A stretch of 38,775 bases of DNA from a virus: IMG/VR virus record IMGVR_UViG_3300025051_000007, positions 1-38,775 of that record. One strand, written 5' to 3'. The notes beneath the pieces are model-generated. The model was not told the DNA's origin. It did no database searches and was given only the letters and a program-made list of their open reading frames with translations. Positions 1-38,775 of this stretch are shown here, in pieces. A program made the position numbers and the translations under genes. Position 1 is the stretch's first letter. The number at the start of each line of letters is the position of its first letter.

Positions 1-90
1 GGTACAGTAACCATAGCAGGGGCGCCATGTCAGGAACTATCCAAAGGCACACTGGGCAGCATACTCAGACAGGCGAGACTCAAACCATGA
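1..90 (+). CDS. hicA: HicA-like toxin, C-terminal fragment at the left edge
   Basis: The frame starting at base 1 is open from the edge to a TGA at 88-90 and encodes 29 residues including VTIAG and KGTLGSILRQARL. This matches the C-terminal end of HicA mRNA interferases, where a beta strand (VTI/VTV) is followed by a KGTL-x-x-ILKQAGL helix. The stop overlaps the ATG of the next gene (hicB) by ATGA, which is the usual hicA-hicB order and coupling. The catalytic Gly-Ser-His part of the fold would lie before base 1 and is not present here. If the window is circular, the frame continues backwards into the coiled-coil frame at the right edge, where a Ser-His-Arg sits nine residues before the join; the toxin would then be degenerate or fused. 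The family call rests on a short but characteristic motif. Confidence 0.6.
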   Translation, partial: GTVTIAGAPCQELSKGTLGSILRQARLKP

Positions 91-332
91 CCTACGCCGT
101 CATTCTGGAGCGGACCGGCAACGGCTGGTCGGCTTTCATTCCCGATCTTCCCGGCTGCGTTGCCGCCGGCCGTACCGAGGCCAAGACGCGATGCCTGATC
201 AAGACCGCCGCGCGCCTGCACCTTGACGCCCTGATTGCCCAAGGGATGTGTCCCCATTGGCCAACCACGAAATGTAGCCGTGTCACCGTTCGTGCGGATG
301 ATCGCGTGGCCATCAACGCAACGGCGTCGTAA
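87..332 (+). CDS. hicB: HicB-like antitoxin
   Basis: An 81-aa protein starting MTYAVILERTGNGWSAFIPD and continuing LPGCVAAGRTEA, which is the classic HicB partial RNase H fold signature (Y-x-V-x-x-E-x-x-x-x-GW-x-A-x-x-PDLPGC). In type II toxin-antitoxin systems HicB binds HicA and blocks its RNase activity. The ATG overlaps the stop of the upstream hicA fragment, so I prefer 87 to the in-frame ATG at 27. No DNA-binding HTH or ribbon-helix-helix domain is visible after the HicB core; the tail (about residues 60-81) is short and basic. It lies 170 bp left of the putative attachment core, so it is either the last gene of the phage genome (if circular) or flanking DNA. The antitoxin family is clear; its role in the phage is inferred. 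Confidence 0.82.
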   Translation: MTYAVILERTGNGWSAFIPDLPGCVAAGRTEAKTRCLIKTAARLHLDALIAQGMCPHWPTTKCSRVTVRADDRVAINATAS

Positions 333-416
333 TGCGGCTCGTAACGGTGGCGAATCTTGCCTGTGAGGCTGGGGGGAAAGTCCTCCCGTGTCAGAGCGGG
401 CGCCGGGGGGTAGGTT

Positions 417-583
417 CTGCGTTACTCGTTTGTTACGTGGTCTCTCGATTGACCAGTGCGCTAAACGGTTGTTTTGGTTGGTGTTGTTGAGAGTAGGTCG
501 GCCCTTTCGATTCCCCCCGCCTCCACCATTCTATTCTCTTTCCGCACAACGACTTACAACGCAGATAGTGGGGGCTGCGTTAC
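417..583. repeat. Short repeats flanking the att core, possible integrase arm sites
   Basis: The 9-mer CTGCGTTAC occurs at 417-425 and 575-583, on either side of the att core, and a near-inverted version (TTACAACGCAG, 554-564) lies between. GTTAC also recurs nearby (432-436, 590-594 region) and GTAAC at about 341. Such clusters are typical of arm-type sites of tyrosine integrases. The rest of 333-614 holds no gene that I can support. A G-rich/C-rich hairpin at about 371-387 follows hicB but has no T-run. The assignment is an inference from position and repetition only. Confidence 0.35.
506..528 (+). other. Candidate phage attachment core: tmRNA or tRNA-Ala 3' end
   Basis: These 23 bases are a T-loop TTCGATT, a C-rich T-stem half, an acceptor half CGCCTCC and ACCA. 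The acceptor places a U opposite position 3, the G3-U pair of tmRNA and tRNA-Ala. Upstream bases do not pair to form a T stem and no tmRNA or tRNA body precedes it (hicB ends 174 bp upstream), so this is a gene fragment, not a gene. Phages that integrate into the 3' end of tmRNA or tRNA genes carry exactly such a fragment next to int, as here (int starts 87 bp downstream). No second copy was seen in the window. Confidence 0.65.
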
Positions 584-614
584 GGGTCAGGTTACCACAC
601 TCCAAGGCGCTCCA

Positions 615-1700
615 ATGACGCTATTCCGCCAGCGTGGAAGACAAACATGGCAGGTGCGGTTGTGGGTGAATGGCCGCCAGCGGTCGATTTCGACCGGGAC
701 TGCGGACAAGTCCGAGGCTGCCGTGATCGACGCGCAACTGGTCGCCGGGCTGCGGGGCAAGGTGCAGCGGGATCGGATCGTACGGGCGCTCGATGCCATG
801 CTGGGGGTTGGCGAGGGGGAGTTGGTCCCTGCGGGTGGGGGGCTGGTTCTGGGTCAGGTCTGGGCGCGGTACGTCAACGTCCCGGATCTGGGGCTGGCCG
901 CTGAGACTCTGCGCAAGCGGCGGCTGGCTGTGGCCCGGTTCGCGCGGTGGTGCGCAACGGGTGCGCCTGGAGTGGTCTACGCCGGCCAGGTCACGCGCCA
1001 GGTGGCCGCGCGGTACCTGGACTCGACGCGCAAGGCGGGGGTCTCGGGCAAGACCTGCGCGAACCTGCGCGCCGATCTGTCCGCGGTCTGGTCAGTGCTG
1101 GGCACGCGGCTGGATATCTCCAACGTGTGGCGGGATGTCCCGGCACCCAAGGTCCGCGATGCCGCGTCCGGCCGCGCCTTCACGCCGGCGGAGTACGCAA
1201 GTATCCTGGAAGCGGCCCGGGCGGTCGGGCACGACTGGGAAGGTGTGAGCGTGGTCGGGTGGTGGTCAGGGCTGCGGTACGGCGATGTGGCGCGGCTGCG
1301 TTGGGACCAGTACCGGGATGGGGCGCTATGGGTGGTGCCCGCCAAAACGCGGCGGCATGCCGTCGAGGTGTGCGTCCCGGTGCATGCGCGCCTGGCGGAG
1401 TTCCTGGCTGGCCGCCCACGAACTGACCGTTACGTGTTCCCCGACCACGTCGCGCGGCTCAAGTCCAGCCAGCGCCGGACCGAGTTCGCTGCCATCCTCC
1501 ATGGCGCCGGGATCAAGGCTCATCCGGGCGAGTGCCTGACGTTCCATTGCTTCCGCCATAGTTTTCGAACCCGTTTGTCTGCGGCCGGGGTGTCGGATGA
1601 GGTAGCGCGGCGCCTCGGGGGCTGGCGGTCCGATGTCGCGGAGCGCGTGTACGATCATGATCTGAGTCGGCTGCGTCAGGCCGTGGCGGCCCTGGCCTGA
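615..1700 (+). CDS. int: Tyrosine recombinase (phage integrase)
   Basis: A 361-aa site-specific recombinase that should catalyse integration and excision at the adjacent att core. Catalytic residues are visible: Arg221 in GLRYGDVARLRW, Lys244 in VVPAKTRRH, His311/Arg314 in HCFRHSF, Trp337 in GGW (the position often His) and the nucleophile Tyr346 in VYDHDL. The N-terminal 50 residues (RQRGRQTWQVRLWVNGRQR) look like an arm-binding domain and residues 75-190 the core-binding SAM-like domain. I choose ATG 615, which starts the conserved fold; longer in-frame starts (474) would run through the att core. The gene converges on the XhlA-like gene with no spacer: the stop codons at 1698-1700 and 1701-1703 abut, so no terminator separates them. 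Confidence 0.93.
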   Translation: MTLFRQRGRQTWQVRLWVNGRQRSISTGTADKSEAAVIDAQLVAGLRGKVQRDRIVRALDAMLGVGEGELVPAGGGLVLGQVWARYVNVPDLGLAAETLRKRRLAVARFARWCATGAPGVVYAGQVTRQVAARYLDSTRKAGVSGKTCANLRADLSAVWSVLGTRLDISNVWRDVPAPKVRDAASGRAFTPAEYASILEAARAVGHDWEGVSVVGWWSGLRYGDVARLRWDQYRDGALWVVPAKTRRHAVEVCVPVHARLAEFLAGRPRTDRYVFPDHVARLKSSQRRTEFAAILHGAGIKAHPGECLTFHCFRHSFRTRLSAAGVSDEVARRLGGWRSDVAERVYDHDLSRLRQAVAALA

Positions 1701-2024
1701 CTACTGGCGTGGTGCGGTAACGTAGTCCCATATGAGTTTTCCGATCAAGCCCAGGAACCCCATCACTCCAGCCCAGACCAGGTGCAAGCGTTCCTCTACG
1801 GTCTGCACTCGTGCGGGCAGGGGCGCGACGGCTCTGGCGGTCTCCTCGATTGCCTGTACGCGGGACGTCAGGCCGTCCGTGCCATCGGTGCCGTACAGGG
1901 TCTTGGTGTGCCCCGCGCGCACATCTGCCGCGGCGCGGCAGATCTGACATTGGGCGGCGCGGAACTCGCATAGCTCGCGGTGGATGGCGTTCAGCTTATC
2001 CCGGATCTCTGCTAGCTCACTCAT
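1701..2024 (-). CDS. XhlA/holin-like small membrane protein
   Basis: A 107-aa protein with an amphipathic, coiled-coil-like N-terminal part (residues 1-80, MSELAEIRDKLNAIHRELCE) and one hydrophobic segment near the C-terminus (about residues 82-103, LVWAGVMGFLGLIGKLIW). This architecture, a soluble coil followed by one C-terminal membrane helix, resembles haemolysin XhlA and similar phage lysis accessory proteins. Two Cys-rich turns (residues 19-29) are unusual. The start at 2024 has an AAGGGG ribosome binding site, and its ATG overlaps the stop of the DUF1353 gene (ATGA). As the last gene of the late operon it sits where podoviruses often keep lysis genes. Holin function is inferred from architecture and position only. 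Confidence 0.6.
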   Translation of the reverse strand: MSELAEIRDKLNAIHRELCEFRAAQCQICRAAADVRAGHTKTLYGTDGTDGLTSRVQAIEETARAVAPLPARVQTVEERLHLVWAGVMGFLGLIGKLIWDYVTAPRQ

Positions 2025-2539
2025 GCTTTTCCCCTTTGGGGCTTGTAGCTGCCTGCCCCGCCGATCCGTAAGCCGCACCACTTCTTCCAGCGGTTGACAA
2101 CATTGCGCGTGCGTTGCCACCACTGCCACCGGGAGCTGATGCCCTGGCAACGGATCGCCTGTTCGTACGCCACGAGGCGGCGGAACAGTGCGTCCGCCTC
2201 CGCGCGGGTCAGCGGTTCGTCGGTCCATTCGGCCTCGCCAACCGGCCGCCAGGACAGGTACCCGCGGTATGCCGCGTCGTGCATGACAGAGGCGTACCTG
2301 TACGTGCCGGCCCACGGATGCCCCTCAAACGCCCACAGGAGTCGCCCCGCGCTCATGCCGTCCGAGTGCATTCCGGCCGGCGCACGGTACTCAATGCCGT
2401 CGACCTGCACAATCAGGTCCGCAAGTAGCTCGAACTCTTCCTGGCCCGGAACGCCGCGCAACTCCAGCGGGGTAACCCATTTGATTCCGCAGTCCGGAAT
2501 TCCGGGTGCCGGGGGTGTTGTGGGCAGGAACGAGGTCAT
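2021..2539 (-). CDS. DUF1353-family phage protein
   Basis: A 172-aa protein. The core (about residues 48-100) contains YRAPAGMHSDGMSAGRLLW followed by GTYRYASVMHDAAY, which fits the DUF1353 pattern of phage proteins: a P-A-G-x-x-[ST]-D-G segment, then a G-x-Y/x-x-A-x-x-HD-x-x-Y segment. The conserved His-Asp pair is intact. The function of DUF1353 is not established; members are usually found near tail or lysis genes. The start at 2539 is preceded by GAGGGGG. The last 30 residues are basic and Trp-rich. It overlaps the downstream holin-like gene by four bases, so the two are probably translated together. Confidence 0.7.
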   Translation of the reverse strand: MTSFLPTTPPAPGIPDCGIKWVTPLELRGVPGQEEFELLADLIVQVDGIEYRAPAGMHSDGMSAGRLLWAFEGHPWAGTYRYASVMHDAAYRGYLSWRPVGEAEWTDEPLTRAEADALFRRLVAYEQAIRCQGISSRWQWWQRTRNVVNRWKKWCGLRIGGAGSYKPQRGKA

Positions 2540-2549
2540 TCATCCCCCT

Positions 2550-2900
2550 CTACTCTTCGGCGGAGATCGTGAACGGCTGCATGACAGGGACCGGTGCCGA
2601 AACCGGGACGACCGCTTTCACGCCTGCGGCCACAGCCTGGCCGACAATGTTGCCCATGACTTCGCCCTGGGCCTTGATCGCGCTCACGTTTGCCGAACTG
2701 CTGTAGCCCTTGACCTTCATCCGGTACGTCTTCGAGGCCGGATCCCAACCCACCTCCATCGAGTCGAACGACACGTCCTTGGGTTGGATGAACGTGGCCG
2801 TGCCGTCCGTCTTGACCTGCAGCATTGCGGTCGTGCCGAGACACCCCGTGGTCAGTGCCAGCGCCCCCAGCAATCCCGCCGTCGCGATGATCCGTCGCAT
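2550..2900 (-). CDS. Small putative lipoprotein
   Basis: A 116-aa protein starting MRRIIATAGLLGALALTTGC: two arginines, a 13-residue hydrophobic stretch and a lipobox-like LTTGC, so Cys20 would be the lipidated residue. Threonine at the -3 position is less common than Leu or Val but is found. The mature part is a small hydrophilic, beta-rich domain (TATFIQPKDVSFDSMEV) with a hydrophobic, Val-rich C-terminus. Phage lipoproteins act as outer spanins or in superinfection exclusion, but this one lacks the proline-rich sequence of Rz1 spanins and no partner Rz gene is visible. It is the fourth in a run of genes with export signals. Function unknown. Confidence 0.65.
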   Translation of the reverse strand: MRRIIATAGLLGALALTTGCLGTTAMLQVKTDGTATFIQPKDVSFDSMEVGWDPASKTYRMKVKGYSSSANVSAIKAQGEVMGNIVGQAVAAGVKAVVPVSAPVPVMQPFTISAEE

Positions 2901-2926
2901 GTTCTGTCCTCCCTGTGTTGTCGTAC

Positions 2927-5230
2927 TCAGAAGCCGCTGGACCAGGAGCGCGTCGTGGCCGCGCCGCCAGTGCCAGATTGGTTGGCGCTGAACGGCGCGC
3001 CTTGAAACTGGTAGTCGAGCGTCTTGAGGTCGCGGGCCGTGCCATAGTCCAAGTCATCGATCCAGACCGAGTGCGTGACGTCACTGTTCGTGGTCCAGAC
3101 CATGGCGAACACTTCAACCGCGCCGTCCGCGGACGGCGTGACCTGGACCGACAACTGCTCCCAGCTACTGGTGCTCGAGAGGTCGCTCGATGACGTGTCG
3201 GAGTCAAGGCCGGCCACTTGGCCGCCGGGGACCGTGAGGTGTGCCTGCAGGTCCGCGTCGTCGCGGTAGAACCAGGCTGTAATGGTCTGGGCCGCACCGT
3301 TGGCTACGGCGACCCGCGCAATGGGCAACCTGGCCGGCCGCGTCGCGTTTCTGGCCGTGTTCGTGACGCTGACCTTCCATGCGTAGCCGCTGGCCGTGTG
3401 GCGTTGGTCGGTCGCGTTGGTGACCGTAGCACCGGGCGTCCAACCGCGATGTGTCCCGGACGCGTTGTCGTGGTTCATGCTCCACAACCATGGGCCGCCC
3501 ACTGTCATCATGTACCCACCGAACGTGACATTGGTCGGATAGACCACCTCCGTCGCATCGCTCACTGTACAGTTTTGGAGCCGCACCTGCCCCGTGGGTG
3601 TCGAAATCATAATCGACCCGCTCTGCCCACCGGAAAACGTGCAGGAGCGAAATACGCAGTCCGCGCCGAACGCCGCACTGCCTCCTAGGTATAGCGGCGT
3701 GCCATATGTGGCCTGATTGAAGTCGCTGAACGTGCAGTCTTCAACCAGAATCCGCTCGCAACTCGTGGACCCGTTGGAAAAACCGGAGAAGTAGCCGGCC
3801 ATTGCTTTGCAGTTTGTAAACGTGATGGTAGTCGAGGAGTTAAACTGGAACCCAGAGGACGCACCGTACCAGACCATGCCGTCTATAGCCGCATTCGATA
3901 GCAAGTAAGAGTCGAAACCGCTGCCGCCGTGGCCTAGCCAGCCCGTGATTGTGTGGCCCGTGCCATAGAGGTAAACCGCCCGCGTGTTGCAACCAGCCGA
4001 GAACATGTTGGTGATGCGGTATTCGTTGCATGTGCCGCTCATTTGAAAACCGTAATTGTACCGGGCAAAACCGAGACGGTCTAGCTCGATATACGACTTG
4101 CTTGAGGCATACAGCGCGTTGCCGGAGCCGTTCGACCCGTCCCAGAACGTGATGCCGTCCTGGACGTTAGTGCTGGTGTCCCAGCCGCCACAGTAGCGGA
4201 TGCGATTCCCGGCGCCAGAAGTGCCTGAGTCATTAATCGTCCCTATTGTGGTGCCGAAACTGGTCGCGACTGTGGTCTTATAACACTCGCGCTTGTAGGT
4301 TTCAACGGTTTCGCCAGTGCCACCGTACCGGCCGTAGGCCGTATTGACCGAGGAGTTGGTTTGGCCGTCGAGGTTGATGGTATCGCCGGTGATGGACCCG
4401 ATGGCGCACCATGGTTCGCCGGCGGTATTCTTGCCGATGAGGCTGGCCAGGGTCAGGCTGTCGTTCGCGCTCGGCGCTTTCGACAGGACAAAGTTGTCGA
4501 AAAATACAAACTTGCTCGCGAACGAGCCGGTAACTTGGATGCTGAATGCCCGAACCGTGCTGCTGAGTGCCGATCCGTTATCGATCACCATGACCTGCCA
4601 TGATGATGCCTGGGCCAACGCCGGCACCGAGAAACTGTTCACCTCGGAGGTGCGGGCAACGTCGCTGTAGAACTTGATCACAAACAGGCCGTCCGTGGTC
4701 ACAGCGCCAAAGGAGCCCTGCATCCAAAAGCTCAACTGCTGGTACGCGGAGTAGTCCTGAGTGCTTTCCAGGTCGGCCCAGGCCACTTCCTGGGCGGCCG
4801 TGACCCCAGCTCCGGTCACCAGCTTGGCGGAGGACGTGCCCTGCTTCTTGGTGACGTTGTCCGCCGTGAGGGTGCAATTTGCGCCAGCCCACATGGGCGA
4901 CTCGCAGTTGTACATACTCGCCGTGCAGGCGGCGGCCAGTGTGACCGTCGTGGAGTTGTACGTCCAAGTCGCGTTGCCCAGGCTCGTTGGGTCTGGACTC
5001 TTGGCGATGCAGATTGTGTCGGTAGGGGCAATACGGGCGGCCGAGGCACCGGTCGCAACCGTCTTCCATGCCAGTGCCCAGGTCGTGCCGTTGTTGCTGT
5101 CGTCGCCGGTGCCTGGGTGCATGTAGAACACCGCGGCCATGCCTTGCAGCAGCAACGGGTTGCCCTGGGGCGGGAGCAGGCCCAGCAGGAGAACAGGCGC
5201 GAGCAGGTACCAGAGCGGGTAGCGTTTCAT
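2927..5230 (-). CDS. Right-handed beta-helix protein with CBM-like C-terminus and signal sequence
   Basis: A 767-aa protein. Residues 1-20 (MKRYPLWYLLAPVLLLGLLP) are a short basic head and a hydrophobic segment, i.e. a signal peptide or anchor. After it come YMHPGTGDDSNNGTTWALAW, the usual opening of pectate-lyase-like parallel beta helices, then Asn/Ser/Thr/Gly-rich helix rungs through about residue 560, and a jelly-roll, carbohydrate-binding-like domain (about 590-745) ending SVWIDDLDYG. Beta helix plus a binding domain is the usual tailspike design, so it may bind or cleave surface glycans. The start at 5230 is fixed by an ATGA overlap with the gene upstream. A hydrophobic export signal on a tailspike-like protein is unexpected. 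No catalytic residues can be assigned. Confidence 0.7.
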   Translation of the reverse strand: MKRYPLWYLLAPVLLLGLLPPQGNPLLLQGMAAVFYMHPGTGDDSNNGTTWALAWKTVATGASAARIAPTDTICIAKSPDPTSLGNATWTYNSTTVTLAAACTASMYNCESPMWAGANCTLTADNVTKKQGTSSAKLVTGAGVTAAQEVAWADLESTQDYSAYQQLSFWMQGSFGAVTTDGLFVIKFYSDVARTSEVNSFSVPALAQASSWQVMVIDNGSALSSTVRAFSIQVTGSFASKFVFFDNFVLSKAPSANDSLTLASLIGKNTAGEPWCAIGSITGDTINLDGQTNSSVNTAYGRYGGTGETVETYKRECYKTTVATSFGTTIGTINDSGTSGAGNRIRYCGGWDTSTNVQDGITFWDGSNGSGNALYASSKSYIELDRLGFARYNYGFQMSGTCNEYRITNMFSAGCNTRAVYLYGTGHTITGWLGHGGSGFDSYLLSNAAIDGMVWYGASSGFQFNSSTTITFTNCKAMAGYFSGFSNGSTSCERILVEDCTFSDFNQATYGTPLYLGGSAAFGADCVFRSCTFSGGQSGSIMISTPTGQVRLQNCTVSDATEVVYPTNVTFGGYMMTVGGPWLWSMNHDNASGTHRGWTPGATVTNATDQRHTASGYAWKVSVTNTARNATRPARLPIARVAVANGAAQTITAWFYRDDADLQAHLTVPGGQVAGLDSDTSSSDLSSTSSWEQLSVQVTPSADGAVEVFAMVWTTNSDVTHSVWIDDLDYGTARDLKTLDYQFQGAPFSANQSGTGGAATTRSWSSGF

Positions 5231-5574
5231 TTGGTCTTGTCCTTCTCCAGGGTGGGTTCCAGGGAGCGGCCGCAGCAGGGGCACTTCTCTGGCGGCGGCG
5301 GCGGCGCGGCCTTGGCGGCCAGCGCCCTTTCTCGCAGCGCAGCAATGTCAGACCCCGTCGGGGGTTTCTGAAACTTGAACTCGCGCGCCTCGTCAGCGTC
5401 CAGGACCACGAGCACGCGGTACTTGCCCGCCTTGTCAATCTCGGCGCGGGCGACGTTCTCGACCTTGACGATGTCGGCCACGTCAACCAGGACGGGTTTG
5501 ACCAATGGAGGGTCGGCTTTCTGGCCGAATGCCATGGACGTCGCCAGGACGAAGATTGTCAGGGGGGTTCTCAT
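5227..5574 (-). CDS. Small exported protein with CPCC motif
   Basis: A 115-aa protein that begins MRTPLTIFVLATSMAFGQKA, a plausible Sec signal peptide with cleavage after Ala-Phe-Gly. The mature part has a beta-rich segment (KPVLVDVADIVKVENVARAE and KYRVLVVLDADEAREF), a Pro-rich linker (PPPPPEK) and CPCCGRSLEP, a CxxC-type knuckle near the C-terminus. I recognise no family. Both ends overlap neighbours by ATGA (5574 with the LamG protein, 5227 with the beta-helix protein), so it is translationally coupled into the fibre cassette and could be a chaperone or structural partner of the two large exported proteins. That role is inferred from context alone. Confidence 0.6.
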   Translation of the reverse strand: MRTPLTIFVLATSMAFGQKADPPLVKPVLVDVADIVKVENVARAEIDKAGKYRVLVVLDADEAREFKFQKPPTGSDIAALRERALAAKAAPPPPPEKCPCCGRSLEPTLEKDKTK

Positions 5575-8096
5575 TCGTTTACCTCCAACTTCAAGATCAG
5601 TACCGCCCAGGTGCAAGTGGCGCACGAGTCCACATTCGGGAGTAGTACGTCGCCGGCGTCCATGGTCACGTCGGTCCAGTCGGTGATGTCCGTGTCCTCG
5701 CCGCTCGTCGCGCTCGACAGGGCCGGTTCGTGGCCGTTGGTGATGCTGTCTGCGTCGGTCGGGAGATAGTTGGCCAGCGTATCGCGCCAGACGTCGACGG
5801 TGATGCTGCCCGTCTGGTCGGCCAGCAGTGTCCAGGCCTTGATCGTGCAGGCCACAGGCACGCGATAGGGTTTGCCGATTCCGGTTGCCACGGCCGCGCC
5901 GTCGCCGTCAAACACGAACGTCACCGTCTGCGTACGGACGTGAGTGTGCGTTGGTACAGTTGACGTCCACGAAGGGTTGGCCGCGTGGCCGGCGGTCTTC
6001 AATACCTGCCCGTCCGTTCCGTGCGGCAGCAGCGTCCAGGACGTTGCGGAGTAGTACAGGAGATCGCCCTGTTCCACGGTCCCAGAGTACGCCGGCACGT
6101 AGCCGGTCGCGGCCGTTGCGGCGACGCCCGGTAGGTCGTACTTGCGGACTGCGCTCGTAAACGCTGACGTGGGGACCGAGAACCCGGCACCCGTGTAGAC
6201 CGCATCGCCCTTGGTCAGGCGCACCTCATCAATGCGGCCGTCGAAGTAGTTCGCGCTCGGGCGCCAGCCAATCATTACGGCGGCGGTGCCGTTGAACACG
6301 CCGGAACTGCCCCCGACCAGTGTTTCCGCCGCCTTGGACCCGTCCACGTAGAGTCGATAGGCACTTGCACTGCTGCCGGCGTTGTAGTCACAGGTGAGTG
6401 CGACGTGATGGAAGTTGCCGTCCGCAGAGTAGCCGCCGCTGGAACTGAGCGATATCGGTGTCGAGCCGTCTTCGCTTACCTGTGCAGAGACCAACCCGGA
6501 ACTGGCCCTGTAGACGCGCCAGGAAAAGAATGGCGAAGTCCACTTCGCCATGAGTTCCTCGTCTCGGTCCTGGGTTGACTTGAACCATCCCTCAACGCAC
6601 CAGTCGTTTGCGTTCCAGTCCCAGTCGGTGTGCGAGCTTGAGTAGACATACGCGTTGGTCCCGTCCAGGAGCAGGCAGTCTGATCCGAACTTGCCCGAAC
6701 CGTTGTACGAAACATTCCCGATGGCCGTGAATGTGTGTGGCGCGGATCCGCCGGCCGCGTCGTCGTTCAGGTTCGCCTCCAGGTGCAATAGCCCCACTGT
6801 GGTGGCCGTGCCCGAGACCATGGCCGTTACCAGGTAGTTGTTGCTGGTCGTTGGCAGCGTACTGGCGGCGGTTGTGATCGTGCGTTGGTTCACGTTGGTG
6901 ATGCCAGAGTACCTCTCGCAGAGCGGAATGTCGCCGGTAGCGTTGGGTATGCGGATCTGCCGGTCCGCCGTTGGGTCGATGATTTGTAGCAGGGTCTCGA
7001 ACGCGTCCGCGGTGGCGCCCTCGAATTCCAGAGGCGCGGCCCCCGTGAGTGTCCCGCCAGAGAATGGCACGTACGTGCCCGTGTGGTTGTGTGCCGACGC
7101 CGCGAACGCCGCCGCGTGACTGCCGTCCAGGGTGTCGGCGTCCTCCGCGTCGTCCACGGCGCCGTTGTCGTTCGCGTCGTAGGTGGCCTTGGTCATGTCG
7201 CCGGCGCCGCCCGCCGGAGTGGCCCAGGTGCCGTCGTCCTTCAAGTACTTGCCGGACGGAGTTCCGGTCGCCGGCACGCCGCCTTTCTTCGTCTCGGACA
7301 GGGCCGGCAGCCGGTCGCCGTCCAGCGTCCCGCTAGTCACGTCCTCGCCGGCGTGAGCGTGCGTGGTTGGTGCGTACGTGCCCGTGTGGTTGTGGCCCGC
7401 CGCGGCAGCGCCCACGTTGCCGTAGGCCAGGGCCGTGCCATTGATCTTGTACACCTGGCCGCTGGGGATATTGACGCTGCCGGAGTCGTCGATCGTCACC
7501 AGGCTTCCCTGTACTAACACCTGTCCGGCGACCGCGTCGCCGCGCAGTATGGCGTTGTTTGTCATGTCCGGGGTGTAGTCGTCGAGTCGCCAGGACGTGC
7601 CGTCGCAGGTTAGGTTCACGCAGCCGTTGCGCGGCACGTAATAGGTCGTACTGGTGCCATCGGGAATGATGATGTTGCCGCCCGCGTCGTAGAATATCGA
7701 CACGTTGTCCGCGGCGGTCCGGTAGATGGTGATCCGGCGGCCGGCGGTTGCCGGCGTAATGGTGTGGACTGAGTTCATCGTGGCTACGGAGTAGACGTCC
7801 ACGCCGGCCGTGAGTGTCATTACGCTGTCGGTGATGCTCGCGGCCAGTGGGGCTGCGTTGTGGTTGTGGTCGCCGGTCGCCACGGCGCCGGACCCGGTGC
7901 CTACGTCCTTGGTCGCCGCGTTGCCGAACGAGGTTCCGTTCCGCTGCAGGGTCGTGCCCGTGAAGTTGATATCCTGGTTGCACTCGCTGGTCGCCGAGTC
8001 GCGTTCCAGCGCCTCCGGGTCGCCGGCCCGCGCCGGCCACGCGGCCAGGATCCACACCACCACCAGGACTGCGCACCATGTGAATCGCTTGCTCAT
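5571..8096 (-). CDS. Tail-fibre-like protein with LamG domain and signal peptide
   Basis: An 841-aa protein. Residues 1-24 form a textbook Sec signal peptide (MSKRFTWCAVLVV..., ending PARA before Gly25). Then come tail-fibre repeats: HNH turns at about 77-79, 235-237 and 336-338, KYLKDDGTWATP at 283-294 and an EF-hand-like loop DANDNGAVDDAE at 307-318. A LamG/concanavalin-like jelly roll covers about 432-645 (FHHVALT, RLYVDGSKAAET, GRIDEVRL), followed by a beta-rich C-terminal domain (about 720-841). HNH and KYLKDDGTW motifs are common in phage fibres; LamG domains bind sugars or proteins. The start at 8096 is fixed by ATGA overlap with the upstream fibre gene; the in-frame extension upstream to 8567 is antisense-like and rejected. 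Either a fibre component or a secreted surface protein. Confidence 0.75.
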   Translation of the reverse strand: MSKRFTWCAVLVVVWILAAWPARAGDPEALERDSATSECNQDINFTGTTLQRNGTSFGNAATKDVGTGSGAVATGDHNHNAAPLAASITDSVMTLTAGVDVYSVATMNSVHTITPATAGRRITIYRTAADNVSIFYDAGGNIIIPDGTSTTYYVPRNGCVNLTCDGTSWRLDDYTPDMTNNAILRGDAVAGQVLVQGSLVTIDDSGSVNIPSGQVYKINGTALAYGNVGAAAAGHNHTGTYAPTTHAHAGEDVTSGTLDGDRLPALSETKKGGVPATGTPSGKYLKDDGTWATPAGGAGDMTKATYDANDNGAVDDAEDADTLDGSHAAAFAASAHNHTGTYVPFSGGTLTGAAPLEFEGATADAFETLLQIIDPTADRQIRIPNATGDIPLCERYSGITNVNQRTITTAASTLPTTSNNYLVTAMVSGTATTVGLLHLEANLNDDAAGGSAPHTFTAIGNVSYNGSGKFGSDCLLLDGTNAYVYSSSHTDWDWNANDWCVEGWFKSTQDRDEELMAKWTSPFFSWRVYRASSGLVSAQVSEDGSTPISLSSSGGYSADGNFHHVALTCDYNAGSSASAYRLYVDGSKAAETLVGGSSGVFNGTAAVMIGWRPSANYFDGRIDEVRLTKGDAVYTGAGFSVPTSAFTSAVRKYDLPGVAATAATGYVPAYSGTVEQGDLLYYSATSWTLLPHGTDGQVLKTAGHAANPSWTSTVPTHTHVRTQTVTFVFDGDGAAVATGIGKPYRVPVACTIKAWTLLADQTGSITVDVWRDTLANYLPTDADSITNGHEPALSSATSGEDTDITDWTDVTMDAGDVLLPNVDSCATCTWAVLILKLEVNE

Positions 8097-9175
8097 GCCA
8101 CAACCTCCCATCGCAGTCGTCCGCCCGTGAAATATGCGCGGTACTTGGTGCCGGTCGCGCGGTCCGTCAGGACCACGCCTTTCGTGCTGCTGAACTCCAG
8201 GTCGCCGGACAGGCTTGTGTGTTCGTGGTCCGCCGTGGCGTACACGCCGGCGTGGTTGTGGTTCCCGGTCGCCACATTGCCGGACCCGGTGCCGGTGTCC
8301 TTGGTCGCTGCGTTGCCCAGGCCCAGGTTGTTCCGGGCGGTGCCTGCGTTGGCCAGGTCGCTCAGGTCGTTGGCCGCCTGGAGTTGCAGTGCATTCACCA
8401 CGTTCCCCAGTCCGACCTGGCTTTTCGTCACCGCGTGCGGGTTGTCCGACCGCGCCGTGTGCGCCGAGAGGTCCGCGGCGGCGGCCGCCGCCAGGTTCGT
8501 GCGTGCGGCGGCCGCCGTCGAGGCGCCCGTCCCGCCGTTCAGCACGCTCAGGTCTGTGCCGGACCATTCGCCGTTGTTGACCGTGCTCTTGGTCGCCAGT
8601 GCGCCCTGGCCGACGATTGCTTCGGCCTGGTTGACAATCCCGTCGTCGTCCGCGTCGTAGACCGACTTGGTCATGTCTCCCAGTTGGTGGGCCGGGTCCG
8701 CCATACTGATCAGGGTCGGGGCGCCGTCCACGTCGAACCCGACCAGGTGCGACGCTCGCACTGCCGCCGGCGGGAAGTTGAACACGTCCGCCGGGTTCAC
8801 CACGCCGCAGCGCCGGTCAATGTCCGCGCGGTTCTCCTGGTCGAACCGGACCATGGCGTCGAGCTGCGCGTCGATGCCTGCCGGGTCCAGGGCAACCGCC
8901 TCCTGCAGGTTGACCTCCTGCGTCTGCAGTTTCCGCCGCGTTACGATCAGGCGTGCGGACTCCGTTGGCCACGGGTTGTCGGCCGTGACCGTGTACGTGC
9001 CGCCGACCAGGTCCAGGTCGAACGTGGTTACGTCGGCCACCTCGCCCGTGCCACTGTTCAACGCCTGGACGACAAGCTCCGTCTCGCTCGCGGGCCAATC
9101 GAACGAGGCCGTGAGTTCCGTGCCGTCGCCAGCGTTGCCCACCGCGATTTCGTACTCGGTTGCGCCGACACTCAT
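8093..9175 (-). CDS. Tail fibre protein with T7 gp17-like N-terminal domain
   Basis: A 360-aa protein. The first 120 residues (AVGNAGDGTELTASFDWPA, then GGTYTVTADNPWPTESARLIVTRRK, then LQTQEVNLQEAVALDPAGI) follow the pattern of the T7 tail-fibre N-terminal domain that attaches fibres to the tail tube. After a coiled-coil-like stretch (DAQLDAMVRFDQENRADIDRR) come Ala/Asn-rich repeats, an EF-hand-like loop DADDDGIVNQAE, HNHAGVYATADHEH and a beta-rich end. No signal peptide is present, unlike the next three gene products. The protein is short for a complete receptor-binding fibre, so the distal tip is probably supplied by the LamG or beta-helix proteins downstream. It ends in an ATGA overlap with the LamG gene. 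Confidence 0.8.
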   Translation of the reverse strand: MSVGATEYEIAVGNAGDGTELTASFDWPASETELVVQALNSGTGEVADVTTFDLDLVGGTYTVTADNPWPTESARLIVTRRKLQTQEVNLQEAVALDPAGIDAQLDAMVRFDQENRADIDRRCGVVNPADVFNFPPAAVRASHLVGFDVDGAPTLISMADPAHQLGDMTKSVYDADDDGIVNQAEAIVGQGALATKSTVNNGEWSGTDLSVLNGGTGASTAAAARTNLAAAAAADLSAHTARSDNPHAVTKSQVGLGNVVNALQLQAANDLSDLANAGTARNNLGLGNAATKDTGTGSGNVATGNHNHAGVYATADHEHTSLSGDLEFSSTKGVVLTDRATGTKYRAYFTGGRLRWEVVA

Positions 9176-9182
9176 GGGTGCC

Positions 9183-12100
9183 TCACTCCGCTATCCGGTT
9201 CTGGTACAGCTTGCTCGCGTCCTTGTACACTCCCGACCAGGCACGGCCCCAGCGGTCCGCGTCCTGTACCGCCTCGTCCAGGTCAAAGTCGCACGTCAGA
9301 TGCGTTGTCATCCGCCAGGCACTGACGGCGCCTTTGACCGTCCAGTCGCCCGGGACAATGCTGTCGAACTGCGGCTTGCCCCGGATCACGCCCGCAATCA
9401 GCGATTCCGTCAGGCCGCCGAACACCACCATGCCGCCGATGGGTCCGCCGATGATCGTGGGCAGGACCAGTTTCCACCACTCGTCGTCCCGGTCGTCGCC
9501 CAGCAGCGCTTTCATCAGCAGATTCACGCCACCGATGGCCGCCGGCGCCAGGAAGTGGTTGATGGCGAGGGTATTCATCAGTGCGCGCATGGACCCGGGG
9601 CGCTTGGCCTTCAGCGCCTCTTGCATCGCCACGTACTCAAACGCGTACATCTGGGCTTGGTTCTGGAGGAACATGCCGCAGTAGCGCCCGAACTGGCCGC
9701 CGCGGCGCGACCACTCGGGCCGGACGCTCGGGTCCGTGCCCTGCTGGGTCAGGCTCACGATGTGGAACACCCGCGTCAGGGACGCTTGCTGGGCCTGTTC
9801 CGGGGTCATGCCCATGCGGATCCCAGTGGCATACGCGTCCCGGTAGATGCCTTGCCCGACCAGGGCGGTTGCGACCATATCGCCGGCCGCCGGGATCATC
9901 ATGCCTTTCTGCAGCAGGTGCATGGTCTTGCCGAGGGCGGGCGCCGCCAGGGCATTGGCCAGCAGGTCGTTGGGGCCCTGCCAGTATCGGTTCTTCCACT
10001 GGTCAGAGGCCACGAGAACTTTCATTGCTGCCCGGCCCTCTTCGGACCCGGCTGTCGTCAGGTGCTTGGCAACGTCCGCCAGTCCGATCTTGTGTCCGAA
10101 CTGCACCACGCCCGTGACCTGGCGCATCCCGGACGCCACGCGCCAGCTCAGGTAGTTGAACGCCGTGGCCGTGGCAAGCCTGTCCAGGGCCGCCATGCGG
10201 TAGCCCGCATTGTACCCGCCCTTGATGATGTCCGTCCACTGGCCCCGGAACGCGTCCAGGACGCCCTTGCCGTGCAGTTTCTCAATGGCTGCGTTCACGT
10301 CCTCGCTGCCGAACGTAGCGCGTAGGTCGCGGCTGAACTCTCCGAACGCCACGAAGTGGCTGAACTCCGACACGCGCCGGTCGAGCATGTCCAGCACGCC
10401 GGCGGTCTCGTCCACGTCGTACCCGTGCTGCACGCGCCGGGTCAGGCCCCCGGGCAGGATCACCGAGTCGCGCACCACGGTTTCCGGGCCCTGCGCCGGC
10501 CGCCAGACCTGCATGGGCATGTACAGCGGGTCGTCGTCGTACAGCCGGACTCCGGTCAGGGTCTCGGCCACGTCGCTGATCGGGCCGCGGGCCTGCGTGT
10601 AGAACGCCCGCAACGCGTCCAGCAGGACCAGGTCTTCAGCCGGCAGCGCCTGCCGCAGTTCCGCCACGTACGCCGCGTCCCGGCCGTGGGACAGGGCGGG
10701 CTGGTGGTAGATGCGCTGTTCGCAGTAGGCGACGATCTGCAGCGCCTCCTGGCGCGACAGGAAGCGGGGCATGACTTCGTTCCGGCTGAACCGGGCCAGC
10801 TCGGGGCGCGCCTTGCGCAGTTCGCGCTTGGCCTTCCACGCCGGCATCTTGTAGATGGATTCCAGCGTCTTGTCGATGGCGGCCGTCTGCTCGCGGATCG
10901 CCGTCACCTTCCGGTCCAGGCACGTCTGATTGCGCTGTCCCAGCCGTTCCGCCAGCGTCTTCAGGTTCGCGTGGGTCGCGTCCGTGGCGTACTCGCCCAG
11001 CATTCTCAGCCGGTGCCAGAAGTCCAGGGGCGACATCAGTTCGCGCTTGATCGTGCGCCACAGGTCGCCCGGATCCGTGACCGGGTTGGCCGGGTGCTGG
11101 CTGTCCAGCATGGTCTTGACGTCGCCGGCAACCTTGGCGCGCAGGTCGGCTTCGTTCTTCTCCACGGCCTCAATGCCGCCGTCAATCTGTGCCTGGAGGT
11201 CCTCCAGGGCCGTGGCCATCTCACCTTCGGTCTTGTGCTTCAGTGCGCCGTACTGGAAGTACGCCATGGTCGCGAGCTTCATCAGCATTTCGGTGTCTTG
11301 CTCGCGGTACCACGGCTCGGACTTGAACTCAGGCACCCATGCTTCCAGCTCCCTGCGCCACGCCTCGGCCTTGGCGCGGTCCGTCCGGTTCTCGTGGCCC
11401 GGATCGCCCTGCACCTCGGCGAGCATATCGCAGCGTTCGGCAACCGCAGCCGTTCCCAGGTCGTACACGCTCTTGACCACGCGCACCCAGCGCCGTGCGG
11501 CCGGGTGGATCTCCCGGGCCGCCAGCTCCTGACGCGTCGAGACCGGGCCACGCAGCGCCTTCAGGCTCAGTTCACGGTCAATCTTCTCCAGCAGTTCCGC
11601 CTTGCTCAGGCGCACGCGTCCGGCATGGATCATCCCGACAATGCGTTGCGCTTCCATCTCGATCCTGGCAACGGACGGGGAGCGCTGGCGGAGATTCCGC
11701 TCGATGGACACGGCCACCTGCGCGGCAATCCTGGCAGGGAGTTTCCCGGCGGCCGTGGCGCTGAGCAGGTTTGCCCAGGTCCGTGCGTACTCGGCGCGCC
11801 AGACCGGGTCCATTTCCGGCTTCGTCTTCCGGCTGGTGAAGTGCCCCTCGGCGATGAGCTTGTCCAGGACTGTCTGTCGTATCGTCGCGGCGGTTGCTGC
11901 GATGTCCGCGGGCGCGTCGCCGCTGACCAGGGTCGACCCGTCCACGCCGGCCGCCGCCAGCTCCGTCTTGTCCAGGCCCGCGCGGGCGGCCAGGGCCCTG
12001 GCTTTGTTCCGCTCGCGCTCTGCGGCCAGGCGCGTCGTAGCGGCCTGCACGTACCCGCCCTTCTCGAACGCGGCCTTGTACATCTCGCCCTGGATGCGCT

Positions 12101-15100
12101 GCAACTTCAGGGCGCCCTTGGCGTCGATCAAGCGCGACATCAGTTCGTTGTCGTTCGTGATCCCGTGCGCTTCAAGGATAAGTTCAGCCTGCAGCTTCAT
12201 CGCTTCTTGGATGATGTCGCGCGGCTTGGCGTCCAGGCCGTACTGCTTGGACATGGCGCGCACGCCAGCTTCCGTCACCTTCTCTTTCCGTGCCAGCATC
12301 CCCGCCAGGACAACGGACAGGTCTTGCTGCAGGGCCGCCTTGTGCTCCTCGGACATTTCCCGGGCCGGCACGCGTGAGGCGGATTCCGCGCCCTTGACAT
12401 TTTGGGAAGGGAATGCGATATTCCCAGTATCGAGACCCGGAGTAACCCCAATCTGGCCACGTGCCGGTGAGGCTGGTTTGACGCTCCGGGTTTCGTGTTT
12501 TCGGGCCGTTTCCATGTAGTGGAAGTAGAACTTCCTGCCCCCGTCAGGGTCTCGCGCCAGAGTGAGGCGAACCGAGTAGACTTCCCCGGCGATGGTGATT
12601 TCCGCGTCAAGGTACTCGAACGCTTCTATTCCCGGGTGTCCCTTGCTGTCGATCTCGTCCCGCGGGTTCGTGCCAAGACGGATCAGTTCCGGGAGCGCCG
12701 GAATGGACCTGAACTTGAACTGTGGCGCTTTCTTCTTCAGCGTCTCCGCCAGTCCGTCACGGTTGAGGACTACCTCCCAGCCTGTGGCTTCCACGGTGTA
12801 GCGGCCGTAGTACCCGGGAGTTTTCCGCGCCCAGGTGTACACGTCCTTCCATGTCACAGTTTCCCCGGCAGGCTTGATCTCCTCACCGGTCAAGGTTGGA
12901 GGTGCCGCGCTCGCCGCCTCTGCCGCCGGGGACAACTCGGTTTGTCCTTCCACAACGGCATTTGTGCCCTGGTCCAGGGCGACCATGACATCCTCGGCCG
13001 TCCTGAATCCCAGGTTCCGCAGCCAGTTCCCGACCGCGCGGAAGAAGCTCCAGAGCTTGTCCAGGACGGTCCGTTCCGTCTCGGGCAGGGCTGCGAACGC
13101 GTGCGCGTACGCTTCCTCGGCCTTCTTCGCGTCGCTCACTTCCGGGTACAGCGCGTCGATCTGGTACTTGTCGCGCCACTCCTGGTCCTTCTGCTGCAGG
13201 ATCTTCAGTTCCTGTTCGGTCAGGATGCCGCGTTCGAACAGGCCGTGGAAGATTTCCTCGCGCGCAATCCGCAGCGGGTTCGGGCTCTGCATCGACACAT
13301 GGATGACTCCGTCCCGCCACAGGCCCCAGGCCGCGTCGCCCTTCTTGGTGCGCAGCAGGTCTTCCGAGAGTTGGACGCGCACGCCGGCCAAGGCTGGGAA
13401 CCTGGCAACCTCCGCGTCCAGTTGCGCCTGTAACTCGGGGCGGGCGGGCAGGGCGGGATCCGCCGGCTCGCGTTGTGCGGCGCTGAAGCGTTCTTCGGGC
13501 AGGATCTCTTCCTGTGCGTCCCGGATCTGGTCAAGGCGCTTGCGCGCCATGGTTCGAAAGTCACGCGGGCGGAAAAACACCTTCCGGTCGCCGGCCTTGT
13601 TCAGTGCCCAGTCGTGAGCCTGGGCCAGTTCTGCGGCGGTCGTGGTCCCCGGATCCAGGTTGCTGTAGTCCGTGACAACCTGAGTCGGGCCGTAGACCTC
13701 AACCGGTCCTTCAGGGCTGGCCGCGGTCAAGCCTCCATCCTCGTGTTTGTCGATGACCGTGAACACCGTTCCGGACCCGTCCTGAAACCGTTCTCCTACG
13801 TCCAGTTCCTTGGCGCGCAACAGCTTCGGCTCTCGGATTGCGAGTCGATCAAGGAACTGACGTTCTCCGTTCGTGCCGTACAGCTTGGTCAGGACGGTCC
13901 CAACGTCGTCGGTGCCTGAGATTCCCAGGCCAGGGTGATGGATCGCCAGCAGTCCGGCGGCTTCGTCCCAACTCGTGGCGTTGGGGTCGGTAGTGATGCG
14001 CGCTTCGAGTTTCTTGCCTTCCTGGCCAGCTTCAGGCCCGATCAGGTTCTGGTCCCGTAGTTCCTGCATTTCTTCGGCACCGACACGCACGCGCGGTACG
14101 TCGCCGCGGGCCGCTTCAAGGGGGTCCATCTCGGGAAAGCGGCGCCGGACCTTGCGCCGAGCCGGCGGCGCGACGGCGACGGCCGATGGGGCAGGGGGTG
14201 AGTTCAGGGCTGCCAGACGTTCTTCAGGAGTAAGGATTGGCGCGTCCTCGTCGACCGCCGCCTTTTCCGCTGCGACCTCTGCGGCGACTTCCTGCTTGGC
14301 CGCCTCCAGGGCAGGCACCAGCTCCGGCTCGCCGGCCTCTGCTTCTTCGCGGGCAACGGCCTCGACCTCCGCGGCGGCCAGATTCCTCTCGAGTTCTGCG
14401 GCCGCGTGGCGGTTCAGCACCTGGGCCTTTTCCTCGACGGTCTTGGCTGTGGTCAAATCCTGGGACAACGCGGCCATGTGGCCGGTATCGTCGGTCTCGG
14501 CCGCCTGGCGTACGTGCGCCTCTACCCGGGCCATGCCCGCCTCGTACTGGGCCATACTGCGCGCCTCTGCCAGGTCCACGGCGAATCGCACGGCGCCGCC
14601 GCCCATGACGCTCTGCAGGATTGTGGTGATGGCAATCTCTCGCCGTTGCGGGTCGTCGCCCGTCAATGTCTGCACGAGGCGCGGCCGCAACAGTCGCGCC
14701 TGGACTACCTTGCGCGCCAGGGCCTCGGCCACGGCCATGTCGGAGATGTCCTCCTGGGCCAGTTCCTGTTCCACTTCCAGTGCGGCGCCGCCAGCCGCCG
14801 CGCCGACTGCGGTGGCGACCATGCCGCGGCTGCCCTTGGCCCAGCGCATGGCTGCCGCCTTGGTCCCGCCAAAGGCCAACGCGTCGGTAATGGCGTTGAC
14901 AACCATGTTTTCGGTGAATGTCTGGCGTGCTGCGGTAGCCGCCAGGTCGTTATTACCGGCGCGTGCGGCCAGGGTCCGGTACTGCGCCAGGGCCGGGATG
15001 AGAGACCGCAAGGCCGCGTCCCTCTGCTGTCCAGCGGGTAGCGTCTCGATGTACGCCAGGGCCTGCTCTTCCGCTTCGGCGGCCGCCTGGCCCTGCGCGT

Positions 15101-15923
15101 CGATCTCTCCTACCACACTGCCGGCCTCAATCGCTGCCTCCGGGGCTGCGGCCAGCACCACGCGCCCAGTCAGGTCTCCCAGTTTTCCGGCAGCCCAGGT
15201 GGTATACCGTTGCGGTAGGACACGCGACATGACCATGCGCGCCCGTTCCCAGCCGAGGGTGTAGCCGCCGGCAAACAGGACGACATCCGGGATCATCTCC
15301 CCGCCGCGGACCGCCCACCAATCCGGGTCAAGGACTTGCCCCCACTGGCCAGCGCTGGCATCCAGTTTGGCTGCAACCTGCGGATCCACGGCCAGGGCCT
15401 GTTGCACCGTGCGGTCGAACTCCTGAATGCGGCGGGCCGTCTCGGTTAACCCCAGCATGGCCGCCGGGCCGGATACGGCCCCGGCCACGTCGGTGGACGT
15501 CTTCCGCGCCACGGCTTTGTGCGCCTCTGCGAACCGGCCGGGTTTGTCGGTCCCCATGAGGTCGACATACTGTCCGGCCGCCTGGTCCGGGTTCATCGTC
15601 TCGGCCAGGGCCTTGTCCAGGCGTGCGACAAATCCTGTCGTAGGCTCGTCCTTGGGTAAGGCATCCGGAAGGCCGCGGATGGCGCGGGCCGCCGTGTACG
15701 CCGCGTCATCCTGCGTGTCCGGTCCAAAGTACAGGTTGCGGTACTGTTCATAGCCGGCGCGGATCTTGTCCGGGCTCTCGTTCAAGCGCGAGGCCAGGAA
15801 CATCGTTGTCGCGTACCGGCGTTTCCAGGCAATGGGGTCACCGCTGGCCAGGGCCGCCTGTTCCTCGGTAGGCGTTAGCGTGCCGGCAAATGCGCGGGTC
15901 TCTTCTTGGGAGAGTAGGCCCAT
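9183..15923 (-). CDS. Giant internal virion / polyvalent protein
   Basis: A 2246-aa protein, the largest in the window and located where podoviruses encode the gp16-like ejected protein. It contains: an alpha-helical N-terminus; long Ala/Glu coiled coil (about 450-560); a proline-rich linker (about 575-600); a metallopeptidase-like segment around residues 885-945 with AREEIFHGLFERG and later EEAYAHAF; an LPD-type nuclease-like segment at about 1024-1146 (TWKDVYTWARKTPGYYG, then EYLDAEITIAGEVYSVRL); and a hydrophobic C-terminal part (about 2110-2175, LAPAAIGGVNLLMKALL and IIGGPIGGMVVFGG). Polyvalent phage proteins carry such domains into the host on ejection. The first zinc His of HExxH is Glu here (EEIFH), so catalysis is doubtful. 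The start at 15923 follows GAGGAG. Domain names are my reading of motifs. Confidence 0.8.
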   Translation of the reverse strand: MGLLSQEETRAFAGTLTPTEEQAALASGDPIAWKRRYATTMFLASRLNESPDKIRAGYEQYRNLYFGPDTQDDAAYTAARAIRGLPDALPKDEPTTGFVARLDKALAETMNPDQAAGQYVDLMGTDKPGRFAEAHKAVARKTSTDVAGAVSGPAAMLGLTETARRIQEFDRTVQQALAVDPQVAAKLDASAGQWGQVLDPDWWAVRGGEMIPDVVLFAGGYTLGWERARMVMSRVLPQRYTTWAAGKLGDLTGRVVLAAAPEAAIEAGSVVGEIDAQGQAAAEAEEQALAYIETLPAGQQRDAALRSLIPALAQYRTLAARAGNNDLAATAARQTFTENMVVNAITDALAFGGTKAAAMRWAKGSRGMVATAVGAAAGGAALEVEQELAQEDISDMAVAEALARKVVQARLLRPRLVQTLTGDDPQRREIAITTILQSVMGGGAVRFAVDLAEARSMAQYEAGMARVEAHVRQAAETDDTGHMAALSQDLTTAKTVEEKAQVLNRHAAAELERNLAAAEVEAVAREEAEAGEPELVPALEAAKQEVAAEVAAEKAAVDEDAPILTPEERLAALNSPPAPSAVAVAPPARRKVRRRFPEMDPLEAARGDVPRVRVGAEEMQELRDQNLIGPEAGQEGKKLEARITTDPNATSWDEAAGLLAIHHPGLGISGTDDVGTVLTKLYGTNGERQFLDRLAIREPKLLRAKELDVGERFQDGSGTVFTVIDKHEDGGLTAASPEGPVEVYGPTQVVTDYSNLDPGTTTAAELAQAHDWALNKAGDRKVFFRPRDFRTMARKRLDQIRDAQEEILPEERFSAAQREPADPALPARPELQAQLDAEVARFPALAGVRVQLSEDLLRTKKGDAAWGLWRDGVIHVSMQSPNPLRIAREEIFHGLFERGILTEQELKILQQKDQEWRDKYQIDALYPEVSDAKKAEEAYAHAFAALPETERTVLDKLWSFFRAVGNWLRNLGFRTAEDVMVALDQGTNAVVEGQTELSPAAEAASAAPPTLTGEEIKPAGETVTWKDVYTWARKTPGYYGRYTVEATGWEVVLNRDGLAETLKKKAPQFKFRSIPALPELIRLGTNPRDEIDSKGHPGIEAFEYLDAEITIAGEVYSVRLTLARDPDGGRKFYFHYMETARKHETRSVKPASPARGQIGVTPGLDTGNIAFPSQNVKGAESASRVPAREMSEEHKAALQQDLSVVLAGMLARKEKVTEAGVRAMSKQYGLDAKPRDIIQEAMKLQAELILEAHGITNDNELMSRLIDAKGALKLQRIQGEMYKAAFEKGGYVQAATTRLAAERERNKARALAARAGLDKTELAAAGVDGSTLVSGDAPADIAATAATIRQTVLDKLIAEGHFTSRKTKPEMDPVWRAEYARTWANLLSATAAGKLPARIAAQVAVSIERNLRQRSPSVARIEMEAQRIVGMIHAGRVRLSKAELLEKIDRELSLKALRGPVSTRQELAAREIHPAARRWVRVVKSVYDLGTAAVAERCDMLAEVQGDPGHENRTDRAKAEAWRRELEAWVPEFKSEPWYREQDTEMLMKLATMAYFQYGALKHKTEGEMATALEDLQAQIDGGIEAVEKNEADLRAKVAGDVKTMLDSQHPANPVTDPGDLWRTIKRELMSPLDFWHRLRMLGEYATDATHANLKTLAERLGQRNQTCLDRKVTAIREQTAAIDKTLESIYKMPAWKAKRELRKARPELARFSRNEVMPRFLSRQEALQIVAYCEQRIYHQPALSHGRDAAYVAELRQALPAEDLVLLDALRAFYTQARGPISDVAETLTGVRLYDDDPLYMPMQVWRPAQGPETVVRDSVILPGGLTRRVQHGYDVDETAGVLDMLDRRVSEFSHFVAFGEFSRDLRATFGSEDVNAAIEKLHGKGVLDAFRGQWTDIIKGGYNAGYRMAALDRLATATAFNYLSWRVASGMRQVTGVVQFGHKIGLADVAKHLTTAGSEEGRAAMKVLVASDQWKNRYWQGPNDLLANALAAPALGKTMHLLQKGMMIPAAGDMVATALVGQGIYRDAYATGIRMGMTPEQAQQASLTRVFHIVSLTQQGTDPSVRPEWSRRGGQFGRYCGMFLQNQAQMYAFEYVAMQEALKAKRPGSMRALMNTLAINHFLAPAAIGGVNLLMKALLGDDRDDEWWKLVLPTIIGGPIGGMVVFGGLTESLIAGVIRGKPQFDSIVPGDWTVKGAVSAWRMTTHLTCDFDLDEAVQDADRWGRAWSGVYKDASKLYQNRIAE

Positions 15924-17546
15924 TTACTCCTCGTCGCTGTTGTCCAGGATGGTGGTGCCGGAGAGGCGGCGCATCAGACTCTGAAACGCCGCGTCCTCCA
16001 GGGGCAGGGCCATGACTAGACTGACCTGCTTCTGGACGTCGGCTGCCGGTGCGGTTGGGTTATCCGCCAGCCACGCGTCGAACGTCTGCTTGGCGGTCGT
16101 GAATGCGGCATCCTGTTGCGCCCACTTGGCCATGATCATCTCGCGTGCCGCACCTTTGGCGGCCGGAGTCTTGGCCTTGCCAAGGGCCTTGGTCATTTCT
16201 TCGCGCCGCAGCTTGTCTGTCTCGGCCGGGCCACTCTTGGCGACATTGCCGAACACGCCGGTTTTCATCGCATCATCCAACATCTTGTACCCGGCCTTGC
16301 GGTTCGCCTTGAGGGCAGACATTGTCGTGCGGGCCGTTGCCTTCCCGGCGGCGGCGGCGGCCTGTTTCTTCTCATTGGCAATGCCGCGGAACAAAGCGCC
16401 GATCTGGCCTCGCGTTCGCGGGCCAGCCGTCTGGTACTGCTCGAAAAGTGCCTGCATGGCTGCGTCGGCGTCCTCGTTCATGGTATACTGGAGGTGGATC
16501 ATCTCCACGGCCGCGAGGGTCGAATCGGTGTCAACCTCGCGCCGGCCGGCATCCAGTGCCCGGCGGTACCGCGCCGCGTCTTCCTTCTTCAGCGCGCCGA
16601 CCGTCACGCCGTCCTGGATCGCCAGTTCGACCTGGGCGCGGCCCGCTCCGGTCGTGGTCAGGTCGCCGGCGTCGAGTCTTGTCAGCAGGTCCACAACACT
16701 GGCCCCAACCGCGTCCGCGTGCTCAGCAAGGGCTTTCTTGCGGTTCGCGTCCTGGTCGCGCTTAAGGCCGTCGGCGATCCGATCCACTGCAGCGGCCGCA
16801 TTAGCCTTGTCTTCGGGTGTAAGGAACTTGAACTGCGAGACCTCGCCGGCGTCAATGCGTTCTTTCAGTCCTGTGGCGTCTCGGTCCAGGTCTTCCGGGG
16901 TGGCGTACTTGGTTGTCTCAAACTGCTGCAGCGCAATCCGCGCCTGAGTCAGGCTCATGGCGTGGCGCTTCTCTTCCAGCAGGGCCTTGGTCTCTTCGGG
17001 CCCCATGTTCTTGGCCCACGCGAGGCGTGCCACGCCGGCATCCACGTGTTCGCGGGAGCCGTTCTCGATCCCGCCCGCAATGGTCAACTGCGCATTCCCC
17101 GCCGCTTCGTTGGTTTCCATCTCGATCTGGCGCGCTTGCGTGCGGTCGGCGAGGCGCGATTTCCACTTCATCAGGTGGTTGTCGAACGCGAGTTTCGTTT
17201 CCGGCTGGCGGAGCGTGTCTCTGACCTCCGCCGCGCGCGTTTCCGCGTCCGCCTTCGCCTCGATAAGCCGTTCCGGGTCGGTCAGGTGCGCGGTGGCCAG
17301 GTCGTAATCCCGGTCTACACCCTCCAGGTCCATACTCGCCCGGGTCATTTCGCTGGCAATCATCTGCGCCTTGTGCTCGCGCATCCGTTCCAGTGCGATG
17401 TCCCCGACCACCCCGCCGATGCCCGAAACGGCCCGGCCCATGGCCGCGCCGCCGCCCGCAATAGCGCCGGCCACGTCCGGGGCCTGCACGCCTCGGTACG
17501 GCGCGCCGCCCGCGTCACGGCTGAAGTTGAACGGTATCAGCGCCAT
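15924..17546 (-). CDS. Internal virion protein, gp15-like by position
   Basis: A 540-aa, mostly alpha-helical protein rich in Ala, Glu, Arg and Lys, with a glycine-rich hydrophobic segment early (about residues 20-50, AGAIAGGGAAMGRAVSGIGG). It lies between the gp14-like and giant gp16-like genes, the order used by T7-like phages for the three proteins that form the ejection conduit. No enzymatic motif is visible. The stop (TAA at 15924-15926) touches the start of the giant gene with no spacer. A C-terminal segment ends LEDAAFQSLMRRLSGTTILD. The assignment rests on gene order and composition, not on sequence recognition. Confidence 0.65.
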   Translation of the reverse strand: MALIPFNFSRDAGGAPYRGVQAPDVAGAIAGGGAAMGRAVSGIGGVVGDIALERMREHKAQMIASEMTRASMDLEGVDRDYDLATAHLTDPERLIEAKADAETRAAEVRDTLRQPETKLAFDNHLMKWKSRLADRTQARQIEMETNEAAGNAQLTIAGGIENGSREHVDAGVARLAWAKNMGPEETKALLEEKRHAMSLTQARIALQQFETTKYATPEDLDRDATGLKERIDAGEVSQFKFLTPEDKANAAAAVDRIADGLKRDQDANRKKALAEHADAVGASVVDLLTRLDAGDLTTTGAGRAQVELAIQDGVTVGALKKEDAARYRRALDAGRREVDTDSTLAAVEMIHLQYTMNEDADAAMQALFEQYQTAGPRTRGQIGALFRGIANEKKQAAAAAGKATARTTMSALKANRKAGYKMLDDAMKTGVFGNVAKSGPAETDKLRREEMTKALGKAKTPAAKGAAREMIMAKWAQQDAAFTTAKQTFDAWLADNPTAPAADVQKQVSLVMALPLEDAAFQSLMRRLSGTTILDNSDEE

Positions 17547-17577
17547 GTTGCTGTGTCCTCGGCTCCACGCCCCTGCA

Positions 17578-18096
17578 CTACGTCTTCTTCGCGGTCGTCT
17601 CGCTCTTCGTCGAACTCTTCGCGGCCATTGCCCCGGTCTGCGCCATCTGTCCAGTAGCGGATATCAGTGCTGCGTAACTCTGCTGTTCGTACGCCTTGGC
17701 CTTGGTCTTGCCTGACCATTGAATGATGTCGGCCTGGTCCAGCAGACTATTCTGTCCCTGGCGGCTGGCGGCGCTTTTCTGTTCCGTGTTCCACGCGTCC
17801 GTACCCGCCTGCGCCGTCAGCCACTCCCCGGGCGACCCGGTCAGCAGCACACCACTGCGGGCGTACATCGCCTCCATGGTCGCGCGCTTGCGCCGGTCCT
17901 TCCGAATCTCTTCGGCCTCGTCGAAGCGGCGGTTCAACCGCTCCTGCTCCGCCTGTTGCGTGGCTACGTCCGCGTCATGCTTGGCGCGTTGCTTCTCCGC
18001 CGCCGCCGCGTCCTGGCCCGCCTGGTACTGCATGTACCCGCCGCCGGCTGCGGCGGCCAAAGCCATTGCGATTAGTACCCATTCAACTGGTGTCAT
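17578..18096 (-). CDS. Internal virion protein, gp14-like
   Basis: A 172-aa protein with an N-terminal hydrophobic segment (MTPVEWVLIAMALAAAAGGG) followed by a long charged helix (about residues 25-75, rich in Glu, Arg, Lys and Gln) and an Ala/Ser/Thr-rich tail. It contains ARSGVLLTGSPGEWLTAQA, a segment often seen in gp14-like internal virion proteins of podoviruses (R-A-x-x-G-x-x-x-x-G-S). In T7, gp14 forms the pore in the outer membrane during ejection. It lies directly after tail tubular protein B and before the other two internal proteins. The start at 18096 is separated from the upstream stop by four bases. Confidence 0.75.
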   Translation of the reverse strand: MTPVEWVLIAMALAAAAGGGYMQYQAGQDAAAAEKQRAKHDADVATQQAEQERLNRRFDEAEEIRKDRRKRATMEAMYARSGVLLTGSPGEWLTAQAGTDAWNTEQKSAASRQGQNSLLDQADIIQWSGKTKAKAYEQQSYAALISATGQMAQTGAMAAKSSTKSETTAKKT

Positions 18097-18100
18097 CGCG

Positions 18101-20929
18101 TTATTCCCTCGTCACTTCGAGGCGCACGGTCAGCGCGGCCAGTGTCAGCGGTCCGGCGCCGGCCGCCAGAATTGAGAGGTTCGCACCTTCCGTATGTCCG
18201 GCCGTCAGCTTCAGCTTTTTGCGTGCCGTCTGCGGTTCCAGCGGGTATTGCGGGATCGTGTCCGGCTCAAGCCAGGGCAGGTCTACATAGGTAACCCCGT
18301 CATCGGCCGAAATCTCGCCCCCTACCGCGTCTACCAGGAACGCGTCCACCTCCGAGACCCGGACCCGCTCGCCCGGGCTCGTGCCCGCCTTCGGGTCCGC
18401 CGCTGGGTCGGTCGGCTTGCAAACGCTGTCATACGGAATGCCGACATCGATGCGGTGGTACGGCTCGTCCGTGGTCACCGTCCAGACACCCGTCCCGCCA
18501 CTGCCGATATCCTGAGTCAAGTACCACTCGTCCTCGTCCAGGAGTCGTCCGTCTCCGTACACTGCCAGGCCGCACGCCTCGACCGCCGAGGGCGCGAGCA
18601 GCAGTGTGACCGTGGTCGCCTCGCCGCTGAAGTTCGACGTGTAGAACCGCCAGTCCAGCCAGCTCGTGAAGCTCTGCAGGTCCACGTCGTCTTCCCAGTC
18701 GTATTCCTCCGGGTCGGCCATCTCCTCGAGGTATACGTAGTCCATGCGCTGCACCAGACACCAGACCACGTCGCCCGTGTCGCCGGGCAGGCAGCAGACG
18801 GACAGGAACCCCTGGTCATCGTCCGTCCCGAACGTGTCGTGCTGGGCCCAGCCGGCAACCTGCTGATGCCGGTCATACGTGAAGCTGATCAGGTACCCGT
18901 CGTCACGCACGCACCACAGCGTTGGCCACGGACTGCGCTGGTACGCCAGCTCGCGGAGTCCGCCCGTCATCAGGTGCCGCGCCATGATGGAGACATCCTG
19001 GCTCTCGAACCCGTCCAGCTCGTAGGAGTATTCCAGGCTCCGGATCGCTCCCCGGCCGCGTTGCACGTAGAACACGCCGGCTGCCGCCGCAACCGCCTGG
19101 ATCGGGGCCGCGCCTACTTCCGTGTGGCGCCGGACCTTGACATTGTCCCCGCCCGTCGCCTTCTGCGCATCGCGCGGACCCATGGTCCACTCGCCGCCGT
19201 CCGTCAGCACCATCAGATTCTCTTTCGGGATGAGGCTCTGCACCGTCTGCAGCTTGTCCGCGGCCAGGCCGAACGTGATCGGGCTCGTGTCCAGCGTGCC
19301 GGGCGCAAAGTTCACCCAGTCATTGATCGCACTGCCCCAGACCACGTGCGGGTCTCGGTACGTGCCGCCTACCACCAGGCGTTCCTCGAAGATGCATCCG
19401 GCGCGCGGGTACCCGTTCCGCGGGCTGAACGCGCCTTCGCTCCACCGCCACGTCTGCGCGACACTGAACAGCCAGCTTTCGGTGGTGGCCGTGACCGTGC
19501 GCGCGTCGGTGTAGTCCGTGATCTTGACCCACGTCGGCGCGGTCTGCTTCAGAATCTCGATCTTCCATTGGCACCCGGTCGGGTTATCAGCTGGCGCGGT
19601 GTACTCCAGCATGTAGGCGCGCACCAGTGCGCCGTCTACGTCAATGGTCCGGTCAATGCTGCCGTTGTAGTCGGCGTTGTGGCTGCTGATCGAACCAATC
19701 ACTTCCCACGTGGCGCCGCCGTCCGTGCTCTGCTGCAGTTGCAGGGTGCCGCCCCAGCGCCCGCCGTCCGTGGTGAGTCGGACCGTGCCGTACGCCGGCA
19801 CGGCCGGGGAGACCTCGCCCGTGGCGCCGAACCCGTCAGCGAAGAACGTGTCCGCGTTCTCGATCTCCAGCCGGATCCGGCCCCCGACCATGGTTGCGGC
19901 AAACGTGTCCTGCTGAGTTCGCAGCGTCACGGGTCCAGAGTAGGCCAGGCAACTGCGCCAGTAGGTGGGCGAGGATCCCGGCGCATGGTTTGTGCCGTCC
20001 GCAATCGCCTCGTAGAATCCAGCCGTGGCAAGCGTCATCTTCGTCGTTTCGGACAGCGTCTCAGTGTGCTTGTTGTACCAGGCTGCGCCGACCTTGTACA
20101 CGCCGCAGTCCAGCAACACGTAGTCCGTTGCCGTGTCGACCGCGACAACCGTCCACGTGCCGTTGTGGTAGGTCGTGCCGCTGATGATGACCGTGTTGCC
20201 AACCGCGAACGCTGCCGCGTCCGACATGCTGAATTTGGTGTAGTAGTGATTCCGAGTTTCGAAGATTGCAAAGCCGAACCACGCATCGTACCCACCGGTC
20301 ATAGACTGCTCTCGGTACGCGTAGACCCAGTCGATAGCCGTCAGCGTCTGCTGCGTGTCCCCGACCAGTACCCGGTCTCCCACCACGTACGCCGTACCGC
20401 TCGCCCACACCGCCGGCTCAATCGACATGGTCGCGGCCCGGTCCAGGTTCATGGGTCGCCACGGTCCGCCCTTGTACTGGTGTTCGACCAGTGCCCAGGA
20501 CGTGTCCGCGGTACGCTCCAGCCGGTATGTTGGCAGATCGGGCGAGAAGAGCCACATGACGTCGTTCGACTGGCATACCTGGATTCGGTACAGGTTGGTC
20601 AGGAAAGGCGAGTTGGGGACGGTCGCCTTCAGCGTCCCGGTCGTGCTGTAGATCGTGATCTGCTCTTCCCCGGCGTCCAGGCATACCAGGTACGCCGTGT
20701 CCTCACTGTACCGGAACGGCAGGACCCGGTATTCGTCCGTTCCGCGCGGTCCGCCTGCCGCGCCCAGGCACGCCCGGGCCCGGAGCGGATAGCGGCGGCG
20801 CACACCGCCATAGGGGGTGACGACAAAGTTGCGGAGTTCGCGGCAGCCGGTGTGGTACCGTTCCAAATCACTGCGCCAATGCAGTTCCGGGGCCAGTTCG
20901 CCGCCGTTGAATGTCAGGCGTTGCAGCAC
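18101..20929 (-). CDS. Tail tubular protein B (gp12-like nozzle)
   Basis: A 942-aa protein if GTG 20929 is the start. It opens LQRLTFNGGELAPELHWRSD and continues GCRELRNFVVTPYGGVRRR, the typical start of podovirus nozzle proteins (FNGGE-[LF]-[SA]-P, then NF-[IV]-x-x-x-GG-x-x-[RK]-R). The body is a long beta-rich propeller-like region (FEERLVVGGTYRDPHVVWGS, and GGEWTMGPRDAQ) that forms the tail nozzle. An in-frame ATG at 21037 exists, but it would overlap the upstream gene by 77 bases and add residues with no fold; the GTG has GGAGAGG six bases upstream, so I prefer it. It binds tail tubular protein A, encoded next to it. Confidence 0.87.
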   Translation of the reverse strand: MLQRLTFNGGELAPELHWRSDLERYHTGCRELRNFVVTPYGGVRRRYPLRARACLGAAGGPRGTDEYRVLPFRYSEDTAYLVCLDAGEEQITIYSTTGTLKATVPNSPFLTNLYRIQVCQSNDVMWLFSPDLPTYRLERTADTSWALVEHQYKGGPWRPMNLDRAATMSIEPAVWASGTAYVVGDRVLVGDTQQTLTAIDWVYAYREQSMTGGYDAWFGFAIFETRNHYYTKFSMSDAAAFAVGNTVIISGTTYHNGTWTVVAVDTATDYVLLDCGVYKVGAAWYNKHTETLSETTKMTLATAGFYEAIADGTNHAPGSSPTYWRSCLAYSGPVTLRTQQDTFAATMVGGRIRLEIENADTFFADGFGATGEVSPAVPAYGTVRLTTDGGRWGGTLQLQQSTDGGATWEVIGSISSHNADYNGSIDRTIDVDGALVRAYMLEYTAPADNPTGCQWKIEILKQTAPTWVKITDYTDARTVTATTESWLFSVAQTWRWSEGAFSPRNGYPRAGCIFEERLVVGGTYRDPHVVWGSAINDWVNFAPGTLDTSPITFGLAADKLQTVQSLIPKENLMVLTDGGEWTMGPRDAQKATGGDNVKVRRHTEVGAAPIQAVAAAAGVFYVQRGRGAIRSLEYSYELDGFESQDVSIMARHLMTGGLRELAYQRSPWPTLWCVRDDGYLISFTYDRHQQVAGWAQHDTFGTDDDQGFLSVCCLPGDTGDVVWCLVQRMDYVYLEEMADPEEYDWEDDVDLQSFTSWLDWRFYTSNFSGEATTVTLLLAPSAVEACGLAVYGDGRLLDEDEWYLTQDIGSGGTGVWTVTTDEPYHRIDVGIPYDSVCKPTDPAADPKAGTSPGERVRVSEVDAFLVDAVGGEISADDGVTYVDLPWLEPDTIPQYPLEPQTARKKLKLTAGHTEGANLSILAAGAGPLTLAALTVRLEVTRE

Positions 20930-20960
20930 GTTCGCCCTCTCCGCCACTCCATGGGCTTGA

Positions 20961-21536
20961 TCATCGCTGGTGCGCGCGCGCCCACTGATGCCGGCGCGGC
21001 CGGTAGCTCCTGGCCTCGCTGCCGATCGAACTGACATGCCGCGCCTGGGGCAGGATCCGCAGTTCGTATTCCTGCTGCAGCGCGTCGCGCCGTTTCAGGC
21101 CCTCGGTCAGGGTCGGCGCAATCTCGATGGCCAGCTTGTGCACCACGCACTGGACTAGTTGTGTGCTCCAGTCCCCGGGCGTCTCGGAATAGGCCAGGTA
21201 CCGCACGGTCGGTTCTTCCTCGGCCGTGATCAGGTATCCGCCTTCGACCCGGTACGCGCGGTCCGTCATGATGTCGAGGATTCGCAGGCACGCTGCCGGC
21301 AGTTCGAACCGGTACAGGTCGTCGGCCGAGTTGGTTTCCTCCGCCGCGGTCGGGGCCCACTCCACAATCAGTTCGGGCCAGCGGTAAGAGCTCTGCACCT
21401 CGCGCAAGACCTGCGGGAACACGCGCCGCGCCACCACGGCCCGCGCGTCCGTCGAATCGATGCTGGATATGGTTGCCTCGCCCAGCAGCGTTAGTGCGAG
21501 GTTCGCAATTGCCGTCAGCGTGTTCGGCTTGTCCAT
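20961..21536 (-). CDS. Tail tubular protein A (gp11-like adaptor)
   Basis: A 191-aa protein that starts MDKPNTLTAIANLALTLLGE and continues with a region VVARRVFPQVLREVQSSYRW, typical of the podovirus adaptor between portal and nozzle (N-x-x-L-x-x-LG, then R-x-x-x-x-x-x-x-x-x-x-L-x-x-x-x-W). The middle has YRFELPAACLRIL, which is also conserved in these adaptors. Twelve copies form a ring under the portal in related phages. The start at 21536 has GGAG nine bases upstream. The gene sits between capsid and nozzle, as expected. Confidence 0.85.
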   Translation of the reverse strand: MDKPNTLTAIANLALTLLGEATISSIDSTDARAVVARRVFPQVLREVQSSYRWPELIVEWAPTAAEETNSADDLYRFELPAACLRILDIMTDRAYRVEGGYLITAEEEPTVRYLAYSETPGDWSTQLVQCVVHKLAIEIAPTLTEGLKRRDALQQEYELRILPQARHVSSIGSEARSYRPRRHQWARAHQR

Positions 21537-21634
21537 CCGGCCAGACTCCTACTGTCTTGGATCGAGGGGAAGGGGGGGGCTGCCGGCCAGGAGACAACAA
21601 CCGGCAGTCCCCCGCGAGGGGCCTATCCGCCGGC

Positions 21635-22588
21635 TCAGCTCCCGGTCTTGTCGACCGTGATCTGGATCACGCGCTTGTCGTCGACGCGCGCCACGCCAAC
21701 CGCCTCGTTGACGTAGGTCTTCAGCTCGAACCGCTCGCTCGGGTCTTCACCCATGCGCTTCGAGAGCGGCTTGAACTGGTTGTACGTCAGACCCATGGGG
21801 GTCCAGGCGTATGCGTACTCGTCGGTGACCGTGGTCGTCTGCAGCAGCGGATGCACGATGACGCGCACGCCGTAGATGTCCGGCAGCTCGCCCGTGGCGA
21901 AGAAGCGGCCGGAGTCCACGAAATCCTTGCTGGTGATCGTGCCGCCGCTTTTCTTGATCAGCGTCGACGCGAACCACGGCGACACGGCCATCACGACCAG
22001 TTCCGCCTTGATGTAGTTCTGGCGGATGATCTCCAGGATATCCGCGAACACGTCCGTGTTCACGTTGTCGGTGTTGGTGGCGTCCAGGGTCAGCTTCTGG
22101 CCGGCCGGGAAGGAAATGGCGGACGTGTTGCCGCTGTTCTTGCCGCGGGTCACGGTCGCCGCGGCCAGGGCGGCAATGATCAGTTCGTCTTCCCCGGTGA
22201 AGAACGTCGACATGCCGGCCTGGAAGATGGCGTTGGTCGGGTCGGTCATTTCCGCGATCTTCGTCGTGTCGTCGATCGAGTGGCCCCATTCCAGAATGGT
22301 CGGGAAGCACAGCGTGCGCTGCTTCGTGACCTTCTTGAACGGGGTCCGCAGGTCGGTGAGGTCGTCGATGTCCGGCGTCTCGAGCGCGTTGTACTTCTCG
22401 ACCGTCGGCTGCGACGCAATCGCCGTCTTGGTCACGGCGTCGGACGGGGCGATGCCGTCGAGGTACACGACCTCGCCCGGCTCGCTCTTGTGGGTGACGA
22501 ACTGTTTCAGCAAGGACTGCTGCGGCGAGCCGGCGAGCCGGTCGACGGCCATCACAAACATCTCGCGGAAATGATCGCTGTAAGCCAT
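21635..22588 (-). CDS. Major capsid protein
   Basis: A 317-aa protein (MAYSDHFREMFVMAVDRLAG...) of the type found in BPP-1-like podoviruses, presumably with the HK97 fold. It lies just after the scaffold gene and before tail tubular protein A, and has the expected size and composition (few Cys, many Thr, Val and Asp). Segments such as TILEWGHSIDDTTKIAEMTD and the C-terminal AYAWTPMGLTYNQFKPL are in keeping with phage capsid proteins. The start at 22588 has GGAGGAG nine bases upstream, one of the best ribosome binding sites in the window, which suits a highly expressed protein. The longer in-frame start at 22684 is rejected because it reads through the intergenic hairpins' flank. Confidence 0.85.
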   Translation of the reverse strand: MAYSDHFREMFVMAVDRLAGSPQQSLLKQFVTHKSEPGEVVYLDGIAPSDAVTKTAIASQPTVEKYNALETPDIDDLTDLRTPFKKVTKQRTLCFPTILEWGHSIDDTTKIAEMTDPTNAIFQAGMSTFFTGEDELIIAALAAATVTRGKNSGNTSAISFPAGQKLTLDATNTDNVNTDVFADILEIIRQNYIKAELVVMAVSPWFASTLIKKSGGTITSKDFVDSGRFFATGELPDIYGVRVIVHPLLQTTTVTDEYAYAWTPMGLTYNQFKPLSKRMGEDPSERFELKTYVNEAVGVARVDDKRVIQITVDKTGS

Positions 22589-22696
22589 GGTCAGGACTCC
22601 TCCAGGTTGTGGATCTCGAAACACACACTCGGTCAGTTCTGGTCTCTGTTCCGCGGGGTGTCTCGCAACCTGCGAGGGCCGCATGGCTCAGGGGTT

Positions 22697-22748
22697 CGCC
22701 CGCCTCGGGCGGCCGTGAGTGCCATGGGGCTTGGCGTGTGGCGCCAAG
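22697..22748 (-). promoter_or_regulatory. Two tandem hairpins between scaffold and capsid genes
   Basis: In the 207-bp gap between the scaffold stop and the capsid start, two perfect inverted repeats follow each other: CGCCCG-CCT-CGGGCG at 22697-22711 and CTTGGCG-TGTGG-CGCCAAG at 22730-22748. Neither is followed by a T-run on the minus strand, so intrinsic termination is unlikely. Processing or stability elements that raise capsid expression relative to scaffold are an alternative. No promoter could be identified with confidence in this gap. Confidence 0.45.
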
Positions 22749-22795
22749 GGTGTCCAGGACTACAGCGTCAGTCTTCGATCTTTCTCCTCACTCGC

Positions 22796-23767
22796 CTACA
22801 CCGGGGCGCCCATGCTCCGGTGCTTGGCGGATACAAGCTGTTGGATCTGCTGGAACACCTTGTTGTGTTCCGGGTGCGCGCCGTTCTGATACGCCGGGCT
22901 CTTGGTCAGCGCCGCAATCTGCTGGTCAATCCCTGCCTGGGCCGCCGCCTGGCCGACCGCCGTATCCTCCGACACAGCGTCGGCGTACCGGATCATGGCC
23001 CGCACCAGTACGGGATGATTCGCCACGCCCGCCTGCGTCAGCAGGTCGGCGAGGCCGGCGTGATCCGGGCGCCGGAACACGGCTGCCACCTTCTGCAGCT
23101 TGCCGTCCGTGGCGGACCCGAACTCCTTGGTCAAGGCCTCCATGGTCTGGCGCGACAGGTCAACCTGTGCCTGTGCGGCCGCCGTCTGCGCCTCGTTGAA
23201 TTTCGTCATTTCGTGCCGCATGTGCTCACCCATAACCGTCTCGTACTGCTTCTGGGTCAGCCCGGCCGCGTGCGCCTTGACTGCGAACGCCGCCACGTCC
23301 TCTGTCTTCAGCGTGAAGCCGTCGGGGGGCGTGACCTTGTAGTCTTCCGGCTTTGGCGGCCGGCCAAGTCCGTCCCACACCTTGCCCCACGCCTCGGGCG
23401 TCGCGTCCGGCTCGGGCAGGATCAGGCCTTTCTTACCGATCGCGGTCTGCGCCTCGTTGAACCCCTTGGCGAACTCCTCAATGGTCGCGTACCGCTTCAC
23501 CTTGTCGGTGACCACGTCCTGGGGCAGGCTCGCATACCAGGGGCTTGCGCCCTGGGCGCCAGGCTGGCCAGTGCCCAACGCGCCGGCCGCCGCCGCGGAC
23601 CCCGCACCCGTAGTCGGGGGCGTGGTTGTGCCGGGCGTGCCGCCGCCGTTAAGCAGGGATGGCGCCACGGGGGGCGTCAGGGGCGGGGCTTGACCCGCTC
23701 CCGCCGTGCCCGCCGGGGCCTGGCCTGGGGTTGTCGTTGTTCCGCTCACTGGGGATCCTGCTGCCAT
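22796..23767 (-). CDS. Capsid scaffolding protein
   Basis: A 323-aa, strongly acidic to neutral protein: a low-complexity Gly/Thr/Pro/Ala head (residues 1-80), then YATIEEFAKGFNEAQTAIGK, a segment common to podovirus scaffold (gp9-like) proteins, a proline-rich stretch GRPPKPEDYKVTPPDG and a long alpha-helical C-terminal half. Scaffolds guide procapsid assembly and leave before packaging. It lies between portal/Bbp19 and capsid, as expected. The start at 23767 has CAGGAGG eight bases upstream. The first 119 bases overlap the end of the Bbp19-like gene in another frame. Confidence 0.85.
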   Translation of the reverse strand: MAAGSPVSGTTTTPGQAPAGTAGAGQAPPLTPPVAPSLLNGGGTPGTTTPPTTGAGSAAAAGALGTGQPGAQGASPWYASLPQDVVTDKVKRYATIEEFAKGFNEAQTAIGKKGLILPEPDATPEAWGKVWDGLGRPPKPEDYKVTPPDGFTLKTEDVAAFAVKAHAAGLTQKQYETVMGEHMRHEMTKFNEAQTAAAQAQVDLSRQTMEALTKEFGSATDGKLQKVAAVFRRPDHAGLADLLTQAGVANHPVLVRAMIRYADAVSEDTAVGQAAAQAGIDQQIAALTKSPAYQNGAHPEHNKVFQQIQQLVSAKHRSMGAPV

Positions 23768-24008
23768 TGACTACCTCCTGTAGATACAGACCGATCGCTC
23801 GTCGCCCCTCGTTGAACGCCGTCAGCCGCTCGCTGTCAGCCGCAAAGCTTAGCCTGCTCACGCCGCACGCGTCCCGGGTCAGCTCCTCCAGGACCTTCCG
23901 TCCCTCGGGACTGCCCAGGAACACCGCACGGTACAGTGCCGTACGCGCCTGCTCACGCGCCATGATCGCGGCGCGCTTCTCGTCCCGACGTTTCTGGCCC
24001 TGGCTCAT
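23649..24008 (-). CDS. Bbp19-like small phage protein
   Basis: A 119-aa protein. The core (about residues 22-85) contains ALYRAVFLGSPEGRKVLEEL and FNEGRRAIGLYLQEVVNG, i.e. F-x-x-x-x-G-x-x-VL-x-x-L followed by EGRR-x-[IV], which is the pattern of the Bbp19 domain named after a protein of phage BPP-1. Its role is not established; it is regularly encoded between portal and scaffold. Its ATG overlaps the portal stop (ATGA). The last 40 residues are Gly/Pro/Ser-rich and overlap the scaffold gene by 119 bases in another frame, so this tail may be the by-product of a lost stop codon. Confidence 0.72.
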   Translation of the reverse strand: MSQGQKRRDEKRAAIMAREQARTALYRAVFLGSPEGRKVLEELTRDACGVSRLSFAADSERLTAFNEGRRAIGLYLQEVVNGSRIPSERNNDNPRPGPGGHGGSGSSPAPDAPRGAIPA

Positions 24009-25672
24009 GCGCCTGCACCCCCGCCGGTAAATTGCGCCAGCATGCTGCCCGGCTGCAACGGTTGCGTCACGTCGACAGGCTTGACCTTCTCGGCCAGCAT
24101 GGCCGCCTTCTGCTGTTCCTCCGCGGCCGCCTGCATGCCGGCGCGGTACTTGTCCGTCTCGCGCGGACTCCGCAGCATCTTCATGGGCACGCGGCGATTG
24201 TGCGCCAGCGCGCGGTACACCTCGTCCTGGTTCACTGTCGCCCGCAGGTCAGGGAACTGCGCGAACAGCGCCTGGACCTCCCCGATCTGCGTCAGCGCGG
24301 CCATGATGTTGTTCGTCTCGACATCCGCCAGGCGCGCGTCAAGGCGCGTCTGGTAGTCGACTTCATAGGTCCGGCCCTTCAGTACGGCCGGCGGCTCGGA
24401 CAACAGGCCCGCCTCGGCCAGCAGCGACACACAACGGATGATCAGCGGCGCGAACAGTTCGGACTGCAGACGGTTCACCATGGGGCTGATCGCCTGGATC
24501 TTCTCGCTTACCAGTTCCGCGACCTCGGTCGCGGTCTTCGCCGGCCCGCCGGTCTGACCCTCAAGCGCCAGGAACAGGTCGACGAAGAACGCCTCGCGAA
24601 CCGCCTGTTCTTTCCGGTTCAGGAAGTATTCGCCGATCTGCGCATTCCCGCCCGACTCGAACAGCACGGGCTTGCCGCCGCGCGTTGGGTCGTAGTAGTT
24701 CACCCGGCCAGGCCGCAGGTCCACGATCTCCGCCGCCTCACGGTCAGGCATGAACACGGGCGGGACCATGGCCATCTCGACCGCGTCGATCCAGTCATTG
24801 CTGGCGCGTTCGATCTGCCGTAGGTCGCCAAGCGCTTCCATGGCCGGACTGCGCCCGTACGTCTCACCGTCGCGCTTGTAGCAGCGCGGCACGGCAAACG
24901 GCCAGGTCGCGAAGCCGCCCTCGCGGCACACCTGGTCCCCGTCCAGTTCCATGTACACGCTCGCCCACGGCATGTCCTTGGACCCGGCCGACTCCTTGCC
25001 GGCCTGACCCGGACGGCGGTACACTGCGTGCAGGAACTGGGCCTTGGCCGTGTTCCCCTCGGGCTGGTGCACCTTGTCGCGGAGCTTGGCGGACAGGTGT
25101 TCGCTGCCGAACTCCAGCGCCGCCTGGCGCGCCGTGAAACTGAACTCGCGGTACACGCCGTCCACAATCCCGTCCGGCCCCTCCGTGATGTACACGCCGC
25201 GAATGGAGTAGTGGCGGAAGTTCAGGCGCGCCGCTGCGTCACGACGCGTCAGTTCGATGAAGATAGGCGAGGTGCCGAAGATGGCAAAGTTGTGCAGCAG
25301 TTCCTGAAGTTCAAGGCTGAAGTTGCTTGCGGCCAGAGACTTCAGGACTCGGTCCGTGCTCGCGTCCATCCACTCGCGGACTTCGCTCTGTTCGTTCAGC
25401 TGCTCGTCCGTCGCGCGCAACCGGAACCACTGGGCGCCCGGAGACACCGTGTTGCTGAACAGGCCCGCGGCCAGGAGCCGCGCACACCGGATCCCTACTG
25501 ACTCGCTCGGGTACGCGTGCTCCAGGCCTTCCGTTGTCCCGCCGGCCTCCGGGATGGAGGCTTCGTCGGGGAGTGTGTACTGCGCGACCTGCCGGTACAG
25601 GGCGTCAAACGGCGCGCGTTCAGACTTGAGCTGGTCGAACGTCTCGCGGATCGTCTTGGCGTCCTCGGCCAT
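24005..25672 (-). CDS. Portal protein (head-tail connector)
   Basis: A 555-aa protein that matches podovirus head-to-tail connectors: an early segment LPDEASIPEAGGTTEGLEHA, then GIRCARLLAAGLFSNTVSPG followed by W-F-x-L, and later GRSPAMEALGDLRQIERASN and EVAELVSEKIQAISPMVNRL. All are recognisable landmarks of the family. Twelve copies form the ring through which DNA is packaged and ejected. The start at 25672 has GGAG eight bases upstream. The C-terminal 60 residues are Ala/Gln/Lys-rich, as is usual for the crown or barrel helix. It ends in an ATGA overlap with the Bbp19-like gene. Confidence 0.9.
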   Translation of the reverse strand: MAEDAKTIRETFDQLKSERAPFDALYRQVAQYTLPDEASIPEAGGTTEGLEHAYPSESVGIRCARLLAAGLFSNTVSPGAQWFRLRATDEQLNEQSEVREWMDASTDRVLKSLAASNFSLELQELLHNFAIFGTSPIFIELTRRDAAARLNFRHYSIRGVYITEGPDGIVDGVYREFSFTARQAALEFGSEHLSAKLRDKVHQPEGNTAKAQFLHAVYRRPGQAGKESAGSKDMPWASVYMELDGDQVCREGGFATWPFAVPRCYKRDGETYGRSPAMEALGDLRQIERASNDWIDAVEMAMVPPVFMPDREAAEIVDLRPGRVNYYDPTRGGKPVLFESGGNAQIGEYFLNRKEQAVREAFFVDLFLALEGQTGGPAKTATEVAELVSEKIQAISPMVNRLQSELFAPLIIRCVSLLAEAGLLSEPPAVLKGRTYEVDYQTRLDARLADVETNNIMAALTQIGEVQALFAQFPDLRATVNQDEVYRALAHNRRVPMKMLRSPRETDKYRAGMQAAAEEQQKAAMLAEKVKPVDVTQPLQPGSMLAQFTGGGAGA

Positions 25673-26327
25673 GCTGCGTACTCCGCTCCGTGTGGGCTAC
25701 TGACCCAGCATCGTCTTGCCTTGCGTCGCCTGGGTGATCGGGGTCAGGAAGGTGGATTCGCGGTTGTACCGATGCACCAGTCGCCGCCGCTCGTTGTCCA
25801 CGGCCGCCTGCGTCGTGGCGGTCTCCACCTCCACTGGCGCCACCGCCGGCTTGACTGCCGGTGCTTTCCCGCCGCCGCCGCCGCCACCCATGGTACTCTC
25901 CTCCACTCTCCCGGACCTCGAATCCCAGCAGTCCCGCGAAACGCGCGACTGCCGCGCGTCTTGTATGAATGTACAACGTATGCAGCGGTGTTGTCAAGTA
26001 AATGGCTTGTAGAAACGTCCGACCAGCCGCCAAAGCCGCGCGCTCCGGAACGTGCGGCAACCGGCAGAAGTGCGCCCAGCACGAGTACGTGCCGCCGACG
26101 TCGGGCATGAAGTGCGTGAAAATCGCGTATCCACCGAGCCGCCCCGTGTCCGAGTCATACGCCGCCCACACATGTGCGCGCGCGCCGACCCAGTCCATCC
26201 AGGTCGGAAGCCGCTCCGCGTCAAGCTCGTATAGCAGATCCGCCCAATTGTAGTGTTCCGCAACCTCCAGGTACATCCCCCCGAGTACCGCCCGGTCCGT
26301 CTCCAGCCGCCATGTGAATCGCGCCAT
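25620..26327 (-). CDS. GNAT-like acetyltransferase ORF with over-extended C-terminus
   Basis: A 235-aa frame. The first about 148 residues look like a real GNAT-type fold: EVAEHYNWADLLYELDAERL, then a beta hairpin region GGYAIFTHFMPDVGG, and a late segment ARFAGLLGFEVRESGGEYHG that matches the usual final strands (A-x-x-F-x-x-x-LGF). Similar proteins are found near portal genes in podoviruses. The remaining 85 residues are Arg/Gly/Ser/Asp-rich and overlap the whole small glycine-rich gene and 53 bases of portal; they look like non-coding read-through. A slip in the GGC-repeat at about 25875-25888 or a lost stop could explain this. The start at 26327 has GGAGAGG. The acetyl-CoA loop is not clear, so the enzyme call is tentative. 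Confidence 0.55.
   Translation of the reverse strand: MARFTWRLETDRAVLGGMYLEVAEHYNWADLLYELDAERLPTWMDWVGARAHVWAAYDSDTGRLGGYAIFTHFMPDVGGTYSCWAHFCRLPHVPERAALAAGRTFLQAIYLTTPLHTLYIHTRRAAVARFAGLLGFEVRESGGEYHGWRRRRRESTGSQAGGGASGGGDRHDAGGRGQRAAATGASVQPRIHLPDPDHPGDARQDDAGSVAHTERSTQHGRGRQDDPRDVRPAQV
25697..25891 (-). CDS. Small glycine-rich phage protein upstream of portal
   Basis: A 64-aa protein that begins MGGGGGGGKAPAVKPAV, has a charged helix (VDNERRRLVHRYNRES) and ends TQATQGKTMLGQ. Small proteins with R-R-x-x-x-x-S-T-x-L-T-x-x-x-x-GKT-x-LG endings are common immediately before portal genes in podoviruses; their function is unknown. The start at 25891 has GGAGGA eight bases upstream. It lies entirely inside the longer acetyltransferase-like frame described next, in a different reading frame, and I regard this smaller gene as the well-supported one in the overlap. 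Confidence 0.7.
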   Translation of the reverse strand: MGGGGGGGKAPAVKPAVAPVEVETATTQAAVDNERRRLVHRYNRESTFLTPITQATQGKTMLGQ

Positions 26328-26349
26328 GCCTTACACCTCTCCGCTCATC

Positions 26350-26368
26350 CCACGGGCTTGTCCCGTGG
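26350..26368 (-). repeat. Hairpin element family, copy 1
   Basis: A perfect 7-bp stem, CCACGGG-CTTGT-CCCGTGG as read on the plus strand. It lies 37 bp after the stop of the 92-aa gene and 22 bp before the start of the acetyltransferase ORF, just upstream of its ribosome binding site. Confidence 0.85.
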
Positions 26369-26404
26369 TCCTGCCATCTATCTGGCCAAAAGTACGGCTG
26401 CCGT

Positions 26405-26683
26405 CTATACAGTGTTCTGCTCCATCACCAGCACGTCAAACCCGCCGTCCTGGCGGGACCTGACCGAAAACCGAGTCGTGGCGTCCTCGACCCCGGCGGC
26501 CATGGCGATGCAGTATCTGTCTTCGGTGCTGAGCGAGTCGTGGTGGTGTCCCCACAGTGTCTGAGCGCGTCGCACGCACCGTAGGCGCTCCTGAAATCGG
26601 AGACACAGACACGTCAACAACAATTCGTCAGCAGAACAAGGCGGCTGCACGGGACCGCTTACTGTGCTGGTGGTTGCGTCCAT
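26405..26683 (-). CDS. Small phage protein of unknown function (92 aa)
   Basis: A 92-aa protein starting MDATTSTVSGPVQPPCSADE, then a Cys/Arg/His-rich middle (LLLTCLCLRFQERLRCVRR) and a beta-rich end (ATTRFSVRSRQDGGFDVLVM). I recognise no family. The start at 26683 has GGAG five bases upstream, the same arrangement as the next gene, and the codons for GPVQPPCSA are a 28-bp exact copy of a segment in that neighbour. The two genes are two bases apart, so they are probably translated together. It is a small accessory gene of the kind found between structural and packaging genes. Confidence 0.5.
   Translation of the reverse strand: MDATTSTVSGPVQPPCSADELLLTCLCLRFQERLRCVRRAQTLWGHHHDSLSTEDRYCIAMAAGVEDATTRFSVRSRQDGGFDVLVMEQNTV
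26631..26658. repeat. 28-bp direct repeat, copy 1 of 2
   Basis: The same 28 bases occur at 26909-26936. Both copies encode GPVQPPCSA near the N-terminus of two neighbouring small proteins. The flanks of the two copies are also related: each is followed about 25-60 bp on by CATGGT(C/T)ACTCCT and a GGCCCGTGAGCC segment. Confidence 0.85.
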
Positions 26684-26685
26684 GG

Positions 26686-26991
26686 TCACTCCTGTCGCGG
26701 CCCGTGAGCCTGGGTGTTCTGCCCGTCCAACATTCTGGCCGCCGCGTCGAGTTCCATCCACCCGAGTACCGGCCCCTCCAGTTCCGCGCCGTCGGCGCCA
26801 CACCACACCTCGCCATCGTGGAAGGCGGGCCAGATCGGGTATTCGTCGCCGCTGCACCGAATGAGGACGGTCATGTCCGCGTCCGGCAGTTGGTCCCGGA
26901 CCCAACCCGCAGAACAAGGCGGCTGCACGGGACCGCGAGCGGTCCTCGCTCCGAATGTCGTGCACAGGTCTTTGCTCATCGCGTCATCCAT
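26686..26991 (-). CDS. DUF551-like small phage protein
   Basis: A 101-aa protein. Residues 29-85 read WVRDQLPDADMTVLIRCSGD, then PIWPAFHDGEVWCGADGAEL and a terminal GPVLGWMELDAAA. This follows the DUF551 plan (W-[IV]-x-x-x-x-LP-x-x-x-x-V-L-V, then a D-G-x-W, then V-T-H-W-x-x-L-P), although the usual H-W is replaced by G-W. DUF551 proteins are small phage or prophage proteins of unknown function. The start at 26991 has GGAG five bases upstream. The N-terminal 28 residues carry the second copy of the 28-bp repeat. Confidence 0.6.
   Translation of the reverse strand: MDDAMSKDLCTTFGARTARGPVQPPCSAGWVRDQLPDADMTVLIRCSGDEYPIWPAFHDGEVWCGADGAELEGPVLGWMELDAAARMLDGQNTQAHGPRQE
26909..26936. repeat. 28-bp direct repeat, copy 2 of 2
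   Basis: Exact copy of 26631-26658, inside the DUF551-like gene. See that entry for the shared flanks. Confidence 0.85.
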
Positions 26992-26999
26992 GGTTACTC

Positions 27000-27386
27000 C
27001 TAGCGGCCCGTGAGCCCGGTGTTGTGCGGCCGCACCTCGCGGTTACATCTGCGGCACCGCGCATCCGGGTGGCGGTCGGGGTGGTAGCACTCGCGCGGGG
27101 TCGAGGAGGAGTAGCGCGCGTTCTCATTGACCCACCAGACGAAATGGCCACAACCACAAACGCACAACAAGGGCGCTGCAGCGGACGGGGTACCGCCGAT
27201 GAGCCCGGTGTTGTGTGGGACAGGCTCGACTAGTTGGCACCCGCATTCCCCGCAGACCGGGTACCCGTCGGGGAAGTCGGCATCGTCCAGGATCTCGCGC
27301 GCCGGGCCGATGTTCCTGCAGGACAGACACCGCACGACCTCAATCACGTGTCCATCAGCGTCACAGATTTCGATGTCTTCGTCCAT
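27000..27386 (-). CDS. Zinc-ribbon protein, apparently two fused modules
   Basis: A 128-aa protein with two Cys clusters. The first is CLSCRN near residue 22 and CGECGC near residue 45; the second is CVCGCGHF near residue 75, then CYHPDRHPDARCRRC near 100. Both look like zinc knuckles or ribbons. A segment HNTGLIGGTPSA (about residues 57-68) separates them and is encoded by a repeat that elsewhere lies at gene ends (27412-27462, and in part 27011-27026 at this gene's own stop, encoding HNTGLTGR). This suggests that two small genes became fused through a read-through spacer. The start MDEDIEICDADG at 27386 has only a weak AAAGG ribosome binding site. Function unknown; DNA or RNA binding is possible. 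Confidence 0.6.
   Translation of the reverse strand: MDEDIEICDADGHVIEVVRCLSCRNIGPAREILDDADFPDGYPVCGECGCQLVEPVPHNTGLIGGTPSAAAPLLCVCGCGHFVWWVNENARYSSSTPRECYHPDRHPDARCRRCNREVRPHNTGLTGR
27163..27215. repeat. Gene-end repeat, copy B (inside zinc-ribbon gene)
   Basis: About 53 bp closely related to 27412-27462 (shared core CAGCGGACGG, GTACCGCCG and CCCGGTGTT). A shorter copy, TGAGCCCGGTGTTGTG, is at 27011-27026, and a diverged one at about 26698-26722. Here it is read as HNTGLIGGTPSA. Confidence 0.75.
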
Positions 27387-27411
27387 CGTCAGTCGCCTTT
27401 CGATTCGGAAG

Positions 27412-27462
27412 CACAACCAGCGGCTTCAGCGGACGGTGTACCGCCGCTGATCCCGGTGTTAT
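27412..27462. repeat. Gene-end repeat, copy C (after terminase)
   Basis: About 51 bp, roughly 80% identical by eye to 27163-27215. The terminase stop codon (27459-27461) lies at its right end, so most of this copy is the intergenic spacer before the zinc-ribbon gene. Confidence 0.75.
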
Positions 27463-28838
27463 CTCCCTCGCAGCACACTGATCGACCGTGGCGCGAGGAT
27501 CCGCACGCCCGCCCGTTGCGTCAGCACGGTTTGCGCCTGGGCCGGCCCGGCCGGTCTGTCGCGTTGCGGTCTCAGTTCGGCCAAGGCCCAGTACCGCGCC
27601 GCGTCCATGGCATGGTTGAACTTGTCTATCGGGTCCGGGAGCCACACTCCCGTGGCGCGGTTCCGGTCCCAGGTGTAGTTCTCAATCTCGATCTGCACAT
27701 TCTGACTGCCCATCCAGACGTGAATCCGCCGCCGCCGAAGCAGGTCAATCCCGTGCCGGATACTGTCCGGGCTCTTCACGGTCGGGACCACGTTGTATCC
27801 GGCCAGCGTCAGGTCTCGGCAACTCTCTGGCTCTGCGGACTCCGCGTGTATGCGCAACTTCTTGTCCACGCCAGCCGCCTCCAGGCGCGCTTCCAGGCTC
27901 GGTTCGCTGGGTTTCGAGACGTTCCGTGTCACCAGCAGGCCCGTTTCGTACACCACTTCCCGCAGCCATAGGTCATGCTGGAACAGCGCGCACTCAACCA
28001 CCGCCGTGGGATCCTCTGAGTACCCGAAGTCCAGGCCGTACCCGTACCGCTGACAGTTCATCCGGTCGGGCCAGGTCTCGACCTTGTCCCACAACTTGTA
28101 AATCACACCCTCACGCCGGCCGCGCTTGCCCAGCCCGTAGACCGTCCAGTGCCATTCATCGGCCGTGCCGCGGGCAATGTTCCGCGCGGTCGGCTCGAAA
28201 CTCTCAATCTCCGCAATCTGTTCCGGGCTCAGGAACGGGTTGTCCCTGTATGTGGTGTGGCAGTAACTGAACTCGCCGGTACGCGTCATGACCCGCTCGA
28301 AGACCCAGTGCTGGGTAAGGGACGGGTTGAAGTCCAGAATTCGCAACTTGCTTGTGCGCTGCGTGAGCTGCTTCCACGCGTCGTAGCTCTGCTCCATGAC
28401 CTCGTTCAGCCATAGGATGTCGATCTGCGGGCCGTGTAACTTGGTCACGTCGCTGGTGCCGCCAAACTCCAGGATGCTCCCGTGCTTCCATTCGTACTTC
28501 TTCAGTGTCCCATTCCAACACGTCGAATCCCAGCATTCCATCAGGCCCATGATGGTCTTGAAGTCGCGCACCACGCTGCGCTCGCACGTGCGGCCGTCGT
28601 TGCGGCCGCAGAAGCAGACCAGTCGTTCTTCCGATAGGCTCGCGATCAGGTACATCAGGATCGCCCACGTCTTCCCGGAGCGCGTCGAGCCCTCGAGGAT
28701 CACAATCGGGCGCGTGTTCTCGATCAGCGTCAGGTACGACCTGGTCGCCTCGAGTTGGGTCAGTTCAACTTGTGGGCTGGTGTCCGTCGCGTGTCTCCTG
28801 GTCTTCCGGTTCCGATACAGGCGCGGGCGCCGGCGCAT
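27459..28838 (-). CDS. terL: Terminase large subunit
   Basis: The packaging motor and nuclease. The ATPase part has Walker A GSTRSGKTW, Walker B IDILWLNEV with the catalytic Glu, and a coupling segment RILDFNPSLTQHWVF. The nuclease part has GLDFGYSEDPTAVV (first acidic residue) and a late DPIDKFNHAMDAARYWA with the final Asp. The true start is unclear: the conserved domain begins at about LTQLEATRSYLTLIENTRPI (near 28763), where no ATG, GTG or TTG is in frame. ATG 28838 is the nearest upstream ATG but has no ribosome binding site and overlaps terS by 74 bases; CTG 28763, overlapping the terS stop region, is the main alternative. From 28838 the product has 459 aa, a normal size for the family. 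Confidence 0.88.
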   Translation of the reverse strand: MRRRPRLYRNRKTRRHATDTSPQVELTQLEATRSYLTLIENTRPIVILEGSTRSGKTWAILMYLIASLSEERLVCFCGRNDGRTCERSVVRDFKTIMGLMECWDSTCWNGTLKKYEWKHGSILEFGGTSDVTKLHGPQIDILWLNEVMEQSYDAWKQLTQRTSKLRILDFNPSLTQHWVFERVMTRTGEFSYCHTTYRDNPFLSPEQIAEIESFEPTARNIARGTADEWHWTVYGLGKRGRREGVIYKLWDKVETWPDRMNCQRYGYGLDFGYSEDPTAVVECALFQHDLWLREVVYETGLLVTRNVSKPSEPSLEARLEAAGVDKKLRIHAESAEPESCRDLTLAGYNVVPTVKSPDSIRHGIDLLRRRRIHVWMGSQNVQIEIENYTWDRNRATGVWLPDPIDKFNHAMDAARYWALAELRPQRDRPAGPAQAQTVLTQRAGVRILAPRSISVLRGR

Positions 28839-29331
28839 CTGGCGGGCGCGGGCGTACAAAGAAACGCACCTCCTTGCGCACGCGGCCGGATACCTGGTGC
28901 TTCTCCGCTGCGTGGTAGCCGCGCATGTTCGCCAGCTCATGCGCCGCCCCGACCGGATCCCGGAGCTTGACCCGCACCCGCTGTCCGGCCGGCGTGTCCT
29001 CAATCGTCACTTCCTGGACCCCGGGCGACGTCAGGTCTTCAAGCTTGACGCTGCCGTCCGGCCGTACGTAGTGCGCCAGTTTGCACCGGATAACGTTTGT
29101 TAGCATACGGCATACCTCGTCATGCGTCGCAATCGCGTCGGATTCTGACTGCTTTCGGAGCCGTTCCAGCTCGGCCTGGATGTTAGGTTTTGTTAGGAGC
29201 TGGCTCGCCGTTACCCTCGCGGACTTGACGGCATATCCGGCGCGGATCGCGGCGCGGCTGCCGTTGCCGTCTATCAGGTGCTCGCAGCAGAAGCGCTGCT
29301 CTTTTGCGGTCAGTTCGCGTTGGTCAGACAT
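28765..29331 (-). CDS. terS: Terminase small subunit
   Basis: A 188-aa DNA-recognition subunit. Residues 1-50 (MSDQRELTAKEQRFCCEHLI, then NGSRAAIRAGYAVKSARVTA and SQLLTKPNIQAELERL) give the standard terminase_2 HTH: LT-x-K-E-x-x-F-C, N-x-x-x-A-A-x-R-AGY, and A-x-x-LL-x-x-P. The middle holds a beta-rich oligomerisation region (KLEDLTSPGVQEVTIEDTPA) and the C-terminus is Pro/Ala/Glu-rich. The start at 29331 overlaps the end of the 83-aa gene by eight bases. It lies directly upstream of terL, as usual. Confidence 0.87.
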   Translation of the reverse strand: MSDQRELTAKEQRFCCEHLIDGNGSRAAIRAGYAVKSARVTASQLLTKPNIQAELERLRKQSESDAIATHDEVCRMLTNVIRCKLAHYVRPDGSVKLEDLTSPGVQEVTIEDTPAGQRVRVKLRDPVGAAHELANMRGYHAAEKHQVSGRVRKEVRFFVRPRPPDAPAPAPVSEPEDQETRDGHQPTS

Positions 29332-29575
29332 GCTGACATTCCTTCGCCTGTTCGGCACGGCGCCGCAGTGTCCATTCGCTCTCGAACTTCAGCATGAACA
29401 GGCCCGGCCCCGTCACGCCGTCAACCTCGCGAGGTCCGTACTCGCGCATCAGCGCGATGACCTTACCGGTGTCGGTCTGGCCGGCCGCGTCCACGGTCAC
29501 GCCCGCCGTGTCAACCGTGATGGTCAGCCGACCCGCCGCCAGTCGTTCCCGCCATTCGATCAACTCACGCAACAT
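29324..29575 (-). CDS. Small phage protein upstream of terminase (83 aa)
   Basis: An 83-aa protein: MLRELIEWRERLAAGRLTIT, a beta-rich middle (VDTAGVTVDAAGQTDTGKVI) and a basic, Gln/Glu-rich end (SEWTLRRRAEQAKECQHV). I recognise no family. The start at 29575 has GGAGGA nine bases upstream, directly downstream of hairpin copy 2, which itself abuts the stop of the methyltransferase gene. The gene overlaps terS by eight bases. Its position suggests a role in packaging or its regulation, but nothing in the sequence shows this. Confidence 0.55.
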   Translation of the reverse strand: MLRELIEWRERLAAGRLTITVDTAGVTVDAAGQTDTGKVIALMREYGPREVDGVTGPGLFMLKFESEWTLRRRAEQAKECQHV

Positions 29576-29593
29576 CCGTCTGGATCCTCCATC

Positions 29594-29612
29594 CCACGGG
29601 CTTGCCCCGTGG
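29594..29612 (-). repeat. Hairpin element family, copy 2
   Basis: CCACGGG-CTTGC-CCCGTGG on the plus strand. On the transcribed strand it begins at the base right after the stop codon of the methyltransferase gene (29613-29615) and ends 19 bp before the start of the 83-aa gene, just before its GGAGGA. Confidence 0.9.
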
Positions 29613-30224
29613 TCATGCCAGTCGATACCAAGCACCGATGCGGCCGGCGAACATGGCGCGAGGCCATTCGGTAATGACACCGTTCTGCCTCATAGCCCGC
29701 CACAGTGCATCTTGTACATCCGGCCACGGCTGGTACTCCGGCACGGTCCGGAAGTCGTGCAGCACGAGGATCCCGCCGGGCTGCACCAGCCGCATAGCCT
29801 GGCGGATATCCGCGTCAACCGCCGGGCTGCAATGGTCGCCGTCCAGGAACACCAGCTTGGCAGACCTGTCCGACAGCGTCGGCAACACCAGCTCGCTCAG
29901 TCCGGGCGCTACCGTCACGCCAGGCCGGAACGGCTCCAGGTACCGGTGCAGGTGCGCGGTCACGTCATCGCCCAACTGCGCCGTGGGCTTCGGCTCGCTC
30001 GCGTCCAGCATCCACTGGACTACGGGCCCGCCGCAATCGATCGTCGTCACGTGCCCCCCTGCCGTCAGGAGTACGGTCGACTTCCCGAACAGCGCCCCAA
30101 CCTCCACAATGTCACCCGGATGGCTCCGGACCTCCAGGGCCAGCGCCAACAGCGCCGCCATCTCGATCTGCGACAGACACCCGGGTATCGTCTCCGCCAG
30201 TGCCAGCAGTTCACTCGGTCGCAT
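29613..30224 (-). CDS. Class I SAM-dependent methyltransferase
   Basis: A 203-aa protein. Motif I is IVEVGALFGKSTVLL (E-V-G-x-x-x-G-x-S), followed by VTTIDCGGP (acidic residue for the ribose), and later SAKLVFLDGDHC with the D-G-D-H that marks the class I enzymes close to Methyltransf_24, then GGILVLHDF. The target is not shown by the sequence; members modify sugars, peptides and small molecules. I use ATG 30224, which begins MRPSELLALAETIPG; it overlaps the end of the radical-SAM/glycosyltransferase gene by 14 bases, so both are probably translated together and act in one modification pathway. The upstream in-frame extension (to 30302) is Arg-rich antisense-like sequence. Confidence 0.8.
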   Translation of the reverse strand: MRPSELLALAETIPGCLSQIEMAALLALALEVRSHPGDIVEVGALFGKSTVLLTAGGHVTTIDCGGPVVQWMLDASEPKPTAQLGDDVTAHLHRYLEPFRPGVTVAPGLSELVLPTLSDRSAKLVFLDGDHCSPAVDADIRQAMRLVQPGGILVLHDFRTVPEYQPWPDVQDALWRAMRQNGVITEWPRAMFAGRIGAWYRLA

Positions 30225-33141
30225 GCGCCACCGCCTTTCCCCACGCCTTGGCCTGTTCCTGCTCCTGCCACACCGTCTTGCCCGCCTCGATGTTCTCGGC
30301 ACGGCGCATGGGGTACCAGTCCGCGGTCTGTCGGCTCTCGTGGCCGATGTGCCAGACCCGGCCCGGCGCGCGTCGCACGTCCAGGCCTGCGAGGCGCGCG
30401 CGCGTCACCAGGTCGCCGTCTTCGCGGCCAAAGCCTTCCATGCGCTCGTCATACCCGCACAGTCGCTTCCAGTTCGCGCCCGTCATGCAGAGCGTACCGC
30501 AGCCCTGCTCCCACGCCTTTGCCGCCTGTATGTCTGCGGCGTCCACGCTCTTCGCCATCATGTAGTATGGCGCCAGCGCCACGTCTCCGGTCAGGGCCCG
30601 GCACTGCCCAACCAGCCGCCCGGCCAGGATGCAGTCGATGTCCGTCTTCAGGATCCGGGCGAAGCCCGCCTCGCATGCCGCACGAATGCCGCGGTTCGAC
30701 ACCCGCGCCGGGCTGTACAGTTCGCCGGCCGCCGGCTGATACTTGACCGTAACCACCCACTCGGGCAGCACGAGCATCTGTGGCTCGTCGGTCACCAGGT
30801 ACAGTTGCGCGTCCACTGCCTCCAGGACCTCACGGGTCCAGCCGACCCAGCGTAACGCCTCACCGTGCAACCGCACCGCGCAGACCACGACCGCAAGCTT
30901 GTCGACCTCGCCAGCACGGCTATTGTCCCCTGCCAAGCCGAAAGGCGATTGAGACACCTCTGCCGCGTGCGTTCTGGTATCCTCCTCCGGAACGTTCTCA
31001 CGCCAGTAGAGTTCGAAGTTTGTCCGTTCGATCGGTTGCCCGGCCCACGTCCACGCCTGGCGCCCGTGCTCGTCCACGCCCATGCCCCAGCCCGACCAGT
31101 CGTCCCGCGTCTCGCGCGAGATCCGCACCATACCCAGCGCGCCCCAGATACCGATCCGCTTCACGCGCCCGAAGCCTGTGTCCTCCTCGCACACCCACCG
31201 CGTACGCCTGGCCCGGCGCGGCGTCAGCACGTACTCGGCCGTGTCGACCCGTACCAGCCGGTAGTATCCGCGCGGGCTGTCCGGGTCCGGGCTCTGCCGG
31301 TGGAACCCGTTGTGGTCGATCCAGCCCAGCAGCGTCCAGCCGCCCTGGATACGGCGCGCTTGCCGTTCCGGGGTCGGCGCGGCGTCCACCCCGCGCCAGT
31401 TCACGCCGATCTGCGTCCCGTGCGCCAGGTGCACGCACCGCACCGGCAGCAGGTACTGTTTCTCGCGGTCCCAGTGCCCTTGGAAATGGTTGTCCACGCC
31501 GCCGGCTGTCCCGAATGCCTCAGAGTACCAGGCTGGGGCCGCCAGTGTCGCCAGCGCCGCGGCGCGAGGATTGAAGAGCTGGAAGTATCCCCACGGCCGC
31601 GCGTTCGTTGCCGGGTCGGTCAGCTTCAGCCGGTCCGACATGCTCCGGTCCTGGCCGTACTCGAGCAGCCACCCGTCCAGGTCCCAGCTATCTTGTGTCC
31701 AGCCGAAAGGCGATTGAGACCGCTCCGCGTAGTACAGCACACCAGGGTTCAGGATCATGCCCCGGATCATGCCACCGCAACCCTCGGGCAAAATGATGTC
31801 CGCGTCCGTGACCAGGATCCACGGCACCTCGCCGCCGTCGCTGCGGTGTCGATCGTAGATCGCCCGGAACCCGTCGTTTAGCATGGCGCCCTTGTTGAAC
31901 TCTGCGCCCCCTTCGTGCCGGCGCGGCGATACCACCAGGTCAGCCCCCAGCGTCGCCACGACCTGCTTGGTTGCCGTGTCCTCCGGTGTCGTGACCACCG
32001 TCACGCGGTCGCACTCCGTCATGGTGTAGAGCAGCGTCCGTTCCAGCGCCGGCGCGTATCCCACGCACACCAGTACCGCTTCCAGGTACCGGACTCGCAT
32101 GCCCGCCGTGACGTCCGTTCCCACGCGGACCGAGTTGTCCCCGGCCGGGAGGTAGCACTCGGCGTCGCTCGTGTTCCTGACGTACTTCGATGCGTCATAC
32201 GTCGTCACGTCAAACACGTCCACCTTGCCCGCCGCCAGCTTGCGGCTGCCCAACTCCTGCAACCGTCGCGCCCAGTCCGGCGACACCAGGTCGTGGTCTG
32301 CGTTCGCCCGCACTCGCGGCACGGCCAGGCAACCGCTGCACAGTTCGCACCACTGGAGCTGTTCTCCGAACTCCGCCGGCCGCCGCCGCCACCATCCCGA
32401 CTCGAGCGGCCAGCCGCCGGGCCCGCCCGTCAGCATGTCCAGGGCCGCGGCCACCTCGCAGAAGAACGCCCCCTTCGGTGTGATCGAGGCGGACCATAGG
32501 TTCTGTATCCAGCACGCGTCCCGCAGCTTGGCGAACTCCGCGTCATCTGCTAAGTTCCGTGCTGAGCCGAAAGGCGATTGAGACAGTTCCTTCCGTGTCA
32601 TCAGCAACGCCTGGTGTTCGCCGGGGTGCTGGTGCGTGTTCACGCACTGGTACCGGAACACGTCCCGGATCACTTCGAAGTGTTCTACGTACCCCGCGCC
32701 CAGCGACGTCCATAACCCGCGCTTCCGCCCCGCCAGGGCCGACCAGTACCGGTTGCGGTACTCGCCGATGTCCCCGATCGGGTCCCCAACTGCTGGCGTG
32801 CCGGGCTGTTTCGTCGGCTTCTCCGCTCCGCGCCGCTTCGGACTCCTGGCGCCGCGAGCGTCAGCGACTGGCGCCACCGCTTCCGGGCGCGCCTGCTCCA
32901 GGTACCGGGCCATCCGCTCAAACTCCGGGTGCAGCGTCGGTTCACCGCCCATGATCCCGACCATGCCCGGGAAGTCCCGCAGACTGTCCACCGCCAGCTT
33001 GAACGTGTCCCAGTCCATCATGAACGGCTTCTTGTGATGCCCCACGAAGCGTGTACAGTTCGCACAGCCGAAAGGCGCTTGAGACGGACACGCGTTGGTG
33101 ATCTCGATCTGGATGATCTGCATTTCTGCCGGTGACTTCAT
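30211..33141 (-). CDS. Radical SAM - glycosyltransferase - glycosyltransferase fusion protein
   Basis: A 976-aa protein with three parts. Residues 1-330: radical SAM domain starting ITNAC...CANC TRFVGHHKKP, with GGEPTLHPEF at about 64-73 and late Cys residues (CWIQN, FFCEVA, WCELCSGC) that could hold an auxiliary cluster. Residues about 345-640: GT-A-like domain with DADIILP (about 446) as the DxD. Residues about 740-976: second GT-A-like domain with TDIDCIL (about 834) and GYDERMEGFGREDGDL, the C-terminal motif of galactosyltransferase-like enzymes. The radical SAM motif is Cys18-x7-Cys26-x2-Cys29 rather than C-x3-C-x2-C because a QAPFG element lies in it. Three more QSPFG copies lie at residues about 186, 474 and 729. 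The ATG overlaps the upstream stop. Substrates unknown. Confidence 0.75.
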   Translation of the reverse strand: MKSPAEMQIIQIEITNACPSQAPFGCANCTRFVGHHKKPFMMDWDTFKLAVDSLRDFPGMVGIMGGEPTLHPEFERMARYLEQARPEAVAPVADARGARSPKRRGAEKPTKQPGTPAVGDPIGDIGEYRNRYWSALAGRKRGLWTSLGAGYVEHFEVIRDVFRYQCVNTHQHPGEHQALLMTRKELSQSPFGSARNLADDAEFAKLRDACWIQNLWSASITPKGAFFCEVAAALDMLTGGPGGWPLESGWWRRRPAEFGEQLQWCELCSGCLAVPRVRANADHDLVSPDWARRLQELGSRKLAAGKVDVFDVTTYDASKYVRNTSDAECYLPAGDNSVRVGTDVTAGMRVRYLEAVLVCVGYAPALERTLLYTMTECDRVTVVTTPEDTATKQVVATLGADLVVSPRRHEGGAEFNKGAMLNDGFRAIYDRHRSDGGEVPWILVTDADIILPEGCGGMIRGMILNPGVLYYAERSQSPFGWTQDSWDLDGWLLEYGQDRSMSDRLKLTDPATNARPWGYFQLFNPRAAALATLAAPAWYSEAFGTAGGVDNHFQGHWDREKQYLLPVRCVHLAHGTQIGVNWRGVDAAPTPERQARRIQGGWTLLGWIDHNGFHRQSPDPDSPRGYYRLVRVDTAEYVLTPRRARRTRWVCEEDTGFGRVKRIGIWGALGMVRISRETRDDWSGWGMGVDEHGRQAWTWAGQPIERTNFELYWRENVPEEDTRTHAAEVSQSPFGLAGDNSRAGEVDKLAVVVCAVRLHGEALRWVGWTREVLEAVDAQLYLVTDEPQMLVLPEWVVTVKYQPAAGELYSPARVSNRGIRAACEAGFARILKTDIDCILAGRLVGQCRALTGDVALAPYYMMAKSVDAADIQAAKAWEQGCGTLCMTGANWKRLCGYDERMEGFGREDGDLVTRARLAGLDVRRAPGRVWHIGHESRQTADWYPMRRAENIEAGKTVWQEQEQAKAWGKAVAHATE
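30936..30955 (+). repeat. QSPFG element, copy 1
   Basis: AGCCGAAAGGCGATTGAGAC on the plus strand: GCC-GAAA-GGC mini-hairpin plus a CRISPR-repeat-like tail. On the minus strand it is read as SQSPFG at about residue 729 of the fusion protein, at the border of the second glycosyltransferase domain. Confidence 0.9.
31701..31720 (+). repeat. QSPFG element, copy 2
   Basis: Identical 20-mer to copy 1; read as SQSPFG at about residue 474 of the fusion protein, inside the first glycosyltransferase domain. Confidence 0.9.
32565..32584 (+). repeat. QSPFG element, copy 3
   Basis: Identical 20-mer to copy 1; read as SQSPFG at about residue 186 of the fusion protein, in the radical SAM region. Confidence 0.9.
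33066..33085 (+). repeat. QSPFG element, copy 4 (variant)
   Basis: One base differs from copy 1 (GGCGCTTG instead of GGCGATTG), giving QAPFG at residues 19-25 of the fusion protein, between the first and second Cys of the radical SAM motif. Confidence 0.88.
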
Positions 33142-33383
33142 GCGTTCTGTCCTTTCGATACCAGTTGTTTCAGCAGGTTCCGGACCTCGCAGGTGACGGC
33201 AAACTGTTGCCGCACCGTCGGGTCACGGCGGCCAGCAGGCCACAGCGGCTCGGCCTCCAGGCACGCGCTCACCACGGCCCGCACGTCGACCCGGAGCCCG
33301 ATCTGCCGCGCCTCAACACGCCGGCGTCGCGCCGCCTCAATTCCCAGCGTCCGCCCCGCCAGTGTCAGTTCCGGTTGTCGCAT
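33138..33383 (-). CDS. Small basic phage protein (81 aa)
   Basis: An 81-aa, Arg-rich protein (MRQPELTLAGRTLGIEAARR...) with a helical C-terminal half (FAVTCEVRNLLKQLVSKGQ). I recognise no family. It is supported by coupling on both sides: its start at 33383 overlaps the nuclease gene by 19 bases and its TGA overlaps the ATG of the radical-SAM fusion gene (ATGA). It may be a small DNA- or RNA-binding protein, but composition alone does not show it. Confidence 0.5.
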   Translation of the reverse strand: MRQPELTLAGRTLGIEAARRRRVEARQIGLRVDVRAVVSACLEAEPLWPAGRRDPTVRQQFAVTCEVRNLLKQLVSKGQNA

Positions 33384-33850
33384 TTCCGCCTCCCGCAGCT
33401 CAGGTCCTGTGACTTTGCGATTGTCGCCAGAAACTCTTCATAGCTCCAGCACACCGCGCACCGCCAGCCATTCCGCTCCAAGGCCTCAAGCCGCCGCATC
33501 TGGGCATCTGTGAGCCGGCCGCCGGGGACCTTCAGCTCGATGGCCCACGGAACGCCCCAGCGCTTGCGCCCGGGCTTTGCGGTGGTACCGTCCTGGCAGC
33601 CGAAAGGCGATTGAAACGCAAAGACCAGGTCCGGCCACCCAGCCTTCTCCCGTGCGTGCGGCGACAGGTGCAGGTACTCAATCCCGTTCCGGCGCAACCA
33701 CGTTTCACACTGCCCCTGCAACGTCCGCTCTCTACGGGCCACGCCGGCCGCGTGGCGTTCTTCCGGGCTGCACAGGCCGCAGGCCTTGCGGTCCTCCTTC
33801 GACATGCACCGCGCCAGACTGTCCGGGATGATTGCCATTCTGACCGACAT
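33365..33850 (-). CDS. VRR-NUC-type nuclease
   Basis: A 161-aa protein. It has REKAGWPDLVFAF and later WAIELKVPGGRLTDAQ, the catalytic pattern of VRR-NUC (PD-(D/E)xK) nucleases: G-x-P/W-P-D, then [IA]-E-x-K, then G-x-x-[ST]-x-x-Q. The N-terminal part has a Cys-rich segment (CMSKEDRKACGLCSPEE), perhaps a zinc site, and a helical linker. Phage VRR-NUC proteins are often in replication modules and may act on branched DNA. The fifth QSPFG element lies between the two catalytic motifs (FQSPFGCQDG), in what should be a surface loop. The start at 33850 overlaps the stop of the 79-aa gene by one base (TGATG). Confidence 0.82.
   Translation of the reverse strand: MSVRMAIIPDSLARCMSKEDRKACGLCSPEERHAAGVARRERTLQGQCETWLRRNGIEYLHLSPHAREKAGWPDLVFAFQSPFGCQDGTTAKPGRKRWGVPWAIELKVPGGRLTDAQMRRLEALERNGWRCAVCWSYEEFLATIAKSQDLSCGRRKCDNRN
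33598..33617 (+). repeat. QSPFG element, copy 5
   Basis: One base differs from copy 1, so the tail reads GATTGAAAC, the exact ending common to many CRISPR repeats. Read as FQSPFG inside the VRR-NUC gene, in the same codon phase as the four copies in the fusion gene. Confidence 0.88.
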
Positions 33851-34089
33851 CAGACTCGTCCTTCCCGATTCTCATCACGTTCGAGACCCGGCAACTGTCC
33901 CTGATGCCCGAACTCGTCCCGGACCGACTTCAGCAAGTTCAGGATCCCGACTTGGTTCACGGTCTCCTTGTCAGCGTGGATAGCGTCCATCTTCCCTTCT
34001 CGGACCCACTTCGGGTACATCACGCGTCGCAACGCCAGTTCCCGGCTCGCTGTGCCTATCAACGTCTCGATGTTCTCAGGGCAGTTCAT
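33850..34089 (-). CDS. Conserved-type small phage protein (79 aa)
   Basis: A 79-aa helical protein with RELALRRVMYPKWVREGKMD followed by A-x-K-E-x-V-N-Q-V-G-I-L. The pattern E-x-x-x-R-x-x-x-Y-P-x-W-V-x-x-G-K-M is shared by many small proteins in phage replication regions; their function is not known. The start at 34089 overlaps the stop of the replication-organiser gene by ATGA and its own stop overlaps the nuclease ATG by one base, so it is tightly coupled. The much longer in-frame extension to 34446 lies antisense-like inside the neighbour and is rejected. Confidence 0.6.
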   Translation of the reverse strand: MNCPENIETLIGTASRELALRRVMYPKWVREGKMDAIHADKETVNQVGILNLLKSVRDEFGHQGQLPGLERDENREGRV

Positions 34090-35078
34090 GACTGTCCCTT
34101 CCTGGTCTGGTGTCGTTTTAGCCAGTCGCGGATTTCGCTCAGCGTCGGGGGAAACTTCTTCTTGTTGTCGCGGTACCACCGGATGGCCTTCGTGATCTGC
34201 TCCGCGGTCACCTCTGCATCTGCCAGGAACTTCCTCCATGCCGGCCAGCTCGATGTACCCGCCTTCAGCTTCTCCGGGTCTTCCCAGTCCTGCGGCACGA
34301 ATCCCCACCCGACACGGCATGCCTGGAACAGCGCCTTTTCCGTGTCCGTGTACAGCGTCGCCGGCTCGGGTATGCCACGGGCTTGACCCGTGGTCTGCTC
34401 GGGAGGGGTTGCAGCGTTGCCAGCGGGCGGAGTTGCACTCACACACTCTCTCTCACACTCCCCGTCTGGCCTCTGGCCTCTGGCCTCTGGCAGTGGCTCT
34501 GGGCCTGGCGTAACGGCAGGGGGGGAGACTACAGAGGGAGTGTGTATTTCTTCTGGCCTCTGGCCTCTGGCCTCTGGGTAATTCCGCGCGCGAGGGGGGT
34601 TACATTCCTGTTTCACCGGCGTTTCATCGGCGTTACTCGGTAACTCCGGTTGTGTGTTACCGGCGCGTTTCTCGGGCGTTTCATAGCGCCGTTTCTCGCG
34701 AAACTTGCGGACCCTGAACCGCGTCTTTCTGCGCCCGTCGTCCTCTCGTGCCATGCGCCGGCAAACCAGCGTGACAGTGTCGCCCGGTAGCAGTGTTACC
34801 GGCGCGTTACCTTCCCCATCGTAGTCCTCGTCATTCACTGCGCCCGATGCCACGCCGTAGGACAGCAATTCGAGCAGGATCACCGCCGCCTGGTCCACGC
34901 CGCACCCCCACAGCCGCCCGTACACCGTTACCGGCATACGCAGTTCACCCCTGTACTCGGCGTGCCACATCTCGCACAACGCGTCCATCCACGCCCCGCG
35001 CGCCTCCAGCGTCAGCATGCGCGTGTCCGCCAGGTAGTCAGTCGGGTAGTGCTTCCAGTACGGCAGCTTCTCAGCCAT
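34086..35078 (-). CDS. Phage replication organiser protein (DUF1376-type N-terminus)
   Basis: A 330-aa protein. Residues 1-75 (KLPYWKHYPTDYLADTRMLT, LEARGAWMDALCEMWHAEYR) give the DUF1376 plan: P-W-[YM]-K-x-Y-x-x-D-[YW]-L-x-D-T-R-x-L-[ST], then G-A-[YW]-x-x-L. This N-terminal winged-helix-like domain occurs in proteins that bind the phage origin. Residues about 130-230 are a low-complexity, Pro/Glu/Arg-rich linker that holds two PEARGQRP repeats and a hairpin element. The C-terminal 90 residues are helical (EQITKAIRWYRDNKKKFPPT) and may recruit helicase, as in lambda O or P22 gp18-like proteins. The 121-bp inverted-repeat structure lies in its leader. No helicase or primase gene follows. Confidence 0.72.
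   Translation of the reverse strand: MAEKLPYWKHYPTDYLADTRMLTLEARGAWMDALCEMWHAEYRGELRMPVTVYGRLWGCGVDQAAVILLELLSYGVASGAVNDEDYDGEGNAPVTLLPGDTVTLVCRRMAREDDGRRKTRFRVRKFREKRRYETPEKRAGNTQPELPSNADETPVKQECNPPRARNYPEARGQRPEEIHTPSVVSPPAVTPGPEPLPEARGQRPDGECERECVSATPPAGNAATPPEQTTGQARGIPEPATLYTDTEKALFQACRVGWGFVPQDWEDPEKLKAGTSSWPAWRKFLADAEVTAEQITKAIRWYRDNKKKFPPTLSEIRDWLKRHQTRKGQS
34375..34393 (-). repeat. Hairpin element family, copy 3 (inside replication gene)
   Basis: CCACGGG-CTTGA-CCCGTGG on the plus strand. It is the only copy inside a coding region; it is read in frame as TTGQARG in the linker of the replication protein. Confidence 0.9.
34465..34490. repeat. Heptamer array, copy 1 (candidate iterons)
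   Basis: 3.7 tandem copies of the heptamer TCTGGCC inside the linker-coding part of the replication gene (PEARGQRP on the minus strand). The same 26 bases occur again at 34552-34577. Confidence 0.85.
34552..34577. repeat. Heptamer array, copy 2 (candidate iterons)
   Basis: Identical to 34465-34490, 87 bp away start to start. Origin iterons inside the initiator gene are known from lambdoid phages, where ori lies in gene O; this is the basis for the origin suggestion. Confidence 0.8.
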
Positions 35079-35122
35079 TGCGTGGTGTCTCCAGGGGCCG
35101 CTCCAGAGTCTTCCGTCTCGTG

Positions 35123-35243
35123 CCTTCTACCGGGCGCCGTATCCTGGTTGTGCCGTTGTTCACCTGGCCACCCGGCCAGGCCGCCTGTCGCCGCTCGGCA
35201 CTACTCGAGCAGGACTGCGCGAGACACGGCGCCCGGTAGAAGG
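35123..35243. repeat. 121-bp structure closed by a perfect 18-bp inverted repeat
   Basis: CCTTCTACCGGGCGCCGT at 35123-35140 and its exact reverse complement at 35226-35243. Inside are nested inverted repeats: GTGCCG (35150-35155) with CGGCAC (35196-35201), and CCTGGCC-ACCC-GGCCAGG (35163-35180). It fills most of the 218-bp gap between the DUF2303 gene and the replication gene. It could be a structured leader RNA, a cruciform site or a miniature inverted-repeat element. I see no target-site duplication and no supported gene in the gap. Confidence 0.85.
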
Positions 35244-35296
35244 GGCGAACGCCAGGGGAAGAAGGGGGGAATGGCTGGCGCCCGCCGTTGATCGCC

Positions 35297-36184
35297 TCAG
35301 ACGTAGACGGGAATCTCCGTGGCGTCCTGGATCTGGTTCGCCACCGCCAGCAGCGCGGCGCGCACGGTCCGGTCAATCCCGATCAGCCGCACGCCGAACG
35401 TCAGGTTCCCCTCGTGCACCCGCAGCTTGAAGTCCGCGTCCATGGGAATGGGCGTGCCGCCGTCGAACAGCGGAAACCGCAGCTCCAGGCGGTCAGGGAT
35501 GGTGACCGTGCTCCCGTTCACGCTCGTGCGCGTGTCCTCTTCGAACCGGATCGACGTACCGTTGTTGGTCGGCAGCTTCCCGGCACAGCGCCGCTCGCTT
35601 GTGGTCTCCAGGTTCTGCACCAGGGCCAGGACCTCCGCGCCGTTCGGCTCCGTGATGTCCAGGCGGTTGTCCTTCAGGAACTCGGCAAACTCGCCCTGGC
35701 GCATCATCTTCCCGTTGATCGCGGCCCACGCCTTGAACTCCTTCGATGCCCGCAACTGCAGCGTGATGGTGTACTCGTCCCAGCCCGCCGGCTCACTGGT
35801 CACGCCGTGCCAGTCCACCCTGCAGACCACGCTGTACGGTTCCATTGTCAGGTTGCCAAAGCAGCGGCTCTCAGGCTCCTTCTGCTCATTGACCAGCCGG
35901 CAGAAGCTCTCCACGGTCAACAGCAGCGTGTCGCCGCTCTTGCGGTCCGGAACCTCGGGCACGTACGGTTTCAGGTTCACGACCTGCAGCCCGGCCGGCA
36001 ACACCGCCACCTGCGCCATGCCAGTGCAGGTTCCGACCTTGACCTCCCTTAACTCGGCCGCCCTCAGCGCCTGCTCCGCCGCCCACTCCGCCAGCTCGCG
36101 CGCGCCGCTGATCGGGCGCCCGGCCGCACCGGCCGCCGCCGCCGACGCCGACGCCCCGTTCGTCTTCTCGGTTCTGCTGTCCAT
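35297..36184 (-). CDS. DUF2303 (YfdQ-like) family protein
   Basis: A 295-aa protein. Landmarks of DUF2303 include CRVDWHGVTSEPAGWDEYTI (the [YW]-H-x-x-x-x-x-x-W-x-x-[HY] region), EFAEFLKDNRLDITEPNGAE and the FPLFDGGTPIPMDADFKLRV segment near the C-terminus. The first 25 residues are Ala-rich and disordered. DUF2303 proteins occur in phage early regions; their function is not known. The start at 36184 has AGGAGG ten bases upstream, 29 bp after hairpin copy 4. It may belong to the same early transcript as the replication gene but is separated from it by the 121-bp structure. Confidence 0.75.
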   Translation of the reverse strand: MDSRTEKTNGASASAAAAGAAGRPISGARELAEWAAEQALRAAELREVKVGTCTGMAQVAVLPAGLQVVNLKPYVPEVPDRKSGDTLLLTVESFCRLVNEQKEPESRCFGNLTMEPYSVVCRVDWHGVTSEPAGWDEYTITLQLRASKEFKAWAAINGKMMRQGEFAEFLKDNRLDITEPNGAEVLALVQNLETTSERRCAGKLPTNNGTSIRFEEDTRTSVNGSTVTIPDRLELRFPLFDGGTPIPMDADFKLRVHEGNLTFGVRLIGIDRTVRAALLAVANQIQDATEIPVYV

Positions 36185-36212
36185 GGTCCTCGTTCCTCCT
36201 GGGTGTCTTGTG

Positions 36213-36231
36213 CCACGGGCCTGACCCGTGG
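36213..36231 (-). repeat. Hairpin element family, copy 4
   Basis: CCACGGG-CCTGA-CCCGTGG on the plus strand. It lies four bases after the stop of the 142-aa gene and 28 bp before the start of the DUF2303 gene. Confidence 0.9.
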
Positions 36232-36235
36232 GGTG

Positions 36236-36664
36236 TTACTTGATGTTCTTGGCCAGTGTGGCCCGGGTCTCCGCCGGCAGGCTGGCCACGGCCGATACGG
36301 TCACGCCCTCGCTGCGGTCCTTCTTCTCCTCGCGCAACTCGAACTCAAGCTGGTCCGGGTCGTCATGGACCAGCCGTCCGTCATCCGTCGCGAACCGGAA
36401 CTCGGCCTTCCGCTCTGGCTTTGGCTTCTTCGTCTCGTAGTCCATCGTCACCACGATCGCCCGGGCCCCGAACTTCGCCGCCAGTTCCACGCTGACCGTG
36501 ATCGTCAGCTTGCCCTTGCCCCCGCGTTCCAGGACCGCCTCAATCACCCCGGCCAGGTCGCGGGTCATCTCGCACGCGACGTTGCCCTTGTCGTGGTCCC
36601 GGATCAGTTCCACCACGTCGCCTTTCACCCCGTCCACTTCGTACTTCGGTCTGTCCTCGCTCAT
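36236..36664 (-). CDS. Early phage protein of unknown function (142 aa)
   Basis: A 142-aa acidic/basic mixed protein: MSEDRPKYEVDGVKGDVVEL, then GGKGKLTITVSVELAAKFGA and a charged KKPKPERKAEFRFATDDGRL. The segment K-G-x-[LI]-T-[ILV]-x-[IVL] followed by a conserved K-P-x-P-E-R region resembles a small family of phage early proteins often placed next to DUF2303, but I cannot name it. The start at 36664 has AAGGAGG ten bases upstream, right after hairpin copy 5. In-frame sequence upstream is not coding. Confidence 0.6.
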   Translation of the reverse strand: MSEDRPKYEVDGVKGDVVELIRDHDKGNVACEMTRDLAGVIEAVLERGGKGKLTITVSVELAAKFGARAIVVTMDYETKKPKPERKAEFRFATDDGRLVHDDPDQLEFELREEKKDRSEGVTVSAVASLPAETRATLAKNIK

Positions 36665-36688
36665 GTCGTCCTGCCCTCCTTGCGTTTG

Positions 36689-36707
36689 CCACGGGCTTGA
36701 CCCGTGG
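36689..36707 (-). repeat. Hairpin element family, copy 5
   Basis: CCACGGG-CTTGA-CCCGTGG on the plus strand, ten bases after the stop of the 131-aa gene and 24 bp before the start of the 142-aa gene. Confidence 0.9.
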
Positions 36708-36717
36708 GCTTGCTCAG

Positions 36718-37113
36718 CTACTTGACCACGGAACGCGTGCTGTTGACGCAAATGACTAGCCCGTCTGCACTCTCCGCCCAGGACACCATTTTGCGTGCGC
36801 AGGCCCACGACGTCATTTGTGGGCCTGCGGACATCTTGAGCTGGGCCGAAAGGTTATTCTTGGTTCCCGACGTATTGGAAAGTTTGTACCGACCTTCCGG
36901 TACACGCGTCAGCAACAGTTTCTTTTCCGCCAGATCACATGCGCAGTTGACCCTGTCCCCCCGCTTCCAACGCAACGTAGACATGACTTCGTCCCCGAGC
37001 GTAATGTCCACTCTTACCCCTAATCTGATGGCCTTGATGGCCAGCGAAATATTGTCGTTTAGCCGCATGCCACATCCCCTCAAGTTCTCACTGCTCGGTA
37101 ACGCGATCCACAT
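36718..37113 (-). CDS. Early phage protein of unknown function (131 aa)
   Basis: A 131-aa protein: MWIALPSSENLRGCGMRLND, then ISLAIKAIRLGVRVDITLGD and a series of beta-like segments with Cys residues (VNCACDLAEKKLLLTRVPEG, MTSWACARKMVSWAESADGL). I recognise no family. The start at 37113 has AGGAGG four bases upstream; ATG 37068 (MRLNDNISLAIK) is an alternative. The local base composition is slightly lower in GC than its neighbours, which may point to separate acquisition. Confidence 0.5.
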   Translation of the reverse strand: MWIALPSSENLRGCGMRLNDNISLAIKAIRLGVRVDITLGDEVMSTLRWKRGDRVNCACDLAEKKLLLTRVPEGRYKLSNTSGTKNNLSAQLKMSAGPQMTSWACARKMVSWAESADGLVICVNSTRSVVK

Positions 37114-37136
37114 AAGTCCTCCTGTTCTTCTTCGTC

Positions 37137-37244
37137 TTACTCCCACAGAGCGGACCACATGGTCCGCGCAAACCACGCAACGTCCGACGCCCAGCCCGGC
37201 CGCCACGGCCGTAACAGGTGCTCCTGCAGCGTCTGGGTGATCAT
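37137..37244 (-). CDS. Very small phage protein (35 aa)
   Basis: A 35-aa, Trp-rich peptide, MITQTLQEHLLRPWRPGWAS then DVAWFARTMWSALWE. It is supported by an ATGA overlap with the stop of the excisionase-like gene and by CAGGAGA upstream of its ATG. Four tryptophans and alternating hydrophobic residues suggest an amphipathic helix that could bind a membrane or a protein. Small peptides next to excisionase genes exist in many temperate phages, but no function can be read here. A longer in-frame start exists at 37391 but has antisense-like composition. Confidence 0.45.
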   Translation of the reverse strand: MITQTLQEHLLRPWRPGWASDVAWFARTMWSALWE

Positions 37245-37483
37245 GCCGTCTTCTCCTGCAGCCCGACCGGGACTGCCGCAATCGGACGCCCCGTCCACAT
37301 TGACCCCGCCAGCGCCGCAATGTCTTCCGGGTGAAACACCACGTATCGGCCCGCACGCCGGTGTCGGATCAGGTCCCGTCGCACCCGCCACCGCAACTGG
37401 CTGATCGTCAGCCCGGTCAACCTCGATGCGTCCTCTATCTTCACTCCCGTCGCCGGCATCCCGCCACCGTCACACCGTTTCAT
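37241..37483 (-). CDS. Excisionase-like winged HTH protein
   Basis: An 80-aa protein. Residues about 14-50 (VKIEDASRLTGLTISQLRWR, VRRDLIRHRRAGRYVVFHPE) give the MerR/excisionase winged helix: a helix-turn-helix followed by a wing that ends in the typical R-x-G-R-x-x-x-[FI]-x-x-x-[DE]-[IV]. Such proteins act as recombination directionality factors or small transcription regulators. The start at 37483 has AAGGAGG and a second AAGGAG upstream, 29 bp after hairpin copy 6. It is far from int in this linear view (36 kb) but about 3.1 kb away if the ends join. Regulator versus excisionase cannot be decided from the sequence. Confidence 0.65.
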   Translation of the reverse strand: MKRCDGGGMPATGVKIEDASRLTGLTISQLRWRVRRDLIRHRRAGRYVVFHPEDIAALAGSMWTGRPIAAVPVGLQEKTA

Positions 37484-37512
37484 GCTCCTTGCCCTCCTTC
37501 TTCTCTTGCATC

Positions 37513-37531
37513 CCATGGGCTTGTCCCGTGG
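37513..37531 (-). repeat. Hairpin element family, copy 6
   Basis: CCATGGG-CTTGT-CCCGTGG on the plus strand; one stem pair is changed to a wobble pair. It lies 29 bp before the start of the excisionase-like gene. Confidence 0.82.
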
Positions 37532-37617
37532 TCCGTTTCGCACTACCTTCCGCACAGCAAAGGGGCCGCCCGCGCCGGTATCCGGCCGTGACGCGAGCAG
37601 CCCGGGAGAAACACGCC

Positions 37618-37809
37618 ATGTCTTCAAGCCTGTCTGTCATCGAAACACGCCTCGCCAACATCGAAGCCGCCCAACTCGCTACCCTCGAACTGCTCATATT
37701 GCACATCAGGGCTTCCGAGAAAGGGCAGGAGTGCGCCCCACCCGCTTACGCGAACGCGACACGAGAGATTGGGAAAGCTCTTTCCGCGCTTCCTCGTATT
37801 CGGGACTGA
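37618..37809 (+). CDS. Small plus-strand phage protein (63 aa)
   Basis: A 63-aa protein with an amphipathic helix in the first half (MSSSLSVIETRLANIEAAQL, then ATLELLILHIRAS), which looks like a short coiled coil, and a polar second half. The start at 37618 follows GGGAG ten bases upstream. Its 3' part (37706-37809) overlaps the minus-strand 103-aa gene. The regular heptad pattern makes me favour it over the minus-strand frame 37470-37706 on the opposite strand. It could start a rightward transcript that continues at 38440, but no promoter is clear. Confidence 0.45.
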   Translation: MSSSLSVIETRLANIEAAQLATLELLILHIRASEKGQECAPPAYANATREIGKALSALPRIRD

Positions 37810-38017
37810 GCTCCAGTCTTCTCACAAACCACCGGTCGCGCGCTTCGTAAAACGCCGCATCAAGCTCGGCGGCCGTTCGCCCGGCAAAGTGCCGGGCGAA
37901 TTGCAACGCTATGCGTTGATCCTTTTCGGAAAGAACGCGACGGTACGACACCGGTTTGCCCGCCAAGATTTCGGTGGCGGTTGCAATCAAACGTCTCGAC
38001 TCTGCGTACGTCTTCAT
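37706..38017 (-). CDS. Early phage protein of unknown function (103 aa)
   Basis: A 103-aa, highly charged helical protein: MKTYAESRRLIATATEILAG, then VSYRRVLSEKDQRIALQFAR and a Glu/Arg-rich end (LELSPEYEEARKELSQSLVS). I recognise no family. The start at 38017 has AAGGAGG seven bases upstream, just after hairpin copy 7. The last 104 bases overlap the plus-strand 63-aa gene. The C-terminus is very basic (SRSRKRVGRTPALSRKP). Confidence 0.55.
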   Translation of the reverse strand: MKTYAESRRLIATATEILAGKPVSYRRVLSEKDQRIALQFARHFAGRTAAELDAAFYEARDRWFVRRLELSPEYEEARKELSQSLVSRSRKRVGRTPALSRKP

Positions 38018-38041
38018 CGCCCTGCCTCCTTCTGTTGCATC

Positions 38042-38060
38042 CCACGGGCTTGACCCGTGG
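38042..38060 (-). repeat. Hairpin element family, copy 7
   Basis: CCACGGG-CTTGA-CCCGTGG on the plus strand. On the transcribed strand it starts immediately after the stop of the 96-aa gene (38061-38063) and ends 24 bp before the start of the 103-aa gene. Confidence 0.9.
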
Positions 38061-38351
38061 TCACCTGGCAAACTCCAAATTGTCGGGATAGTAGTCAGCC
38101 CAGCGGCTGCGCTCGAACAGGTCAAGCATGGGGCTCTGGCCTGGGCGGTACACGTCGCCGGGACGCCAGCCCGCGGTGAAATCCTTTTCGTACCTCAGCA
38201 GCCGCTTGTACTCGGGCGCTTTGGGGTGCGGTTTCACCGTCACCAGGTCCGGCCGGTCGTCCACGATCAACATCATCCGGCCGGTACTTCGGGAGAACAC
38301 TGCTGTGGTCAAGCCGAACGTGCCGACCACCTTGTATCGCTTGGTGCGCAT
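38061..38351 (-). CDS. Early phage protein of unknown function (96 aa)
   Basis: A 96-aa protein: MRTKRYKVVGTFGLTTAVFS, then GRMMLIVDDRPDLVTVKPHP and an aromatic-rich C-terminal half (LLRYEKDFTAGWRPGDVYRP, then RSRWADYYPDNLEF). I recognise no family. The start at 38351 has GGAGGG ten bases upstream. It is the first gene of the leftward transcript as seen in this window and diverges from the plus-strand coiled-coil gene across 88 bp. Confidence 0.55.
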   Translation of the reverse strand: MRTKRYKVVGTFGLTTAVFSRSTGRMMLIVDDRPDLVTVKPHPKAPEYKRLLRYEKDFTAGWRPGDVYRPGQSPMLDLFERSRWADYYPDNLEFAR

Positions 38352-38439
38352 CGGCTCACACCCTCCCGTCCCGGTTCTCAGACCCCGCCTGGACTTCCCT
38401 GGTCGCCGTGTTACCTTCCGTACTTAGGGAGACCCCACC
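38352..38439. promoter_or_regulatory. Divergent intergenic region
   Basis: Eighty-eight bases separate the start of the leftward early genes (38351) from the start of the rightward coiled-coil gene (38440). Divergent promoters and operators are expected here. I see GGGAG before 38440 and GGAGGG before 38351, but no convincing -35/-10 pair or palindromic operator. Confidence 0.4.
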
Positions 38440-38775
38440 ATGTTCGACTGGATTGTCACCCGTATCGACGACTTCTTTTCCGGCTCCACACGGCGCGCTC
38501 AGATTGCGCTTCTTCAACAGGAACTTCAGTGGGTGCTTGCGCAAAAGGCGGAGCTTGTTCAACGCTTTGAGCGCGACATAGCAGAAATGAAGGCCGAAAA
38601 TCTGCGCCTCCAGGCGACGAATGCGGAGCTTGTTGCGGCGAATGCGGAGCTTGTTGCGGCGAATCAGGGCCTTGTTCTGGAGAATCAGCGCCTTATTGAA
38701 GCGGACAACCTCCGCCCGCGAGGGCCAATCCCAAGCGTGAGTGTGCTCAGTCACCGATCCCGCCCCCCCTCTCCC
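38440..38775 (+). CDS. Coiled-coil protein, runs off the right edge
   Basis: An open frame of 112 codons with no stop before the edge. It opens MFDWIVTRIDDFFSGSTRRA, then becomes a long coiled coil (ALLQQELQWVLAQKAELVQR, IAEMKAENLRLQATN). A perfect 21-bp tandem repeat (38620-38640 and 38641-38661) encodes two identical heptads NAELVAA. The final 20 residues (RPRGPIPSVSVLSHRSRPPS) are Pro/Arg-rich. A ribosome binding site AGGGAG lies about nine bases before the ATG. If the ends of the window are joined, the frame continues for 29 codons through the hicA-like fragment and stops at 88-90, overlapping hicB by ATGA, giving a 141-aa protein. The minus-strand frame opposite (38356-38754) is a mirror of the repeats. 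Confidence 0.6.
   Translation, partial: MFDWIVTRIDDFFSGSTRRAQIALLQQELQWVLAQKAELVQRFERDIAEMKAENLRLQATNAELVAANAELVAANQGLVLENQRLIEADNLRPRGPIPSVSVLSHRSRPPSP

Follow-up and report, generated by a model that had tools for sequence, protein, structure and literature searches.

Solitary antisense copies of a type III-B CRISPR repeat end within phage genes as candidate RNA anti-CRISPRs

The virus contig IMGVR_UViG_3300025051_000007, which has terminase, connector and capsid genes and which we analyzed over its full 38,775 nt (the window), carries five solitary copies of a 20-mer, AGCCGAAAGGCGATTGARAC, that equals the end of bacterial CRISPR repeats and lies antisense within two phage genes. Judging from the sequence, we consider it probable (about 0.6) that these are compact genes, one per copy, for antisense RNAs that mimic a type III-B repeat and would serve as RNA anti-CRISPRs of the Racr kind.

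Results

Five solitary copies in two phage genes

The 20-mer occurs at 30936, 31701, 32565, 33066 and 33598, always on the plus strand and with 0 to 1 mismatch, against an expectation of 0.01 copies from shuffling. Copy 1 (30936–30955, +) is exact and antisense to its gene, which reads SQSPFG on the minus strand. Copies 2 (31701–31720, +) and 3 (32565–32584, +) match the 20-mer as well; copy 4 (33066–33085, +), GCGCTTGAGAC, has one mismatch, an A to C change that yields SQAPFG, and copy 5 (33598–33617, +) is a variant ending in GAAAC. Copies 1 to 4 lie in a gene at 30211–33141 (−) for a 976-aa protein, a radical-SAM N-terminal domain fused to glycosyltransferase-like domains as assigned from its Cys motif, its homologues and Glyco_transf_7C, and copy 5 lies in a VRR-NUC nuclease gene (33365–33850, −; Pfam VRR_NUC). 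The Q phase is kept in all five. A sequence-only reading had described five copies of one orientation within 2.7 kb, in a QSPFG or QAPFG phase and in two genes, and apart from the base now corrected in copy 4 this description stands. It had also held that the copies form no array, which agrees with their spacing: they are solitary and 501 to 864 bp apart, where an array has at least two repeats with spacers of 30 to 45 nt.

All five copies are intragenic and so fall outside the intergenic search of SRUFinder; intergenic placement is a search filter of that paper and not a functional requirement. Two separately assembled contigs (L005 and L010) contain the same DNA at 99.99 to 100% with identical copies, and an assembly error is therefore unlikely. 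Among INPHARED phages we found no homologue of either gene, and no match to the 976-aa protein among the solved structures searched. Viral contigs hold 64 relatives of its radical-SAM part. At residues about 88 to 111 (the VADARGARSPKRRGAEKPTKQPG region) the protein has an extra insertion of ~24 residues that occurs only in this phage and is not a copy of the core.

The 20-mer equals the invariant end of type III-B repeats

Scanning a collection of 84,980 species for the 19-mer returned 27 stretches, most of them true arrays with a period of about 70 to 80 bp, in Lentisphaeria, Kiritimatiellae, other Verrucomicrobiota, Planctomycetota and a few other bacteria. The 19 distinct array repeats (35–37 nt) differ from one another in their first 15 to 17 nt and are identical in their last 20 nt. 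The phage 20-mer is exactly this invariant part, at 20/20 identity to all 19, and not the full repeat. As seen in the arrays L012, L013, L035 and L292, for example, the invariance extends across phyla, and some of the variable starts form a small hairpin of their own. The three arrays whose surroundings we examined (in genomes G008, G123 and G024) adjoin type III-B Cmr operons, with Cas10/Cmr2, Cmr3, Cmr4 and Cmr1 next to the G008 array; other arrays of the repeat family have Cas6, Csx1 or Cas1 nearby. The suggestion, made from the letters alone, that the 20-mer resembles the end of type I or III repeats is thus borne out, with type III-B beside the arrays examined. Rfam gave no relevant match. 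We interpret the core as a Cas6-type hairpin, GCC-GAAA-GGC, followed by an 8-nt crRNA tag, AUUGAGAC, which appears to be common to the type III-B repeats of the likely hosts.

We sampled 388 genomes from the phylum and 198 from the class; in these the 20-mer occurs only in arrays, with the exception of one copy (L036) that adjoins a phage-type primase and is probably part of a mobile element. Homologues of the 976-aa protein and a second hairpin family shared with G008 make Lentisphaeria the likely hosts. The link between phage and Cmr runs through these two features and repeat identity.

Solitary copies elsewhere share orientation and reading phase

Solitary copies were found at 12 sites in five viruses and one mobile element: beyond the five in the window phage, there are three in L159, one each in L160 (virus G004), L163 and L164, and the L036 copy. 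Phage structural genes were confirmed in L159 and in L162/L163, and L164 has a phage-type primase match only. A relaxed-pattern search of viruses added one real copy (L159 18782), its other matches being chance-like. Every one of the 12 runs antisense to the genes around it. Two, L164 and L159 18782, are noncoding and directly follow a stop codon; the 10 coding copies all use one phase and read SQSPFG, FQSPFG or SQAPFG ([SF]Q[SA]PFG), as against 11 of 69 near-miss sequences in viral contigs, a redundant set. The phase effect that had been put at about 1 in 81 was accordingly understated. All 20 bases of the core are nearly perfectly kept, codon third positions and the last T included, in surroundings that vary.

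A likely though unproven reason for the strict Q phase is that SQSPFG is loop-friendly. The −10 box upstream (see below) often creates a stop codon in one of the two other frames; the third stays open, so these stops explain the phase only in part.

The copies are inserts

Nine homologues of the 976-aa protein from the class Lentisphaeria, the six closest at 51 to 55% identity, lack copies 3 and 4. The insertion of copy 4 converts the radical-SAM CxxxCxxC motif into CPSQAPFGCANC, and at copy 3 RKEL gains 10 residues relative to the nine homologues and to a sister phage. This sister phage, G004, has a counterpart of the whole 30211–33141 gene with none of the window's inserts: at the copy 4 site it reads CPHGCSNC where the window phage reads CP-SQAPF-GCANC, and copy 2, a net gain of 6 aa in the window phage, is absent from it and from one homologue. 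Copy 5, which follows GWPDLVFA, has no counterpart in the sister phage, whose gene reads on. G004 has an insert of its own in another gene, and the window's orthologue is without it. In L159, DnaG gained 17 residues in a loop.

In the insert cases compared, the native gene sequence continues without a break as far as the tag end of the core and the other side is ragged, with net insertion lengths of 12, 18, 30, about 51 and 54 nt. These comparisons show that the solitary copies are inserts. Insertion of a full repeat was considered and rejected, since the 5′ halves next to the viral copies are unlike host repeat 5′ halves overall; only L160 and L163 showed resemblance, at p about 0.01.

Promoter-like motifs precede most copies

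Most copies are preceded, on the repeat-sense strand, by a −35/−10-like pair with a predicted +1 within about 3 nt of the core. Such pairs, all on the plus strand, lie before copy 1 (30899–30926: TTGTCG at 30899–30904, 16 nt, TATTGT at 30921–30926; weak by strict consensus), copy 3 (32528–32556: TTGGCG at 32528–32533, 17 nt, TAAGTT at 32551–32556), copy 4 (33032–33059: TTGTGA at 33032–33037, 16 nt, TACAGT at 33054–33059) and copy 5 (33564–33591: TTGCGC at 33564–33569, 16 nt, TACCGT at 33586–33591). Copy 2 has a −10-like TATCTT (31689–31694, +) with no clear −35. Taking the first A of the core as +1, the −10-like hexamer occupies −12 to −7 at copies 2, 4 and 5, L159 (TATGTT) and L160 (TATTCT), and sits up to 3 nt further upstream at copies 1 and 3, L164 (TATAAT) and L036 (TATATT). 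Six copies have a TTG-type −35 at 16 to 17 nt before the −10, namely L160 (TTGACT), L159 (TTGAAT) and copies 1, 3, 4 and 5. No clear promoter precedes L163 or L159 18782.

Compared with 1000 random positions per copy, the Fisher-combined p was 1e-12 for the −10, 1e-5 for the −35 and 7e-15 for both. Synonymous-codon shuffles that held the protein fixed gave p 4e-8 for the eight coding copies whose promoter side is itself coding. The PWM and search range were set after the pattern had been seen, and these p values are consequently somewhat optimistic, supportive rather than definitive. A scan with a strict promoter consensus found none; the motifs are significant as a set and weak singly.

Discussion

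A predicted antisense RNA that mimics a type III-B repeat

The arrangement suggests that the 20-nt core is fused to a promoter of the sigma-70 type that reads opposite to the phage gene, and that transcription would begin no more than about 3 nt from the core. By analogy with the published Racrs (PMC10651486), the transcript would most simply act as a decoy that occupies host Cas6 and Cmr proteins. Promoter, Cas6-type hairpin and 8-nt tag together would have the layout of a crRNA gene that lacks a second repeat. Type III crRNAs require only the 5′ cut by Cas6, and their 3′ ends are trimmed. If Cas6 cuts the phage transcript and the product is loaded, the resulting crRNA would carry the tag and, as its guide, a sequence complementary to the mRNA of the phage itself. 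With array spacers averaging 38.7 nt and the type III crRNA layout, we predict 38-nt guides on the plus strand after each core: 30956–30993 for copy 1, antisense to its gene, and 31721–31758, 32585–32622, 33086–33123 and 33618–33655 for copies 2 to 5. The phage mRNA carries the complementary anti-tag GUCUCAAU beside this target, so that it would be read as self and Cas10 should stay silent. Antisense placement would also spare the phage mRNA from Cas6, to which a sense orientation would expose it, and this may explain why the orientation is so strict. In folding predictions for 60-nt transcripts of copies 1 and 3, L160 and L163, other folds compete with the core hairpin.

The earlier suggestion that the copies yield RNA decoys for a host CRISPR complex is strengthened by the identity to host repeats, the type III-B Cmr neighbors and the promoter-like motifs; transcription, Cas6 cleavage, loading and inhibition are predictions from these features. 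Racrs and solitary repeat units are single mimics of CRISPR repeats in phages whose hosts have the matching CRISPR type, are expressed from their own promoter and act as small noncoding RNAs (PMC10651486). The copies described here are likewise single repeat mimics that match likely hosts, with promoter-like motifs that are weak one by one and a predicted small noncoding RNA. The present copies differ in being intragenic and antisense, in comprising only the invariant 3′ 20 nt, in numbering five in one phage and in their match to type III-B. The published search masked ORFs and covered intergenic regions only, and an intragenic antisense class would thus be missed; SRUs of all types except VI were reported, and the phrase "type III" never appears in the main text (PMC10651486). 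Good sequence evidence leads us to regard the copies as a putative variant of RNA anti-CRISPR-like repeat mimics, placed inside genes, antisense, and directed against type III-B. If the copies are functional, RNA anti-CRISPRs that lie antisense within genes form an entire class that has escaped notice, in this case one directed at type III-B, a system that phages escape poorly by point mutation. They would also illustrate how a phage with densely packed genes conceals such RNAs within them, the tag/anti-tag rule making antisense placement safe, and both their start sites and their guides are precisely predicted.

Alternative explanations

Some phages encode mini-CRISPR arrays, a few repeats that use host Cas proteins and are possibly aimed at related phages. 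The copies described here lack both a second repeat and a foreign spacer; their guide would be the phage's own gene read backwards. They could be scattered guide genes: host Cas6 would cut their transcripts into working crRNAs directed at related phages in which the same gene is free of the insert, and the anti-tag would spare the phage's own mRNA. Such cassettes, antisense in their own genes and with phage genes as spacers, would turn the host Cmr on relatives without a cassette, a form of superinfection exclusion. The uninterrupted native sequence up to the tag junction means that a guide equals the relative's target: G004 matches the copy 4 guide at 36/40 and the copy 5 guide at 34/40, without the anti-tag, and its own guide matches the window at 34/40. 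A single 5′ Cas6 cut would suffice, and with five different guides in one phage and three in another the copies look like an array that has been dispersed. However, the sister phage offers nothing that corresponds to copy 1, the matches still include a few mismatches, and within their genes the guide regions stand out only weakly by conservation (individual p 0.037, 0.19, 0.25, 0.99, 0.24 and 0.037). Because this conservation test is weak, we consider both the guide-gene reading and its superinfection-exclusion form unlikely. Targeting of conserved motifs was rejected, since no clear excess of conservation marks the guide regions.

Tag/anti-tag discrimination of self from nonself is familiar as host self-protection and from engineered targets; here, a phage mRNA carries the full anti-tag beside a potential target. 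The open-access literature searched contained no natural phage case of anti-tag escape. Passive escape of this kind would mean that each insert arose by recombination with a host array and set the anti-tag beside a protospacer, so that the host's type III machinery mistakes the phage mRNA for self. It accommodates the constant presence of the anti-repeat in the mRNA, the boundary exactly at the repeat-spacer junction, and the ragged opposite side with its varied net insertions. The promoter pattern and the silent-site conservation speak against it: it leaves unexplained both the promoter-like motifs and the strict conservation of the remaining 12 nt at silent positions. Copies within one phage also share no repeat 5′ half, and 272 spacers from arrays in the collection match none of these phages above chance, the true host probably lying outside the collection. 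We regard passive escape as improbable.

That the phage mRNA is an anti-repeat sponge, which pairs with pre-crRNA repeats and blocks their processing by Cas6, is very improbable: the mRNA does offer several perfect or near-perfect 20-nt complements of the host-invariant repeat part, but ready-made Cmr complexes would be unaffected and the antisense promoter-like motifs would go unexplained.

Rickettsia palindromic elements are short in-frame coding inserts in unrelated genes, and a mobile insert of that kind with no link to CRISPR function, to which the sequence-only reading had given equal standing with the decoy, would fit the single reading frame in different genes and the presence of another dispersed hairpin family in the same phage, but it is disfavored and very unlikely, for the boundary coincides with the CRISPR repeat end and the sampled host genomes, apart from one mobile element, have the sequence in arrays only. 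The inserts also differ from those elements in being far shorter, in deriving from CRISPR repeats and in their restriction to viruses and one mobile element. The search of CRISPR repeats and candidate host genomes that the sequence-only reading had proposed returned, for the genomes sampled, array repeats rather than the many dispersed genic copies of a general coding insert.

A second dispersed hairpin

A second hairpin, CCACGGGCTTGNCCCGTGG, occurs in the window in seven copies, all on the plus strand, at 26350, 29594, 34375, 36213, 36689, 37513 and 38042. The sister phage G004 has two copies as well, and the Lentisphaerae genome G008 has about 20. The copy that aligns between the two phages is intergenic and lies just after a stop codon. 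On a G008 contig (C432:48844–76265), the same CCACGGG hairpin forms loose clusters with a spacing of 60 to 100 bp, which may constitute a separate family, array-like or intergenic.
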